From an uncultured Phycisphaerae bacterium (GTDB taxonomy: Bacteria > Planctomycetota > Phycisphaerae > Sedimentisphaerales > Anaerohalosphaeraceae), in NCBI GenBank assembly GCA_937949545.1, contig CALEDR010000007.1, forward strand, positions 62,001 to 126,000: DNA of 64,000 nt. The letters run 5' to 3'. Under the pieces are notes generated by a model that was not told the DNA's origin, did no database searches, and worked only from the letters and a program-made list of their open reading frames with translations. A program made the position numbers and the translations under genes. Positions 1 to 64,000 of this stretch are shown in pieces (the stretch's first letter is position 1; every line of letters starts with the position of its first letter).

Positions 1-111
1 ATCCTGAGCCGTATGGACCCCCAGTTCCGCCAGGGCCTCGGCCCGGGCCGGCCCGACCCCTTTCAGATACTGAACCGGTGTTGCCGGTGTTACGGCTGCT
101 TTTGGATGCAT
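1..111 (-). CDS. recG: ATP-dependent DNA helicase RecG, N-terminal fragment (runs off window)
   Basis: The window edge leaves only the first 37 codons, starting at the ATG at 111 and read leftward. The residues after about position 13 read VQYLKGVGPARAEALAELGV, which is the conserved start of the RecG wedge region. In full-length RecG this precedes the OB fold and helicase motor that remodel stalled replication forks and recombination junctions. The start lies 36 bp after the pcm stop, so the two are probably co-transcribed. The motor domains are outside the window, so intactness cannot be judged. Confidence 0.8.
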   Translation of the reverse strand, partial: MHPKAAVTPATPVQYLKGVGPARAEALAELGVHTAQD

Positions 112-147
112 CGATTCAGACACGCCGCCGAACTCTCCGCCTTCCCG

Positions 148-816
148 TCATACCTCGCCAAATCCGTACTGCCCGATGAGTCTGACAAACCGGCACCCGC
201 AGACACTCATAGGATGCAGAATGCCCTTTTCTTTCCGATAAACCGTCAGTGTCTGGGTCCAGGATTCCCCGATCGGGGCGACCAAAAGCCCCCCTTCGGC
301 CAGCTGTTTTTCCAGCGGCGGAGGCACCGACGGCACAGCCGCTGTCAGCAGAATCCGCTCAAAGTGCATCTTCTCCTCCGGCCAGCCGACGCTGCCGTCT
401 CCGACAAAGAACACCGCATTTTCGATTCCCAAACGCGCCAGTACGGCCTGCGCCCGCACCGACAGCTCGCTGAACCGTTCAATGGTATAGACCTTCTTGC
501 ACAGCAGCGCCAGCACGGCCGTCTGATAGCCGGAGCCCGTGCCGATTTCCAGCACGGTCTCATCGCCTGTAAGACGAAGACACTGCGTCATCAGCGCCAC
601 GATATACGGCTGGCTGATGGTCTGCCCCAGCCCGATGGCCAGCGGATAATCCGAATAGGCCTGGGCCGCATATTCCGGCTTGACAAACCACTCCCGCGGC
701 AGACGGCCCATCACCTCCAGCACCCGCGGGTCGGTAATGTCCCGACCTTTCAGGTCCTGCTCAACCATCTGACGCCGCTGTTCGGCAAAACGAACATGCT
801 CCTCAAAACTGACCAT
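148..816 (-). CDS. pcm: Protein-L-isoaspartate O-methyltransferase
   Basis: This 222-residue protein repairs proteins in the cytoplasm. It transfers a methyl group from S-adenosylmethionine to isoaspartyl residues formed by ageing asparagine and aspartate. The SAM-binding motif VLEIGTGSGYQTAVLA and the following TIERFSEL are characteristic. The early segment (GQTISQPYIVALM) matches the conserved substrate-side loop, and the length is typical of the family. The frame stays open upstream to 1050, but that extension is of unlikely composition. MVSFEEHVRF at 816 aligns with normal N-termini, although no strong ribosome-binding site is visible. It is followed by recG. Confidence 0.88.
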   Translation of the reverse strand: MVSFEEHVRFAEQRRQMVEQDLKGRDITDPRVLEVMGRLPREWFVKPEYAAQAYSDYPLAIGLGQTISQPYIVALMTQCLRLTGDETVLEIGTGSGYQTAVLALLCKKVYTIERFSELSVRAQAVLARLGIENAVFFVGDGSVGWPEEKMHFERILLTAAVPSVPPPLEKQLAEGGLLVAPIGESWTQTLTVYRKEKGILHPMSVCGCRFVRLIGQYGFGEV

Positions 817-876
817 ATCGTTTATTTTGATAGAGAAATCCCTTTTTTGCAAAGTTTTTTTAAGACCCGTTCTTCC

Positions 877-905
877 TTGCAAGACCTCCTTTCGAAGACC
901 ATAAT
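877..905 (+). promoter_or_regulatory. Candidate sigma70-type promoter for the lipoprotein gene at 942
   Basis: TTGCAA (877-882), a 17-base spacer, and CATAAT (900-905) fit a vegetative promoter. The predicted transcript would start near 912 and leave about a 30-base leader with the AAAGGAG ribosome-binding site. Found by eye only. Confidence 0.4.
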
Positions 906-941
906 GTACAGATAGAGCACATTCAGAAAAGGAGAAACAAG

Positions 942-1538
942 ATGCGGAAAACACGAAAGTATCTGCCGGTGTTTCTGATGGCCTTCGGGATGGGCTGTGT
1001 GCCGTCTCTGTATGAACTGTACACGGAGGATACGCTTGTCTTTGACCCAAAACTGGTGGGCTGCTGGCAGACGGAAAAGGGGGAGCTGTGGTGCTTTACC
1101 CGCCGTGCGAACACCAGCGGTTATGACCTGACGATTGTCGAGGAAAGCGAGAAGCGAAGCTACATGCTGGCCTATCTGGTTGAAATCGGGCCTCATCGCT
1201 TTCTGGATATCTCCCCGAAGGAATCGAAACGGCCCGACCTGGGCGGCTGGCAGGAGTATCACCTCCAGCCCGTTCATACCTTCTATCTGGTGGAGGCGAC
1301 AGAGCCCAATCTGATGCTGGCGGCGATGATGCCGGAAGCAATGGAGAAGCTCCTCGAGGAAAAACCGACTCTGCTGAAGCATGAAAAGGTCCGCGACCGG
1401 CTGATTCTGACGGCCTCCACACCGCAGCTGCAGGAGTTTCTCAGCAAACCGGAGATGGTGGACCAGGTTTTCGGTGAGGCCGCCGCTCTGAAGCCGTACA
1501 AATCCGGCGCGGCTGAGGAAAAAGAGCAGCCGAATTAG
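942..1538 (+). CDS. Hypothetical lipoprotein
   Basis: The 198-residue product has a short basic N-terminus (MRKTRKY), a hydrophobic core, and a lipobox-like FGMGC at about residues 15-19. It is therefore probably lipid-anchored on the outside of the inner membrane or in the outer membrane. The mature part is mixed alpha/beta in composition and ends in a charged helical region (EAMEKLLEEKPTLLKHEKVR). No known domain is recognised. A good ribosome-binding site (AAAGGAG) sits ahead of the ATG. It is divergent from pcm and convergent with the pseudopilin gene. Confidence 0.7.
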   Translation: MRKTRKYLPVFLMAFGMGCVPSLYELYTEDTLVFDPKLVGCWQTEKGELWCFTRRANTSGYDLTIVEESEKRSYMLAYLVEIGPHRFLDISPKESKRPDLGGWQEYHLQPVHTFYLVEATEPNLMLAAMMPEAMEKLLEEKPTLLKHEKVRDRLILTASTPQLQEFLSKPEMVDQVFGEAAALKPYKSGAAEEKEQPN

Positions 1539-1555
1539 GGCGAAATACGGGGTGT

Positions 1556-2380
1556 TTACGGATAGAACCGCTCGAAGGGGAAATTGCGAATCATATAGGC
1601 TAAATCCGTCCCTTCTCCGGCCGGAATCTCATTGAAATTGACCCGCTGTTCTTTGGCCATCTTGAGGGTGGATTTGTCCACCCAGCGGTGTTTTTCTCCG
1701 TGTCCATCGGCAAACCCGAGGATGCTTCGCCCCAGATGGGCAATCGAAATCGGATCAATCCAGGTATTGGGCGTCTGGGGCTTGATGACCCAGGAATTGA
1801 CATTCATCCCGCGGCCGTCCACTTCTTCCACGAGAATGTATTTGTCTCCGGGTGATTTAATGGTGGTGGTCTTCAGGTGGGGATAATAGCCCTGCCACTG
1901 GATTTCTGAGGAGGAGTTGGGGCCCACGCCTGCAGCGAGGGAATAACTGCGGTATCCGCCGACACCGGTGCCGTTGGCCGTTGTCGGGGGATGCAGGTGG
2001 CGCTTGTCGGACGGGCAGTGATAAATGTCGGCCCCTTCAGAATAGGGAAAGAGCAGGCCCTTTTCGATCCCCCGTATCTCATCTTCGGCCGTGGAGTTTT
2101 CCGGGGCGACGGTCGTGCCGTCCTGACGCTGCGGAGAAGCCACCCAGCAGTAGAGAGGGTCCCGGGTGGAGCCGACCATTGAACCGACGATGCGGTTGTT
2201 GTTCTCGTAGGCATAGACTGTCCAAGCCTTGGACAGACCGTTGACGTGGGTCAGGCAAATTGTTCCTTCCGCCTGCAGTTTGGCCGACTTTAAGGCAGGC
2301 AGGACAATCGCCAGCAGCAAACCGATAATCGCGATGACGACCAGCAGTTCAATCAGTGTGAAACCGGAGTTTTTTCTCAT
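1556..2380 (-). CDS. Type II secretion-like pseudopilin with H-X9-DG C-terminal motif
   Basis: The 274-residue protein begins MRKNSGFTLIELLVVIAII, a class III prepilin signal with cleavage expected between G and F and a conserved Glu at mature position 5. The C-terminal part contains ILGFADGHGEKHRWVD, the H-X9-DG type motif of large pseudopilin families that are expanded in planctomycetes. A frame extension to 2419 is possible. The ATG at 2380 is better because it places the signal at the N-terminus and follows a GGGCGGGAA sequence. Such proteins are inserted in the inner membrane and assembled or secreted through Gsp-like machinery. The specific role is unknown, and it stands alone, far from the gsp operon at 54-64 kb. 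Confidence 0.85.
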   Translation of the reverse strand: MRKNSGFTLIELLVVIAIIGLLLAIVLPALKSAKLQAEGTICLTHVNGLSKAWTVYAYENNNRIVGSMVGSTRDPLYCWVASPQRQDGTTVAPENSTAEDEIRGIEKGLLFPYSEGADIYHCPSDKRHLHPPTTANGTGVGGYRSYSLAAGVGPNSSSEIQWQGYYPHLKTTTIKSPGDKYILVEEVDGRGMNVNSWVIKPQTPNTWIDPISIAHLGRSILGFADGHGEKHRWVDKSTLKMAKEQRVNFNEIPAGEGTDLAYMIRNFPFERFYP

Positions 2381-3018
2381 AATCTGATTCCCGCCCTGTT
2401 TTGTCCTGTATTTTGTCATTTTACGGCCTGCTTATAAAGCAATGCCGTCGGCCGGGGCTGTTTCCAAATTTTTTTTCGAAGCACGAAAAAATTGTGTTTT
2501 TGGACTGGGAATTGGATTGCGGGGTGTCGTGGACAGTCGGCATATGGGAAACCGTGCGATTGAAAAAATCGGGAAAGGGCGGATTTGCGGGTTTTTGAGC
2601 GAAAAAAGGGGTTTTGGGTGGAAAAACATCGGGGAAAGTACCGATTGAAACGCGCCCAAACGCGCTGCAAACGTGCCGCAAACGAGATGGAAAAGAGTTT
2701 TTTTAACCACGGATGGACACAGAGATTATTTCACCACGGATTTACACGGATGAACACGGATTCCAGCGGCCAGCGGGAGAAAAATCCGAAGCACGAAATT
2801 CGAAATCCGAAACGAAGAAAGACAGGAATGCAGAACAGAATAGGAATGCAAGAATCCAGGAATACATGTAGTCATGGGGCGGGTGAAGATGTTCGGTATT
2901 TTGCAGGCCATTTGTTCCTCCTTCTATTGTTGGGGGGTATTATACCACAGAGAAGGGCAAAAAACAACCGCGGATTTGAACCACGGATTTACACGGATGA
3001 ACACGGATTCCAGCGGCC
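2381..3018. other. Non-coding stretch with repeat material
   Basis: No convincing gene is present. 2381-2700 is upstream of the pseudopilin and shows A/T-runs but no clear promoter match. 2701-3020 carries two copies of a 41-bp direct repeat, other CCACGGAT/ACACGGAT units, and a segment rich in GAAATTC/CGAAATCCG-like words (about 2785-2830). That low-information vocabulary resembles dispersed intergenic repeats. An open plus-strand frame crosses it but has no protein-like features. Confidence 0.6.
2733..2773 (+). repeat. 41-bp direct repeat, copy 1
   Basis: This copy is identical to 2980-3020 and built from ACACGGAT-like units (core CCACGGATTTACACGGATGA). The imperfect copy just before it (2705-2725, AACCACGGATGGACACAGAG) suggests a degenerate tandem family. 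Related words occur in the gspE-gspF gap at 61583-61641. Confidence 0.85.
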
Positions 3019-3020
3019 AG
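2980..3020 (+). repeat. 41-bp direct repeat, copy 2
   Basis: This is an exact second copy of 2733-2773, starting 247 bp further on. It ends against the 12-bp arm (3019-3030) that brackets the dockerin fragment, so the repeat sits exactly at a rearrangement boundary. Confidence 0.85.
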
Positions 3021-3183
3021 ATTTCAGCGGGCGGCGGGCGGCTGCCGGCCGGGGGGAATATTGGGGTCGCTGTGCAGGTTGCACAGCCCGCACAGCCGCC
3101 CTTCGTCAAAGACCGCCGTCAGCCAGTGCTTCGCGACAATCGCCAAATCCTCCAGATTCACCATCCCGTCTCCGCTGAAATCT
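3019..3183. repeat. 12-bp perfect inverted repeat bracketing the dockerin fragment
   Basis: AGATTTCAGCGG at 3019-3030 and its exact reverse complement CCGCTGAAATCT at 3172-3183 flank the duplicated segment. The right arm is almost entirely part of the dockerin coding sequence. The left arm is new at this site, so the structure may mark a template-switch breakpoint rather than a transposon end. No target duplication is evident. Confidence 0.7.
3024..3182 (-). pseudogene. Stray dockerin/EF-hand gene fragment
   Basis: Positions 3042-3182 match 8095-8235 at 140 of 141 bases (the one difference is at 3131). Read leftward the fragment encodes DFSGDGMVNLEDLAIVAKHW and the following cysteine-containing loop, the same EF-hand-like repeat as residues 560-606 of the 1078-residue protein. 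It has no start codon. An in-frame TGA lies just upstream, around 3207, and after the match the frame ends at 3024. It is therefore a non-functional piece left by local duplication. Its near-identity indicates a recent event or ongoing gene conversion. Confidence 0.85.
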
Positions 3184-3236
3184 AAAAGTATAGGAATCTT
3201 TTCTCAGAAGAAATTCTTTTCTGATTTTTCACCTTC

Positions 3237-3818
3237 TCATGGAGCATTCCGTTCTTTCAAGGCGGAAGCTAATAGTTTATACAATGTTTTATCTTTTCCC
3301 CTCGGAGTGACGGCAAATCCATCCTTTGTTAATGCGAAAGGCACAAGACGAGTTGTTTGGGAGTGCAAATGGCTCGAAATAGATATAACAACCAAGACAC
3401 TATTTGGCTTTATTACATATTTTTCTGGAAGTTCCGGGTCATACAAACATGCTATCATCTGACTGATTTCATTTGGTTCCGAATACACTTTTATCAGAGT
3501 GCGTCTGGGGGGCAGCCCATCCCATTCTCCGCTTTCAAAAGTCGATTTCCCCCTCCATCGAGACATCTCTGCCTTCGAACTTTTCACAGCCGGATAGGGA
3601 TGATAGAGGGAAAAATAATCAGGGCCTTCCTCCGGAGACCCAAACTGGACTATGCATACCGGAATTTCATCGTCCGGTACCCTGCTGTACAGGGCTGATG
3701 CTCCATCCCACACAGGCAGTAATTTGGGATAGGAGTTTGACTTGTTAAGGCAGCGGCGGCTGCACCCAAAAAGAAATAAAAAAAGCATAAACAACAAAAA
3801 GATACCGTGATTTTTCAT
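3237..3818 (-). CDS. Hypothetical lipoprotein
   Basis: The 193-residue product starts MKNHGIFLLFMLFLFLFGCS, a typical lipoprotein signal with the lipobox cysteine at residue 19. The mature protein has no recognised domain. Its central part (PDDEIPVCIVQFGSPEEG) and a basic C-terminus give no clear clue. It is the last gene of a leftward series starting at 9912, 19 bp after the caspase-like paralogue, so it is probably translated from the same transcript and may be envelope-associated. Confidence 0.65.
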   Translation of the reverse strand: MKNHGIFLLFMLFLFLFGCSRRCLNKSNSYPKLLPVWDGASALYSRVPDDEIPVCIVQFGSPEEGPDYFSLYHPYPAVKSSKAEMSRWRGKSTFESGEWDGLPPRRTLIKVYSEPNEISQMIACLYDPELPEKYVIKPNSVLVVISISSHLHSQTTRLVPFALTKDGFAVTPRGKDKTLYKLLASALKERNAP

Positions 3819-3837
3819 CGTCAGGTCTCCACTGTTT

Positions 3838-5235
3838 CTATTCCAATTTTTGATCTAACGCATGCAAACCATAGAAGATTAACAGCTGGTGATCCAGGTT
3901 CGATGGGTCTGCGTCATACATTCCATTGAAGCCGAGACATTGCCGCCTGATCCCGATTTCAGATTGCTGGATTGCCATAATTCCATCCCATACAGTTTTA
4001 GCTTTTTCGCTCGTTTCTCCAAGTTTATCAAAAAAGATGGAAATACCCCGAACCAAATTGTCTCCGATTCCCTCTGCCCAGCCGCCATTGGTCTGCAAGA
4101 CGGCGTATCGATAACCGCCATACATCATATCCCCCCAAGCATGATCATGCTCTGAACCGCATCCCTGGGCTTCGGCCATATCCGGATAAGCCGCAGAAAG
4201 ACAGCCAAAAATGAACATTTTATCGATCCGGCAGTCCAATGCAGGATTGCTGTTGCGGAGTGCGTACAGATCAAATGCATAATCATCCAGGGGTATGGGA
4301 TGTGGAGTTTCATAATAATAAGGCAATGGAATTGCCGCCGGTCTGCTGCGTCTTGTGTACGAAAAGGCACCAAGATCATAGAAAGCGCCGGGGTTTGCAA
4401 CCCTGCTTTGGCGGAAGCATTGAAAGCGGGTTCTCTGAACATCCCCTACATGGCTGTTCGCATGACCAAAATAAATAACGATCCGCCGCCCCGGCATTGT
4501 AAAAAATAAAAAATCCAGATTTTGCTGGTTTACATCGTAACCGGACAAAACTGCATAGGGCAACCGCCGATTCTCGGCTGCCTTTACAGCAGAACAAATT
4601 GCCTGCCAAAATATTCGTGTAACTTTCCTATCCGGCAACAGGAAGACCACACGTGCCCTTTTTCCCTCCCAATCGTTCGGATCAAAACGCTTTTTGAGCA
4701 GTTTCTCATATCGTTTTCTGTCGCTGTTGTTGGGAGTTCCAGAAACACCGAACACGCCTTCTTGATAAATTTCTTCATCTGTCAGACTCATTTCACAAAG
4801 CCAGTGAGTCTTCAAAATGTTTGTCGGTATAGTTATGTCCATCCTCCCGGGGAGAATATTCACATCGTAAATTATTTCATTCCGGATATCTGAAATAGCC
4901 AAATCCCGTCTGTTACCAAGATTAAAACCGCTGATTATAAATGGTTCATTGGGCTCAAATGTCTCCGGAATGTCGGCATAATACAGCCCCGCCGTGCCGG
5001 CCCCTTCGATCACGCGTTCGGTGATCTCCAGCCCCCAATCAATGGTTCGCACCACCCTGAGCCGATGACTGCCCGGCCCCAACCGTGTCAAATCCGCCTC
5101 AAAGACCGGCCCCCCCAGCGTTCCGGCCTGCCAGGTCCCGAGGCATTCCCCATCCAGAAAGGCGGAAATCCGCCAGGCCGGCTGGGGCTGAGCGATTCCA
5201 ATTCCCTTCCGGTCTCTTGAAAAAACTTTCACCAC
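3838..5235 (-). CDS. Putative caspase-like (clan CD-type) domain protein, paralogue of the 1078-residue protein's C-terminus
   Basis: The 465-residue product aligns by eye with residues ~640-1078 of the large protein at 6676-9912. Shared landmarks are FEPNEPF versus YEPNEPY, FGHANSHVG versus IGHTNSQIG, and FGCLSA versus IGCETG. After an Ig-like N-terminal region (to ~110), a strand (RARVVFLLP) is followed by a strand ending in His258 (IVIYFGH). Another strand ends in Cys345 (MFIFGC), followed by YAVLQTNGGWAEGIGDNLVR. The order strand-His, strand-Cys is that of clan CD cysteine peptidases. That assignment is inference. It starts with GTG, overlaps the previous stop by 7 bp, and follows GGAGGAG. 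No signal peptide is present, so it may be N-terminally truncated relative to its paralogue. Confidence 0.65.
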   Translation of the reverse strand: MVKVFSRDRKGIGIAQPQPAWRISAFLDGECLGTWQAGTLGGPVFEADLTRLGPGSHRLRVVRTIDWGLEITERVIEGAGTAGLYYADIPETFEPNEPFIISGFNLGNRRDLAISDIRNEIIYDVNILPGRMDITIPTNILKTHWLCEMSLTDEEIYQEGVFGVSGTPNNSDRKRYEKLLKKRFDPNDWEGKRARVVFLLPDRKVTRIFWQAICSAVKAAENRRLPYAVLSGYDVNQQNLDFLFFTMPGRRIVIYFGHANSHVGDVQRTRFQCFRQSRVANPGAFYDLGAFSYTRRSRPAAIPLPYYYETPHPIPLDDYAFDLYALRNSNPALDCRIDKMFIFGCLSAAYPDMAEAQGCGSEHDHAWGDMMYGGYRYAVLQTNGGWAEGIGDNLVRGISIFFDKLGETSEKAKTVWDGIMAIQQSEIGIRRQCLGFNGMYDADPSNLDHQLLIFYGLHALDQKLE

Positions 5236-6641
5236 TCCTCCATCATCGGTACTTTTTCATCCGCCGCTGTGACTGCAATCGGCCAGTATACAATATCAGG
5301 AAGATGAATATGAAGACTAAGGTCTCTTTTGGAAGTTTTTTTGTTGAAAGTCCCGCCATTGTCTTCAAAATCTTCTCCAATGCTGTACAAAGTGAAACCG
5401 TCCCCCAGAATTTTATAGATCATGGGGCCGTTACTGTACGGATCCATCGGTATAGAACGCAAATAGCCCTCTACGGCCAGTTTATCCAGGGTCTGCGGAT
5501 AGACACCTGTGTCGTTTTTGTATCGCAAAACGGCAAGAACAGCAATCAATGCATTCATCTGAGCGGCTGTTTTGTGATAAGTATGAATCATGGCTTCCGG
5601 ATTCAGGTGAACGTGCGAAACAATAAAGAAAATATGACTGCGCTCTACTTCGTCAAATCTCTCAAAGGCGGAAGGAACGTCCTGAAGTATTTGCCAGGGG
5701 GTTTTTTGAAGCAGATGATCGGAAAGCTCGATTAAATCGTCTATTTGACGGGTTATTTCATTCCGAGTCGTTCCGAACAAACAAAAATATGCCCGCTCCT
5801 TCAGGGCTTCAAAATAGATGTGAAAAACAGAGAGGTCAGAAGCCAGCAAAGCCCGGGGATACCCGGAACGCCAGGCCCATCGTCCGGTCCCTCTGCCGTT
5901 GTCCAGAAACGTTCGCTGAAGCATATCCTCCGCAAAAAACTTTTCCGTTTTGAAACTGGGTCGATACATATCCTCGGCAGCCAATGTCTCCAGACTTTCC
6001 TGCCACACTCTTAAAATGGAACTGCCGATAGAATATTGCTGAAGCATGAGGAAAAGGTTTTCCGCCGTCATTTGTCTGAGCCGAAGCCCAAGAAACTGGT
6101 CAGCCACAAATAACTGCGGACTGCACAAATGATTTCCGGCACGACAGCAGTGCAGAAGAGTCTCGAGGGCCTTTTCAAATCGTCCTTCCTGAGCCTCAAG
6201 CCGGGCTTTCCAGATACAGACTTCGGCCAGCTGGCTGAAGGAGGGAATCTCCGGAACCCGGATTCCGCACATCGTCCCATCTTCGGAAAAGCGTTCAGGT
6301 CGATAATACGGCTTGCCGGAGGCTGTCTGAAAATATTCGGCAGCCGCTGCATTGGCTTTGAGCCATTCGATCATGGATTCCGGCAGAGGCCGAAGACAGT
6401 AAGGGTCCACAGCCCAAACGTCATCCGATTTCGGCACATAAGCTTCGAATGCCTTTTGGTAAAGGAAGGCAGCGTTTTCGTCCGGTTTGAACCCCGGTGG
6501 TTTTGACCAGTCATTATATTTGGCCACGTAATCTGTTTGAATCAAAGGCCTTTGGGCGAAAAGCCAACCTATTTTCGCAAGGAAAATAACAGGCAGCACT
6601 CCGCCCAAAAGCAGCAAGCAATTTCGTTTTCTGATTCTCAT
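5229..6641 (-). CDS. Membrane-anchored protein with GspG-like C-terminal motif, function unknown
   Basis: The 470-residue product begins MRIRKRNCLLLLGGVLPVIF, a basic stretch and one membrane helix, leaving the rest probably outside the cytoplasm. The middle is helical (KARLEAQEGRFEKALETLLH) with repeat-like periodicity. The C-terminus (~360-440) has the pattern YPQTLDKL...IPMDPYSNGPMIYKI...FTLYSIGEDFEDNGG. The same pattern ends major pseudopilins and many planctomycete proteins of unknown role. The frame extends to 6977 inside the neighbouring gene. The ATG at 6641 follows GGAAGAGAAGGG and gives the membrane helix at the N-terminus. It lies 34 bp after the 1078-residue gene and overlaps the next by 7 bp, so it is probably in the same operon. 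Confidence 0.72.
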   Translation of the reverse strand: MRIRKRNCLLLLGGVLPVIFLAKIGWLFAQRPLIQTDYVAKYNDWSKPPGFKPDENAAFLYQKAFEAYVPKSDDVWAVDPYCLRPLPESMIEWLKANAAAAEYFQTASGKPYYRPERFSEDGTMCGIRVPEIPSFSQLAEVCIWKARLEAQEGRFEKALETLLHCCRAGNHLCSPQLFVADQFLGLRLRQMTAENLFLMLQQYSIGSSILRVWQESLETLAAEDMYRPSFKTEKFFAEDMLQRTFLDNGRGTGRWAWRSGYPRALLASDLSVFHIYFEALKERAYFCLFGTTRNEITRQIDDLIELSDHLLQKTPWQILQDVPSAFERFDEVERSHIFFIVSHVHLNPEAMIHTYHKTAAQMNALIAVLAVLRYKNDTGVYPQTLDKLAVEGYLRSIPMDPYSNGPMIYKILGDGFTLYSIGEDFEDNGGTFNKKTSKRDLSLHIHLPDIVYWPIAVTAADEKVPMMEEW

Positions 6642-6675
6642 ACAATCCCTTCTCTTCCTGCAGAGTCCGCTCCTT

Positions 6676-9600
6676 TCAGTACCAATACAGCCAGTCCAAT
6701 TTTGCAGACAGCGGCCACCATTGAATTGTCCTTTCCTCCATCCCGTCTCTTCCCCAAACAGCTCGATATTCGTGGAAGCCGATCGGACCATTTCGGAGGG
6801 CATCGTGTAAATTTCTGTCGGAATGGGCCCGGAGGATATGGGCCCATGCACGGGGAAAATCCGCCGCCTGTTCAACAAGATATCCATACCAGATTGGAGT
6901 TCTTGTCCCGATATAGACATGGACATAGTTGCCCTGCTGATCTTGATAATAGGCGCCGACGGCATACGCCATGTCATTGTAATTCATTACCTGATTCGCA
7001 TTTTTCCACTCCAAACCTGTCTCACACCCAATCGCCCAGAATTCTTTTATCGTTTTGGTTTTCCATAAACCCAAAGACCACATACTGCGACCGCGAATTT
7101 CCCAATCTGAAGGAAGAGGGTCAAGTGCAGGCGGATAAATTAATCGATCGGAACGCTTGCAGGAAAAAATCCTGTTCTCTACAAAGAACGGCCAATATTT
7201 CCGTTTGTCCCAGCACTTAAAGTTTGTCCGATGCGTTCCCTCCCGGATTACCTCAAGCCTGAGATTTCTTGTTTCCCCTATTTGACTGTTGGTATGGCCG
7301 ATCCAGTAAACATAATGAAGATTTTTCCCGCAAAGGGCTGTTTGAATATTATCCCAGTTCGCATTTGTGCCGAGCAATTCTATGCAGGAAATCCCTTTTA
7401 ACAAAAGACAGGCTCGGATCTCGGCTATCGAGATTTCAAAATCTCTGTTAGCCCTCTCAAAAGGTGCGATAATCACCGCCCGGAAGGAGTTGGGGTCGAT
7501 ACGGCTCATGTCCACGTTTTCGCTCAGCGGCCCCCAAAGCGTCGTCGGCCCGGAGGCCTTTTCCCCGCCGATCGACACCGCCGCTTTCGAAGCCGGCCCC
7601 AACAAGGCCTGATGCCGAAACCAGCCGCCTTCATAAACCGCTTCCTCTCCCGAACCAGCCTGTACCCGCACCGAGGCCCCGTCAAAAAAGCCGCACAATT
7701 CGTACGGCTCGTTCGGCTCATACATCGGCGGAATCGAAGCATAGAAAATCACGTTATCAAACCGCACCGTCTGCGGCACCAGCCAGCATCCTCCTTGAGA
7801 GGTATAGCCGCCCACAGCCAGCCGATGGACACCGTTGCTGTACTCGTAGGTGAGAATTTCAAAAAAGACCTCTCCCTCCCGGTCCGGATAGGTCTGACCG
7901 GCCAGCTGCCCATCCACCTGCACAAAAACCCGGGAAGAAACCGGATAGTTCTTCACCTGAATGACTGTCAGGCCGGATAAGGCATTCGATTCCATTGGGC
8001 TGCCGTTCGGATCCGAAAACAAGACGGATACTTCCAGCCGGATCCCGCTGCCCCATTCGGCCCAAAAGGCGTTCATATCCCTGTCGTCAATTGTCTGCCG
8101 GCCGGGGGGAATATTGGGGTCGCTGTGCAGGTTGCACAGCCCGCACAGCCGCCCTTCGTCAAAGACCGCCGTCAGCCAGTGCTCCGCGACAATCGCCAAA
8201 TCCTCCAGATTCACCATCCCGTCTCCGCTGAAATCCGACCGGGCGCAGTTTGGGTCGTGAAGGCCCGGCTGATTCGGGTCGGCCGTGTAGCCGTAATTCT
8301 TTGCAAAAATCCCCAAATCCGGCAGATTGACCCAGCTGTCAGCGTTCAGGTCCATCCGCACCCGATTCGGGTCATCCGTCGCCCCCATGCACGCCTCCAT
8401 CAGGGCCAAATCCTGCTCATCCACAACGCCGTCCCAATTGAAGTCAGCCGGACTGCTCGGAATCCCGAACGTCCCCGTGACCCCAACCGGAAAATGACAG
8501 CCGATATCCAGAATCCCCGTGTCCGGCCGGTCATGAGCCGTACCCGTCCCATCATCGGCCATCCCATACCCCGCATCCGTCAGTTCTGAATCCGGCAGAA
8601 CATACAGTTTTTCCCATTCCTGCGGGAAGTTATACAGCGGATCATGGCTCAGCCCGATGCAACCGCTGAAAGAATCTTCGAAATTGGCATTTTGTCGGTT
8701 GCCCCAAAAAGCGCTATGGACAATCTCGGCCTCCGTCAGGCCTGACCGCTGGTAAATCCCAAAGAAATAACTATTTGCAAAACAACTGTTTACCGCTCGG
8801 ATGCGGACTTCCGGCAGTTGGTTCGGGTCTGATGTATTTGGGTCTGCCGTGTTTGGGTCTGTCCAGGGCTCGTCAATATAAAGCCCGACATCTCCCTCAT
8901 AAAGGATGGTTCGCTCAATTTCTACGGTAAAGATAGGAAACGAACTTATGTCCGGAACCACATAAATGCCGGTCCCGACATAACCAAGCAACCCGTGAAA
9001 GATAGAACCGTTGAGCCAAAACTCGCAGTCTTGAACGGCTGCCGGAGCATACAATTGAAGTCCGTCAAAACATCCTGCGGTAATCACCCACCGCAGAGGT
9101 GTTTCGAGCGGTTCGTTGAGCACAATCCCCGCGATACAATGCGTAACAATCAGATTTTCAATCCGCGTTTTCGGGTCGGCCCCGCGGTGCACGTAAATCC
9201 CTGCCGCGTTATTGACAAACCAGTTGTTCGGTTCTGCCGCCTCAATTCTCACGGCCGGCAGCACGGCCGGGCAGTCCCCCTCATAAAAAGCCGCCCGGCC
9301 AAGGTCCAGCCGCCCGCCGGGCATCACCTCAATCACTGGCAGATTCGGATCATAAGGAGCAATCAGCCGAGTGCCGGCGGGCATCACAACATACCCCTCA
9401 ATCCGGATAGGCAGAGATGTAATTCGGTAAGTTTTCGGCTCCAGAATACACGACCCCAGCGGTCCGGCCAGCTCTTCAAACGATTCCGATTCTCTTCCTA
9501 AGGTTCGTATGCTGACAGTCTCAACCAGCTCCGGATCCTCTTGGGGAGCCGCTGTCTCTATCTTCGGAAGTGAATCTGGAGAATCTGTTGGCTCATTGGC

Positions 9601-9912
9601 AGAGAAAAGGGCGACTTCTGGACAAATCACCTCCACATAAGGCCGACTGTTTGGGTCCAGTCCCATCCGAAGCCAGTTCAGCAACGCCCAAGCCATTTGG
9701 TCGCGTGAAGATGGGGAATCCTGCAGAGCGAGAATCTCATTCGGCTCGTCGGGAATCTGGGATGTATCATAATCGTAAATAGCATAGAGAACCTTCAGCA
9801 GTGTCGAAATTCGGCTATGCTGTTCTTTTAGGATGTTGGTAGACGAAAAAACATCTGTCAGGAAAATAGTGACAAAAAGTGCCACCTTTAAAAGACGCCT
9901 CCCTCTACACAT
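6676..9912 (-). CDS. Large exported protein: beta-helix-like region, EF-hand/dockerin repeats, caspase-like C-terminal domain
   Basis: The 1078-residue protein has an N-terminal signal peptide (RRLLKVALFVTIFLTDVFSS). Residues ~155-420 look like a right-handed parallel beta-helix, with a DPNTADPNTSDPNQ linker at 352-364. Three calcium-loop-like motifs follow: DFNWDGVVDEQDL (490-502), DLNADSWVNLPDL (521-533) and DFSGDGMVNLEDL (560-572). These are typical of dockerin type I/EF-hand repeats. After an Ig-like segment (~625-740) comes a domain shared with the 465-residue neighbour. It has His873 (YWIGHTNSQIG) and Cys963 (FWAIGCETG), a possible catalytic dyad of a clan CD-like peptidase. The start at 9912 follows GGAGAGGAAAA. 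Peptidase activity is unproven. A surface or extracellular role is likely from the signal peptide. Confidence 0.75.
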   Translation of the reverse strand: MCRGRRLLKVALFVTIFLTDVFSSTNILKEQHSRISTLLKVLYAIYDYDTSQIPDEPNEILALQDSPSSRDQMAWALLNWLRMGLDPNSRPYVEVICPEVALFSANEPTDSPDSLPKIETAAPQEDPELVETVSIRTLGRESESFEELAGPLGSCILEPKTYRITSLPIRIEGYVVMPAGTRLIAPYDPNLPVIEVMPGGRLDLGRAAFYEGDCPAVLPAVRIEAAEPNNWFVNNAAGIYVHRGADPKTRIENLIVTHCIAGIVLNEPLETPLRWVITAGCFDGLQLYAPAAVQDCEFWLNGSIFHGLLGYVGTGIYVVPDISSFPIFTVEIERTILYEGDVGLYIDEPWTDPNTADPNTSDPNQLPEVRIRAVNSCFANSYFFGIYQRSGLTEAEIVHSAFWGNRQNANFEDSFSGCIGLSHDPLYNFPQEWEKLYVLPDSELTDAGYGMADDGTGTAHDRPDTGILDIGCHFPVGVTGTFGIPSSPADFNWDGVVDEQDLALMEACMGATDDPNRVRMDLNADSWVNLPDLGIFAKNYGYTADPNQPGLHDPNCARSDFSGDGMVNLEDLAIVAEHWLTAVFDEGRLCGLCNLHSDPNIPPGRQTIDDRDMNAFWAEWGSGIRLEVSVLFSDPNGSPMESNALSGLTVIQVKNYPVSSRVFVQVDGQLAGQTYPDREGEVFFEILTYEYSNGVHRLAVGGYTSQGGCWLVPQTVRFDNVIFYASIPPMYEPNEPYELCGFFDGASVRVQAGSGEEAVYEGGWFRHQALLGPASKAAVSIGGEKASGPTTLWGPLSENVDMSRIDPNSFRAVIIAPFERANRDFEISIAEIRACLLLKGISCIELLGTNANWDNIQTALCGKNLHYVYWIGHTNSQIGETRNLRLEVIREGTHRTNFKCWDKRKYWPFFVENRIFSCKRSDRLIYPPALDPLPSDWEIRGRSMWSLGLWKTKTIKEFWAIGCETGLEWKNANQVMNYNDMAYAVGAYYQDQQGNYVHVYIGTRTPIWYGYLVEQAADFPRAWAHILRAHSDRNLHDALRNGPIGFHEYRAVWGRDGMEERTIQWWPLSAKLDWLYWY

Positions 9913-10019
9913 TTTTCCTCTCCTTTTTTTCTTTCCTGTCTGCTTTGCGCCCTTTCAAAGAGGAAGGTAAAAAAGTTAGGCTTCTTGAGAGTCCATCCTT
10001 TCCTGCTTTCGCAGAAGAT

Positions 10020-10048
10020 CTTATAACAAAGATGGCGGGATTCGTCAA
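10020..10048 (-). promoter_or_regulatory. Candidate sigma70-type promoter for the accessory operon
   Basis: Read on the minus strand: TTGACG (10048-10043), a 17-base spacer, and TATAAG (10025-10020). It overlaps the stop codon of the S9 peptidase and would drive the 9912-3237 gene block with about a 100-base leader. The match is strong for an unaided reading. Confidence 0.55.
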
Positions 10049-12612
10049 GGTCTTTGTGCGTTTGTGCCGTATGACGGCGGAAACGGCCTTTCAGCGAATC
10101 TCCCGGGCGGGTCGATGCCGAGCAGGTGTCGAACGAAGAAATCCATTCGTTTTCGTCTGGCGTAGGGAGTCTCGCCAGCTCCGTGGCCGCCGCCGGGGAT
10201 GAGGAGCAGTTCAAAATCCTTGTCGGCCCTGATGAGGGCGTTGACCACCTGCATCGTTGAAGCCGGGTCCACATTGCGGTCGAGCTCGCCGACGGTCAGC
10301 AGGAGTTTGCCCGTCAGTCTGTGTGCGTTGGTGACGTTGGACTGCTCTTCGTAATGCGGGCCGACCGGCCAGCCCATCCACAACTCATTCCACCAGATTT
10401 TGTCCATCCGGTTGTCGTGACAGCCGCAGTCGGCGGCGGCAGCTTTGTAAAAATTCCCGTGCGCCAGCAAGGCCCGCAGCGCACTTTGCCCGCCGGCTGA
10501 GCCGCCGTAGATGCCCACGCGGGTCAGGTCCAGAAACGGATATTTTTCGGCGGCAGCCTTCATCCAGGCGATGCGGTCCGGAAACCCGCTGTCGCCCAGA
10601 TTTTTCCAGCAGACATCGTGAAAGGCCTTGGAGCGGTACGATGTGCCCATCCCGTCAATCTGGACAACAACAAAACCCAGTTCGGCCAGCTGCCGCTGGC
10701 GGGTCTGCCGGCCGAAAGCCTTCGGAACAAACGCCCCCTGCGGACCCGCATAGATTTCTTCGAGGATGGGATATTTTTCATTCGGGTCAAAGGTGGACGG
10801 CAGGATGAGAATCCCGTAGATATCGGTCTGCCCGTCGCGGCCTTTGGCGGCAAAACGAATGGGCGGCTTCCAGCCGGTCGCCAGCAGCGCCGACCAGTCG
10901 GCCTCCTCCAGCCGGCAGATGAGCCGTCCGTCCGCCGCACTGCGCAGATCGGTAATCGGGGGCAAATCGACACGCGACCAGCGGTCCAGAAAGAAACGGC
11001 GGTCGGGCGAAAACTCGACCTCGTGCGTCCCGTCACCTTCCGTGAGAATCTCAAAACCGGTTCCGTCAAAATTGACGCGGCACAAGTGAATATAATACGG
11101 ATCCTGTTCGGGCCGTACACCGCCGGCTTCCAGCCAAATCTGCCGCTTTTCGACATCCACCTCGACAACCCGCCGGACGACCCAGGGGCCCCGGGTAATC
11201 TGATTTTTCAGGCGGCCTTCCGCGGCATCATACAAATAGAGATGATTCCAGCCGTCCCGTTCGGACATCCAGATGATCTCCTGTGTCGCCTCCAGATAGC
11301 GGAAGAAGTATTTGCCGGCGTAATCGAGAAAGGTCGGGCTGGTTTCTTCAACAATCGTTTGCACCTGTCCGTCTTCGACGCAGACGGCCAAAACCCGCAG
11401 GACCTGATGACCCCGCTGATTGTAGCAGAACAGGAAACGCTTGGAGTCGGGCTGCCAGCAGAAGTCCGTCAGGGACCAGGGATTGGGGAAGAGCGCATCG
11501 GAAATGGGGATTTGTTTCCGGAATTCGATGTCGAACAAGCAAGGGCTGGCGCGGTCGATTTCATCGCCGGGTTTGGCATAGGAGAGGGTGTGCAGTTTGG
11601 GCTGGAGCTGGCCTTCGGGAGAGGATTCAATCAGATGAATTTTGCGGTCAAAGCCCTTGCGGGTCCGGACGGCGGCCAGATAGCGGCTGTCGGGCGACCA
11701 ATAGACCTGCCGGGTGTAAAAATGTTCCGCTGTGCCGTCCTCGGTCAGCGGGGTTTCGGCGCCGGTTTCGGCTTCCTGCAGGAAAAGATTGTGGTCTCGA
11801 ACAACAAGGCGGTATTTGCCGTCGGGAGAGCAAAGAGGCAACGGCTGGGAACGGCGGCTGTCGCGGACTTTGGGCTCGGCCGGCAGGTCCGGTGTGATTT
11901 CCGCGAGGGCCTCGTCGGACTGGGCGGTAAAGACGGCCAGGGGGCGGTCGTTCGGGTCGGCGGCCAGCCAGACATGGCCGACAAAAGTATGCTGGCGATG
12001 CTCCCGGCCGGGCGGCAGGTCGGCATAGTGCTGCCGACGGCGGGCGGTATCCACCCAGTAAAGCCGGACAGGCCGGTCGGTGCGGTTTCGGAAGACGATG
12101 AAAGTCTCCTCCTGACTGTCCCGACTGGGCCGGACGTCCGGCTGGGGCTCGAGGGTTTCGGAGAGCGCCTCCTGCGGCGGACATTCTTCAACCAGATAGG
12201 AATTCAGATCGCACCGCCAGCTCTTGGCAAAGGCCGAAAAAATGACAGAGGCGCCGTCCTCGGACAGACAGATTCGCCGGAACGGCAACCGCTGCGGATC
12301 CGCCGGAAATCCCGAGGCCTTTGAGAGGACTTCGGCCAGGCGGGCATGGTCAAAGGCCTCCCGCCGGTAGCCGCGGAGAACGTGGACGCGGATGAACTCG
12401 CGTCGGCCGTCGGAGAGGTCATTGCGGTACCAGAACTGATTGCCGCCGTCAAACCAGTACGGCGTAACTTTTTCTTTGAACACCTTGCCGCTTGTGATTT
12501 CCTCTATCGCCAACGCCCGCCGGTACTTTTCCACAATGTCTGCTCCGACATCGCCGCTCAAACTATTCATACAAACCAGCAGAAAAAAAAGAGAGAACGT
12601 ATCGGAAAACAT
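10045..12612 (-). CDS. S9 family serine peptidase (dipeptidyl-peptidase IV type)
   Basis: The 855-residue product has a hydrophobic N-terminal signal (SLFFLLVCMNSLSG). A long N-terminal region with beta-propeller WD-like strands resembles the DPP IV propeller. The C-terminal alpha/beta hydrolase carries GIYGGSAGG with nucleophile Ser705, Asp778 in GELDRNVDP, and His810 in GGGHGAGE. The Ser-Asp-His spacings (73 and 32) are close to those of DPP IV. It probably cleaves dipeptides, often after proline, from peptide N-termini outside the cytoplasm; substrate specificity cannot be read from the sequence. The start at 12612 gives the signal peptide, and the upstream spacing to the hepT remnant is 24 bp. 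Confidence 0.88.
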   Translation of the reverse strand: MFSDTFSLFFLLVCMNSLSGDVGADIVEKYRRALAIEEITSGKVFKEKVTPYWFDGGNQFWYRNDLSDGRREFIRVHVLRGYRREAFDHARLAEVLSKASGFPADPQRLPFRRICLSEDGASVIFSAFAKSWRCDLNSYLVEECPPQEALSETLEPQPDVRPSRDSQEETFIVFRNRTDRPVRLYWVDTARRRQHYADLPPGREHRQHTFVGHVWLAADPNDRPLAVFTAQSDEALAEITPDLPAEPKVRDSRRSQPLPLCSPDGKYRLVVRDHNLFLQEAETGAETPLTEDGTAEHFYTRQVYWSPDSRYLAAVRTRKGFDRKIHLIESSPEGQLQPKLHTLSYAKPGDEIDRASPCLFDIEFRKQIPISDALFPNPWSLTDFCWQPDSKRFLFCYNQRGHQVLRVLAVCVEDGQVQTIVEETSPTFLDYAGKYFFRYLEATQEIIWMSERDGWNHLYLYDAAEGRLKNQITRGPWVVRRVVEVDVEKRQIWLEAGGVRPEQDPYYIHLCRVNFDGTGFEILTEGDGTHEVEFSPDRRFFLDRWSRVDLPPITDLRSAADGRLICRLEEADWSALLATGWKPPIRFAAKGRDGQTDIYGILILPSTFDPNEKYPILEEIYAGPQGAFVPKAFGRQTRQRQLAELGFVVVQIDGMGTSYRSKAFHDVCWKNLGDSGFPDRIAWMKAAAEKYPFLDLTRVGIYGGSAGGQSALRALLAHGNFYKAAAADCGCHDNRMDKIWWNELWMGWPVGPHYEEQSNVTNAHRLTGKLLLTVGELDRNVDPASTMQVVNALIRADKDFELLLIPGGGHGAGETPYARRKRMDFFVRHLLGIDPPGRFAERPFPPSYGTNAQRP

Positions 12613-12636
12613 AGATGTCTCGTCTTTATCAATCCG

Positions 12637-12963
12637 TCATTCAAAAAGGGTTTTCACTTCGCGATAGAGCGGCAGCAGGTCCTCTTCAGGGAGGCCCCAA
12701 ATTGTTTTGTTCTGAACCACTGCATACCCATGCACGATGACATTCCGCAGATTTATGATTTCACGAAGGCCGCTGATGCGCCCATCCAGGACGGGCTCCT
12801 CATGAACAGCCTTGTTCAGTGCCTCCCCAATCATAGACTAAGATGCCTCTCCACACCGCCGGTCTTTCTCGCAATCCTCCAGCGTCCTGCCGCGTACAAA
12901 AAGAAGAACTGCTTCGCAGGCCTTCCCGATATCGTACAGATATTTCCGAATCTCAGGCCGCAT
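12637..12963 (-). pseudogene. Decayed HepT-like HEPN toxin gene
   Basis: The N-terminal part MRPEIRKYLYDIGKACEAVL (start 12963) and the C-terminal part with RNVIVHGY, the HEPN ribonuclease RxxxxH motif, are both recognisable. They are in the same frame but separated by a TAG at 12838-12840. Around the stop an alternative frame reads VERHLSL, matching the family's VERQFEI. This indicates a small deletion plus frameshifts that removed roughly ten residues. Intact HepT proteins of about 110 residues are AMP-modified by the partner MntA. Here a full toxin cannot be made without readthrough. Confidence 0.8.
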
Positions 12964-13225
12964 AAATCTCCTGTTTTGAGCAATTGACCCGCTCGAGAAA
13001 ATAAGGGTTGCGGACGGCTTCGATTTCGACCAGATCAATCGGACAGCCGAACAAATCCTGCATCCGGACGAGAAGGCCGAAACAGGATTTGGCATGCTCG
13101 CGAGGAGGCATCGGCTGAAACCCGTTTTCCGTCCCGGCAGAACCGAACAATTCCAGCCGTTTGACCCGATATAGTCGGCACAGACGGATGAGTTCTTCCC
13201 AATCCTGATGAACGATGGTCGCCAT
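12953..13225 (-). pseudogene. MntA-like nucleotidyltransferase antitoxin, catalytic segment deleted
   Basis: The 90-residue open frame starts MATIVHQDWEELIRLCRLYR, has the LFGSA nucleotidyltransferase motif (residues 26-30), and ends with the family-typical FLERVNCSKQEIYAA. In active members the GS motif is followed ~10 residues later by a metal-binding DxD. That stretch is missing, and the sequence jumps from FGSAGTENGFQP to MPPREHAKSCF. The frame is intact but the enzyme should be inactive. It overlaps the hepT remnant by 11 bp, the usual arrangement of this module. A GAGGAA site lies upstream. Confidence 0.75.
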
Positions 13226-13290
13226 CGTTTCATATTCCTCATGTTTTTTTCAGCCGTTGTATTCGAAAAAATCTTTTCTTCCGGCGGAGA

Positions 13291-16149
13291 TTACAGGGTC
13301 CCACCCGCCGCATGTCGAACCGCCTGAATGCAGCGGGCGCACAGGTCCGGATACTCGCTGTTCTGACCGACTGAGGGCCAATAGTTCCAGCAGCGCTGGC
13401 ATTTCGGATAGGGGCTTCGGTCAGCGGCGGCCTGGAGGGCCGGGCCTTTTTCGACCGTGACGCCGCTGACGATGCACAGCGAAGCGAAGGTCTGGGCGCC
13501 GAGCTGCTCCAGAAGAGCGTACTCCTCCTCGGGCACGCTCAAGCGGACCCAGGCCTCCTGATTGGAGCCGATGACCTGGTTTTTCCGCAGGGGCTCGAGG
13601 ACGTGAAGAACCTCGTCGCGCAGGGCCAGAATCTTCTGCCATTTGGGCTCGTTGGCCTCCCAGGGAATCGACGGGGCCGGCTGCGGCATCTTCGCCAGAT
13701 GAACGCTGTCCAGCGGTTCGGATTTGAACGGAACGGCAGCCCAGGCCTCCTCGGCCGTATGGACCAGAATCGGCGCCAGCATCCGAATCAGGGCATCCAG
13801 AATCGCATACATCACGGTCTGTCCGCTGCGCCGGCTGCGGCTGTTGGTTCCGTCGCAGTACATTCGGTCCTTCAGAACATCCATATAGATGCTGCTCATC
13901 TCGACGACGCAGAAGTTATAAAGAAGCGAAAAGACCCGGTGAAACGCAAAATCTTCATAGGCCTGCCGGACCTGAACAATCAGCTTCTGGAGGGCCTCCA
14001 TCGCCCACTGGTCCAGCGGCAGAAGGTCCGCATACGGCACCGTCATTTTCGCCGGGTCGAAGTCCTCCAGATTGCCCAGCAGATACCGCAGGGTATTGCG
14101 AATCTTTCGATAGGCCTCCTGCAATCGACCAATGAGTTCATCGCTGCAGCGCATATCCTCCTGATAGTTGACGCTGGCCACCCAGAGCCGCAGGATATCG
14201 GCACCGTATTTTTCGATTTCCTCCAGGGCACTCACGTAGTTGCCCGCGGATTTGGACTGCTTCATTCCCTTCTCATCGACGGTAAAACCGTGCGTGAGGA
14301 CCATCTTGAACGGCGCCTTGCCGACCGCCCCCAGCGCCGGCAGCAGCGACAGCTGAAACCACCCGCGGTGCTGGTCAGACCCCTCCAGATACAAATCAAC
14401 CGGAATCGGCCAGCCCGCCTTGACAGCCACGGAATGCCAGCTGCAGCCGGATTCAAACCACACATCAAAGATATTCTCCTCTTTATGCAGGTCGTCCCAC
14501 GAAAAGCCCTCCGGCAGCGGGAAGTCTTCGCCGAGGAGCTGGCGCGGCGTATCCGTAAACCAGCTGTCCGAGCCCTTCCGCCCGATCGTGCGGGCGACCG
14601 CCAGCACAGAATCGCGCGTCAGCAGCACCTTGCCCTGACTGTTGGTAAAGGCCGGGATCGGCAGCCCCCAGGCCCGCTGGCGGCTGATGCACCAGTCCGG
14701 ACGCGTTTCGAGCATCCCGCGGATGCGCTTTTCGCCCCAGGCGGGAATCCAGCGGACCTGCCCGATTTGTTCGAGGGCCATCTGCCGCAGCGACTTGCCG
14801 AAGGCGGCGGCGGGCTTGTCCACGCTGATAAACCACTGCTCCGTAGCGCGGAAGATGACGGGCATCTTGCTGCGCCAGCAGTGCGGATAACTGTGAACGA
14901 TTTTTTCCTCGTGCACCAGCAGGCCGATTTGACGCAGGTGTTCGTTCACCACCGAATCGACCTGCAGGACATTTTTGCCCGCCAGCCAGACCGGAACGGT
15001 CTGATCATAGCAGCCGTCATCCTGGACAGGAGAATAGACCGCCAGATTGTTGTTCAGTCCAGCCTGATAGTCCTCCTCGCCGTGGCCGGGGGCGATATGC
15101 ACAATGCCGGTGCCGTCTTCCGTCGTCACAAACGTTTCATTAATCGCAAACCAGGCGTCTTTGTCCGTCGGGTTCTTCTCCACAAAGGGATGACGGTACC
15201 GCAGCCCTTTGAAGTCGCTGCCGAGCCGCGGGGCGCTGACCGCATAAGTCCCCTCCGTCAGGCCCGCCGCCGCCAGAACCGCCTCCAGACGGCTCTTGCA
15301 GACAATCGAGGCCCATTTCCGGCCGTTCCTGGTGTACGACAGACAGACATACTCCAGATGCGGATGCAGCGCCACCGCCAGATTGGCCGCCAGCGTCCAG
15401 GGCGTCGTCGTCCAAATCATAAAGCAGACCGTGCTGTCCGCATCGGCCAGCCCCATCTGACGCACCCGGGCCGCCGACGCCTCCTCCAGCGGAAAGTTCA
15501 CATAGATGCTCGGCGAGGCAATGTCTTTGTATTCGAGTTCCGCATCCGCCAGGGCCGTCTGGCAGCCCACCGACCAATGGATGGGCTTCAGCTGCTTGTA
15601 CACCAGGCCGTTGCCGACCAGCTCCGCAAAGATTTCGAGAATCCCCTGCTCATACTGCGGCTTAAGCGTCAGATACGGATTGGCAAAATCCCCAAAGACA
15701 CCCAGCGACTGGAATTGTTTGGTTTGCAGTTTGACATACTTGCTTGCATATTTATGACAATGCCGGCGGATTTCGAGTTTGCTCATCGTGCGGGCGGACT
15801 CGCCCAGTTCGGCCATCACCTTCACTTCAATCGGCAGACCGTGGCAGTCCCAGCCCGGCACATAAGGACAGAGAAAGCCGTTCATCGTCTTGTACTTGAC
15901 AACAAAGTCTTTGAGCACCTTGTTGATGACGTGTCCCATATGAATATCGCCGTTGGCATACGGCGGACCGTCATGGAGCACATACAAAGGCGCCCCTTGG
16001 CGGGCCTTGAGAATCTTGCCGTAGATGTCCTCTTTCTCCCAGACCTTCCGCTGCTGCGGCTCGCGCTGGACGAGGTTGGCCTTCATCGCAAAACTTGTCT
16101 GCGGCAGATGTAACGTATGACGATATCCGGTTTTCTCTGTATCCGACAT
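13291..16149 (-). CDS. ileS: Isoleucyl-tRNA synthetase
   Basis: The 952-residue class I synthetase charges tRNA-Ile with isoleucine in the cytoplasm. The HIGH motif appears as HMGH (residues 70-73, in PPYANGDIHMGHVINK) and the KMSKS loop as KQSKS in DEKGMKQSKSAGNYV. The CP1 editing domain lies between them (e.g. MIWTTTPWTLAANLAVALHP). The anticodon-binding region contains YRKIRNTLRYLLGNLEDF. The C-terminus holds the zinc-knuckle pattern CQRCWNYW...CARC. Length and order are those of the bacterial enzyme. It is preceded by AAGGGTCG and a strong promoter. Confidence 0.97.
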   Translation of the reverse strand: MSDTEKTGYRHTLHLPQTSFAMKANLVQREPQQRKVWEKEDIYGKILKARQGAPLYVLHDGPPYANGDIHMGHVINKVLKDFVVKYKTMNGFLCPYVPGWDCHGLPIEVKVMAELGESARTMSKLEIRRHCHKYASKYVKLQTKQFQSLGVFGDFANPYLTLKPQYEQGILEIFAELVGNGLVYKQLKPIHWSVGCQTALADAELEYKDIASPSIYVNFPLEEASAARVRQMGLADADSTVCFMIWTTTPWTLAANLAVALHPHLEYVCLSYTRNGRKWASIVCKSRLEAVLAAAGLTEGTYAVSAPRLGSDFKGLRYRHPFVEKNPTDKDAWFAINETFVTTEDGTGIVHIAPGHGEEDYQAGLNNNLAVYSPVQDDGCYDQTVPVWLAGKNVLQVDSVVNEHLRQIGLLVHEEKIVHSYPHCWRSKMPVIFRATEQWFISVDKPAAAFGKSLRQMALEQIGQVRWIPAWGEKRIRGMLETRPDWCISRQRAWGLPIPAFTNSQGKVLLTRDSVLAVARTIGRKGSDSWFTDTPRQLLGEDFPLPEGFSWDDLHKEENIFDVWFESGCSWHSVAVKAGWPIPVDLYLEGSDQHRGWFQLSLLPALGAVGKAPFKMVLTHGFTVDEKGMKQSKSAGNYVSALEEIEKYGADILRLWVASVNYQEDMRCSDELIGRLQEAYRKIRNTLRYLLGNLEDFDPAKMTVPYADLLPLDQWAMEALQKLIVQVRQAYEDFAFHRVFSLLYNFCVVEMSSIYMDVLKDRMYCDGTNSRSRRSGQTVMYAILDALIRMLAPILVHTAEEAWAAVPFKSEPLDSVHLAKMPQPAPSIPWEANEPKWQKILALRDEVLHVLEPLRKNQVIGSNQEAWVRLSVPEEEYALLEQLGAQTFASLCIVSGVTVEKGPALQAAADRSPYPKCQRCWNYWPSVGQNSEYPDLCARCIQAVRHAAGGTL

Positions 16150-16178
16150 AATCGACCCTTAATTCAAAAGAAAGAACC

Positions 16179-16207
16179 AGTCTATCGTTTCTCCCTTCTG
16201 CTGTCAA
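16179..16207 (-). promoter_or_regulatory. Candidate sigma70-type promoter for ileS
   Basis: Minus-strand TTGACA (16207-16202), a 17-base spacer, and TAGACT (16184-16179). A perfect -35 at optimal spacing gives a short leader of about 22 bases before the ileS ATG, leaving no room for a T-box riboswitch. Confidence 0.6.
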
Positions 16208-16263
16208 GGAAGACCGGCAAAAGGACGAAAGGAGACGGTTTTGACAGAGAAACAAGGTCCTTC

Positions 16264-16292
16264 TTGTCAGCAGGCCTGATTTGGATTATAAA
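16264..16292 (+). promoter_or_regulatory. Candidate sigma70-type promoter for the Gfo/Idh/MocA gene
   Basis: TTGTCA (16264-16269), a 17-base spacer, and TATAAA (16287-16292). The predicted start near 16300 leaves about 60 bases before the ATG at 16361. Confidence 0.5.
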
Positions 16293-16360
16293 GAAGGAAC
16301 AGAAAGCCGGCGTCTGAACGGTTTTCACTCGTCCAAAACCTGTTTTCGGGAGGTATGCTT

Positions 16361-17776
16361 ATGAAGCGAAGAGAATTCCTGGCGGCGGCGGGAATGACCG
16401 CGGCGGCCGCCCTGACCCGCCCTGTTTCCCTGTTCGGAATGCCTGCGGTCCCGGCGCCTCGCAAAAAACGTCTGGTCCTGGTCGGAACCGGCGTACGAGG
16501 AATCTCGCTTTGGGGCAAATCGCTGCTCGAAAATCACGGCGACCGGCTGGAGTTTGTGGGGTTGTGCGACATCAATCCCGGACGGGCGACTTATGCCAAA
16601 ACATACATCGGCGCAGATTGTCCTACGTTCACCAACTTTGAGCAGATGATGGACCAGACCAAACCGGATACCGTGATTGTAACCACCGTGGACGGCACAC
16701 ATCACGAGTTTATTATCAAAGGCCTCGAAATGGGGGCCGAAGTGATTACGGAAAAGCCGATGACTACCGACGAGGACAAATGCCGCAAAATCCTCCAGGC
16801 GGAAAAACGCACCAAACGCAAGGTGCACGTGGGCTTTAATTACCGCTACGGCACGCATTTTACGAAAATCAAAGAACTGCTGACCGCCGGACGAATCGGG
16901 CGGCTGACCTCCATGGATTTCCACTGGTACCTGAACACCGATCACGGAGCGTCGTATTTTCGGCGATGGCACGGCATCCGCAGGCACAGCGGCACGCTGC
17001 TGGTGCACAAGGCCACGCATCATTTTGACCTGCTGAACTGGTGGATTGATTCAGACCCCATCGAAGTCCACGCCTTCGGAGCACTGGAGCATTACGGACA
17101 CAACAACCCCTTCCGGCACACACACTGCCGGACCTGCCCGCACAAGGACAAGTGCCGATTTTTCTGGGACATCACCAAAGACAAACACCTGATGAATCTG
17201 TATGTCGCCAACGAAAAGTACGACGGCTATCTGCGGGATGCGTGCCTGTGGCGCCCGGAGATTGACATCTTTGACAAAATGGCCGTGCAGATCAAATATG
17301 CCAACGGTGTGCAGGTGAGTTATTCGCTGACGACGTACTCGCCGTTTGAGGGCTGGCAGATTGCCTTCAACGGATTGGAGGGACGGCTGGACAGCTGGGA
17401 CGGGATTCCGTGGGAAAAGGACCTGCAGATGCCCAGCCAGGACCAGCTGCATGCGATGGAGATGAAGCAGGACCTCGAAGAAGACCCAAGCCGGTTTAAC
17501 TCGATTATGGTTTCCCAAAACTTCGGGCGGGTGGAACAGGTCAAAGTGCCGAAGGTGTACGGCGGACACGGCGGCGGGGATGCGCGGCTGCGCGAACGGC
17601 TGTTTACAGCGCCGAATGCGCCGGACCCGCTGGGGCATGCGGCAGGCAGCCGGGACGGAGCGATGTCGATTCTGGTTGGTATTGCCGCCCGCAAAAGCAT
17701 TGATACCGGCAAGCCCGTGAAAATCAAAGATTTGACGGACTTGGTGCCGCAGGTCAAACGCATCCAGGCCGTATAG
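16361..17776 (+). CDS. Tat-exported Gfo/Idh/MocA family oxidoreductase
   Basis: The 471-residue product begins MKRREFLAAAGMTAAAA, a twin-arginine signal (RRxFLxxAG), so it is probably exported folded with its cofactor. The Rossmann region follows (KRLVLVGTGVRGISLWG). EKPMTTDEDKCRKIL provides the family's EKP motif, and VHVGFNYRYGTHF opens the substrate-binding domain. A Cys/His cluster (HCRTCPHKDKC, ~residues 252-263) could bind metal or a cluster. Such planctomycete enzymes are usually thought to act on sugars or sugar acids; the substrate is unknown. The start at 16361 is preferred over the ATG at 16355 because GGGAGG then has proper spacing. Confidence 0.87.
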   Translation: MKRREFLAAAGMTAAAALTRPVSLFGMPAVPAPRKKRLVLVGTGVRGISLWGKSLLENHGDRLEFVGLCDINPGRATYAKTYIGADCPTFTNFEQMMDQTKPDTVIVTTVDGTHHEFIIKGLEMGAEVITEKPMTTDEDKCRKILQAEKRTKRKVHVGFNYRYGTHFTKIKELLTAGRIGRLTSMDFHWYLNTDHGASYFRRWHGIRRHSGTLLVHKATHHFDLLNWWIDSDPIEVHAFGALEHYGHNNPFRHTHCRTCPHKDKCRFFWDITKDKHLMNLYVANEKYDGYLRDACLWRPEIDIFDKMAVQIKYANGVQVSYSLTTYSPFEGWQIAFNGLEGRLDSWDGIPWEKDLQMPSQDQLHAMEMKQDLEEDPSRFNSIMVSQNFGRVEQVKVPKVYGGHGGGDARLRERLFTAPNAPDPLGHAAGSRDGAMSILVGIAARKSIDTGKPVKIKDLTDLVPQVKRIQAV

Positions 17777-17856
17777 CCCTGCGGACGCTGCGGCCGTTTG
17801 GGCGGCTGTCTGTTTGTGCCGGCTCTGGACGAAAAAGCAGAAAGTTTGTTTGTTTC

Positions 17857-18390
17857 CTATATAAGGGGAGCAGTATGTCCCTTTTTAAAAACAGACTGCT
17901 CTAAACGGAGCATTTTTGCTTTCATCAAAACACCCCCCTCAGCCGAAAAACCGCCCACAGACCCATCGGCGCGGATGACTCGATGGCAAGGGACAATCAG
18001 CGGCAGCGGGTTGCCCGCCAGGGCCCGGCCGACAGCCCGTGAGGCCTTCGGAGAACCGGCCTGAACAGCCAAATCACTATAACTTATTATTTCGCCGTAT
18101 CTTACATTTTTCAGAACCTTGAGGGCTTTCCGGCAAAAATCAGACAACCCCTCGAAAGAAACCGGTATCTCGGCCAAATCAACATATTTCCCCTCAAAAT
18201 ACTCCTGTATTTGTTTTTGGAGTTCTGCTCTATAATCCGGTTTCCGGTGTGCAGTCTGTCCGCTCAAAAGGGATGCGGAAACGGTACTCGGGCACGGTAA
18301 AGGAAGGCATGTGCGCACCAAAACCTCCTCTGTGCCGAGAATCCCGAACCAGCCGAAACCAGTTTCAAATATGGAATAATATAGAGCCAT
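17857..18390 (-). CDS. ogt: Methylated-DNA--protein-cysteine S-methyltransferase
   Basis: The 177-residue suicide repair protein removes alkyl groups from O6-alkylguanine onto its own cysteine. The active site IVPCHRVIRADGSVGGF holds the acceptor Cys of the PCHRV motif. The winged-helix segment (VRYGEIISYSDLA) and the conserved SRAVGRALAGNPLPL precede it. The N-terminal half is a divergent ribonuclease H-like domain of normal length. The ribosome-binding site is weak, and the start at 18390 is chosen for length. It is divergent from pheA and convergent with the oxidoreductase gene. Confidence 0.9.
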   Translation of the reverse strand: MALYYSIFETGFGWFGILGTEEVLVRTCLPLPCPSTVSASLLSGQTAHRKPDYRAELQKQIQEYFEGKYVDLAEIPVSFEGLSDFCRKALKVLKNVRYGEIISYSDLAVQAGSPKASRAVGRALAGNPLPLIVPCHRVIRADGSVGGFSAEGGVLMKAKMLRLEQSVFKKGHTAPLI

Positions 18391-18525
18391 AATGCCTGTT
18401 TTGTTGCCTTTTGCCGGCTCTTTCGGAAAAGCCGTTGACGAACGGCGGAAAATATGATAAATATTTTCGTTTCCTGATAAAGGGAGATTTTCTGTCTTTA
18501 TCCAAGAAACGCGGTGATTGGGGCG

Positions 18526-19596
18526 ATGACCTTAGAGGAATTGAGAAAGCAGATTGATTTGATCGATGAAAAACTCGTCGAGTTGATCAATCAGCGCGCG
18601 CAGCTGGCCGTGGAAATCGGCAAACTCAAACAGGGCCGCAACGACCCGATCTATGTACCGCATCGGGAAAAGGAGGTTCTGGATAAGATTGCGGCCCTGA
18701 ACAAAGGCCCCCTGCCGAACAAAGCCCTGTTTGCCGTCTGGCGGGAGCTGATGAGCGGCTCGCTCTGTCTGGAGCAGCCGCTTCGAATCGGCTTTTTGGG
18801 ACCGAAGGGCAGCTTCAGCCACAACGCCGCCATCTTAAAATTCGGCCAGAGCGTGGATTATGAGGCCCTGGCGGATATCCGCGCGATATTCGAAGAGGTG
18901 AGCAAAGGGCACTGCCACTTCGGGATTGTTCCGATTGAAAACTCCGCCGGCGGAGGCGTTCGGGAATCGCTGGACGCCTTTATTGAAACCGACGTGATGG
19001 TCTGTGCCGAACTGCACATGGCCATCCACCACAACCTGATGGCCAACTGTCCGATGGCCCAAATCACCAAAATCTATTCGCAGCCGGAAGTCTTCGCCCA
19101 GTGCCGCAACTGGCTGGCGGCCACCTTCAAGGATGCCCAGACGATTCCGGTGGCCTCTTCCTCGAAAGCGGCCCAGCTGGCCGCCGAGGAACCCGGAGCC
19201 GCGGCGATTGCCTCCGCCATCGCCGCCGAAATCTACGGCCTGAAAATCCTCTGCGAGGATATCGAGGATATTTCCAGCAACGTCACCCGGTTTCTGATAC
19301 TCGGCAAGCAGGATGCCCAGCCGACCGGCGATGACAAGACCATAATCCTGTTCAGCACCGCGCATCGGACGGGGGCTCTGGTGGACGTGCTGAATGTCTT
19401 CAAAGAATACAACATCAACATGACGAACATCGGCTCGCGGCCCAACAAAAAACGCGAGTGGGAATATTACTTTTTCGTGGACTTTCTCGGACACCGGCTG
19501 GATGACAACGTCCGTAAGGCGCTTGAGAAAGCCAAAAAGCATTGCCTGCAGCTGTCGGTACTGGGCAGTTTTCCGCGCAACACGGTTGTTTTGTAG
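18526..19596 (+). CDS. pheA: Bifunctional chorismate mutase/prephenate dehydratase (P-protein)
   Basis: The 356-residue protein makes phenylpyruvate from chorismate by way of prephenate. Residues 1-85 form the AroQ-type mutase (LRKQIDLIDEKLVELINQRA). The dehydratase starts at RIGFLGPKGSFSHNAA and includes SSNVTRFLIL with the catalytic TRF triplet. The ACT domain (~275-350) has GALVDVLNVFKEYNINMTN followed by GSRPNKKREWEYYFF. The usual phenylalanine-binding ESRP is GSRP here, and the GAL motif is kept, so feedback control may be altered. A GTG at 18514 is an alternative start in the same frame. Confidence 0.93.
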   Translation: MTLEELRKQIDLIDEKLVELINQRAQLAVEIGKLKQGRNDPIYVPHREKEVLDKIAALNKGPLPNKALFAVWRELMSGSLCLEQPLRIGFLGPKGSFSHNAAILKFGQSVDYEALADIRAIFEEVSKGHCHFGIVPIENSAGGGVRESLDAFIETDVMVCAELHMAIHHNLMANCPMAQITKIYSQPEVFAQCRNWLAATFKDAQTIPVASSSKAAQLAAEEPGAAAIASAIAAEIYGLKILCEDIEDISSNVTRFLILGKQDAQPTGDDKTIILFSTAHRTGALVDVLNVFKEYNINMTNIGSRPNKKREWEYYFFVDFLGHRLDDNVRKALEKAKKHCLQLSVLGSFPRNTVVL

Positions 19597-19642
19597 CCCA
19601 GTGGGATGAAATGAGAACGGAAAACCAAAACAGGAGACCCCT

Positions 19643-20410
19643 ATGAGAACCTTGTTCCTGGCCGGGAACTGGAAGATGAACACAAACAGCACCACCTCCG
19701 TGAATCTGGCAGCCGGACTGGTGCGTGAGCTGGCCTCGATTCAGAATGTCCGGATTGCGGTCTGTCCGCCTTTTGTGTATCTGCAGGCGGTTGCGGCGGC
19801 CCTGAGCGCTTCTCAGATTGAACTGGGGGCGCAGGATGTGTATTTCGAAGGCAACGGGGCCTTCACCGGGGAAATCAGCTGCGAGATGCTCAAGGACTGC
19901 GGCTGCACGTATGTGATCATCGGCCACTCGGAGCGCCGGCATATCCTCGGAGAGACCGACCGGCTGATTAACCTGAAAATCAAGGCGGCCATTCACGCCG
20001 GTCTGAAGCCGATTTTCTGCGTGGGCGAACTGCTCGAAGAGCGGGACAACGGCAAGACATTCGACGTTGTGGAGCAGCAGATTCGAAAGGGACTGGAGGG
20101 GCTTTCGGCCGAGCAGATCAAAGCGGTCACGATTGCCTATGAACCGGTCTGGGCCATCGGCACCGGACGGAATGCAACGCCCCAGCAGGCCCAGGAGGTC
20201 CACGAACGCATCCGCTGGCAGCTGGGGGAAATGTACGGCCGGGGGCTGGCGGAAAAGATGACGATTCAGTACGGCGGCTCCGCCAAGCCTGCCAATACGG
20301 CGGAACTGCTTGCTCAGCCGGATGTGGACGGTCTTCTGGTCGGCGGAGCCAGTCTGAAAGTGGAAGACTTTGCGGCAATGGTGAAAACGGCCGCCGCCCT
20401 AAAAAAATAA
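19643..20410 (+). CDS. tpiA: Triosephosphate isomerase
   Basis: The 255-residue glycolytic enzyme interconverts dihydroxyacetone phosphate and glyceraldehyde 3-phosphate. The catalytic residues are visible: Lys in AGNWKMN, His in VIIGHSERR, and Glu in [12 protein letters not shown]. The phosphate-binding YGGSAKPAN and LVGGASL follow. A good site (CAGGAG) precedes the ATG, 46 bp after pheA. secG follows at 23 bp, a linkage seen in many bacteria. Confidence 0.97.
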
Positions 20411-20433
20411 CCCTTTGAAAAGGAATGTGATGT

Positions 20434-20841
20434 ATGAGCACAACGCTGGCAATGATGTCCTTTCTGACAAGTGTTCTGATGGTGCTGTTTCTTCTGGTCG
20501 CCGTGCTGCTGATTCTGGTTATTCTGATCCAGAAAGGCAAAGGCGGCGGGCTGGGGGCGATGTTCGGCGGGATGGGGGCTTCCAGTCTGCTGGGCTCCAA
20601 AACCGGCGACGTGCTGACCTGGATTACCATCGGTCTGGTCGCTACATTTCTGGTCCTGGGGGTTCTGCTGGACAAAACCCTGAAAGTTCAGGCCCGACAG
20701 GCCCCGTCCGCTCCGCCGGCTGCTTCGGCACCAAGCGGCAGCCCGGAAACCCCGGCTCCAGAAGCACCGGCTTCTACGGAACAGCCGGCAGCACCAGCCG
20801 CACCGGCTGCACCAGAATCCGCTCCCGCCCAAAATCCGTAA
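20434..20841 (+). CDS. secG: Preprotein translocase subunit SecG with alanine/proline-rich tail
   Basis: The 135-residue membrane protein has two hydrophobic helices (about residues 5-30 and 55-78) flanking the conserved cytoplasmic loop LVILIQKGKGGGLGAMFGG. It assists SecYE in protein export. The last ~50 residues form a low-complexity Pro/Ala/Ser/Glu tail (APEAPASTEQPAAPAAPAAP) absent from short SecG proteins. Ribosome-binding sequence AAAAGGAATG precedes the start. Confidence 0.93.
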   Translation: MSTTLAMMSFLTSVLMVLFLLVAVLLILVILIQKGKGGGLGAMFGGMGASSLLGSKTGDVLTWITIGLVATFLVLGVLLDKTLKVQARQAPSAPPAASAPSGSPETPAPEAPASTEQPAAPAAPAAPESAPAQNP

Positions 20842-20865
20842 TTGGACCGCAGGGAAGACAGGGCT

Positions 20866-21750
20866 ATGGTCAGCAGTATGACAGGATTCGGACAGGCGGC
20901 AGCGGAGGTGGACGGTGTGCTCTATACCGTCGAAATCCGCTCGCTGAATAACCGTTATCTCAAGACTCAGCTGAGACTGCCGGATATCGCCGCCTTTTTA
21001 GAAGACGACCTGGACAAACTGCATCGCGAGCATTTTCATCGGGGCAGCATCAATTACTCGCTGCGGATGAAAAATGTCAGCGGCCAGGCCCTGATTGACA
21101 TTGACGAGCAGGCCCTGCGGACGTATATGGCGCGGCTGACAGGCCTTGTTGGCGGCGACAGCGGCCCCTTCCGGGTCGATTTGGCTTCTTTGCTGGCCTT
21201 GCCCGGGATTGTTCAGCCGAGCACGCCGGACTTGGAAACGCTCGAGAAAATCCGTCAGACGGTCCTGGATTTGACCCGTCAGGCCTTTGAGCGGCTCAAA
21301 GAAACGCGGCTGGAAGAAGGCAAACTGCTGGCCGAGGACCTGCGGACAAACTGCGCGGCCATTCGGGAAAAACTGGCCCTGATTCGGCAGCGCAAGGACG
21401 CCGTCGTGGAAGAATACCACCAGCGGCTCCGCAAGCGGACGGCGGACCTTCTGGCCCAGGCCCAGCTGGAAATGGACCAGGCCCTGCTGGCCCGCGAGGT
21501 AGCTATCTTTGCAGAGCGGTCGGATATCTCGGAGGAGCTGATTCGTCTCGAAACGCATCTGAATCACTTTGAGGCCTGCCTGGACGGCAATGAACCGGCC
21601 GGACGCCGGCTGGATTTTATCGCTCAGGAACTGCTGCGCGAAGCCAATACCATCGCCAGCAAGGCCTCCGACGCCCTGATTGCCCAGTGGGTGATCGATA
21701 TCAAATGCGCCGTGGACCGCATCAAGGAACAGGTGCAGAACATTGAATAG
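20866..21750 (+). CDS. yicC: YicC/YloC family endoribonuclease
   Basis: The 294-residue protein opens with MVSSMTGFGQAAAEVDG, the hallmark of this family. It continues with VEIRSLNNRYL and ends with ELLREANTIASKASDALIAQ and a C-terminal VDRIKEQVQNIE. Family members are reported as endoribonucleases or RNase-associated proteins. The ATG at 20866 is chosen over an upstream in-frame TTG at 20842 because AGGGAAG precedes it and the canonical N-terminus follows. The adjacent gmk is the usual neighbour. Confidence 0.92.
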   Translation: MVSSMTGFGQAAAEVDGVLYTVEIRSLNNRYLKTQLRLPDIAAFLEDDLDKLHREHFHRGSINYSLRMKNVSGQALIDIDEQALRTYMARLTGLVGGDSGPFRVDLASLLALPGIVQPSTPDLETLEKIRQTVLDLTRQAFERLKETRLEEGKLLAEDLRTNCAAIREKLALIRQRKDAVVEEYHQRLRKRTADLLAQAQLEMDQALLAREVAIFAERSDISEELIRLETHLNHFEACLDGNEPAGRRLDFIAQELLREANTIASKASDALIAQWVIDIKCAVDRIKEQVQNIE

Positions 21751-21766
21751 ACCGGAACGTGCCGCC

Positions 21767-22345
21767 ATGACGAACTCGTCCGACAGAAAAGGCAAGCTGG
21801 TGATTTTGTCCGGGCCGTCCGGCGTCGGAAAGACCTCCATCAGCCGGGAAATCATCCGGCGGCTGGGGGCCTATTTCAGCGTGTCGCTGACGACACGGCC
21901 CATTGGGGCCGGCGAAAAAGACGGCGTGGATTATCATTTCGTCTCGAAAGAAGAATTTGAGCGGGCACTGGCTGACCATGAACTTCTCGAGCATGCCTGC
22001 GTATTTGGGAATTATTACGGCACGCCGCGCCGTCCCGTGGAGGAGGCGCTGGCAGCCGGACGCATCGCCCTGCTCGAAATCGATGTGGAAGGCGCCCGGC
22101 AGGTCGTCCGGCATTTTCCGGATGCGATTACGATTTTCATCCTGCCGCCGCGGCTGGAGGACCTGGCCAAGCGGTTGAACGCCCGCAACCGGGGCGAAGA
22201 TGAACAGGCCCGGCTCAAACGGCTCCAGCGGGCTCAGGAGGAAATCGCGGCGGCGGCCAGGGAGTATAAATACCGTGTTGTCAACGATGACCTGAACAAG
22301 GCCATCGAAGAGGTGATACAAATCATCCAAAATGAACCGAAATAA
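21767..22345 (+). CDS. gmk: Guanylate kinase
   Basis: The 192-residue enzyme phosphorylates GMP to GDP with ATP. The P-loop is SGPSGVGKTS. The GMP-binding region contains TTRPIGAGEKDGVDYHFV and FGNYYGTPRRPVEEAL, and the lid/core motif LLEIDVEGARQV follows. An in-frame TTG at 21743 overlaps the yicC stop. The ATG at 21767 gives the typical length. It is followed 15 bp later by rpoZ, a common gene pair. Confidence 0.96.
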   Translation: MTNSSDRKGKLVILSGPSGVGKTSISREIIRRLGAYFSVSLTTRPIGAGEKDGVDYHFVSKEEFERALADHELLEHACVFGNYYGTPRRPVEEALAAGRIALLEIDVEGARQVVRHFPDAITIFILPPRLEDLAKRLNARNRGEDEQARLKRLQRAQEEIAAAAREYKYRVVNDDLNKAIEEVIQIIQNEPK

Positions 22346-22360
22346 GCAGGAGAATAAACG

Positions 22361-22591
22361 ATGATTGAAGAACTCAAGGACACAGCCATTATCAAGAAGG
22401 TCGGCGGACGGTTTAAATTGTCGGCCATCATCCAGAAGCGTCTGCTGGAAATGATGGAGGGCGGGCGGCCTCTGATTGAAAACACCGAAGGAATGACGCC
22501 GATGGAAATCGTCATTGAAGAGATTAAACAGGACAAAATCGCACCGGACTACGGCACGCCGGCGGAAAAACCGAAGAAAGAGCCCTTTTAG
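22361..22591 (+). CDS. rpoZ: RNA polymerase omega subunit
   Basis: The 76-residue protein contains KVGGRFKLSAIIQKRLLEMM and GGRPLIENTEGMTPMEIVIEEI. These correspond to the omega pattern (helix with KRL, then a small loop, then a second helix). Omega binds the beta' C-terminus and helps RNA polymerase assembly. Its place between gmk and coaC supports the call. A clean AGGAG site lies upstream. Confidence 0.87.
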   Translation: MIEELKDTAIIKKVGGRFKLSAIIQKRLLEMMEGGRPLIENTEGMTPMEIVIEEIKQDKIAPDYGTPAEKPKKEPF

Positions 22592-22602
22592 GAATCACTT
22601 CA

Positions 22603-23169
22603 ATGACGGCGGACCTGAGCATTTTGGCGAATAAGAAAATTGTGCTCGGTGTGGCGGGCGGAATCGCGGCCTACAAGGCGGCGGATTTGGCCAGCAAACT
22701 GACCTCCGCCGGCGCGGCGGTCCGAACGATTCTCACGGAGGCCGCCCAGAAACTGATTGCCGCTAAGACGTTCGAGGCCCTCACCGGTCAGCCGGTCTAT
22801 ACCGACCTGTGGTCGGCGCCTGAAGAGTTTCAGATTGGACATGTCCAGACGGCCGACTGGGCGGACGCACTGGTGGTTGCGCCCGCCACCGCCGATATTC
22901 TGGCCAAGACCGCCGCCGGGATTTGCGACGACTTGCTGAGCACAACCCTTTGCGTCTGCTGGGAAAAGCCGATTCTGATGGCCCCGGCGATGAACACCCG
23001 GATGTGGACGAATCCGGCCACCCGGCAGAACATCCAGACCCTCACAACCCGGAATATCCGCTTTGTCGGGCCTGCTGCCGGCCGGCTGGCCTGCGGCACC
23101 GAAGGCCTCGGGCGGATGGCCGAACCGGCGGAAATCCTTGAAGCCCTCACCCAACTCTTTCAAAAATAA
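22603..23169 (+). CDS. coaC: Flavoprotein, phosphopantothenoylcysteine decarboxylase (CoaC-type)
   Basis: The 188-residue flavoprotein matches the N-terminal half of Dfp/CoaBC. It has VLGVAGGIAAYKAADLASKL for FMN binding, His in IGHVQTADWADALVVAPATA, and the PAMNTRMW signature. Cys in GRLACGTEGLGRM closes the active site. It should decarboxylate 4'-phosphopantothenoylcysteine in coenzyme A synthesis. The CoaB synthetase half is not fused and not adjacent, so it must be encoded elsewhere. Confidence 0.88.
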   Translation: MTADLSILANKKIVLGVAGGIAAYKAADLASKLTSAGAAVRTILTEAAQKLIAAKTFEALTGQPVYTDLWSAPEEFQIGHVQTADWADALVVAPATADILAKTAAGICDDLLSTTLCVCWEKPILMAPAMNTRMWTNPATRQNIQTLTTRNIRFVGPAAGRLACGTEGLGRMAEPAEILEALTQLFQK

Positions 23170-23223
23170 CTCCCCTCCATCTTCAAAAAAAGAGTACCTC
23201 CGCTTTCTTTTCATTGATATACT

Positions 23224-23244
23224 CAGCGGCAAGATCAGCCGCTG
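23224..23244 (+). terminator. Possible hairpin after coaC
   Basis: CAGCGGC (23224-23230) and GCCGCTG (23238-23244) form a perfect 7-bp stem with a 7-base loop, 55 bp after the coaC stop. Only two T residues follow, so it is a weak intrinsic terminator at best and may instead be a processing or attenuation hairpin ahead of the next gene. Confidence 0.35.
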
Positions 23245-23294
23245 TTCTGACGAGACAGCAGACAGAGAATTATCATTACTGCGGAGGCATAAAA

Positions 23295-23636
23295 ATGAAG
23301 GCATTCACTGCAAACACAAAACCCTTTTTCCTCTTATTTGTTCTTTTTGGAACAATTGGGCTGCTTTCCTTTGCTGCCGTTTCAGAAAAAAGCCGGGAAT
23401 ATGAGATTTCCGTTCCGCCTTACAAAAGCGATATGGTGCGTATGATTGAGGCGTATGAGCGGCTCAGCGACCAATATCTGGCCCTGGTTCAGCAGCACCT
23501 GCTGAAAATGGATGCAGACAATCAGGCTGTTCTGAAAAAACTGGAAGCCCTCGAGAAAAAAATGGACGAACTAAACCGGAAAATAGACCGGCTGCTCCCG
23601 TCCGAGTCCCCTGCCGCCGAAAAATCCTCTCTTTAA
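23295..23636 (+). CDS. Small membrane/exported coiled-coil protein, unknown function
   Basis: The 113-residue product starts MKAFTANTKPFFLLFVLFGT, one hydrophobic segment that may be a signal or anchor. A heptad-like C-terminal region follows (QAVLKKLEALEKKMDELNRK). The upstream frame is open to 23214, but the ATG at 23295 has GGAGG at good spacing. It precedes the DsbD-like gene by 59 bp and may be expressed with it. No family is recognised. Confidence 0.7.
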   Translation: MKAFTANTKPFFLLFVLFGTIGLLSFAAVSEKSREYEISVPPYKSDMVRMIEAYERLSDQYLALVQQHLLKMDADNQAVLKKLEALEKKMDELNRKIDRLLPSESPAAEKSSL

Positions 23637-23695
23637 AAACTGGGAACCCGCCGTTGGATGCTTTCGTATCAATTGCCGTCTTTGGGAGATACAAA

Positions 23696-25543
23696 ATGCT
23701 GAATCGGACGGAATGCAAAAACTGCTCGATCCTATTATGGCCCGCCCTGCTTGCATCCACGTTTCTGAGCGGCCCTGCAGCGGCAGATTTCTTCCTGATT
23801 TATCAATACGAAATGGAGCGTTCGTCCGTCCGGTTTTACACGGACATACGGGACGGACAGCCGGGCATTACAGCTGAATTTGCCGGCACAAAGGATTTGC
23901 ACTACTACGCCTCCGCCAAAACAGCACCGGCCCCGGGCGTGGAACTGAAAATCGCTGTTTCCGCCGAGGGCGTCCGCTTCGGCAAACCCATCTTCCCAAC
24001 GCCGAGTTTGTTCCGGGAAGAAGCCCTCAATCAGGATGTGGAAGTCTTTGCGGGCAATTTTAAAATTTTCGTCCCCGCCGACTCGGGGTTTCAGACGGCC
24101 TCCGGTCCGGTGGAGATTACACTCAGCGGTCTGGCCTGCACGAGCAAACTCTGTCTGACGCCGTTCCGCAAAACCTTCCGGGGCGTGCTCCGTCCTGCAG
24201 CCGACTCGTCCGGTCTGCCGAAACTGGAGCAAATCACGGAGGCGGCCTCCGGCGGCGTGTTTGTACCCACCCGGCCCCAAGCAGAGTCTTCGCTGGCTGG
24301 GATGCTGGAGGACTGGACGGAAGATGCGGCTGGACAGCCGACCCGTCAGACGGCTTTGTTTTATTTCCTTCTGGCGATTCCGGCCGGGCTGTCCATCAAC
24401 CTGATGCCCTGTGTGCTTCCGATTCTTCCGCTGATTATTCTGCGCCTGATTGCCAACGCCAAAGAATCTCTGGCCCGCCGCACTGCCCTCGGGCTGGCCT
24501 TCTGCGGCGGAATTGTGTTGTTCTTTGCCGCGTTTGCCCTGCTGGCCGTACTCATTCAGATGACAACCGGCGCCGCGGTTGATCTGAACTCGCTGTATCG
24601 CCAGCCGAACGCCGTGATTGTTCTGTTTTTGCTGCTGATTTTTTTCGCGCTGGCGTTTCTGGATGCGATTTCCTTTACGTTGCCGTCTTCGCTCTCAGGC
24701 CCGCAGCAGGCCGCCGGCGGAATCCTCGGTTCCATCGGAATGGGCTTCTTCGCCGGACTTTTGAGCACGCCGTGCAGCGGGGCCCTGCTGGGAGCAGTGC
24801 TGGTGTGGGCGCAGTCTCAGCCGCCCGCGGTCGGCAGCAGCGCGATTGTTTTGATGGGGGCAGGGATGGCCCTGCCGTATCTGGTGCTGGTGAGTATGCC
24901 AAGACTGCTTGACCGTCTGCCCAAACCGGGGCCCTGGATGGACCTGATGAAAAAGACCGGCGGCTTTCTGCTGCTGATTCTGGCAGTGAAATTCACCCTG
25001 ACCGCCCTGAACAAAGACCGATTGATCAACGTGCTCCTGTACGGCGTCATTTTTGCTTTCTGTGTGTGGATGTGGGGACAGTGGGTTTCTGTTCAGAGCC
25101 CTGCTGTCCGGCGATGGACTGTTCGGACAGCGGCGGTGCTGCTGGCGGCTGTCTGCGGTTTTTGGCTTCTGCCCGCTGAACCGCCCGCGGCCGTGAACTG
25201 GCAGCCCTATGATGCCGCCAAAATTGAACAGGCCCTCGAAGACGGACAGGTCGTGCTGATTAAGTTTACCGCCGACTGGTGCACGAACTGCAAGATTGTG
25301 GAGCGCAGGGTCTATCAGCGGCCGGACATCGCCAAACTGCTGACCGAGCGGAGTATCCTGACCGTCAAGGCCGATACCACACAGGCGGATTTTCCGGCCT
25401 CCGGCGACCTCAAAAGCGTCTTCGGCGAGGCCGGCAACTTGCCGGTAACCGTCCTGCTCAATCCCCGAAACCGAACGCTGCTGAAAATCCGCGGCATCTT
25501 CGAACCCGAACAGCTTCAACAAGCCATTCGCCAAATCCCATAA
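23696..25543 (+). CDS. DsbD-like thiol:disulfide interchange protein
   Basis: The 615-residue protein passes reducing equivalents from the cytoplasm across the membrane. After a signal peptide (LLWPALLASTFLSGPAAA), the N-terminal ~220 residues form a periplasmic DsbD-alpha-like domain. A multi-helix CcdA-like core follows, with INLMPCVLPILPL and LLSTPCSGALLGA, each holding one redox cysteine. The C-terminal thioredoxin domain has FTADWCTNCKIVERR (WCxxC). The start at 23696 follows GGGAGAT. An upstream in-frame TTG would bury the signal peptide. Length and order match DsbD/ScsB. Its specific client is unknown. Confidence 0.88.
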   Translation: MLNRTECKNCSILLWPALLASTFLSGPAAADFFLIYQYEMERSSVRFYTDIRDGQPGITAEFAGTKDLHYYASAKTAPAPGVELKIAVSAEGVRFGKPIFPTPSLFREEALNQDVEVFAGNFKIFVPADSGFQTASGPVEITLSGLACTSKLCLTPFRKTFRGVLRPAADSSGLPKLEQITEAASGGVFVPTRPQAESSLAGMLEDWTEDAAGQPTRQTALFYFLLAIPAGLSINLMPCVLPILPLIILRLIANAKESLARRTALGLAFCGGIVLFFAAFALLAVLIQMTTGAAVDLNSLYRQPNAVIVLFLLLIFFALAFLDAISFTLPSSLSGPQQAAGGILGSIGMGFFAGLLSTPCSGALLGAVLVWAQSQPPAVGSSAIVLMGAGMALPYLVLVSMPRLLDRLPKPGPWMDLMKKTGGFLLLILAVKFTLTALNKDRLINVLLYGVIFAFCVWMWGQWVSVQSPAVRRWTVRTAAVLLAAVCGFWLLPAEPPAAVNWQPYDAAKIEQALEDGQVVLIKFTADWCTNCKIVERRVYQRPDIAKLLTERSILTVKADTTQADFPASGDLKSVFGEAGNLPVTVLLNPRNRTLLKIRGIFEPEQLQQAIRQIP

Positions 25544-25553
25544 TTTGCTTGTC

Positions 25554-25582
25554 TTGAAAAACTGTTCCATTCCGGCTAAGAT
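25554..25582 (+). promoter_or_regulatory. Candidate promoter for the asparagine-synthetase-like gene
   Basis: TTGAAA (25554-25559), a 17-base spacer, and TAAGAT (25577-25582). The predicted start near 25589 leaves about 24 bases before ATG 25613. This suggests the gene is not simply part of the DsbD transcript. Confidence 0.45.
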
Positions 25583-25612
25583 TTACCGAAAGTTTATTCA
25601 AAGGAACAGTCA

Positions 25613-27448
25613 ATGAGCTTGATTGCCGGCTGTTTTTGCCTCAAAAGCCAGCCCAAAGGAGATATTTGTTTTGAGAAACTGAAGGCCTATCCGCTGCTGC
25701 TGAGGGACAGCGGAAAGCCGTACGAAGTGATTTATGAAAAAACCCCGCAGGCGGTTCTGCTGGCCAAATATCGACAGACACAGCCGCCGCAGCTGTTTTT
25801 CGGACAAACGCAGGATTTGTTCATCCTGACGCTGGGCTATCACGACCTGCCCTATCCGCCGACCTGGGCGGAAGGATTGACGCTCGAACAAGTAGCCCAA
25901 CAGGTTCAGAACAGCGAAGGACAGTTTGTGACCGTCCTGGCCGACCGCCGCCGCGCACAAATCAAGATTGTCAACAACCGATACAGAACCAGGGCGTTCT
26001 ATTATCTGCTCGACGGCGACACACTCTGGTTTGCTTCCAACATCACCTTTCTGATGCATCTGTGCGGACAAAAGGCCCGGCCGGACCCAGTTGGAATCCT
26101 GCAGATTGCCTGCTGCGGGCACACAATCAGTCCCCGCACGCACACCCAAGGCGTGTGCCGGCTGTTTCCGGCAGCCTGTCTGTCCGCCTGTCCCGAAGGC
26201 ATTCAGGAAACAATCTATTGGCATCTCGGATATGACGTTTCGGAGGACCTGGAACCGGATTCGTATGCGGAGGAAGTATTTGAAATCTTTGCACAATCGG
26301 TAGCCCGAAGCATCGCCCGCTCGCCGTCCGGTTTTATCAGTCTAAGCGGCGGAATGGACAGCCGAATGGTCGCCGGTGCGGCCGTCCATTATTGCAAATG
26401 GCCCGCTTTTACCTTTTCCAATAACACCGAAACACTCGAAACACCAGATGTACAGGCGGCACGGCAAGTCTGTCAGCGTCTCGGATTAGAGCATCATGTC
26501 ATCCAGATGACATTGGAAGAGGCCTATGAGACCGCAGACGAAATCGTTCGGCTGTGCGGCGGGTTGCTGCCGTTTCACCATCCGCTCAAAGGTTGGCAAA
26601 AAGTCAAGTGGATGTGCCGCACCACGGGCTACAACATCGGCGGCGGCTGCGGGGACCCCATCGCAGGCGATTACGTCAACTCCATTTATCAGATTGAGCC
26701 GGTCTGGACGGATGGGCTGCTGGGCCTGTATGCCTTGGGACGGCGGCTCTTTTCCAAAAAGGAGCTGACAGGCGTCTTCCGCCAAGAAACCGTCGAGGAG
26801 GCGTTCAGACCGATGGAAGAGGAGATGGTCGAATCGCTGCGGAACCGGCGCGGGCCGACGGCAGCCCACAAAATCGCCGCCTGGTCGCAGGTCTATTTCA
26901 ATGCGGGCTTTACGTTCTGCGGCCCGGCTTCCACACACCCGGATGTCAGCGGCGACAGCCCCCATTTAGGCTATGAGTATGTGGAAAAAATGCTGCGGAT
27001 CCCGGCCGAGTGGCTCTATAAGAAAAATTTCTATCACTATATGATTTACCGCTGCCTGCCGACGCTGCGGGATATTATCTACGCGAATACGGGACAGCTC
27101 TTAAGCGGACGAATGGAAACGTACCGCCTGCCCCGGAGGAAAAAAGCCGCCCGGGCGGTTTTCCGGCGAATCCCCTTCCGTCTGACAGCCAAAATCTGGC
27201 ATCATCCCGCTTCGCTGCGGCCCAGCACTGTCGGCGTTTTTGAGAAAGATGCCCGGCTCCACAAAAAAATGACGGAGATACTGGATGCCAATGCAGCTGT
27301 GCGGGATGTGTTCGACCCTGACGGCTGCCGGCGATTCATTGCAGAGTACGCCGCCGGACAAAACCGCTTCGGACGTCCCGGCGTCGGCGATGAACTGTTT
27401 GGAACCCTTGTATCGCTCTTCTACTGGTTCCATCATGCTTCTTCGTAA
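25613..27448 (+). CDS. Asparagine synthetase-like ATP-dependent amidotransferase lacking the N-terminal nucleophile
   Basis: The 611-residue protein has a glutaminase-like N-terminal domain, but its start (MSLIAGCF) lacks the Cys2 nucleophile of class II amidotransferases. The PP-loop SGGMDS (residues 245-250, in FISLSGGMDSRMVAG) shows the AsnB-type adenylating domain. Downstream the conserved synthetase region includes GYNIGGGCGDPIAGDYV. AsnB-like proteins without Cys2 use ammonia or form other amide bonds, as in lasso-peptide cyclases or capsule/sugar amidation. No precursor peptide or cluster partner is visible, so the substrate is open. Confidence 0.8.
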   Translation: MSLIAGCFCLKSQPKGDICFEKLKAYPLLLRDSGKPYEVIYEKTPQAVLLAKYRQTQPPQLFFGQTQDLFILTLGYHDLPYPPTWAEGLTLEQVAQQVQNSEGQFVTVLADRRRAQIKIVNNRYRTRAFYYLLDGDTLWFASNITFLMHLCGQKARPDPVGILQIACCGHTISPRTHTQGVCRLFPAACLSACPEGIQETIYWHLGYDVSEDLEPDSYAEEVFEIFAQSVARSIARSPSGFISLSGGMDSRMVAGAAVHYCKWPAFTFSNNTETLETPDVQAARQVCQRLGLEHHVIQMTLEEAYETADEIVRLCGGLLPFHHPLKGWQKVKWMCRTTGYNIGGGCGDPIAGDYVNSIYQIEPVWTDGLLGLYALGRRLFSKKELTGVFRQETVEEAFRPMEEEMVESLRNRRGPTAAHKIAAWSQVYFNAGFTFCGPASTHPDVSGDSPHLGYEYVEKMLRIPAEWLYKKNFYHYMIYRCLPTLRDIIYANTGQLLSGRMETYRLPRRKKAARAVFRRIPFRLTAKIWHHPASLRPSTVGVFEKDARLHKKMTEILDANAAVRDVFDPDGCRRFIAEYAAGQNRFGRPGVGDELFGTLVSLFYWFHHASS

Positions 27449-27463
27449 CGGAAAGGATTTCGC

Positions 27464-28144
27464 GTGGTCCCCGGCAAAAAAACAACCGTCATCGACAAGG
27501 AACAGGCCCGTCAGAGGGTCCTGAAAATCTTCCCGATACTCCGGAAGACCTATCCGAATGTGACCGTCTCGCTGAACCACAAAAACCCGCTGGAGCTTCT
27601 GATTGCCACGATTCTGGCGGCTCAGTGCACGGATGCCCGGGTCAATATCGTCACCGCCGAACTGTTCAAAAAGTACCGGACGCCGCAGGATTATCTGAAG
27701 GTGCCGCTGGAAAAGCTGGCCGAGGACATCCGCTCAACCGGTTTTTACAACAACAAGGCCAAAAGCATTCAGGCAGCCTGCCGAAGCATCCTTGAAAAAT
27801 TCGGCGGAAAAGTGCCCGACACAATGGAGGACCTGCTGCAGCTGAACGGCGTCGGACGCAAAACCGCCAACGTGATTTTAGGCAACTGCTTCGGCAAGCC
27901 GGCGATTATCTGCGATACCCATATGCTGCGGCTGGCCAAACGCCTGGGTCTGTCCAACCAGACCGACCCGGTCAAGCTCGAGTTTGAGCTGATGGAGATT
28001 GTGCCGAAGGAACGATACGGCGGCTGGACACAGTTCAGCCACTGCATTGTCTTTCACGGGCGGGCCTGCTGTACAGCAAGAAAGCCCAACTGCGACGGAT
28101 GCCCGATTGCCCGGTACTGCCCTTCAGCCGGTAAGGCCGTCTGA
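27464..28144 (+). CDS. nth: Endonuclease III
   Basis: The 226-residue DNA glycosylase/AP lyase removes oxidised pyrimidines. The helix-hairpin-helix LNGVGRKTANVIL holds the catalytic Lys, followed by Asp in ICDTHMLRLA. The C-terminal iron-sulfur cluster pattern C-x6-C-x2-C-x5-C is complete (CTARKPNCDGCPIARYC). The GTG start at 27464 has AAAGGA at the right distance. The gene is convergent with the SGNH hydrolase, with 7 bp between stops. Confidence 0.96.
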   Translation: MVPGKKTTVIDKEQARQRVLKIFPILRKTYPNVTVSLNHKNPLELLIATILAAQCTDARVNIVTAELFKKYRTPQDYLKVPLEKLAEDIRSTGFYNNKAKSIQAACRSILEKFGGKVPDTMEDLLQLNGVGRKTANVILGNCFGKPAIICDTHMLRLAKRLGLSNQTDPVKLEFELMEIVPKERYGGWTQFSHCIVFHGRACCTARKPNCDGCPIARYCPSAGKAV

Positions 28145-28151
28145 ACCCACC

Positions 28152-28925
28152 TTACTTCAAAAGCCGCTCTAAGGTCGGATTCATCGCCTCCGCCCAAATC
28201 TGATAGCCCTTTTCCTCCGGATGCAGCAGATCGGGCATGACTTGGCGCGTCAGGACGCCCTGCTCATTGAGAAAGGCTTTGTTAATATCCAGATAGAAAA
28301 CGTTCCGTCCATCGGCCAATTTTGAAATCATTCGATTGACCTGGTCGTTCTTGGCCCACAGCGGATTGTAAGAGGCGTCCTGTGTTTTGTCCCGGCGCTG
28401 TTCATCGGAGCCGCGCGGAAAAATCGCCAAAATCAAAACCTTCGTCCGGGGCAGCTTCTCCTGCAGCATACAGACAATCGCCCGGACCCCGTCGGCAATC
28501 TGTTCCGCGGAATACTGTTCTCGAGCGGCATTATTGGTCCCAATCATCAGCACAGCCAACTTGGGCTGAATGCCGGTAATTTCCCCGTTCTGCAGGCGCC
28601 AAAGCACATGCTCCGTCCGGTCTCCGCCATAACCTAGATTGAGCGCATCATAGACGCTGTAATGCTTGTCCCAGACGGCCTTGCCCTTGTTTTCCCAGCC
28701 GTGCGTGATGGAGTCGCCGATGAAAACGACCTGAGGATTCTTTCGGGGAATCTGCTCCAGAATCGACTGATGCCGCCGGGTCCACCACTCGTCCGCACGC
28801 GGCACCGGCGTGACGGCCGGATGTGTGCCGAGGGCAATTTGTGAACAGTTCAGTTTCTGCGGCCGAGTGCATCCGAATACACCGCTGACGGCCGCCGCCC
28901 AAAGAATCCACCCACATCGTCTCAT
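28152..28925 (-). CDS. SGNH/GDSL-family hydrolase, probable lipoprotein
   Basis: The 257-residue protein starts with a lipoprotein signal (WAAAVSGVFGC, Cys19). The SGNH blocks are present: IGDSITHGW (catalytic Ser), GYGGDRTEHVLWR, MIGTNNAA, and PDLLHPEEKGYQ with Asp and His. This resembles PAF-acetylhydrolase-like esterases that often deacetylate glycans. It is anchored outside the cytoplasm. The substrate cannot be read from the sequence. A GGAGGAAATT ribosome-binding site precedes it. Confidence 0.88.
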   Translation of the reverse strand: MRRCGWILWAAAVSGVFGCTRPQKLNCSQIALGTHPAVTPVPRADEWWTRRHQSILEQIPRKNPQVVFIGDSITHGWENKGKAVWDKHYSVYDALNLGYGGDRTEHVLWRLQNGEITGIQPKLAVLMIGTNNAAREQYSAEQIADGVRAIVCMLQEKLPRTKVLILAIFPRGSDEQRRDKTQDASYNPLWAKNDQVNRMISKLADGRNVFYLDINKAFLNEQGVLTRQVMPDLLHPEEKGYQIWAEAMNPTLERLLK

Positions 28926-28972
28926 AAGAATTTCCTCCGAAAAATTGCTGAAACGAACCGGTTGTGCCTTTT

Positions 28973-29000
28973 AGTCTAACAAATTGAAAATCCTTTACAA
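28973..29000 (-). promoter_or_regulatory. Candidate promoter for the SGNH hydrolase gene
   Basis: Minus-strand TTGTAA (29000-28995), a 16-base spacer, and TAGACT (28978-28973), inside an AT-rich stretch. This leaves about a 45-base leader. Confidence 0.45.
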
Positions 29001-29107
29001 AAAATTCTTCAAAAAATTTTTCCGGAAAAACGGCCTGAAGTCCGATAAAAAATCTTCTTGATTCAGTCTCTGCTTATTCGGCTTGTTCGGTTGAGAAAAA
29101 ATGCACA

Positions 29108-29133
29108 ACAGCCCGAGGCGGCTGTGTTATAAT
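29108..29133 (+). promoter_or_regulatory. Consensus -10 box abutted by an inverted repeat (possible operator)
   Basis: TATAAT (29128-29133) is a perfect -10, but the -35 region at 17-base spacing is weak. Just upstream, ACAGCC (29108-29113) and GGCTGT (29120-29125) form a 6-bp inverted repeat covering the spacer. This layout suits repressor or activator control of the gene at 29189. Confidence 0.4.
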
Positions 29134-29188
29134 CTCCCCAGATTGTTCAACGTTTACAAATTGGGGAAAAAGTTTTGGGGAGGGACTG

Positions 29189-29584
29189 ATGCAGTACAAG
29201 TATCACACAAAGACCGGCAGCCTTTACATCCGGACGGTTGACACCTACGGCGACACGTGGGACAAAATCGACAAGGACGGCAATCTGACTCCTTTGGCCG
29301 GAGCGATGCATATCAGCCGCCGGCGGCTTCAGGAAATCATCACGGATTATCCTCTTATCATCCTCAACCGAACGGCCCTGATCGGCAAAAATATCGCCAA
29401 AGATTTCTTCGAAGATGTCAGGCGGGAGGGAATTGTTCACATTCCCAAAAATGAGGAATCCTTAATCTTCTTCCTCATTGAGAAAGAAGACGGCAGATAC
29501 AGCGTCGGCTACAGCAGCCGTGTCGAACGGGTTGAAATCCTCGAACAGCAGGAAAAGACCGAAGGCAGGAAAATCCGTTTCTAA
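29189..29584 (+). CDS. Hypothetical protein
   Basis: The 131-residue cytoplasmic protein has no signal or membrane segment. It contains a helix-turn-like basic run (GAMHISRRRLQEIITDYPL) and a charged C-terminus. An excellent ribosome-binding site (GGGGAGGGA) precedes the ATG, so translation is likely. No family is recognised. It has its own promoter candidate and faces no obvious partner. Confidence 0.68.
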   Translation: MQYKYHTKTGSLYIRTVDTYGDTWDKIDKDGNLTPLAGAMHISRRRLQEIITDYPLIILNRTALIGKNIAKDFFEDVRREGIVHIPKNEESLIFFLIEKEDGRYSVGYSSRVERVEILEQQEKTEGRKIRF

Positions 29585-29769
29585 ACCCTTTCGCCCCGAT
29601 GTGGATAGATCCATCCTGCCTATCAGGTATGGTATGTCCTGTTATCTTCCAAAAACTCTCAAAAATTTAAAGTCCGCAAGAAAATACGCCCATAAAGAAA
29701 AAGAAGTTACACCGCTTTTTGCAAAATAGGAATCATTTCCCAACAAGCAAAAAACGGGGAACGAGCCGC

Positions 29770-30924
29770 TTACAGACACAGGCGAAGGATTTCGCCGACC
29801 TGTTGGGCTCGGATGTTTTGGTGTTCGCCCATCACGGTGCCGCGCTGCCGGAACCGCTCCACGACCTTTTGAATGCCCGCTTCTGTAATGCCGTAGTCGC
29901 TTAATTGGGTCGGCATTTCAATCGAATGGAAAAACTGCACGGTCCTTTCAATCGCGGCTTTGGCCTGCGAGGTTTCATCCCCGCCGAGAATATGCCAGAC
30001 CCGGCGGGCCATCTGAGCGAGTTTGCCCTTTTTCTTCTCGAACTGATGTTTCCAAACACCCGGCAGCACAATCGCCAGCGACTCAGCATGGTCCACCCCA
30101 AAGAAGGCCGTCAGCTCATGTCCGATTTCGTGAGTGCTCCAATCCTCCGCCACGCCGCGGCTGAGTGTGCCGTTGAGGGCGCATGTGGCCGCCCACATAA
30201 AGGTCGCCCGGCTGTCATAATCCTGCTTGCAGAGCACATCCTCCGCCGCATCCAAAAGCGTGCGGACAACGGCCTCGGCCTGGCGGTCCTGCAAAGGCGT
30301 ATTCACATTGTAGGTCGCATACTGCTCCATCACGTGCACAAAGGCATCAACCAGACCGTTGCGGAGCTGCTTCTTCGGCAGGGAATACGTGGTTTCCGGG
30401 TCCAGAATCGAAAACTGCGGGAAGACATGGGGGCTTCCAAAGGCCAGTTTTTCCTGCGTGCTTTTTCGGGAAATCACGGAAAAGCAGTTCATCTCGGAGC
30501 CGGTTGCGGGCAAGGTGAGCACATCCGCCAAAGGAAGAGCGGCTTTGACGACGGAGCCGCCGCTGGTGAGGATGTCCCAGGGGTCTTTTCCCAAATAACA
30601 GGCCGCGGCGGCAATGAACTTTGTCGCATCCAGAACGGACCCCCCGCCGACCGCCAGGAGAAACTCGACCTTTTCGGCTTTGATTCTTTCCACAGCCTTC
30701 ATACAGGTTTCATAAAGCGGATTCGGCTCAATGCCGCTAAACTCTGTCCACTGTATCCCCTTTAGGCCCTGAACCACCTGATCATAAACCCCATTCCTCT
30801 TAATCGAACCGCCTCCGTACAGCATCATCACCTTTTTGTCTTCGGGAAGGTATTTTTGAACCTGAGGAATTGTTCCTTTTCCAAAAACAATACGAACCGG
30901 ATTGTAAAACTCGAAATTATTCAT
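29770..30924 (-). CDS. Iron-containing alcohol dehydrogenase (YqhD/BDH type)
   Basis: The 384-residue enzyme reduces aldehydes with NAD(P)H. The cofactor loops KKVMMLYGGGSIKRNGVYDQ and AVGGGSVLDATKFIA are typical. The metal-binding residues lie in GLVDAFVHVMEQY and in THEIGHELTAFFGVDHAESL. It most resembles the butanol dehydrogenase/YqhD group. The frame is open to 31182, but the ATG at 30924 with AAAGGACAG is the natural start. It is divergent from ffh. Confidence 0.9.
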   Translation of the reverse strand: MNNFEFYNPVRIVFGKGTIPQVQKYLPEDKKVMMLYGGGSIKRNGVYDQVVQGLKGIQWTEFSGIEPNPLYETCMKAVERIKAEKVEFLLAVGGGSVLDATKFIAAAACYLGKDPWDILTSGGSVVKAALPLADVLTLPATGSEMNCFSVISRKSTQEKLAFGSPHVFPQFSILDPETTYSLPKKQLRNGLVDAFVHVMEQYATYNVNTPLQDRQAEAVVRTLLDAAEDVLCKQDYDSRATFMWAATCALNGTLSRGVAEDWSTHEIGHELTAFFGVDHAESLAIVLPGVWKHQFEKKKGKLAQMARRVWHILGGDETSQAKAAIERTVQFFHSIEMPTQLSDYGITEAGIQKVVERFRQRGTVMGEHQNIRAQQVGEILRLCL

Positions 30925-30952
30925 AGGTCTGTCCTTTCCTAACGGTTCCTTC

Positions 30953-30980
30953 ATTATCCAGACCCAAATCAAAATGGCAA
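30953..30980 (-). promoter_or_regulatory. Candidate promoter for the alcohol dehydrogenase gene
   Basis: Minus-strand TTGCCA (30980-30975), a 16-base spacer, and GATAAT (30958-30953). This gives a leader of about 22 bases. Confidence 0.5.
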
Positions 30981-31069
30981 GAGAAAGAATCTGATGTCGA
31001 AAAATTTGGTAAATGTGGACAGAGTAAAGCCGAAAATGGCCGATTTTTGCTCCGGAAGGGCTTTTCCGC

Positions 31070-31098
31070 TTGCAAAAGCTCTTTCTTTTCCTTACAAT
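31070..31098 (+). promoter_or_regulatory. Candidate sigma70-type promoter for the ffh operon
   Basis: TTGCAA (31070-31075), a 17-base spacer, and TACAAT (31093-31098). The transcript would begin near 31105, 46 bases before the ffh ATG. This also argues against the longer in-frame start at 31070, which would lie inside the promoter. Confidence 0.55.
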
Positions 31099-31150
31099 CC
31101 TCCGTTTTCGCGGGAAGTCCCTGCGCAGAGGAAAGGCCGTAAAAGCGGAG

Positions 31151-32572
31151 ATGGAAGACTTGTTTGACGCGTTAACCAGCAAATTTCATTCGATTTTTCA
31201 TTCGCTCACCGGGCGAGGACGCATCACGGAGGCCAATGTCTCTGATGCGATGCGTGAAGTGCGCAAAGCCCTGCTGGAGGCGGATGTAAACTATCACGTC
31301 GTCAAGCAGTTCTGCAAAGATGTCCAGCAGGCCGCCCTCGGTGCTGAGGTGATTAAAAGTCTTCGGCCCGGCCAGATGATGATCAAAATCGTTCACGACG
31401 AGCTGGTCAAACTGATGGGGCCGGTGGATACCCGCATCTATTTCGTCTCGCCTGGTCCGACAATTATTCTGCTGGCAGGTCTTCAGGGCTCCGGGAAAAC
31501 CACCACAGCCGCCAAACTGGCCCAGTACCTTATTTCTAAAAGCAAAAAACCGTGCCTGGTGGCCGATGACCTCCAGCGGCCGGCCGCCATTGACCAGCTG
31601 GAAACGCTGGCTCAGCAGGTCGGCGTGCCCATTTACACCGAACGCAATACGCAGGATGCCGTCAAGGTCGCCTGCAAAGGCGTCGAGTTTGCCCGCCGGA
31701 ACGGCTGCGATGTTGTTATCCTCGATACGGCCGGACGGCTGCATATCGATGAAGAGATGATGGCCCAAATCGAGCAGGTCGCCAAGGCCGTCAATCCGCA
31801 CCAGATTTATCTGGTCTGCGATGCGATGACCGGTCAGGATGCCGTCAACTCCGCCAAGGCCTTCAATGAACGGCTGGAGCTGGACGGTGTGATTCTGACC
31901 AAGCTGGACGGCGACGCCCGAGGAGGGGCCGCCTTGAGCGTCAAAGCCGTCACCGGCAAGCCGATCAAATTCATCGGCGTCGGGGAAAAACTCGACAAAC
32001 TCGAAGAGTTCCACCCGGACCGTATGGCCGGCCGCATTCTGGGCATGGGCGATATTGTGACCCTCGTCGAAAAAGCTCAGGAGCAGTTCGACGCTGAAGA
32101 AGCCCAGAAAATGCAGGCCAAGATGGCCAAGGGCACGTTCGGCTTTGATGATTTCTTAAAACAAATGCAGGCGCTCAAAAAAATGGGCGGCATCGCCTCG
32201 ATGCTCAAACTGATTCCGGGGATGTCGCAGCTGGGCGAGCTGGATATGGACGAGCGGGAAATCAACCGGATGGAAGGGATTGTCCATTCGATGACGCCCG
32301 AGGAGCGGCGCGACCCGGATATGATCGACGCCTCCCGCCGGCGGCGGATTGCCCGCGGCTGCGGACGCGATGTGCAGGAAGTGGCCTCGCTGATTAAGAC
32401 GTTCAAGCGAAGCCGGGATTTGATGAAATCGCTGTCCGGCGGAGCGATGGGCGGCTTTAAGAGTCTGCTGACCGGAAAGCTGGATGTGTTCAGCGCCCTG
32501 AACAGCGGGCGGAAAATCAAGCAGCGTTCAGCCAGAAAGCGGCCTCCGCGTCGGAAAAAACAGCGGCGGTAA
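31151..32572 (+). CDS. ffh: Signal recognition particle protein (SRP54)
   Basis: The 473-residue GTPase targets nascent membrane proteins to the translocon with 4.5S RNA and FtsY. The N domain begins MEDLFDALTSKFHSIFHSLT. The G domain has GLQGSGKTTTAAKLA, DTAGRLHIDEEMM and TKLDGDARGGAALS. The methionine-rich M domain contains the RNA-binding RRRRIARGCG and ends in a lysine/arginine-rich tail. It heads a cluster of translation genes. Confidence 0.97.
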   Translation: MEDLFDALTSKFHSIFHSLTGRGRITEANVSDAMREVRKALLEADVNYHVVKQFCKDVQQAALGAEVIKSLRPGQMMIKIVHDELVKLMGPVDTRIYFVSPGPTIILLAGLQGSGKTTTAAKLAQYLISKSKKPCLVADDLQRPAAIDQLETLAQQVGVPIYTERNTQDAVKVACKGVEFARRNGCDVVILDTAGRLHIDEEMMAQIEQVAKAVNPHQIYLVCDAMTGQDAVNSAKAFNERLELDGVILTKLDGDARGGAALSVKAVTGKPIKFIGVGEKLDKLEEFHPDRMAGRILGMGDIVTLVEKAQEQFDAEEAQKMQAKMAKGTFGFDDFLKQMQALKKMGGIASMLKLIPGMSQLGELDMDEREINRMEGIVHSMTPEERRDPDMIDASRRRRIARGCGRDVQEVASLIKTFKRSRDLMKSLSGGAMGGFKSLLTGKLDVFSALNSGRKIKQRSARKRPPRRKKQRR

Positions 32573-32573
32573 A

Positions 32574-32885
32574 ATGACCATCGAGGATTATTTGAAGAAG
32601 CTGGAACGATTTGTGGACGACCCGTACGCCCGGCAGGTGCGAACCTGCTTTGCGGGTCTGGACGGGCGCAGCGAGCTGGCGGTCCTGCAGGCCCCCAGCC
32701 GAAGCGAATATGAACAGATGGCGAGGGCGGTAGCCCAAATGACGCCGCAGGAAAAGGAAAACGCCGAACAGCTCAGTCAGGCCCGAACGGAACAGCTGGC
32801 GCAGGAAGCCGGCGCGGACCCGGCCCTGCTGGCAATCTTTCTGAACGGCTACGCTCTAGAGAAAAGAAAAAAGACAGGCTGCTGA
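32574..32885 (+). CDS. Small hypothetical protein between ffh and rpsP
   Basis: The 103-residue mostly helical, charged protein (MTIEDYLKKLERFVDDPYAR) starts one base after the ffh stop, so it is translationally coupled. No family is recognised. The position suggests expression with the SRP/ribosomal cluster. Confidence 0.62.
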   Translation: MTIEDYLKKLERFVDDPYARQVRTCFAGLDGRSELAVLQAPSRSEYEQMARAVAQMTPQEKENAEQLSQARTEQLAQEAGADPALLAIFLNGYALEKRKKTGC

Positions 32886-32938
32886 GTCGGCCTGCCGGAT
32901 GTATCCGGAAACCTGTTTCGCCTCGGCATCGGGCCGAC
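32886..32938 (+). promoter_or_regulatory. Structured leader ahead of rpsP
   Basis: GTCGGCC (32886-32892) pairs exactly with GGCCGAC (32932-32938). Inside, CCGGA (32895-32899) and TCCGG (32904-32908) make a second perfect stem with a 4-base loop. No T-run follows, so this is more likely a structured 5' untranslated element or processing site than a terminator. Confidence 0.4.
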
Positions 32939-32977
32939 GGCGAAAATTGATCATACAAGGAAAGAAAGGAACAAAGT

Positions 32978-33358
32978 ATGGCAGTCAAAATCAGAATGAC
33001 CCGAATGGGTCGCCGGCATCGGCCTTTCTACCGGATTAACGCCGTGGAAGTCCGCACGCCGCGCGACGGACGAATCCTTGAAAAACTCGGCCACTACGAC
33101 CCGATTGAGAAGGACCCCGCCAAGCAGGTGGTGCTCAATCTCGAACGGGTGAAGTTCTGGATTGGACAGGGAGCCGGCACATCGGACACGGTCGCCGAGA
33201 TTCTCAAGAAGCAGGGCATCACCTGTCTGCAGTATGAAGAAAAGCTCAAACGGCGCCAGCGGGCCCTGGAAATCGCCCGCAAAAAAGGTCTGCCGTTTAC
33301 GAAGGCCGAAAAAATCGCCGCCGGTCTGCTGTCCGAAAAGAAAAAAGGCGGCGAATAG
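32978..33358 (+). CDS. rpsP: 30S ribosomal protein S16
   Basis: The 126-residue ribosomal protein begins MAVKIRMTRMGRRHRPFYRI, the invariant S16 start. It continues LEKLGHYDPIEKD and VKFWIGQGAGTSDTVAEILK. The C-terminal 35 residues are a basic extension (EKLKRRQRALEIARKKGLPF) beyond short S16 proteins. The ribosome-binding site AAGGAACAAAG is good. Confidence 0.97.
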   Translation: MAVKIRMTRMGRRHRPFYRINAVEVRTPRDGRILEKLGHYDPIEKDPAKQVVLNLERVKFWIGQGAGTSDTVAEILKKQGITCLQYEEKLKRRQRALEIARKKGLPFTKAEKIAAGLLSEKKKGGE

Positions 33359-33370
33359 TTCTGATTCCGT

Positions 33371-34084
33371 ATGCGAATCGATGTCCTGACCCTGTTTCCG
33401 GAGATGTTTGACTCGCCGCTGAGTCATTCGATTCTCAAGCGGGCACAGCAGCAGGGCATTGCGGACATTGCTCTTTGGAATATTCGAGATTTCACCACAG
33501 ACAAGTACCGAAAGGTGGACGACAAGCCCTACGGCGGCGGACCCGGGATGGTGATGATGTGCCAGCCGGTCTTTGACGCCTTCCGGCATGTCCGGCAGCA
33601 GCATCCGCAGCCCGGACGAGTCATCCTGCTGACGCCGCAGGGAACCCTGTTCACGCAGGACAAGGCCGTTGAGCTGGCCCGCGAGAACCGGCTCATTCTT
33701 ATCGCCGGACGCTATGAGGGATTCGATGAGCGAATCCGCATCGGGCTGGACGCGGAACAGCTGTCCATCGGCGATTATGTCCTGACAGGCGGGGAACTGC
33801 CGGCGATGGTCATCATCGATGCCGTTGTCCGCCTGCTGGAGGGATCGCTGGGCGATGAAGGATCCGCTGAGGATGAATCGTTCCGCGACGGACTGCTGGA
33901 GTATCCCCAGTACACCCGGCCGGAGGAGTTTGAAGGGATGAAAGTGCCCGAGATTCTCCTCAGCGGCGACCACGGACGGATTGCCCAGTGGCGAAATCAG
34001 CAGCGAATCGAGCGAACCAGACAGTTTCGGCCGGACCTCTGGCAGAAGTACGAGGCCCGAATGAAAAACAGTCAAAACCCTTGA
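33371..34084 (+). CDS. trmD: tRNA (guanine37-N1)-methyltransferase
   Basis: The 237-residue SPOUT enzyme methylates G37 beside the anticodon to prevent frameshifting. The knot region has LIAGRYEGFDERIRIG and LSIGDYVLTGGELPAM, and the early YGGGPGMVMM is conserved. The order rpsP-trmD-rplS is standard, except that rimM is absent between rpsP and trmD. Confidence 0.97.
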   Translation: MRIDVLTLFPEMFDSPLSHSILKRAQQQGIADIALWNIRDFTTDKYRKVDDKPYGGGPGMVMMCQPVFDAFRHVRQQHPQPGRVILLTPQGTLFTQDKAVELARENRLILIAGRYEGFDERIRIGLDAEQLSIGDYVLTGGELPAMVIIDAVVRLLEGSLGDEGSAEDESFRDGLLEYPQYTRPEEFEGMKVPEILLSGDHGRIAQWRNQQRIERTRQFRPDLWQKYEARMKNSQNP

Positions 34085-34107
34085 TGAAAAAAACAGGAGA
34101 TAGTTCC

Positions 34108-34476
34108 GTGAAAAAAGATTGGATAGAAATTGCAGAAAGCAAAAGCCGAAAGAAAGAAATTCCGTATTTTGAAATCGGCGATACCGTAGATGTGCACTGC
34201 CGCATCGAAGAAGGCGGCAAATCCCGCATTCAGGTCTTTTCCGGTGTCGTCATTTCCCGCAAAGGGCGGGGAATGAACGAGATGTTCACGGTCCGACGGA
34301 TTGTCAATGACGAAGGCGTGGAGCGAACCTTCCCGCTGCACTCTCCGAACGTGGTGGACATCAAGCCGGTCCGTAGCGGCAAGGTGCGCCGGGCCAAGCT
34401 GTACTATCTGCGGCAGCGCAGCGGCAAGGGCGTTCGGCTGTCCCAGAGAGTCAGCAAGCATACCACGCCCGTCTAA
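34108..34476 (+). CDS. rplS: 50S ribosomal protein L19
   Basis: This is a 122-residue ribosomal protein of the 30S-50S interface. It contains FEIGDTVDVHCRIEEGGKSR, QVFSGVVISRKGRG and the C-terminal VRRAKLYYLRQRSGK. The GTG at 34108 is preferred because AGGAGA lies 7 bases upstream and the length matches the family. An ATG at 34084 overlapping the trmD stop would add eight residues. Confidence 0.95.
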   Translation: MKKDWIEIAESKSRKKEIPYFEIGDTVDVHCRIEEGGKSRIQVFSGVVISRKGRGMNEMFTVRRIVNDEGVERTFPLHSPNVVDIKPVRSGKVRRAKLYYLRQRSGKGVRLSQRVSKHTTPV

Positions 34477-34494
34477 ACGGACGGAACGAACCCG

Positions 34495-34893
34495 ATGGAC
34501 CTGTTCGGCGGACGAAAGCGTCTCCTGACGGACCCGCACAAGCTGGGCCGATGGGGGCAGCGTCAGGCCGAACGGTTCCTGCGGCGAAACGGCTGGCGGA
34601 CGGTGGCGCGGAACTTTGCCTTCGGCGGCGGCGAAATCGACCTGATTGCCGCCGACCGAAACGGCATGGTGGCCTTTGTGGAGGTCAAAACCCGGCGCAG
34701 CGAAGACGATGCCCCGGCCGTATCTGCTGTGAATTTCGCCAAACAGCAGAAACTGATCCGGACCGCAAAGTGTTTTCTGAGACAATATGACCTCTCGGAG
34801 AACCCTTTGCGGTTCGATGTTGTTACGGTGATTCTCCCCCCTTCAGGCCCGGTGCAGATTCGACACTATCCGGGCGCCTTCCGGCCCCGCTGA
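34495..34893 (+). CDS. yraN: YraN family endonuclease-like protein (UPF0102)
   Basis: The 132-residue protein shows the restriction-endonuclease-like core GGGEIDLIAADRNGMVAFVE followed by VKTRR, and the preceding LGRWGQRQAERFL helix. It is typically encoded after rplS or with rnhB. Its biochemical role is not settled. Confidence 0.9.
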   Translation: MDLFGGRKRLLTDPHKLGRWGQRQAERFLRRNGWRTVARNFAFGGGEIDLIAADRNGMVAFVEVKTRRSEDDAPAVSAVNFAKQQKLIRTAKCFLRQYDLSENPLRFDVVTVILPPSGPVQIRHYPGAFRPR

Positions 34894-34895
34894 CC

Positions 34896-35618
34896 TTACT
34901 CGAGATGAACCACGCCCTGTTTGCGGTCGGCGACCAGAGAGGCGGCCTTGATGTAATCATAAACCTGCCAGGGTCGGCGGATTTTTTCAAATTCAAACGT
35001 CGGGTCAGTTTTGTCGTTCGTAATCAGGGTGATGCGGCCGATGCCGAACAGCCGATCCGATAAAGACCGATGCATTTTGATATCCACAACCCGAAACAGG
35101 TCGAGATTGTCCACTTTACGGCTCAAAAGCCCGCGTCTCCACTCGATACGATCCGGACTGATTTGATAGGAAATGCTTTTGAGATAAAGAATCCGAACGG
35201 CCGTCTTCAGGAAAGCCGCCGCGGCCAGCAACCCTCCCAGAAGGCGAATCGCCAAAAGAATCTGCGGCAGATACGGCTGGGAGCCGAACAGTGCGGCCGT
35301 CAGATTTGAAAACGGATACACCCATAAAAACAGTCCCAACAGCACGGTCAGGCCTCCCCAAAACAGGGTTGAGGCGGCCCCCCACACGGAAGGATAGAGG
35401 CAAAACGTTTCCGCAGGCTTTTCCGCCTTTCGGGACGGCTGGGACGGCCCCTGCAAAGCGTTTTTACCGACCTGATGAAACCCGCCTGCATGATGCGAAA
35501 CCGGAAGGGAATCATCCTGCTCCGTCAAAAACTCGCGGCACCAGCGGCATTTGACGGCCTCCGCCAGTATCTCCTCTCCGCAAAAAGGACAGGGTCTGGT
35601 TTTCCGTTCACGTTCCAC
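34896..35618 (-). CDS. Membrane protein with zinc ribbon and bacterial PH (YdbS-like) domain
   Basis: The 240-residue product opens with a zinc-ribbon pair (CPFCGEEILAEAVKCRWC). Two membrane helices follow (~78-105 and ~120-145). A PH-like domain begins ISYQISPDRIEWRRGLLSRK and continues DLFRVVDIKMHRSLSDRLFG. It starts with GTG preceded by GAGG. Function is unknown. It is convergent with yraN, with 2 bp between stops. Confidence 0.8.
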   Translation of the reverse strand: MERERKTRPCPFCGEEILAEAVKCRWCREFLTEQDDSLPVSHHAGGFHQVGKNALQGPSQPSRKAEKPAETFCLYPSVWGAASTLFWGGLTVLLGLFLWVYPFSNLTAALFGSQPYLPQILLAIRLLGGLLAAAAFLKTAVRILYLKSISYQISPDRIEWRRGLLSRKVDNLDLFRVVDIKMHRSLSDRLFGIGRITLITNDKTDPTFEFEKIRRPWQVYDYIKAASLVADRKQGVVHLE

Positions 35619-35674
35619 ACAAACCTCACTTTCAGCTGTTCTCCTCTAACCATCGGCCGGACCGAGACGTTCTC

Positions 35675-35702
35675 TTGAAAACAGGACGGGAAACAGTATA
35701 AT
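35675..35702 (+). promoter_or_regulatory. Strong candidate sigma70-type promoter for der
   Basis: TTGAAA (35675-35680), a 16-base spacer, and a perfect TATAAT (35697-35702). The transcript would begin near 35709, 40 bases before the der ATG. Confidence 0.6.
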
Positions 35703-35748
35703 CCGGAATCGAGGAATCCAAAATCTTTTTCGCGGAGATTCACAACCA

Positions 35749-37080
35749 ATGGCTCTACCGGTCGCAGCCATCATCGGACGTCCCAACGTCGGCAAAAGCA
35801 GTCTGCTCAATTCGCTGGCAGGCCGCCGAATCAGCATTGTGGACCCGACGGCGGGGGTTACGCGCGACCGCATCAGCACCATTCTGTGCTACAAAGACCG
35901 TTGCTTCGAACTGGTGGACACAGGCGGATACGGAATTGTGGACTCAGATGCCCTGGAAAAGCACATCGAAAACCAGATTTTTCAGGCCATCAGCAGCGCT
36001 AATCTGGTGATTTTTCTGGTGGATATTCGGCAGGGGCTGACGCCGCTGGATGAGGAAATCGCCGTGTTGCTGCGCAAGCACAATCTGCCGGTTATTCTGG
36101 CGGCGAACAAAGCCGATACTCCGTCTCTTTTTCCCGCCGCCGCAGATTTTGCCCCGCTCGGATTCGGTCTGCCGATTTGCGTGTCGGCCGAGCAGAAAAT
36201 CAATCGAACGGAACTGCTGGACCGCATCGTAGAGGCCCTTGCTCATCTGCCTGCGGAAACCCCGAAAGAGGCCGTGATGAAGCTGGCCATTGTCGGACGA
36301 CGCAATGTCGGCAAAAGCACCTTTCTGAACGCCGTCGTGGGCCAGCCGCGGGTGATTACCAGCGAAATCCCGGGGACGACACGCGATGCTGTGGATGTCC
36401 GCTTCGAAAAGGACGGCAAGTGCTTTATCATCATCGACACAGCCGGCGTCCGTAAGAAAAGCCGAATGCAGAACGATATTGAGTTTTACGGCTACACGCG
36501 CGTCATTAAGAGTATTCGCCGGGCGGATGTGGTTCTGCTGGTGATGGATGCTACGGAGCCGGTCTCGGAAGTGGATAAAAAACTGGCCCATCTGATTCAG
36601 GAGGAATACAAGCCCTGCATCCTCGTGATCAACAAATGGGATTTGGCCAAAGACCGGGCGGGCTCGCAGGATTATGCCGACTATCTGGAAAAAGCGATGG
36701 CCGGTCTTCGCCGGGCGCCGATTGCCTTTACCACAGCCCTGGAAAGGAAAAACGTGCAAAGCGTGCTGGATTTGGCAATGGAGCTGTTCAAGCAGGCGTC
36801 GCTGGAGGTGCCGACGGCCAAGCTGAACAAGGCCGTTCGGCTGATTGAAGAGGAAAAGGCGGGCGGACACAGCCGCGGGATTATTCCGAAGATTTATTAT
36901 GCGACGCAGGTGGCGACTCGGCCGGTCACGCTGCTGCTGTTTGTCAACCGCATCAACCTGTTTGACCCGGCCTACCAGCGCTATCTGGTCCACCGCTTCG
37001 GCGAACTGCTCGGCATCGAGGAGGTGCCTATTCGTCTGCTTCTGCGTCCAAAAGAAACCAGAAAGTCGGAACAGCCCTGA
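35749..37080 (+). CDS. der: Ribosome-assembly GTPase Der (EngA)
   Basis: The 443-residue protein has two G domains. The first has GRPNVGKSSLLNSL, DTGGYGI and NKAD. The second has GRRNVGKSTFLNAV, DTAGVRKKSR and NKWD. A C-terminal KH-like domain follows. It is needed for 50S maturation. Length is normal. Confidence 0.97.
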   Translation: MALPVAAIIGRPNVGKSSLLNSLAGRRISIVDPTAGVTRDRISTILCYKDRCFELVDTGGYGIVDSDALEKHIENQIFQAISSANLVIFLVDIRQGLTPLDEEIAVLLRKHNLPVILAANKADTPSLFPAAADFAPLGFGLPICVSAEQKINRTELLDRIVEALAHLPAETPKEAVMKLAIVGRRNVGKSTFLNAVVGQPRVITSEIPGTTRDAVDVRFEKDGKCFIIIDTAGVRKKSRMQNDIEFYGYTRVIKSIRRADVVLLVMDATEPVSEVDKKLAHLIQEEYKPCILVINKWDLAKDRAGSQDYADYLEKAMAGLRRAPIAFTTALERKNVQSVLDLAMELFKQASLEVPTAKLNKAVRLIEEEKAGGHSRGIIPKIYYATQVATRPVTLLLFVNRINLFDPAYQRYLVHRFGELLGIEEVPIRLLLRPKETRKSEQP

Positions 37081-37089
37081 ACAGCAACT

Positions 37090-39102
37090 ATGGTTCAGGC
37101 ATTGAAACAGAGTTGTCTCAGCAAAATACCAATGAAGCCGATGTATTTCTTGAATCGTTTTCGACACACTTTTTGCGTGTGTTTCCTGATGGTTCTTACC
37201 TGGTCGGCCTTCAGCAATATCCTGCAGAATGACTTTATCGATCTTGACGATACCGAATACATTGTAGACAACCCATATGTTCGGATGGGACTGACTTTCG
37301 AATCTGTTCGCTGGGCCTTCACAACGGTTTTTCTGGGCAATTGGCATCCTCTTACCCTTTTGAGCCATATGGCGGATGTGGAGCTGTTCGGGCTGCATCC
37401 GGCCGGCCATCACCTGACCAGTCTTCTGCTGCATCTGCTGACGGTCGTCGCCCTGTTCGAATGGCTTCGTCGGGTCACCGGCTCCCTCTGGTGCGCATTC
37501 GCAACCGCCCTCTTTTTTTCCATTCACCCCCTCCGTGTGGAGTCAGTCGCCTGGGCAGCGGAACGCAAAGACGTTCTATGTGGCTTTTTCGGAATCCTGG
37601 CGCTTGCGGCCTATTGTGCATTCACAAAAAAGAAAACTTTTTTTTCATACGGCCTGACCTTCCTGCTTCTTTTGCTCGGCCTTTTGGCCAAAGGGATGCT
37701 CGTCACTTGGCCCCTGGTCTTTCTGCTTCTGGATGTCTGGCCGCTGGAAAGAGTGAAGACCAGGAAGGATTTGAAGCCCCTGGTGTTTGAGAAGATTCCG
37801 TTTTTTCTGCTGACCATCGGATTCTGCTTTATCCTCTATTTTGCTCAAAAACAGGGCGGTGCGCAGACGGACTGGACTGTTTATCCGCTTCGATACCGAC
37901 TCGAAAATGCCGCCATGTCTTATTTCCGGTACCTGGCTAAACTTTTCTATCCGACAAATCTTTCTGTTCTATACCCTCTTCGGCCGGATTTTAGTCTGAT
38001 TCGGCTGGGATTATCTCTGGTGGCTTTGCTGGGCATCAGCGTCTTTTTTTGGCTTCAGTACCGCCGGCGGCCCTGGCTTTTCGTCGGCTGGTTCTGGTAT
38101 CTGCTGGTTCTTCTTCCTGTCATTGGACTTGTCCAAATCGGCCGACAGGCCATGGCGGACCGCTATACGTATCTGCCCTCCATCGGAGTAGGAATCGCCC
38201 TTTTCTGGACAGTCCGCGAGTGGACACGGGCACGTCCCGTTCGAATGACCTTTGTCGCCGTCCTCTGCACCGCAGGTTTTGCGGCTCTCCTGGTCAGTAC
38301 CTGGATTCAGACCTACCGCTGGAAAGATACCATAACCCTCTTTGAACACTCGATTCGTGTCACCGGAGACAATCCGACTCTGGAGGTCAATCTGGCCTAT
38401 CGGCTGGCCCAGGCCGGGCAGCTGGAACGAGCCATTGAAATTTCGGAATCTGTTTTGGAACGGTATCCGAACCTGTTTCAGTGTGCCGTGAACCTGGGGT
38501 CTTTCCATCTGAAGAAAAAGAGTTATGAAAACGCCCTGTTTTATCTGCAGAAAGCGATGGCGATTCGTCCAAAGAATCGTCCGGAGATTCTCGGATATAT
38601 CGGAGAAGTCTATCTGCAGAGCAGACAAATTGAGGCGGCGGAGAGAACCCTCCAGGAAGCCCTTCGGGACAGTCCCCAAAACGCTCGTTTGCTGAACACT
38701 CTGGGAGAGGTTCGCTGCCTTCAGGGACGAACGGCGGAGGCCGTGAATGCCTGGCGTCGGTCTCTGGAGCAGAATCCGCATTTTTCGCCGGCGGGAGAAA
38801 ATTTAGCCTGGACACTGGCGGTCTGTGAAGAGGAGTCCGTCCGACATCCGCAGGAGGCATTGTTTGTCATCCAACAATTTCTGAATCTCTTTGGGCCCAC
38901 GGCCCGCCGACTGGACATTCTGGCCGCCGCCTATGCCGCCGTCGGGGATTTCCCGCAGGCAGCTGCCGCCGCCCAGGAAGCACGGCACCTGGCTCAGCAG
39001 GAACAAAACACAAACCTGCTGTCCGAAATCGATGCTCGCCTTCAGCTGTACCAGCAGGGCAAATCCTTTCTTGAAAAAGTCTGCGGACAAAAAGTACAAT
39101 AA
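37090..39102 (+). CDS. TMTC-like membrane glycosyltransferase with C-terminal TPRs
   Basis: The 670-residue protein has ~10 membrane helices in the first ~410 residues and TPR repeats after that (e.g. AIEISESVLERYPN, NALFYLQKAMAIRPK). The luminal loop with DLDDTEYIVDNPYV, containing an acidic pair, and FFSIHPLRVESVAWAAERKD match the protein O-mannosyltransferase-like/TMTC arrangement. A role in glycosylating exported proteins or lipids is inferred. No ribosome-binding site is evident at 37090; in-frame ATGs at 37132 and 37141 are alternatives. Confidence 0.8.
   Translation: MVQALKQSCLSKIPMKPMYFLNRFRHTFCVCFLMVLTWSAFSNILQNDFIDLDDTEYIVDNPYVRMGLTFESVRWAFTTVFLGNWHPLTLLSHMADVELFGLHPAGHHLTSLLLHLLTVVALFEWLRRVTGSLWCAFATALFFSIHPLRVESVAWAAERKDVLCGFFGILALAAYCAFTKKKTFFSYGLTFLLLLLGLLAKGMLVTWPLVFLLLDVWPLERVKTRKDLKPLVFEKIPFFLLTIGFCFILYFAQKQGGAQTDWTVYPLRYRLENAAMSYFRYLAKLFYPTNLSVLYPLRPDFSLIRLGLSLVALLGISVFFWLQYRRRPWLFVGWFWYLLVLLPVIGLVQIGRQAMADRYTYLPSIGVGIALFWTVREWTRARPVRMTFVAVLCTAGFAALLVSTWIQTYRWKDTITLFEHSIRVTGDNPTLEVNLAYRLAQAGQLERAIEISESVLERYPNLFQCAVNLGSFHLKKKSYENALFYLQKAMAIRPKNRPEILGYIGEVYLQSRQIEAAERTLQEALRDSPQNARLLNTLGEVRCLQGRTAEAVNAWRRSLEQNPHFSPAGENLAWTLAVCEEESVRHPQEALFVIQQFLNLFGPTARRLDILAAAYAAVGDFPQAAAAAQEARHLAQQEQNTNLLSEIDARLQLYQQGKSFLEKVCGQKVQ
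39071..39100 (+). promoter_or_regulatory. Candidate promoter for cstA
   Basis: TTGAAA (39071-39076), an 18-base spacer, and TACAAT (39095-39100), at the end of the TMTC-like gene. It gives a leader of about 40 bases. Confidence 0.4.
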
Positions 39103-39146
39103 TCCGGAAAACATTAAAGAAATGAGCTCTTCAGGGAGACAAAATC

Positions 39147-40928
39147 ATGGATGCTTTTCTTTTAATGCTTATTTGCGGAATTGGATATGTGATTGCCTAT
39201 CATACCTACGGACGTTTTCTGGCCCGTAAAATCTTTTGTCTCAATCCGGACGCCCCTGTGCCCAGCCGTGAGTTTCAGGATGGGGTGGATTATGTACCCT
39301 CTCGCAAGGAAGTTATTTTCGGACACCACTTTACCTCCATCGCCGGCACCGGGCCGATTGTCGGGCCGGCTATCGGCATCATCTGGGGGTGGCTGCCGGC
39401 TATCCTCTGGGTAACCCTCGGCTGCATCCTGATGGGCGCCGTCCACGATTTCGGCACCCTGGTGCTCTCTCTTCGCAACGAAGGAAAAAGCATTTCCGAA
39501 ATCGCCGCCCGCTACATCAATCCTCGGGTGCGTCTGATTTTCTTCCTGATTGTTTTTCTGGCCCTGCTGATTATCATCGCCATTTTCGGCGTGGTTATTG
39601 CCACCGTATTCAAATTATACCCGGAATGCATTCTGGCTGTTTGGCTGCAGATTCCGATAGCCGTCCTCCTCGGCTGGGTGATTTATAAGAAGAATGCCTC
39701 CTTGACTTTTTCAACTTTTCTGGCTGTGACGGCGATGTACGCTGCGGTCGCCATCGGGGCATGGCTGGAGGGTTTCTGGAAAAGCCGTTACGGCCACGGA
39801 GTTTTTGCTTTTCTTGATGCCTGGCCAATCCCTTCCACGGGAACTTGGACCATTATTCTTCTGGTTTACTGCTGGTTTGCGTCCACCCTGCCGGTCACAA
39901 CCCTTCTTCAGCCGCGCGATTACATCAATGCCTGGCAGCTGTTTCTGATTATGATGCTGCTGGGGCTATCCGTGCCGGCAGCGGCATTTCGGTTGGAAAA
40001 CTTTCATCTTTCAGCCCCAGTTTATCTTCCGCGTTTCGCGGATGTACCGCCGCTTCTGCCAATGATGTTTGTGACGATTGCCTGCGGCGCTATCAGCGGC
40101 TTTCACTCGCTGGTTGCCAGCGGCACCAGCCCCAAACAAATCGCCCGTGAAACAGATGCTCAGTTCATCGGCTACGGGTCCATGCTCGTGGAGGGAATGC
40201 TGGCGGTTTTGGTCATCATCTGCATCGCCGCCGGTCTCGGAATCGGCAGCGGCGGATTGACCGGACGGGCTGCGTGGGAGCATTTCTACACCGGCTGGAT
40301 GGAAGGCCGCGGATTAGGCAACAACCTTCAGCCCGTGGTTGTCGGGGCCTCAAACATGCTGGCAGCTCTCGGAATTCCCGCTGTGCTCGGTGCGGCCATT
40401 ATGGGAGTCTTTGTGTCCTCGTTCGCCGGCACGACAATGGATACCGCTGTACGCATCCAACGGTACGTCATCGGCGAACTGGCATCAGATTTTAAGCTTC
40501 CGCGCCTGGCCAATCGCTGGACCGCAACCACTTTGGCCGTCTTGACCGCTGCGGCGGTAGCCTTTATTAACACATCCGGCGGAAAAATTTCCTTCGGCGC
40601 AGATGCCAAAGGGGCCCTCCGACTGTGGCCGCTCTTTGGAACCGTTAATCAGCTGATGGCCGCATTGGCTTTGCTTGTCGTCACAATGTATCTCAAACAC
40701 AAAGGCGGGTGGAAATTTCTTGTTGCCGCCCTGCCTTGCCTGAGTATGCTGGCACTGACCGGATGGGCGATGATTCTCAATGAAATCAGTTATTTCCGTC
40801 AGCAGAACTGGCTGTTGTGCAGCCTCGGCGGAGCAGTTTTTCTTTTGGCCTGCTGGATGACGCTGGAGACTTTCGCCTTGTTCCTGAAGGGTCTTATGGA
40901 GCCGTTGAAGGAGCAGGAGAAGGATTGA
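39147..40928 (+). CDS. cstA: Carbon starvation protein A family transporter
   Basis: The 593-residue membrane protein has many helices. The signature start is GYVIAYHTYGRFLARKIF, with VPSRKEVIFGHHFTSIAGTG, PIVGPAIGIIWGWLPAILW and GCILMGAVHDFG. CstA members import peptides or pyruvate when carbon is scarce. The ribosome-binding site AGGGAG is present. The 3' end overlaps the convergent ybbR gene by 35 bp. Confidence 0.93.
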   Translation: MDAFLLMLICGIGYVIAYHTYGRFLARKIFCLNPDAPVPSREFQDGVDYVPSRKEVIFGHHFTSIAGTGPIVGPAIGIIWGWLPAILWVTLGCILMGAVHDFGTLVLSLRNEGKSISEIAARYINPRVRLIFFLIVFLALLIIIAIFGVVIATVFKLYPECILAVWLQIPIAVLLGWVIYKKNASLTFSTFLAVTAMYAAVAIGAWLEGFWKSRYGHGVFAFLDAWPIPSTGTWTIILLVYCWFASTLPVTTLLQPRDYINAWQLFLIMMLLGLSVPAAAFRLENFHLSAPVYLPRFADVPPLLPMMFVTIACGAISGFHSLVASGTSPKQIARETDAQFIGYGSMLVEGMLAVLVIICIAAGLGIGSGGLTGRAAWEHFYTGWMEGRGLGNNLQPVVVGASNMLAALGIPAVLGAAIMGVFVSSFAGTTMDTAVRIQRYVIGELASDFKLPRLANRWTATTLAVLTAAAVAFINTSGGKISFGADAKGALRLWPLFGTVNQLMAALALLVVTMYLKHKGGWKFLVAALPCLSMLALTGWAMILNEISYFRQQNWLLCSLGGAVFLLACWMTLETFALFLKGLMEPLKEQEKD

Positions 40929-41922
40929 CGGGAATCAGACGAATCCGAACCATCGCCGGCGGCTCCGGCGCTTGAATCATCCCCCTCCGAACAAGGTCCT
41001 GCGGAAAATTGTAAATGACTGGACGCGGCGGGGTCTGCTCCATCAGCTGATCGCCGCTGAGCACTTGGATCAGTAGATGATACGGCTGCTGCTGGTATTG
41101 GGTCTTTGCCTCCGGCGTCGAACGGAAATGAATCGTTGTTAAGTCGTCCAGAATCTCCACCTTATAGGCCCCCAGCAGCTCGGCCGGCATTACAAACCCA
41201 ATGCGGCCCGGATTGGTCTGAAAAACCTGCGCCTCCAGCGGCAGCATGGAGGGCATGCGAATCAGGACGGTTTGGGAAGCGTACTGTTTTTTGTCGCCGG
41301 GGCCTAAGGTGATAAACGGTCTTTCCCGAACGGGACGAAGGCGGGCATTCTCGATTTGGTTGGCGGATAAGACCACGCGGGCGGCGGTGTCCGCTCCCTC
41401 CCGGACATACATGGACACACGCGAGGGCTCTACGCTTTCCGGGGTCAGCAGCTGCCCGCCTTCATCACGGACTTCGACCGGGACCTCCCGAAGTACAAGC
41501 CGCTGCACCTGCACCTCGATGGCGGAAGGCTCGCAGGCCGTAACCGCCAGCGCCAGAGCCCGCACCCGAACGCCTTTGCGAATCAGCTCATCCAGCAGAA
41601 TCTGATAGGTTCCGGCTTTGTCGTGCCCGAGTTCCTGCGGATCATAGTAAAAATCGAGCCGTTCCCGATAGGGATCGGCATCCGGGGCTCGGTGACGCCG
41701 TTCCAGTTCGGCAATTTTGGCCGGCGAGCCGCGAAGCGTAATTTTTACGGCCACACGGTTTTGCCCTCCGGCAAACGTCACATAATAGTCCGGGTCTGCC
41801 GTAGGAGACAACTCGAGCGTGCCGAACAGCGTTGTTTCCTTCTCCAGCGACAAAAATGCCCAGACCCAAATCGTCACTGACAGAAAGGCAACCACAAGCA
41901 GTTTTCTGATCTTTGCCGCCAC
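40894..41922 (-). CDS. YbbR-domain protein, probable CdaA regulator (CdaR-like)
   Basis: The 342-residue protein has one N-terminal membrane helix (LLVVAFLSVTIWVWAFLSLE). The remainder looks like repeated YbbR beta-domains outside the cytoplasm (e.g. VRALALAVTACEPSAIEVQV). It follows cdaA by 19 bp, as CdaR does in many bacteria, and probably modulates the cyclase. The GTG at 41922, preceded by AAAGGAA, is preferred over the upstream in-frame ATG at 41976, which lies inside cdaA. Confidence 0.82.
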   Translation of the reverse strand: MAAKIRKLLVVAFLSVTIWVWAFLSLEKETTLFGTLELSPTADPDYYVTFAGGQNRVAVKITLRGSPAKIAELERRHRAPDADPYRERLDFYYDPQELGHDKAGTYQILLDELIRKGVRVRALALAVTACEPSAIEVQVQRLVLREVPVEVRDEGGQLLTPESVEPSRVSMYVREGADTAARVVLSANQIENARLRPVRERPFITLGPGDKKQYASQTVLIRMPSMLPLEAQVFQTNPGRIGFVMPAELLGAYKVEILDDLTTIHFRSTPEAKTQYQQQPYHLLIQVLSGDQLMEQTPPRPVIYNFPQDLVRRGMIQAPEPPAMVRIRLIPVNPSPAPSTAP

Positions 41923-41941
41923 GCCGTGTTCCTTTTGCCGC

Positions 41942-42748
41942 CTATTGCTCCTGCGGACGGCCCGCCTCCAGGGCATCTTTCAGATGCCGCCGGAGTTCGG
42001 ATTCCGTAACGTTTCGTTTTAACTTCCCGTCTAAAGCAATCGAAATGATCCCGGTCTCTTCGCTGACAACAATCACCAAAGCATCGGACGTGCTGGACAG
42101 TCCGATGGCCGCCCGATGACGGGAGCCCAGCGAACCGGCTGCTCCATCCCCCTCCGACAGCGGCAGCTGAACCCGCGCCGCCAGCAAACGGCCGCCGCGA
42201 ATAATCAGCGCCATATCGTGAAGAGGAGTCCCGGGATAGAAGATTGTCTTAATCAGCTCGGAGGTGATACGCGCATCCAGCCGAACACCCGTTTCAATGA
42301 ATTCGCCCAGTCCGACATGCCGCTCAATGACCAGAATCGCTCCCATGCGGGTGGCGGCCATCTGGAAGACGGCCTCCACAATCTCTTCGACGCCGCGGCT
42401 GATTTGGTAGCGCGAGCCGGCTGTGAAAAGGGGCGTCTGGCCGATGCGAATCAGGGCTCGGCGAATCTCCGACTGAAAGGCGATTACGGCTACAATCAAG
42501 ACCGCCAGAAGAAAGCCGTTGTACAAGTACGCAATCCGGTCCATCCCGAAGGTCTTGACCCCTAGATTCAGCACCAGCGACCCGGTGAACAGAACCAGGA
42601 CCATGCCCCGAAAAAGACGCTCTCCTCTTGTCCCTTCCAGAAAATTAAGCACCGCATAGACCACCAGCCCTATGATAATCAGCTCGGCCAGAATAATCAG
42701 TCGCTCATAGGGGGAAATCCTTAAGATGTGCTCAACAATCACCTGCAA
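41942..42748 (-). CDS. cdaA: Membrane diadenylate cyclase with a DMA variant of the DGA motif
   Basis: The 268-residue protein makes cyclic di-AMP from two ATP. Three membrane helices (to ~95) precede the DAC domain. FQSEIRRALIRIGQ, the RHR motif (GSRHRAAIGLS, Arg210-His211-Arg212) and VVSEETGIISIA are conserved. The catalytic DGA motif reads DMA (178-180, in PLHDMALII): Asp is retained, but the usual Gly is Met. The start codon is TTG at 42748 or GTG at 42742; neither has a clear ribosome-binding site. It is co-transcribed with the YbbR gene. Confidence 0.9.
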   Translation of the reverse strand: MQVIVEHILRISPYERLIILAELIIIGLVVYAVLNFLEGTRGERLFRGMVLVLFTGSLVLNLGVKTFGMDRIAYLYNGFLLAVLIVAVIAFQSEIRRALIRIGQTPLFTAGSRYQISRGVEEIVEAVFQMAATRMGAILVIERHVGLGEFIETGVRLDARITSELIKTIFYPGTPLHDMALIIRGGRLLAARVQLPLSEGDGAAGSLGSRHRAAIGLSSTSDALVIVVSEETGIISIALDGKLKRNVTESELRRHLKDALEAGRPQEQ

Positions 42749-42872
42749 GACTTGTGATTCCCGACAAAGGGGCTGTCTTTCTGAATTTTCGGCACGTCCT
42801 TCCCGTCCTTCCGGGCCGACCCGCCGGTTTCCGAAAAGGCCGCAGTGCCCACGCCTTCCGGCACCAAATGCC

Positions 42873-43097
42873 TTATCGAGTATAAAGCGGTGTCAAACGA
42901 GAGGGTCTGTCCAAAAGGAGGAAAGAATCAATATCATCCTGAAACATCAGCCAGTTCGAATGGACCGTTCGGTAATGCCGCTGATGAATCTCTTTGGCTG
43001 TAATCCCGGGGCCTCCGGAACATCCCGCCAGGAGTCCAACACATACCATAACCCATCCGAAAGCCGCCCACTTGTATTGCAGTTTGATTCGCTTCAT
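42873..43097 (-). CDS. Small lipoprotein
   Basis: This 74-residue product begins MKRIKLQYKWAAFGWVMVC and has the lipobox LLAGC. The short mature part is HRTV-like and has no recognised domain. The ATG at 43097 follows GAGGCCACAG; an upstream in-frame ATG at 43127 is possible. It is likely envelope-anchored, with unknown function. Confidence 0.6.
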   Translation of the reverse strand: MKRIKLQYKWAAFGWVMVCVGLLAGCSGGPGITAKEIHQRHYRTVHSNWLMFQDDIDSFLLLDRPSRLTPLYTR

Positions 43098-43151
43098 CTG
43101 TGGCCTCAGTGCTGCTGAAAACTTCATTTTATATCTTTTTCTTTTCCCGAA

Positions 43152-43180
43152 ATACTAATTGCGTCTCTCCCCCCTGTCAA
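43152..43180 (-). promoter_or_regulatory. Candidate sigma70-type promoter for the small lipoprotein
   Basis: Minus-strand TTGACA (43180-43175), a 17-base spacer, and TAGTAT (43157-43152). It may also serve the downstream cdaA-ybbR genes if transcription reads through. Confidence 0.55.
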
Positions 43181-43264
43181 CGGAAAAACCCGCTCTCTTC
43201 CTATTTCACTGCTTTTTTATTATAGTAGGAGCTCTTTGCATAGAATGAAACGTTAAGGCCTTGT

Positions 43265-45232
43265 ATGTCTATTATATCGCTTTCTGATATTGAAAAATCG
43301 TACGGAGCCCTGAATCTGTTCCGAAGATTGACCATCTCCTTTCATTGGGGTCAGCGGGTCGGATTGACCGGACCCAACGGATGCGGAAAAACAACCCTTT
43401 TTAGGCTGATTATAGGTCAAGAATATCCTGACAAAGGCGTCGTCTCTGTTCAAAAAGGTCTTCGACTGGCTTACCTTCCTCAGGAAAACCAACTCGAAGG
43501 AAGTGACCAAAAAACCGTTTTTGAAACGGCTTTCGAGGGTATAGGAAAAACTCGTTCGCTTCAGAACCGACTGGAGGAGGTTTTGTGTGAATTAGATACA
43601 CAAAATCGACATCTTCTTAAACAAAAACTTTCCGAGTATGAGTCTATTCGACACCAGCTGGATCACCAGGGTGGGTGGAATGCGGAAATCCTTGTGAAAA
43701 GTATTCTAAGCGGTCTGGGGCTGAATGAGGAAACGTACTCTCGGCCTGTTTCCGCCTTAAGCGGCGGGCAGCTTTCGCGTCTGATGCTGGCCCGCACCCT
43801 CGTAAGCCCCTCGGACGTCCTTCTTCTGGACGAACCGACCAATCATCTGGACCTGCAGGGGATTGAATGGCTGGAGATGTTTCTAAAGAACTACAAAGGG
43901 ACTGTACTGCTTATCAGCCATGACCGGTATTTTCTTGATCAGCTGGCAGACAGCATCGTCGAAATCGAGGCCGGACAGGCGGTCTGCTACAGAGGCAATT
44001 ATACCTCTTTTCTTGAGCAAAAAAAAGTAAGACGGCTTTCCCAAGAGCGCATCCTCCGCCGCCGGAAGGAGTTTATCGCCAAGACCCTCGATTTCATCGC
44101 CCGCAATAAAGACCAGGAGGGGATGCGCAAGACGGCTCGCGGCCGGAAAACTCGTCTTCGGCGTCTTCTTCAAAACAATCCGGATTTCCTGAAAGAGCTG
44201 CCGGAGGCCCAGCGAATCTCCTTCTTTTTTGAATCTCTGTCAGACCGCCGGGAAAAACTCATAAGGGCTGAGTCTCTGTCCAAACGATTCGGCGAAACCG
44301 TTCTGTTCCGAAATCTGAGCATCGAACTGACGCCCGGGTGCCGAACGGTCATCATCGGACCGAACGGGTCCGGCAAAACCACGCTTCTGAAGATTCTTCT
44401 GGGACACCTGGAGCCGGATGAGGGGTCTGTTCAAAAGGGAGAAAATATTCGAATCGGATACCTGGACCAGCATGCCCAGACACTCTGCGAAGAGAAAACG
44501 GTTCTGGAAGAGGCGGCTGCCGTCCGCCCGGACCTTTCCCCTGAACAGCTGCGCGGGAAACTGGCCGCCTTTCTCTTCCGGGGAGAGCAGGTCTTCCAGC
44601 CGATAGCAGCCCTCAGCGGCGGGCAGAAAAACCGCCTGATGCTGGCCAAGCTTGTCCTGGCGGAGCCGGAACTGCTGATCCTCGACGAGCCCACCAATCA
44701 CCTCGATATGGAAAGCCGGCAGGTGCTCGAAGAGGCCCTTGCGGTGTATGAAGGCGCTGTTCTGGCCGTCAGTCATGACCGCTACTTCATCAATCGGCTT
44801 TTTGACAGCATGCTGATTTTAGGCCGCAGCAGAGAGGGGCAGGTCTCACCGGCCGAGCACACCTGGTACCACAAATTCGCAGAAGAAGAGGGTATCTTTA
44901 CACAATGGATCCAACGGGCTCAGACCCTGCAGCAGAAAACAACTGCACCTCCGAAAAACTCTCCGTCCGGAACAATCAAAAAGCCGCCTTCTGTCTCCAC
45001 ACCTCCGGAGATTCGCCGATTTAATGCCTGGAAACTGGAGGATATTGAGGAAAAAATTTTGTCTCTGGAAGAAGAAATCGAATCTCTCTCTTTGCAGTAC
45101 GGAAAAGAGGAAACCTACCGAAATAAAGAGGCCGTGCGGTCGCTTCAGGAAAATTTGGATAGAAAAAAATCAGAACTGGTTTTTCTCTATCGGGCATACG
45201 AATGGCGCATCGAAAAAAAGAAATCCAAATAA
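43265..45232 (+). CDS. ABC-F family ATPase
   Basis: The 655-residue cytoplasmic protein has two ABC domains and no membrane segment. The first has GPNGCGKTTLF, LSGGQLSRLMLAR and LLLDEPTNHLDL. The second has GPNGSGKTTLLKI, LSGGQKNRLMLAK and LILDEPTNHLDM. The linker between them and the C-terminal coiled coil (KLEDIEEKILSLEEEIESLS) are typical. ABC-F proteins act on ribosomes. The subfamily (Uup/YheS-like) is uncertain. Confidence 0.92.
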   Translation: MSIISLSDIEKSYGALNLFRRLTISFHWGQRVGLTGPNGCGKTTLFRLIIGQEYPDKGVVSVQKGLRLAYLPQENQLEGSDQKTVFETAFEGIGKTRSLQNRLEEVLCELDTQNRHLLKQKLSEYESIRHQLDHQGGWNAEILVKSILSGLGLNEETYSRPVSALSGGQLSRLMLARTLVSPSDVLLLDEPTNHLDLQGIEWLEMFLKNYKGTVLLISHDRYFLDQLADSIVEIEAGQAVCYRGNYTSFLEQKKVRRLSQERILRRRKEFIAKTLDFIARNKDQEGMRKTARGRKTRLRRLLQNNPDFLKELPEAQRISFFFESLSDRREKLIRAESLSKRFGETVLFRNLSIELTPGCRTVIIGPNGSGKTTLLKILLGHLEPDEGSVQKGENIRIGYLDQHAQTLCEEKTVLEEAAAVRPDLSPEQLRGKLAAFLFRGEQVFQPIAALSGGQKNRLMLAKLVLAEPELLILDEPTNHLDMESRQVLEEALAVYEGAVLAVSHDRYFINRLFDSMLILGRSREGQVSPAEHTWYHKFAEEEGIFTQWIQRAQTLQQKTTAPPKNSPSGTIKKPPSVSTPPEIRRFNAWKLEDIEEKILSLEEEIESLSLQYGKEETYRNKEAVRSLQENLDRKKSELVFLYRAYEWRIEKKKSK

Positions 45233-45638
45233 CCCCTGCGTGGAAAACCTGTGAAGATTTGTGTGACATCTGTAAAACACCCCCTTTGAAACAAATACCC
45301 TATTTTAGTATTGACGGCTGTTTAACAAAACTATACACATCCCAGACAGATTCCCTCACAGGTTGTCCACAACATATCTAACAAGAAATCGATTTGTAAT
45401 CTATCATGTCACAATGACTTACAATCTTACAGTTCCCAAACCATCGGACTTTTCACAAAAGATATGACAAAAGAAAAATAAGAAATTTTCTTTAGAAGAA
45501 CCGTAAAAAACCTCCCCCATTTCACGAATGAACAAATAGACAACTTCCTTCCAAAATCCAGTTGCAAAACCTTTCCTTTACGGTACATTATCCGGAATAA
45601 GCAAAAGGATAACCGAAGGGTTTTTTCAGGGGAAAGCG
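45233..45638. other. Intergenic region ahead of dnaN, possible replication origin
   Basis: The 406-bp gap is AT-rich near 45465-45500 (AAGAAAAATAAGAAATTTTC). It holds near-consensus DnaA-box-like words: CTATACACA (45331-45339), TTGTCCACA (45363-45371) and TGTGAAGAT (45250-45258). Each differs from TTATNCACA or its complement by one or more bases. Together with dnaN-dciA-gyrB downstream, this is compatible with oriC. dnaA itself is not in the window, so the assignment is tentative. Confidence 0.35.
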
Positions 45639-46732
45639 ATGAAACTGGTTCTGAATCGTCCGGCATTCCAGGAAGCACTGACCCTGGCGGGTACGGTCAT
45701 TCCGCGCAGTACCCCCAAGCCGATTCTCCAATGTGTCCGGATCCGCACGGATAAAGACAAAGTGGTGTTTTCCGCTACCGATTTGGAGGTGGGGATTCTC
45801 TGCCAGGTGATGCAGGCAGAAATTCAAGAAGAAGGTGATGCGGTTGTCCCGCTGGAAAAACTCAGCGGCATCGTGCGGGAAACAGTGGATGAAACGATAG
45901 TTCTGGAAGAGTCCGAATCAACTGTTCACATTACGACGGCGGACAGCAAATACACCATTTACGGACACGACAGCCGGCAGTACCCTTCGGTGCCGGAATT
46001 CTCTGGCAAAGGTGATTTGGAGGTTCCGCTGGAACCCTTAAAAGAGGCCGTTCAGCAGACCCTTTTTGCCGCCGCCAAAGAAAGCACCCGGTATGCCTTG
46101 AACGGGGTTCTTTGGGAAATCAGCGGGAAAAAACTGAATCTGGTGGCTACGGACGGACGGCGTCTGGCCCGCTGCACCCTGACGCTTCCCAAGGCAGCCA
46201 AGTCCCCAGAGGGCAAGGTGATTGTTCCGTCCAAGACGATGGGGCTTCTAGAGCGGATTCCTTCAGATGCACAGGCGGTTGTGTCGATCACTTTTACAGA
46301 GAACCGCATTGCCGCCGCCTGCGGAAATGTTACGCTCAGCTCAACACTGGTGGAGGGCAATTTCCCCAAGTACGAGGACATTATCCCGAAAGATTACGAA
46401 AAGAAAGTCGTTTTGAATACCCTCTCGGCCTTGAGTGCCGTCAAACGTGCCGCCCTTCTGTCCAGCGAGGACAGCAAGGGAATCAAGCTGTCGCTTCAGA
46501 AGGGGCGGATGCTCTTTTCCAGCCGGGCCCCGGAGACGGGCGACGCCCAGATTGAAATGCCGGTGGAATACGATGGACCTTCCATGGAAATCGGATTCAA
46601 CCCGCAGTTTCTGATTGATGCCATTCGGGTTCTGAAAGCGGATGCTTTTGAGATGCATCTGGGAGAGCCGGATAGGCCGGGTCTGCTCAAATGCGGCCCC
46701 AGCTTCCTGTATATTGTCATGCCGGTGAATTT

Positions 46733-46736
<4 letters not shown>
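45639..46736 (+). CDS. dnaN: DNA polymerase III beta sliding clamp
   Basis: This 365-residue clamp subunit begins MKLVLNRPAFQEALTLAG. It contains FSATDLEVGI, RYALNGVLWEISGKKLNLVA followed by TDGRRLA, and a C-terminal end of the type YIVMPVNL. These are the three-domain clamp landmarks. It is preceded by AGGGGAAAGCG. The dciA gene starts at the overlapping ATGA. Confidence 0.97.
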
Positions 46737-49539
<2,803 letters not shown>

Positions 49540-49654
49540 GGCATTGAGGAAGCAGAATTTTTTCTTGCAAAACCAGTCCGGCTGGTCCAGAATAAACGGC
49601 TGAGCCGATAGATACAGAAAGGATTGCCGAAACCGGTGCAAGGGAGGCAGCGAT

Positions 49655-50332
49655 ATGAACAAAACGATTGCGGTACTGTTCCTGATGACGTTGTGGGTTT
49701 TCAGCGGCTGTCAAACCGCCGTCCCCCAGAGAGACCGCGTGAATCCGGATGTGATTGATTCTGAGAAAAACCGGCTTTTAAGCCAGCTGGACCGGAAGTT
49801 TGATGACCCGCAGGCCCATTATCAGCTCGGCAAAATCTATCAGCGGGAAGGACAACTGGACAGGGCTGCCTGGGAGTTTACGCTTGCCCTTCAGTTTGAC
49901 CCGGTCCATTTTCCTGCACAGGCTGCCAAAGTTCGCATTTACAGGGATTTGCGGCAGTTTGACCGGATGAAGGTTGCGGCGGAGCTTTTTATTGACCAGG
50001 CCGGCGGTTCCGCTGAATCACTGACGCTGCTGGGACGTTCCTTTCAGGCCGAAGGGCTCGATGATTACGCCCTGACCTGCTACCAGAAAGGTCTGGCTCG
50101 TTCTCCCAATTCGGCTCTGCTTCATAAATTAATCGGAATCTATTATTTGAATCGAAAAGATTACGTGCAGGCCGAGCAGTATTTCCGAAAAAGCATCCAG
50201 ATTGACCCATATCAGCCGGATGTGGCTGAGCATCTCGGCAAGATGGGTGTAGTCATACAAGTTCCCCAGCCTGCTCAAAGACAAACCCCGTCTTCCGCCC
50301 CTGCTCCTGCCAAAACCCCGGCGGCTCCTTAA
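49655..50332 (+). CDS. TPR lipoprotein
   Basis: The 225-residue protein has a lipoprotein signal ending VFSGC (Cys19). Four TPR-like units follow (e.g. AHYQLGKIYQREGQLDRAAW, KDYVQAEQYFRKSIQIDP). The Pro/Ala-rich tail is low complexity. It is probably an envelope scaffold protein. The ribosome-binding site GGGAGG is good. Confidence 0.8.
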   Translation: MNKTIAVLFLMTLWVFSGCQTAVPQRDRVNPDVIDSEKNRLLSQLDRKFDDPQAHYQLGKIYQREGQLDRAAWEFTLALQFDPVHFPAQAAKVRIYRDLRQFDRMKVAAELFIDQAGGSAESLTLLGRSFQAEGLDDYALTCYQKGLARSPNSALLHKLIGIYYLNRKDYVQAEQYFRKSIQIDPYQPDVAEHLGKMGVVIQVPQPAQRQTPSSAPAPAKTPAAP

Positions 50333-50408
50333 TTTGGTACATCCTGCCGTGCGAACGGCTGGATGAGCTGTTTTAGAGGGATATTCGGCGGAAAATTTGG
50401 ATAAAGCG

Positions 50409-50981
50409 ATGTTTTTCTGGGCCGCTACAGCAGTCGTGGGGTTCCTGTTGCCGTTTGGCTTCCCGCTGAGTTTGACTGTTTTTGGGCCGTATCGGGTTGG
50501 AGGGAACAAATCGATGAGTCAAATGGACCCCGCACAAAACGAAGCCTCTGAGAATTCGAATTCGTCAAAGAAAGTCATCAAATCGGATGCAGAATGGAGG
50601 CGGATTCTAACCACGGAACAGTACTGCATTTTGAGAAAAAAAGGTACGGAACAGCCCTATACGGGGGTTTACAACGATCACTTTGAAAAAGGTCTTTACA
50701 AATGCGCCGGCTGCGGACAGGTTTTGTTTTCTTCCGAAACGAAGTACCCTTCTCACTGCGGCTGGCCTGCGTTTTATGATGTTGAAAAGGCCGAACGCGT
50801 CGTTTGCCGCATCGACCGGAGCTATGGAATGATTCGAACCGAGGTCCTCTGCAGCCGCTGCGGAGGGCATCTAGGGCATGTCTTCCAGGACGGTCCCTCG
50901 CCCACGGGCCTTCGTTACTGCATCAATTCCGCCGCCATGATTTTTGAGCCAAGCCCTCCGCAAAACCCGCAAAGTCGGTAA
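50409..50981 (+). CDS. msrB: Peptide methionine-R-sulfoxide reductase
   Basis: The 190-residue enzyme has an N-terminal hydrophobic anchor ([20 protein letters not shown]), so it probably repairs oxidised exported proteins. The catalytic Cys is in [11 protein letters not shown]. Cys in PSHCGWPAF is likely the resolving cysteine. Zinc is held by CAGCG and CSRCG. The ATG at 50409 is chosen; an upstream in-frame TTG at 50397 would add four residues. Confidence 0.93.
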
Positions 50982-51006
50982 AACTTGTGAATTTTGAACA
51001 AAAATC

Positions 51007-51034
51007 TTGTTTTTTATGCATAGAATCATACAAT
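51007..51034 (+). promoter_or_regulatory. Candidate promoter for tRNA-Pro
   Basis: TTGTTT (51007-51012), a 16-base spacer, and TACAAT (51029-51034). It lies 33 bp ahead of the mature tRNA. Confidence 0.4.
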
Positions 51035-51067
51035 GAGGATTTCTGATAGAAAAGCATAGGACTTTTT

Positions 51068-51142
51068 CGGGGCGTGGCGCAGTTTGGCTAGCGCGCTTGA
51101 CTGGGGGTCAAGAGGTCGCAGGTTCAAGTCCTGTCGCCCCGA
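51068..51142 (+). tRNA. tRNA-Pro (anticodon GGG)
   Basis: The 75-nucleotide gene folds into a full cloverleaf. The acceptor arms CGGGGCG/CGCCCCG end in discriminator A (51142). The anticodon stem CTTGA/TCAAG encloses loop CTGGGGG with anticodon GGG at 51103-51105, reading CCC/CCU codons. The T arm contains GGTTCAAGTCC. CCA is not encoded. The sequence resembles bacterial tRNA-Pro. Confidence 0.95.
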
Positions 51143-51315
51143 TTGACAGCAGATGCGGCGTCTCGTTTGAACAGGGCTGCGGAAGAGCAAATTTCTTCTG
51201 CAAACAAAAGTAAATCGTTTTTCAGGGTCAGAAAGAGGACAATTCTTTCAAGGATCCGTTTTTGAATCGGTGAAATACAGGAGTGATGAAGGGCTCTTTT
51301 GGCAGGGAGAAAAGT

Positions 51316-51963
51316 ATGCGAATCGTGTTGGTGGATGACCATCAGATTGTCAGGGAGGGAATGTGTGTCCTTCTGCAAAGATGTTCGGATATTGAGGTGG
51401 TTGGTCAGGCAGGAGACGGAAGAACGGCCGTAGAACTGGTTAGGAATCTGCAGCCCGATGTGGTCATTATGGACATTGGGATGCCCAATCTGAATGGGAT
51501 TGATGCAACCCAGCAAATGCTCGCGGACAACCCGAATCTTAAAATTCTTGCGTTGTCCACCCATTCGGATGCGTCGATGGTTGCCAAGATGATTCGAGCC
51601 GGTGCCAGCGGTTATATGCTCAAGGAATCCGCTTTTTCGGAGCTTCTGACCGGACTCGATACAATCATGCAGGGCAAAACCTACCTGTGTTCCAAGATTG
51701 CCTCGGTGGTTTTCACAGACTATGTGAATATGCTCACAAATCCCAACTGGCAGACGCGGGAAATTCTTACCTCCCGCGAACGGGAAATCCTTCAGTTGGT
51801 GGCCGAAGGACATACGACCAAGCAGATTGCCCAGATTCTCAATCTCAGCCCCAAAACGGTGGACTCTCACCGCGAGCATATCATGCATAAACTGAATATT
51901 CGCACGATTGCCGGTCTGACAAAATATGCGGTTCAGGAGGGGTTGACCTCGCACAGCCCGTAA
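51316..51963 (+). CDS. NarL/FixJ-type response regulator
   Basis: The 215-residue transcription factor has a receiver domain with the acidic pair DDH (RIVLVDDHQIVREGM), phospho-Asp in VVIMDIGMPNLNG, and conserved Lys in YMLKES. A LuxR helix-turn-helix follows: LTSREREILQLVAEGHTTKQ, then IAQILNLSPKTVDSHREHIM. The start follows GGGAGAAAAG. It precedes the hybrid kinase by 228 bp. Whether the two are partners is not shown. Confidence 0.93.
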   Translation: MRIVLVDDHQIVREGMCVLLQRCSDIEVVGQAGDGRTAVELVRNLQPDVVIMDIGMPNLNGIDATQQMLADNPNLKILALSTHSDASMVAKMIRAGASGYMLKESAFSELLTGLDTIMQGKTYLCSKIASVVFTDYVNMLTNPNWQTREILTSREREILQLVAEGHTTKQIAQILNLSPKTVDSHREHIMHKLNIRTIAGLTKYAVQEGLTSHSP

Positions 51964-52191
51964 CCGGCGGTCCATCATATTGTCGGCGATCTTTTTATCG
52001 GACATGAGGGAGCATTTTTTTTCTTTGGGTTGTTAAGTCCTTTCCGTTTTTGGACGATGTCTTCTTTCGGCATGGCCGACGGCGGATGCAGTCTTTTCGG
52101 ACTTTGACAGACAAGGTGTCTGGTTGAGAAGGTCCGCACAGCCGGCACATCCGCTGATGGAAAAAAGGCCTGCGGAAAGGGATCGTCTGAA

Positions 52192-54249
52192 ATGTTTCGT
52201 ACAGACCGAACCGAACAAAAGCGCTCTTCCGGGTCTGCGCCCTCGTCCTCGAACGGGGCGATGCCGCCGGAGACCCTGTTGCGGGAGACTCACCAGAAGT
52301 GGGTGCAGGCGCTTGAGGAGCAGAAACGGCTTCAGGCAAAACTGGAGCATCTGGAGCGGGATTTTCATACCATTTTTGATTCTGTTCCGGCGATGATTTG
52401 GTACCGGGATCGTCAGGGGACGATTCTGCGGGCCAACCGCTGTGCCGCCGAATCCGTCGGCCTGTCCGTCGAGGAACTGGTTGGGAAAAACTATTATGAG
52501 CTGTTCCCGGACGGTGCTCAGAAGGCCCTCGAAAAGGATATGCAGGTGGTTCTGAGCGGGCGGCCCCTGTATAAGCAGCTGCGCAAATATGTCACGGCCG
52601 ACAACCGGGTCCGCTGGGTTCTGGCGGACCGCATCCCTTATTGGGATGAAAACGGTCAGGTGGCCGGCGTCATCGTCTTTGCTCAGGATATTACGGAGCA
52701 GAAGGCCGCCGAAGATGAACTGCATCAGGCTAACCGCCAAATTGAACGGGCCAATCGGCAGCTTCGCGCTGCCGCCGAACGCGCCCGCATTCTGGCGGAG
52801 GAGGCAGCGGCAGCCAATCGGGCCAAAAGCGAGTTTCTGGCCCATATGAGTCATGAGCTGCGGACGCCGATGAATGCCATTCTCGGGTTTGCCGACATTC
52901 TGCAGGAAGAGGCGCTGACAGAGGAACAGCGCCAGTATGTTCAGACCATTCAGCGCTCCGCTTCCAATCTGCTTACGCTGATCAATGAGATTCTGGATTT
53001 TTCCAAAATCGAGGCCGGAAAACTGCATATCGAAATGATGCCCTGCTCGTGTACCGAGGTGGTGCGTGAGGTGGCTGAGCTGATGGAGCATACAGCCCGC
53101 TCCAAGGGGCTGGAGTTTCGGGTGGACTGTGCGCCGGACCTTCCGGGCGTTATGTACACAGACCCAATGCGGCTGCGTCAATGCCTGCTGAATCTGATCG
53201 GCAATGCCGTCAAATTCACGGAAAAGGGGTTTATCGCTGTTCGAGTTTATCCGGAAACGGCGGCCGGTCAAAAACGGATTCGGTTTGACGTGCAGGATAC
53301 CGGAATCGGTATCGAACCGGCCAGGCAGTCTTTGATTTTTGAATCGTTCACGCAGGCGGATTCCTCGATTTGCCGCAAATACGGCGGGACCGGTCTGGGG
53401 CTGGCCATTACGCGCCGACTGATGGGGCTGCTGGGCGGCCATGTGGAGCTGGCCAGCCAGCCGGGAAAGGGAAGCACCTTTTCTTTGATCCTGCCGTGCT
53501 TTGTGGAGCCGGTTCAGAGCACGTCGGCAGCGGACCCGTCGGCCCCGGCTGCCGTACCGCAGGAGGATGACCGGCACATCGGGTGTATCGGACGCATCCT
53601 TCTGCTGGACAGCGACCCGCCGAATCCCGTTCACGCTTCGCTGCTGCTGCGCCGGGCCGGTCTGGATGTGTGCGTGGTTCAGAGCCTTCGCGAGGCGCTC
53701 GAAGAGCACAAACAGAAACCGTTCAATCTGGTGCTGATTGCCCTGCAAAAGGTTCAGGAAGCCCGCAAGGCGGCAGCCCGGCTCCGCAACGCCGATGAAC
53801 ATCTTCCGATCGTGATTATTACCGGCGATTCGTCGTCCAAGACCGCTGAACAATTTAAGATTGCCGGCTGCAATGCCGTGCTGGTTGAACCCGTCTCCCG
53901 CGGCCAGCTGTATGAAACCCTTCGGTCGTTTCTGTCCATTCAGGCGGCCTTATCGGTTTCCGAAGAGCCGGCCGCTTCGGAAACCGGCGGAACGGAGGAT
54001 TTGTATGAAGCGCTGCCGGTTTTGACGGAGCAGATTCGGGAATGCTATGCCCGCAGCGATTATGAAACGCTGGCAGAGTATGCCGGGCGTCTGGTGGAAC
54101 TGGGGCAACGGTTCCGTCGGTCCGGTCTGGCGGACAAGGCCGGCCGGCTCCAGAAAGCCCTGGCGGGCGGAACAGTGCAGCCGGATGAGCTTCAAAGGCA
54201 GCTGGATGAATTAAACGACCTGTGCCTGCAGATTATGCTGGGCCGCTGA
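52192..54249 (+). CDS. PAS-containing hybrid histidine kinase with degenerate receiver and HPt-like tail
   Basis: The 685-residue protein has no clear membrane helix. A coiled coil is followed by a PAS domain (FDSVPAMIWYRDRQGTILRA) with PAC end ITEQKAAEDELHQ. The dimerisation domain has the phospho-His in FLAHMSHELRTPMNAILGFA. The ATPase boxes are LIGNAVKFTEKG, DTGIGIEP and GGTGLGLAITRR. The receiver-like region (~462-580) has LVLIALQ at the phospho-Asp site and VLVEPVS at the Lys site, so both residues are lost. The last ~85 residues are HPt-like but lack the HxxKG histidine. Confidence 0.9.
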   Translation: MFRTDRTEQKRSSGSAPSSSNGAMPPETLLRETHQKWVQALEEQKRLQAKLEHLERDFHTIFDSVPAMIWYRDRQGTILRANRCAAESVGLSVEELVGKNYYELFPDGAQKALEKDMQVVLSGRPLYKQLRKYVTADNRVRWVLADRIPYWDENGQVAGVIVFAQDITEQKAAEDELHQANRQIERANRQLRAAAERARILAEEAAAANRAKSEFLAHMSHELRTPMNAILGFADILQEEALTEEQRQYVQTIQRSASNLLTLINEILDFSKIEAGKLHIEMMPCSCTEVVREVAELMEHTARSKGLEFRVDCAPDLPGVMYTDPMRLRQCLLNLIGNAVKFTEKGFIAVRVYPETAAGQKRIRFDVQDTGIGIEPARQSLIFESFTQADSSICRKYGGTGLGLAITRRLMGLLGGHVELASQPGKGSTFSLILPCFVEPVQSTSAADPSAPAAVPQEDDRHIGCIGRILLLDSDPPNPVHASLLLRRAGLDVCVVQSLREALEEHKQKPFNLVLIALQKVQEARKAAARLRNADEHLPIVIITGDSSSKTAEQFKIAGCNAVLVEPVSRGQLYETLRSFLSIQAALSVSEEPAASETGGTEDLYEALPVLTEQIRECYARSDYETLAEYAGRLVELGQRFRRSGLADKAGRLQKALAGGTVQPDELQRQLDELNDLCLQIMLGR

Positions 54250-54252
54250 CGG

Positions 54253-54756
54253 TCAGTAAATGTAAACCAGCCGCATCTTGACATTCCATTCGTTTTTGCC
54301 GGTGCCGGTTTTATCGAGTGCGATCTGTTCACACTGCAAATCCGGCCAGCGGGCCAGCATCCCCGAAAGGAAACCGGCTGCCGTTTCAATCTTTACGGAT
54401 TTAAACGACAAGTCAGCGCTTCGGCGCGTTTTCCCTTTTTGTTTGAGGGCCTGCCGCACGTTCAGCGTATAGCTGCCGGAACCGATCCCCAGTTCCTTGG
54501 CAAAGCGGTCCACCTCGACAGTGTAGTCAAAATCGCCGGACTGACCGGTTTGTCCCTGATAGTGAATCCGGGCCGGTTCCAGCTGCAGAATCTGCTCAAT
54601 CAGGGCCGCGGCTTCAGCGTACTGGGTCTTTTTGTCGCTGAAGGCCTTTCCGTGGCGCGGATAAAAAACCAGACCGCTCAGCAGAGCCCACAGAGCCGCC
54701 AGCACCGGCAGCAGAAGAAAGAAGAAATCAGGCTGTTTCCAGAAATCCTTTTTCAT
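54253..54756 (-). CDS. gspM: Type II secretion protein GspM-like
   Basis: The 167-residue protein has one N-terminal membrane helix (FFFLLLPVLAALWALLSGLV) and a small ferredoxin-like periplasmic region. This fits the GspM/PilO-like platform component that pairs with GspL. It overlaps gspL by 4 bp and is the last gene of the operon. Sequence similarity is weak, and position supports the call. Confidence 0.7.
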   Translation of the reverse strand: MKKDFWKQPDFFFLLLPVLAALWALLSGLVFYPRHGKAFSDKKTQYAEAAALIEQILQLEPARIHYQGQTGQSGDFDYTVEVDRFAKELGIGSGSYTLNVRQALKQKGKTRRSADLSFKSVKIETAAGFLSGMLARWPDLQCEQIALDKTGTGKNEWNVKMRLVYIY

Positions 54757-56189
54757 CCGGCACCTCCTTCCTTTTTGGTCTGAAGGACAATCTCAAACTT
54801 ATCCCGCGGCGGAGCCGGGGAAATCTGGTTGCTTTCCACATCCAGTTTCGGATGCTTCTTGAACTCGTCCAGGAGCTGGAGCGTGCTTCGCCGTCCGTCG
54901 GTATCGCCGATGAGGCGGATGGTGCGCTCTGTGATGGAAATCTGCTGAATCTGCAGGTCCACCGAGACGGGCGTTTTGTTCAAGGCCTCTATCAGAAAGG
55001 TCAGTCGGGCCGGGACGGAGCCTTCATCGCCGCCGGCGAAGCCTTCCTGCCGCTGGCGAACCTGCCGGAGCACACTGCGAAGGCGCGTCAGAATCGGCTG
55101 GTTGGGCGGCGGCTTCTGGCCGTACATGCAGCCCTTGTATTCGGCGGTGATTTTGTCCTCCAGCCGGTCGATGTAGTTCTGGAGCCGCAGCGACTTCGTC
55201 TGGAAGTACAGTCCGACCGCCGCAGACATGATTGTCAGGGAAATACTCAGCATCCGGAGAGATTTCTGCAGCATTTTGCGGCGGCCCTGGTACGGCAGAA
55301 AATCGCGCCGAAAATCCGCCCGTCGGGCCCGATGAAGACTGGACAGGGCGGCTCCCCAGGCGGCCGCCGTCAGGGTCGGTTCGGCGGTCTGTCCGAACGG
55401 CCAGTGAAGCTCTTCCGTCCGGACCGGATACGACAGTCTCTGTGAGAGAACTTCCGGCCGGATTTGTTCAAGCTGTCCGGTGAGAACGACGCTGTCAATC
55501 GGCTCGCTGCAGGTCCATCCGGCCAAAGTTAACTGAATCTGTCGGGCCAGCGGTTCTGTTCGGTCCTCTTTTCCGGGCAGCAGAACCCGCCGGAAGTAGG
55601 CGGCCTTTCCCTTGTTGGTGTTTTTCAGCAGAAGGCATTGTCCGCCGCACAGCCAGACGAGCAAACCGTTTGTTTCCCGAAACGACGGGGAGACCTGCTC
55701 AAGGGCCCGTGCGAGAGAGACGGCTTCCGGTTCGATCATCACCGGATCCAGCCCCTCTCCCTGCATGTCCAGGAGAAGGTCAGTGAGCGTCTGGCGGTCG
55801 GCGGCATAGACCATCACATCCGACCCGTCCGGCCGCACCCGGACAATTTCATATGTCACCGCCAGCGAGGCGGCGTCGGTGGCGGAGGCCTCTTCTGCGT
55901 CATATTTAATAGTCGCATCAATCTGTCGCGGTTCGCCGAAAGCGGAGCGAAGCGGATACTGGGCGTAAAAATCACTTTGAAGCGAGACAACCGCTTCCTC
56001 GTACACCAGATTCCTGGCACGGACGGCCCGCCCTATCGCCGTCCCCAGGGACAGAGCCCCGGATGGGTCCGCCTCCGGGCAGATGCGAAAGCGGTCCGCC
56101 GCCGCCGGTTCCGATTTGCTCAGGTCCATCACCACAACATCGGCTTCCTGCCGGGCTACGCAGATGCCTATAACCAGTTTCGGTTCCAC
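54753..56189 (-). CDS. gspL: Type II secretion platform protein GspL (PilM/PilN-like)
   Basis: The 478-residue protein joins an actin-like PilM-type cytoplasmic half (~1-300; IGICVARQEADVVVMDLSKS, VSLQSDFYAQYPLR) to a membrane helix (~315-335). A PilN-like periplasmic half follows (QISITERTIRLIGDTDGRRS). This is the GspL layout that links the ATPase GspE to the inner-membrane platform. An 18-bp gap follows gspK. Confidence 0.8.
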   Translation of the reverse strand: MEPKLVIGICVARQEADVVVMDLSKSEPAAADRFRICPEADPSGALSLGTAIGRAVRARNLVYEEAVVSLQSDFYAQYPLRSAFGEPRQIDATIKYDAEEASATDAASLAVTYEIVRVRPDGSDVMVYAADRQTLTDLLLDMQGEGLDPVMIEPEAVSLARALEQVSPSFRETNGLLVWLCGGQCLLLKNTNKGKAAYFRRVLLPGKEDRTEPLARQIQLTLAGWTCSEPIDSVVLTGQLEQIRPEVLSQRLSYPVRTEELHWPFGQTAEPTLTAAAWGAALSSLHRARRADFRRDFLPYQGRRKMLQKSLRMLSISLTIMSAAVGLYFQTKSLRLQNYIDRLEDKITAEYKGCMYGQKPPPNQPILTRLRSVLRQVRQRQEGFAGGDEGSVPARLTFLIEALNKTPVSVDLQIQQISITERTIRLIGDTDGRRSTLQLLDEFKKHPKLDVESNQISPAPPRDKFEIVLQTKKEGGAG

Positions 56190-56207
56190 ATCCGTTCTCC
56201 TGCGGTC

Positions 56208-57617
56208 TTAACGGCTGTAGAGAACAGCCAGGGTTTCCACTTGCTTTTGGTCTTTAAATACGGTTGCCACAGCAGCACAGCGGGCGTTTCCGCAGCGGCT
56301 GATAATCCGAATTTGAAAAAAAACGCTTTGGGTTGTCAAATACGGAGCCGCAGAGCGTAAATTCGAAGTTTCCTCCGGAACCAGCTCTTCCAGTTCTCGA
56401 AGGGTGCTGAACGGTTTGCTCTGGCGCTGTTCAATGACAGCCTTTGCCAGCTCCTCCGGTTTCTCTGCAGCCATCATAAATGCCGCCTCCAGAACCTGCC
56501 GGGGGGCTGTATTGATGTTGACTTCCTGGGACCCCCACAGGGCCAGGTATTTCAGGGGCGATTCATTTCGTTTTCCGGTGTCAATGCGGCTGCGGGCCAG
56601 CCCTTCCAGATCCAGCAGCGAGCTGTGGAAGAGTTTGCCGAAGTCGGCGGCGTGTGCAATGGCCGGCCGGAGGATATCGCTGCTTTGGGCGGCCAGCTGG
56701 GTCTGCGGCGGTGCAATCTGTTCCGGGGTCTGTCCGGGCAGGCGGCGGGTGGTGCGGAACGTGGTGCCGGCCGGCTGAGGGGCCTGCTGGGCCGCCTGCT
56801 GAGCGGCGGCGGCCGTGCGGACTTTTATCAGAATCGGCTGCGGGTCAATCACGAAGGTTTTCTGCTCCTGAATCCGGGCACACTGCTTGTGAAGCTCTTC
56901 GATTTCGTCCGGTTTCATCGACATCCACTCACAGAATGTCGTCAGGGCTGCTTTGGCGGCCTTATTGCCGGAAGCAGCCCACCCCAGCGGCATCTTGGCG
57001 TTTTCGTCTTCAATTTCGATGGTGACGACGGCTTCGCCGAAGTTCAGTTCTATCGGTTTGGACACCAGCGGCCAGGGCTGGCCGTACGGCCCCGGCACAA
57101 CCAGCTTGAGCGGGTCGATGGGTTCCGGCTCTTCAGAGGGCAGCTCGGAGGCGGCATTAGGGTCCGTCATTCGTCGAACAAAGGCGGCCAGAACCTCCGC
57201 CAGCGACAGTTCCGGCTGCGGCGCCGGCTCCTCCTCTTCGGTTAGGCCGGACAAGTCCATTACCTGCTGGATTTTGTCGTCCTCTGCGATATCCAGCCAG
57301 GCCTGAAGATAGGCGGCATAGTCTTCTTCCGACAGCCAGAACAGGTCGGAGAAATCCGGCAGCCCTTCGCGGGAGATGACGCGGTACTGCTGCTCGGGCA
57401 GGACCGAGAGGATGTATTTCAGGGCCGAATCACAGGCGTATCGGGCCCGCTGATAGTCAATCATGTAGTTCACGCGCCTTTGGGTCTGTTTAACGGACAG
57501 ACTCAAGGCAGCGGCCAGGGCCGTCAGGGCAACCAGAATCATCAGCACCACCGCCAGAACCAGGCCCCGCCGGCGCGGCTTTTCGATTGACCAGGATGGA
57601 TTTGGATGCGGCTTCAT
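56208..57617 (-). CDS. gspK: Minor pseudopilin GspK
   Basis: The 469-residue protein has an N-terminal hydrophobic helix without the Glu5 of other pseudopilins (RRRGLVLAVVLMILVALTAL). A large globular part follows, of the length typical of GspK, with INTAPRQVLEAAF (the NINTA motif) near residue 370. It starts at the ATGA overlapping the gspJ stop. In known systems GspK caps the pseudopilus with GspI and GspJ. Confidence 0.85.
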   Translation of the reverse strand: MKPHPNPSWSIEKPRRRGLVLAVVLMILVALTALAAALSLSVKQTQRRVNYMIDYQRARYACDSALKYILSVLPEQQYRVISREGLPDFSDLFWLSEEDYAAYLQAWLDIAEDDKIQQVMDLSGLTEEEEPAPQPELSLAEVLAAFVRRMTDPNAASELPSEEPEPIDPLKLVVPGPYGQPWPLVSKPIELNFGEAVVTIEIEDENAKMPLGWAASGNKAAKAALTTFCEWMSMKPDEIEELHKQCARIQEQKTFVIDPQPILIKVRTAAAAQQAAQQAPQPAGTTFRTTRRLPGQTPEQIAPPQTQLAAQSSDILRPAIAHAADFGKLFHSSLLDLEGLARSRIDTGKRNESPLKYLALWGSQEVNINTAPRQVLEAAFMMAAEKPEELAKAVIEQRQSKPFSTLRELEELVPEETSNLRSAAPYLTTQSVFFQIRIISRCGNARCAAVATVFKDQKQVETLAVLYSR

Positions 57618-58405
57618 TTCCGGGTATTGTTTGGTCTTGTCGGACTCTGATTCGGCTCCTGAACAGCGGATTCTTCCGGCGGCAGGAAATCATTGACATC
57701 CAGAACCTTCGGACGAAAGCGGTATGCGATCGGGCGAAGGCGGTTGACGGCGACGGTTCGCTGAAGGATTTTTTCTTCCGGGACGTACCAGCGGCCGTCA
57801 GGGCCTTCCTCCAGCGGGGCGAAGGAAACGGAAATCCGAATCCCTTTCGGCAGGTCAGGGGTCGTCCAGGCGGCGGCGGTCTGCTGCTCCTGAACGGCTT
57901 CCACCTTAAAAAAGGTCAGTCCCGACGCCGTCGGGATAAAAAGATTTCGCTCCGCCGATGTTTTGTTTTCTTCGAGGACCTTGTCCTCAACGGTCAGCCC
58001 GGTATGCATTCGATAGAGAATCAGTCCGCCTTCCGCCATGTCATAGGCGGTCTGCCAGATGACCCGCTCAAAGATGCGCGGCTGGGGGGGCTGGCCGGTG
58101 TAGAACTTCGATTCGAGGGTCAGCTGGGCCGAGGCGAACCCGTTGTCGATCTTGTTGCGGATCTGGACCGACGCATCGAAGCCGGGAGCGGCGATGCGGT
58201 CGATGTCTTCGGCAATCCGCTGAAGGACTTCCTCCGCCAGACGGCGTTCGTCCAGTCTGTCATTCAGGACAGAGGCATCGGCCCGCAGGCGCTGATAAAC
58301 CCCCAGGGCGCCGATGAGAATCATCGCCGCCAGGGCAACCACCACCAGCATCTCCACCAGCGAAAATCCGCCGGGGCGAACAGGTTGTCTGTTTAGGCAT
58401 TGCAT
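57614..58405 (-). CDS. gspJ: Minor pseudopilin GspJ
   Basis: The 263-residue protein begins with a prepilin signal RPGGFSLVEMLVVVALAA (cleavage before F). The beta-rich body (e.g. VIWQTAYDMAEGGLILYRMH) is of GspJ length. The ATG at 58405 follows the gspI stop by a few bases. Confidence 0.85.
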   Translation of the reverse strand: MQCLNRQPVRPGGFSLVEMLVVVALAAMILIGALGVYQRLRADASVLNDRLDERRLAEEVLQRIAEDIDRIAAPGFDASVQIRNKIDNGFASAQLTLESKFYTGQPPQPRIFERVIWQTAYDMAEGGLILYRMHTGLTVEDKVLEENKTSAERNLFIPTASGLTFFKVEAVQEQQTAAAWTTPDLPKGIRISVSFAPLEEGPDGRWYVPEEKILQRTVAVNRLRPIAYRFRPKVLDVNDFLPPEESAVQEPNQSPTRPNNTRK

Positions 58406-58410
58406 CGTCG

Positions 58411-59373
58411 TCAGTTGCAGCAGCATCCGGTCAATTGACAAATCAAGGATTTCAGGGACGGGTCAATTTGGCTGCAGTCGAATGGACAATCCGGTTCTTC
58501 CGCAGACGCAGAGGGCTCCTGTGTTTTTTTGTCTGCGGGTGTATCCGGTTTTTCCGGCATCGAGTCGGGTTTGCTGTCGGGCTGGGGCTTGGGCCCATCC
58601 GGTCGGGTCGGCTGCGCCGTGTCTGACAGAGGGCCGCCGCGGCTGGGCAGCAGCTCCGGATTGGCACGCAGGTAGCGGATGCACTCGTTGAGCTGGTCGA
58701 AATCCACGCCGATCTTTTGGAGAAAAGCCGACTTTTCGTTTTCGAGCATTTCGACCCAGTGGTCGTATTGTTCCCCCAGACCGCGCTCAATCAGATAGGC
58801 GGCTTTCTGCCGCCGCTGCCGCTGAACAAGATTGTCATAGCCGGCGGTATCCAGTCCGGCCTGCTGCAGGCAGACCTTGACCATCTCCTCAAGGGTCTTT
58901 TCTTCCTCACCGTGCAGTTCATCCAGGATTTTCTGTTCCAGCTCCTGCTGGGCGAGAATTTGTTTGACCTGTTCGGCGGACAGACCGGTCAGCCAGTGTT
59001 CCAGTTCAACAGCCTGTTCCCGGTCGTCGCGGTCTCGGTAAAAAGCGGTGCTGACGGCCCGAACCCACATTCGGTTGCTGATGGGTTCGTAAAAGGGCTC
59101 CACCCTTACTTCCCAGCGGATTTCCGGATAGCGCTCGCTGTAGCCGGTTTCTGTCAGGTCGATGACGGTTGATACGGTCAGCAAGGATTCGAGATTTTCC
59201 CGGGCGGCCTCGAAGGCCTTGCGGCGCTGGAGGATTTCCATGGAAGCCCCGACGGCCTGCGTCATCACCACCAGTGCAGAGGTCAAAAGACCGACCAGAA
59301 TCGCCAGGGCTGCCGCGACTTCCACAAGCGTAAATCCTTTCGGACAAACAAGTTGTTTAAAATGACATCTCAT
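58411..59373 (-). CDS. gspI: GspI-like pseudopilin with long coiled-coil and cysteine-rich extension
   Basis: The 320-residue protein has prepilin signal PKGFTLVEVAAALAILVGLL and a GspI-like body to ~125. A charged helical region (~130-240; QILAQQELEQKILDELHGEE) follows, then a Pro/Lys-rich linker. The last 26 residues carry six cysteines (CPFDC...LIC...GCCCN). Normal GspI proteins have about 120-130 residues. The order between H and J supports the call. It overlaps gspH by 17 bp. Confidence 0.75.
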   Translation of the reverse strand: MRCHFKQLVCPKGFTLVEVAAALAILVGLLTSALVVMTQAVGASMEILQRRKAFEAARENLESLLTVSTVIDLTETGYSERYPEIRWEVRVEPFYEPISNRMWVRAVSTAFYRDRDDREQAVELEHWLTGLSAEQVKQILAQQELEQKILDELHGEEEKTLEEMVKVCLQQAGLDTAGYDNLVQRQRRQKAAYLIERGLGEQYDHWVEMLENEKSAFLQKIGVDFDQLNECIRYLRANPELLPSRGGPLSDTAQPTRPDGPKPQPDSKPDSMPEKPDTPADKKTQEPSASAEEPDCPFDCSQIDPSLKSLICQLTGCCCN

Positions 59374-59908
59374 CGGGTTTCACAGGCAGCAGGATGGGCA
59401 CATCGCCTTCCGCCAGTCGGACCGGCTGGACCATCCTCGAGATAAGGATACTCCAGGGGTTGCCCTCTCCGTCGCGGACAACCACCTTGCCTCCGTACTG
59501 CCAGCCGGAACGGCCTGCGTAAAAGCGGGCCTCTGTGACGTTTTCTTTTTCGCGTGTATCTTCCAAATCATCATACAGGACATAGTCTAACTGAAACCGG
59601 TCTGTAAAATAGCCGGTATGGATAATCGCCTCGTCATCCGGTATGGATTGCAGATCCAATGTGGCAAACTGCCGAAGGACATATTTTCGCTCAACAAAAT
59701 CCAGGACTACCGCATAGCGGCGGTCGCTTTGGGCGGCGGCTTCCTGGGCCATTTGAAACAGGTTGACCAGTTCCTGGGCCTGCTGCTGGAACTGACGGTT
59801 TCCCCACAGGCTGCTGTAGCTGATGACCCCCAGCGACAGCAGAAGCGCCATCAGTCCGACCACAATCAGCACCTCCAGCAGAACGTACCCGCGGCGGCTA
59901 ATCCACAT
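59357..59908 (-). CDS. gspH: Minor pseudopilin GspH
   Basis: The 183-residue protein has MWISRRGYVLLEVLIVVGLM, where the cleavage-site +1 residue is Tyr rather than Phe. The rest fits GspH in length and in its beta-rich core (YVLYDDLEDTREKENVTEAR). It overlaps the end of gspG by 11 bp. Upstream in-frame ATGs are less likely because they would precede the prepilin signal. Confidence 0.75.
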   Translation of the reverse strand: MWISRRGYVLLEVLIVVGLMALLLSLGVISYSSLWGNRQFQQQAQELVNLFQMAQEAAAQSDRRYAVVLDFVERKYVLRQFATLDLQSIPDDEAIIHTGYFTDRFQLDYVLYDDLEDTREKENVTEARFYAGRSGWQYGGKVVVRDGEGNPWSILISRMVQPVRLAEGDVPILLPVKPDEMSF

Positions 59909-60329
59909 CGGTACTGTACAGGTCCGCATCATATTCTTCGCCGCCTTCTTTGCCGTCGGCTCCGTAGCTGATGATGACAAAGGGCTTGCCGCTTTCCGGA
60001 TTGAGGATGTACACCAGGTCATTTTTCCAGGCGTCTTTGGGGACATCCGTGGTTTCCAGATACCCGGTCCAGCCGGTGACGTCCGACGGCGGCTCAATCA
60101 GAGCCCGCAGGCCTTCTTCTTCCGTGGGATAGCGGCCGGTGTCCAGTTTGAACATGTTGACGGCCTGATGCAGCTGCTTGAGCGTGGCCTTGGTGGTTGT
60201 CACGCGGGCTTTGTCGGTCATTCCGATAAAGTTCTTGGCGGCAATACCCATCAGCAGGGCCAGAATCAGCACCACCGCCATGATTTCCACCAGGGTAAAT
60301 CCTTTGGTTCGTCTGTTTGTGTGTTTCAT
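59898..60329 (-). CDS. gspG: Major pseudopilin GspG
   Basis: The 143-residue protein has signal KGFTLVEIMAVVLILALLMG. It carries the GspG-specific RYPTEEEGLRALI, the calcium-site region, and the C-terminal IISYGADGKEGGEEYDAD. In known systems it builds the pseudopilus shaft. Ribosome-binding site GGAGG is present. It is 17 bp downstream of gspF. Confidence 0.96.
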   Translation of the reverse strand: MKHTNRRTKGFTLVEIMAVVLILALLMGIAAKNFIGMTDKARVTTTKATLKQLHQAVNMFKLDTGRYPTEEEGLRALIEPPSDVTGWTGYLETTDVPKDAWKNDLVYILNPESGKPFVIISYGADGKEGGEEYDADLYSTDVD

Positions 60330-60346
60330 AGCTGCCTCCGTTGGAC

Positions 60347-61558
60347 TTAAAACTGTGTAACGGAAAATTTGATAATCGGAACCATAGTCGCATAGGCAAT
60401 TAGTCCGATCAGTCCGGCCATCAGAATGATAATCAGGGGCTCGACGAATTTGCTGAGCCGCTCAATCACCAGGTCGGATTCGGCCTCCAGATTCTGGCTG
60501 ATCATCCGAAGCATCTGTTCGAGCTCGCCGCTTTTTTCGCCGACGGTAATCATATGAGCAATCGACGGGCTGATGACGCCGCTGTCCCGCAGCGGGGTCG
60601 CGATGTCGGAGCCGGACAGGATCCGCTCGCGGGCCTGGCGGACGGCCTCGGCCATAACGGCGTTGCCCGTCACCTGGGCGACGACCCGCAGCGATTCGGC
60701 CATTGACATCCCGGAGCTCAGCAGTGTGGCCAGCGTGGAGGCGAAGCGGGAGACAATCCGCTGTTTGAGCAAGGGGCCGAAGCCCGGCAGGGCCAGCAGG
60801 ATGCGGTCACGCAGCGCCGCCCCCCGCTCTGTCCGCACAGCCCGCTTATACAGCCAGCCCAGCCCGAACAAAATCCCCAATATCACAAAGGCCCAGGCGC
60901 TGGTCAGCAGGTCGGAGGTTTTCATCAGGGCCCGCGTTGTCAGCGGCAGCGTCTGGCCGACTTTGATCAGCTCGTTGGTAATCAGCGGCAGGAAGAAAAT
61001 CATAATCACCAGCACCACCACCACGCACAGGGTCAGCAGAATGGCCGGATACATCATCGCCGTGGTCATCTTTTCTTCCAGCTGCCGCTGTTTTTCGAGC
61101 ATGTTGGACATGGTGGTTAAGCTGTCTTCGAGCGTGCCGGTGACCTCGCCGACCCGCATCATGCTCACATAAATCAGGTCAAAGTACGCCTCGTATTCGC
61201 TCAGTGCCTCGGCAAAGGACTCCCCCGTCACCACGCGGTCACGCACGTCCGTGATGGCGTTCTTTAATTGCGGATCCGGAATCTGCTGAATCAGCACGGA
61301 CAGCGCATCGGTCAGTTTGATGCCCGCCCGCAGCATCGTCGCCAGTTCTTTCGTAAACGCCGCCACGGTCTTTTTCTTATTGCCGAAAACGGAGTGAAAC
61401 GACCGTCCGGCTGTTTCGGCCGTAATCTGCGAAACCTCCGTCGGGTGCAGGCCCTTGCTGCGCAGCATCTTGCGGGCGGCAAAGGCGCTCTCAGCGGAAA
61501 TCACGCCTTTTTCCGTCTTCTGACTGCTCCCGATTGCTGTGTAACTGAATCTCGGCAC
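60347..61558 (-). CDS. gspF: Type II secretion inner-membrane platform protein GspF
   Basis: The 403-residue protein has three membrane segments and two GspF/PilC repeats (e.g. FTKELATMLRAGIKLTDALS, FASTLATLLSSGMSMAESLR). In known systems it anchors the GspE ATPase. It starts with GTG at 61558, preceded by AGGAC. Length is typical. Confidence 0.96.
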   Translation of the reverse strand: MPRFSYTAIGSSQKTEKGVISAESAFAARKMLRSKGLHPTEVSQITAETAGRSFHSVFGNKKKTVAAFTKELATMLRAGIKLTDALSVLIQQIPDPQLKNAITDVRDRVVTGESFAEALSEYEAYFDLIYVSMMRVGEVTGTLEDSLTTMSNMLEKQRQLEEKMTTAMMYPAILLTLCVVVVLVIMIFFLPLITNELIKVGQTLPLTTRALMKTSDLLTSAWAFVILGILFGLGWLYKRAVRTERGAALRDRILLALPGFGPLLKQRIVSRFASTLATLLSSGMSMAESLRVVAQVTGNAVMAEAVRQARERILSGSDIATPLRDSGVISPSIAHMITVGEKSGELEQMLRMISQNLEAESDLVIERLSKFVEPLIIILMAGLIGLIAYATMVPIIKFSVTQF

Positions 61559-61582
61559 TGGACTGTCCTGATATTCTTATGG

Positions 61583-61641
61583 AACCACGCATTTCACGGA
61601 TTTTTTAAATTGCAACCGTGAAATCTGTGTAATCCGTGGTT
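61583..61641. repeat. Inverted repeat in the gspE-gspF gap
   Basis: AACCACG (61583-61589) with CGTGGTT (61635-61641), and inside it ATTTCACGG (61591-61599) with CCGTGAAAT (61616-61624), form nested stems. The wording (CCACGGATTACACAGATTTC on the minus strand) is related to the repeats near 2.7-3.0 kb. It lies between two operon genes, where it could dampen or stabilise the transcript. Confidence 0.55.
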
Positions 61642-61651
61642 TTTTATTTTC

Positions 61652-63355
<1,704 letters not shown>

Positions 63356-63532
63356 GTTTTTATTTCATTTCTTCTTGCAGCCGGTGATTTTTCTTCCTGC
63401 CTTCGTTATTCCGGCTGCATGGACTGTGTGCACATCCGGCTGTCCTTCCCGCGACCTGTCCTCCGAAGCTTCAGCGAAGAAGGAAGGCGGGAATCCGTTC
63501 TTGTTCTCCGGACCCGGTCTTTCCCTGCCGGT

Positions 63533-64000
63533 TTAATACAAATGTTCTTCCTCGCTGGTTGTCACTTCGTCCTCTTCAAGCACCTGGTCCGGTCTCATCG
63601 GCTTGGGTTTGATGCCCGGCCAGTCTTCCGTTCGCTGGAAGCGCCGTTCTTCTTCTTCAAACGCCCGCCGGTTCCGTCCGGAAAGCCGGCGCATATCGTC
63701 CATCCCGCCGCGGTCGCCGGGACGAATGATATTGGCTTTCACAAAGATATACAGTTTGCCTTCTTTGTCGGTATTGTCGACGCCTCGGAACAGACCGCCG
63801 ACCAGCGGCAGATCGCCGATCAGCGGCACTTTGCTGTGTGTTTTGGACTGGTTGATGGTTTCCAGTCCGCCCAGGATAATTGTGGAGCCGTCCGGCACCG
63901 TCGAAACCGTTGTGATGTCCGTAGAAAGGCGGTCCGGAGGAACCGGCACTTTCCCGCTGGGAAGCTGAACATCCTGACGCGTCGTAAAGTCGGTGCGGTT
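63533..64000 (-). CDS. gspD: Type II secretion outer-membrane secretin GspD, C-terminal part (runs off window)
   Basis: About 155 codons are visible and the frame is open through position 64000. PVPPDRLSTDITTVSTVPDG and IILGGLETINQSKTHSKVPL, then IGDLPLVGGLFRG, are the secretin beta-barrel end. The family pattern is VPxLGDIPxLGxLF. KLYIFVKANIIRP closes it, and a charged ~65-residue tail follows. It is the upstream-most gsp gene seen here and is separated from gspE by 177 bp. Confidence 0.92.
   Translation of the reverse strand, partial: NRTDFTTRQDVQLPSGKVPVPPDRLSTDITTVSTVPDGSTIILGGLETINQSKTHSKVPLIGDLPLVGGLFRGVDNTDKEGKLYIFVKANIIRPGDRGGMDDMRRLSGRNRRAFEEEERRFQRTEDWPGIKPKPMRPDQVLEEDEVTTSEEEHLY

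What the first reader, a model, noticed from the sequence alone, without database searches (positions are those of the whole stretch)
3838..9912. Two paralogues with a caspase-like His-Cys layout, one exported and fused to dockerin repeats
Seen: both proteins share an Ig-like segment (EPNEP) and a domain in which a strand ends GH (FGHANSHVG/IGHTNSQIG) and a later strand ends GC (FGCLSA/IGCETG). Known: clan CD peptidases (caspases, gingipains, legumains, CHAT) use a His then a Cys after two successive core strands, although the usual motif is HG rather than HA/HT. Inference: these may be divergent clan CD peptidases displayed outside the cell, or inactive relatives. The combination with a beta-helix and dockerin-like repeats is not one I recognise.
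Basis: partly seen in the sequence, partly recalled or inferred. Interest (0 to 1): 0.65.

Follow-up and report, generated by a model that had tools for sequence, protein, structure and literature searches.

The report
Swappable caspase-like tips with partner genes
In this uncultured planctomycete, a large protein that looks exported ends in a protease-like tip related to caspases, a spare tip lies downstream, tips have moved between related species, and almost every tip found is followed by its own membrane or periplasmic partner gene (once a serpin protease inhibitor), which looks like a peptidase toxin with a matching antidote.

Summary
The P0002 tip models confidently (pLDDT 85.6), and the 50 listed structural matches are clan CD (CHAT, legumain, gingipain, caspase). 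Among 53 tip hits, Cys is present in 49 of 49 covering it and His in 36 of 43. HG is the usual motif; the window's HT and HA are variants.

The larger finding is the locus: a full-length gene (likely signal peptide, beta-helix, dockerin, Ig, tip b), a partner gene, an orphan tip without signal or stem, a lipoprotein gene, and a 141-bp copy of the stem junction (1 difference). In a same-genus genome tip b is an orphan (95% identical) beside other tips and partners. That tip+partner cassette is younger than its flanks (four-fold sites 11% vs 22%, p 9e-6). By a fixed rule 44 of 46 assessable tips are followed by a predicted exported or anchored protein, against 25 of 234 control ORFs; one is a serpin. 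Most same-genome tips have unrelated partners; similar tips more often share partners.

Best reading: a polymorphic-toxin-like peptidase/inhibitor cassette array. Activity, toxicity and inhibition are untested.

The parts
6676..9912 (-). Full-length protein P0001 (1078 aa): likely signal peptide, beta-helix-like region, dockerin segment, Ig-like segment, C-terminal caspase-like tip b
   Evidence: signal peptide and beta-helix region judged from sequence and from relatives with Pfam Beta_helix; stem relatives in 12 of 161 genomes of the order at E<=1e-30
8164..8448 (-). Dockerin-type segment of the stem (residues about 489-583)
   Evidence: Pfam Dockerin_1 at residues 489-533, 27.4 bits, cut-off 22.9; end of the segment judged by eye
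8095..8235 (-). Stem-junction repeat inside P0001, 140 of 141 bases identical to 3042-3182
6679..7545 (-). Caspase-like tip b of P0001 (residues about 790-1078) with His873 and Cys963
   Evidence: profile match; residue numbers
5232..6641 (-). Partner gene of tip b (P0003 family, 470 aa from ATG 6641, N-terminal hydrophobic anchor, weak GspG-like C-terminus below cut-off); starts 34 bases after P0001's stop
   Evidence: same pair tip b + partner in G028
3838..5235 (-). Orphan tip P0002 (465 aa): Ig-like start, caspase-like tip with His258 and Cys345; no signal peptide, no stem; GTG start overlaps the partner's stop codon
3237..3818 (-). Lipoprotein-like protein (193 aa, lipobox-like LFGC), partner of the orphan tip, starts 19 bases after its stop
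   Evidence: alignment A3; model
3042..3182 (-). 141-bp remnant of the stem junction at the end of the array, 1 difference from 8095-8235; related copies just after the last lipoprotein gene in G028 and G029

Best explanation
The locus is a polymorphic-toxin-like cassette array. One gene encodes an exported stem (signal peptide, beta-helix, dockerin, Ig) carrying a caspase-like cysteine-peptidase tip. The gene right after it makes an exported or membrane-anchored cognate partner that most likely restrains the tip where it acts, in the periplasm or at the cell surface (an immunity or inhibitor protein). Further tip+partner cassettes without signal or stem lie downstream as a silent stock, and recombination between repeated stem and Ig sequences swaps which tip is carried by the stem. 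Shown here by sequence: fold (by model), dyad, partner rule, orphan cassettes, near-identical repeats within genomes, different tips at one locus in sister species, and a cassette younger than its flanks. Inferred: export, peptidase activity, toxicity, inhibition by the partner, silence of the orphans, delivery route, and the target.
For: Fold and dyad: model of the P0002 tip, 50 listed structural rows all clan CD, Cys 49 of 49 and His 36 of 43. Partner: 44 of 46 assessable tips are followed by an ATG ORF with a strongly hydrophobic N-terminus (43 with a gap of 5-34 bases, one overlapping by 38), against 25 of 234 other ORFs of the same stretches (Fisher p 7e-31), and 10 of 117 and 2 of 54 when only ORFs of at least 300 or 450 aa are taken. 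One partner is a serpin (Pfam E 4e-121), 12 bases after the tip gene, the only serpin found in that genome. Arrays: window; G028; G064, a 1012-aa gene followed by two orphan tips each with its own partner. Exchange: the window's main tip b is an orphan in G028 with the same partner (tip 95% identical over profile columns; 93% over residues 641-1078), at a locus with the same flanks; cassette four-fold divergence 41/363 vs 227/1050 for four flanking genes, p 9e-6; dS 0.16-0.17 vs 0.31-0.38. G029 keeps the P0002 tail and lipoprotein at 12/110 four-fold differences vs 92/380 in a flanking gene, p 0.002. Junction repeat: 1/141 differences inside the window genome, about 91% identity to G028; 352 bp at 98.9% and 141 bp at 100% between G028 contigs. 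Of 17 same-genome pairs, 16 have partners not homologous by BLASTP; over 37 tips, pairs with homologous partners have more similar tips (0.38 vs 0.23; 0 of 2000 shuffles reach it). CDI arrays with orphan toxin/immunity pairs and a Tox-Caspase class are described (PMC3150448, passages; PMC3482391, passages).
Against: No toxicity, proteolysis or inhibition is shown; export is only predicted. The stem matches found (15 places at E<=1e-30, at most 7 candidates scored per genome) all lead to the same tip fold, whereas classical polymorphic toxins carry unrelated folds. Seven of 43 tips lack the His (4 Asp, 3 Arg), among them related ORFs of two genera (G012, G028). Similar tips do not always keep the same partner: of 40 pairs at 45% identity or more, 24 have partners not homologous by BLASTP at 1e-5. 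The stem itself is not significantly younger than the flanks (p 0.13), and the cassette is only marginally younger than the stem (p 0.04). Serpins are common in this order (77 of 161 genomes), and by contig only one listed serpin lies with a tip that I found. No secretion system was sought or identified, and no cohesin was found for the dockerin. The lipoprotein model is weak and the structures listed for it include no protease inhibitor that I recognise.
Confidence: 0.55

Rival explanations
1. Enzyme and membrane-bound substrate (or activator) pairs: the tip cleaves its adjacent partner to trigger a response in the same cell, as Craspase cleaves Csx30 or bacterial caspase-like proteases cleave gasdermins; tip and partner co-vary because enzyme and site co-evolve.
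For: Tip and partner co-vary; partners are predicted membrane-anchored or lipoproteins. Craspase/Csx30 seen in a search listing with starts of abstracts only; gasdermin part recalled.
Against: The tips of full-length genes sit on stems that look exported, unlike the cytosolic defence caspases (recalled); one partner is a serpin, a known inhibitor class; orphan cassettes and cassette transfer fit stored antidotes better.
Confidence: 0.2
2. Ordinary secreted or surface peptidases with a dedicated exported accessory protein, multiplied by tandem duplication; divergence between copies is neutral or follows substrates, with no conflict role.
For: All tips found share one fold family; two of the G064 tips are 63% identical duplicates with homologous partners; surface clan CD peptidases such as gingipains are known (recalled).
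Against: 16 of 17 same-genome pairs have partners not homologous by BLASTP; P0002 has no signal or stem; tip b and its partner together are younger than the flanks; distant tips stand at the same locus in a sister species.
Confidence: 0.18
3. Binding modules rather than enzymes: caspase-like folds kept as recognition or adhesion tips (antigenic or kin-recognition variation), with catalysis lost in many.
For: 7 of 43 tips lack the His, as Asp in related tips of genera G012 and G028; HT/HA instead of HG in the window.
Against: Cys kept in 49 of 49 and HG in 27 of the 36 with His; an exported serpin as partner.
Confidence: 0.07

Closest known systems
CdiA-CT/CdiI orphan arrays of contact-dependent inhibition systems (PMC3150448, passages read)
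   Same: One full-length stem gene with tip and downstream partner, followed by orphan tip/partner modules, most without start signals; homology to the stem ends at a junction; an orphan module of one strain is the main module of another.
   Different: Pfam finds a dockerin and, in relatives, beta-helix, not haemagglutinin repeats, in the stem; the tips found are all caspase-like; partners are predicted exported lipoproteins or membrane proteins.
Tox-Caspase of polymorphic toxin systems (PMC3482391, passages read)
   Same: Caspase-like domain as the C-terminal-most domain of an exported multi-domain protein, said there to act probably as a toxin in some cases; recombination with stand-alone cassettes (abstract).
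   Different: That paper says most versions are releasing peptidases; 'dockerin' occurs 0 times in the held part of its text; the tips tested here match no Pfam or NCBIfam peptidase family.
Clan CD peptidases: SAVED-CHAT, legumain, gingipain RgpB, caspases, metacaspases
   Same: Fold, and order strand-His, strand-Cys.
   Different: Sequence identity 5-14% to listed structures; HT/HA in the window; Asp or Arg instead of His in some relatives.
SitA polymorphic toxins of myxobacteria and MafB of Neisseria (search listings only)
   Same: Polymorphic toxins that act between kin or neighbours.
   Different: In SitA the toxin itself is the lipoprotein (abstract start); here the partner is.

Membership tests
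Clan CD (caspase-like) cysteine peptidases | Caspase-hemoglobinase fold | tested here: met
   Model of the P0002 tip pLDDT 85.6, pTM 0.87; the 50 listed VIA-align rows are clan CD proteins by title, Z 13.7 to 9.7. Foldseek alone gave no match at E<=0.001; its best row is an asparaginyl endopeptidase at 4.8e-3.
Clan CD (caspase-like) cysteine peptidases | Catalytic His after one core strand and Cys after a later one | tested here: met
   His98 after strand 90-96, Cys185 after strand 176-183 in the P0002 tip; both window proteins keep both; hits Cys 49 of 49, His 36 of 43.
Clan CD (caspase-like) cysteine peptidases | Peptidase activity | not testable with these tools
   No assay possible.
Polymorphic toxin system | Conserved N-terminal part with exchangeable C-terminal tip | tested here: met
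   Stem 88.6% identical between window and G028 while the set and order of tips at the locus differ; which tip the G028 stem carries is inferred.
Polymorphic toxin system | Cognate gene directly downstream of each tip | tested here: met
   44 of 46 assessable tips vs 25 of 234 control ORFs; cognate function itself not tested.
Polymorphic toxin system | Orphan tip/partner cassettes and recombination with them | tested here: met
   Window P0002, G028 tip b, two in G064, one in G012, one in G063 with both His and Cys; cassette younger than flanks.
Polymorphic toxin system | Tips of many unrelated folds on one stem | tested here: inconclusive
   All 15 stem places found lead to caspase-like tips, but only up to 7 candidates per genome were scored and only stems close to this one were sought.
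Polymorphic toxin system | Toxic tip neutralised by the partner | not testable with these tools
   Needs experiment.
CDI (CdiA/CdiB/CdiI) | Two-partner-secretion stem with filamentous haemagglutinin repeats | tested here: not met
   Pfam on P0001 gives only Dockerin_1 at E<=1.
Cellulosome-type dockerin protein | Cohesin partner in the genome | tested here: not met
   Pfam PF00963: 0 matches in the own genome, 99.7% complete; a divergent cohesin is not excluded.
Serpin as partner (G154 only) | Serpin domain directly after the tip gene | tested here: met
   Pfam Serpin E 4e-121, residues 39-404 of 406, gap 12 bases, hydrophobic N-terminus; inhibition not tested.

The most novel reading that the evidence does not exclude
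A peptidase-versus-inhibitor conflict system that acts outside the cytoplasm, built on a single fold: every tip is a caspase-like peptidase diversified down to about 15-20% identity, and its antidote is recruited again and again from unrelated exported protein families, including a serpin, so that related bacteria carry matching protease/inhibitor sets as kin markers. Switching happens by recombination at stem and Ig repeats.
Probability: 0.38. Interest if true: 0.85.

Novelty: new variant of a known kind. Interest (0 to 1): 0.65.

Why it matters
Caspase-like folds are central to cell death in animals and to several bacterial defence systems. If these tips are toxins held by exported inhibitors, they would give a natural library of caspase-like enzymes with matched inhibitors of several kinds, one of them a serpin, and a testable case of a serpin guarding against a caspase-like enzyme in bacteria. 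My paper searches listed no description of such a tip-switching system in planctomycetes; the library holds only part of the literature.

Tried and rejected
Sequence searches for a known peptidase family gave nothing for the proteins tried: Pfam, NCBIfam, PADLOC (weak PglZ hit at 0.007 taken as chance), PDB sequences. Foldseek alone had no match at E<=0.001; the clan CD assignment rests on the second look, the motifs and the family alignment.

A cohesin for the dockerin was sought and not found. The lipoprotein model (pLDDT 68.6) had best VIA-align Z 6.4 to a thioesterase-like protein, which may be only a common arrangement; no protease inhibitor that I recognise is listed, and absence there proves nothing.

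Mobility on phages, plasmids or viral contigs: no match with the G146 tip and none with the full G146 protein. The first genome-contig scan with P0002 found no relative.

I considered that only caspase-like tips appear because I searched with the tip; the stem-only search showed no other tip type, but it scored at most 7 candidates per genome and one of its 15 places (G148) has a stop inside the match.

The control for the partner rule uses mechanical ORFs, some of which are not genes, which lowers the control rate; with ORFs of at least 450 aa it is 2 of 54. Tips are related to one another, so the p value overstates independence. Rows dropped before the count of 48: five of 53 hits (two fragments, two at contig ends, one gene broken by a stop); two more had under 350 bases downstream. 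'Exported' there means a hydropathy threshold, and the lipobox test was loose. (wider distance, any start codon) chose other ORFs for L130 and L131 and found one 68 bases away for L137; one search's two tips without partner are L131 and L137. The His/Cys counts include all 53 hits, near-duplicates too.

In G028 the order of contigs is inferred: three contig ends share the same 141 bases, so which tip the stem carries there (a or c) is not proven; that tip b lies inside a contig as an orphan is read directly. The G063 orphan (L140) could be the end of a broken full-length gene; I did not check.
Full report
Observation. Both ORFs and both motif pairs are present as described. P0001 (6676-9912, minus) begins with a likely signal peptide (judged from the sequence), has a Dockerin_1 match at residues 489-533, an Ig-like segment and a C-terminal domain with His873 and Cys963. 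P0002 (3838-5235, minus) starts inside the Ig-like segment and has His258 and Cys345. Pairwise similarity is low: 22% over 307 columns.

Fold. An alignment of 31 tips (A2) was folded with the P0002 tip first: pLDDT 85.6, pTM 0.87. Foldseek gave no match at E<=0.001, best an asparaginyl endopeptidase at 4.8e-3. The VIA-align second look listed 50 entries, all clan CD by their titles: SAVED-CHAT Z 13.7 (rmsd 3.1 A, 186 residues), legumains, gingipain RgpB, the GPI transamidase complex, caspases, MALT1, separase, metacaspase 9. His98 follows strand 90-96 and Cys185 follows strand 176-183, the clan CD order (recalled). Pfam, NCBIfam and PDB sequence searches do not find the domain.

Family. With profile A2, 30 of 161 genomes of the order have a match, 25 of 397 drawn from the class and 2 of 392 drawn from the phylum, the own genome and G146. 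A profile search of the ORFs of the stretches I took out gave 53 tip hits. Cys is present in 49 of 49 that cover it; His in 36 of 43, with 4 Asp and 3 Arg; after His comes Gly in 27, Ala in 7, Thr in 2. So the window's HT and HA are variants of an HG family, and Asp-for-His is shared by the related G012 and G028 tips (66% identical).

Partner genes. Directly after nearly every tip gene there is another gene on the same strand. By a fixed rule (ATG within -45 to +41 bases of the stop, at least 90 aa), 44 of 46 assessable tips have such a gene and all 44 pass the hydrophobic N-terminus threshold, 23 with a loosely defined lipobox; of 234 control ORFs in the same stretches 25 do, and 2 of 54 ORFs of at least 450 aa. 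By single-linkage BLASTP at 1e-4 the 46 partners named fall into 13 groups, the largest with 21 lipoproteins and anchored proteins, the second with 9 of the P0003 type. One partner, in G154, is a serpin (Pfam 405 bits, E 4e-121), 12 bases after the tip gene. Serpins occur in 77 of 161 genomes of the order, mostly one each; this one is the only one found in G154, and among the listed places only it shares a contig with a tip that I found. P0003 itself has only a weak GspG-like C-terminus below cut-offs.

Array and exchange. In the window the order is stem+tip b, partner P0003, orphan tip P0002, lipoprotein, 141-bp stem remnant. In G028, same genus, the flanks are the same, but contig C9 holds tip a + partner, then tip b as an orphan starting inside the dockerin segment + P0003, then the start of another Ig segment; C21 holds tip c + lipoprotein + stem remnant + the window's downstream flank; C10 holds the stem up to the Ig repeat. 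Three contig ends share the same 141 bases, and C9 and C10 share 352 bases at 98.9%; so repeats most likely broke the assembly, and which tip the stem carries there is inferred. In G029 the array looks collapsed: a signal peptide fused to what looks like a tip end, a lipoprotein-like ORF, a P0002 tail and its lipoprotein. In G064 a 1012-aa gene is followed by two orphan tips of 460 and 484 aa, each with its own partner. In the single-contig genome G146 two loci share the first about 150 codons (88-96%) and a 3' flank (534 bp, 98.5%) but the rest differs. Orphan tips with both His and Cys: six in five genomes, picked from 16 short hits (the others are truncated, fragments or broken).

Tests of exchange. 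Tip b and P0003 between window and G028 differ at 41 of 363 four-fold sites, four flanking genes at 227 of 1050 (p 9e-6), the stem at 47 of 270; stem against flanks p 0.13, cassette against stem p 0.04. dS is 0.16-0.17 against 0.31-0.38 for the flanks and 0.29 for the stem. Tip b is 95% identical over profile columns and open in both genomes, with dN/dS 0.16-0.18. The junction repeat differs at 1 of 141 bases within the window genome and is 91.5% identical to G028 copies, as expected from recombination between copies. Among 17 same-genome pairs of full-domain tips (some at separate loci), 16 have partners not homologous at 1e-5; over all 37 tips, pairs with homologous partners have mean tip identity 0.38 against 0.23 (0 of 2000 shuffles reach it). 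But of 40 pairs with tip identity of 0.45 or more, 24 have non-homologous partners, so partners are also replaced on similar tips, or too diverged for BLASTP.

One fold only, as far as seen. A search with the stem alone at E<=1e-30 found 15 places in 12 of 161 genomes, scoring at most 7 candidates per genome; 13 lie in genes or orphan ORFs that I had found to carry a caspase-like tip (one, in G148, with a stop inside the match), and two (G028 C10, G150 C311) run into contig ends that overlap a tip-bearing contig. I saw no other tip type on this stem.

Reading. The layout matches polymorphic toxin systems, and especially CDI arrays: orphan modules that mostly lack start signals, homology to the stem up to a junction, and an orphan module of one strain as the main module of another (PMC3150448, passages). 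A Tox-Caspase class that may act as a C-terminal toxin is described (PMC3482391, passages). What differs: the stem, the lineage, the single fold of the tips seen, and partners that are predicted to be exported. Because the partners should sit in or at the envelope, I infer that the tips act in the periplasm or at the surface, and that the partner is an inhibitor; the serpin is the strongest hint. The main rivals are partner-as-substrate (as Craspase/Csx30, listing with abstract starts) and ordinary surface peptidases with accessory proteins. Searches for planctomycete dockerin polymorphic toxins, caspase-like toxins with lipoprotein immunity (15 of 220 papers listed), planctomycete contact-dependent toxins and serpins with caspase or immunity terms listed no paper that describes this by its title or abstract start; the library is only part of the literature.

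Noticed in passing
G000:C2, locus L129:4141-7836: A third, distant tip gene in the same genome, interrupted by a stop inside the tip, still followed by a membrane-anchored partner-like ORF.
   Followed up: partly
L070:6906-10741 (G012:C11): The start region of a tip ORF (190 bases) copies the start of the next intact gene (MurE/MurF-like, my reading) at 91%; the tip, a truncated second tip and their partners lie between the two copies, as if a cassette had inserted there.
   Followed up: partly
L071 and L072 (G146, two loci 227 kb apart): Two full-length tip genes share nearly identical 5' (462 bp, 97.6%) and 3' (534 bp, 98.5%) arms around divergent middles, suggesting recent copying or gene conversion of the arms; the 5' arm occurs at just these two places in the genome.
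   Followed up: partly
window:2733-2773 and 2980-3020: A perfect 41-bp direct repeat just beyond the array, between the stem remnant and the prepilin-like gene.
   Followed up: no
L032 and L029 tips, also L079 and L080: Asp replaces the catalytic His in these tips; a second His sits four residues later in the first two.
   Followed up: no
L133:5742-8678: One tip in G032 is followed by a 979-aa partner with many hydrophobic stretches and only a weak HEAT-like match.
   Followed up: no
L035:1975-3117: One partner in G021 is a right-handed beta-helix protein with a hydrophobic N-terminus (Pfam Beta_helix 3.1e-8), unlike the other partners.
   Followed up: no
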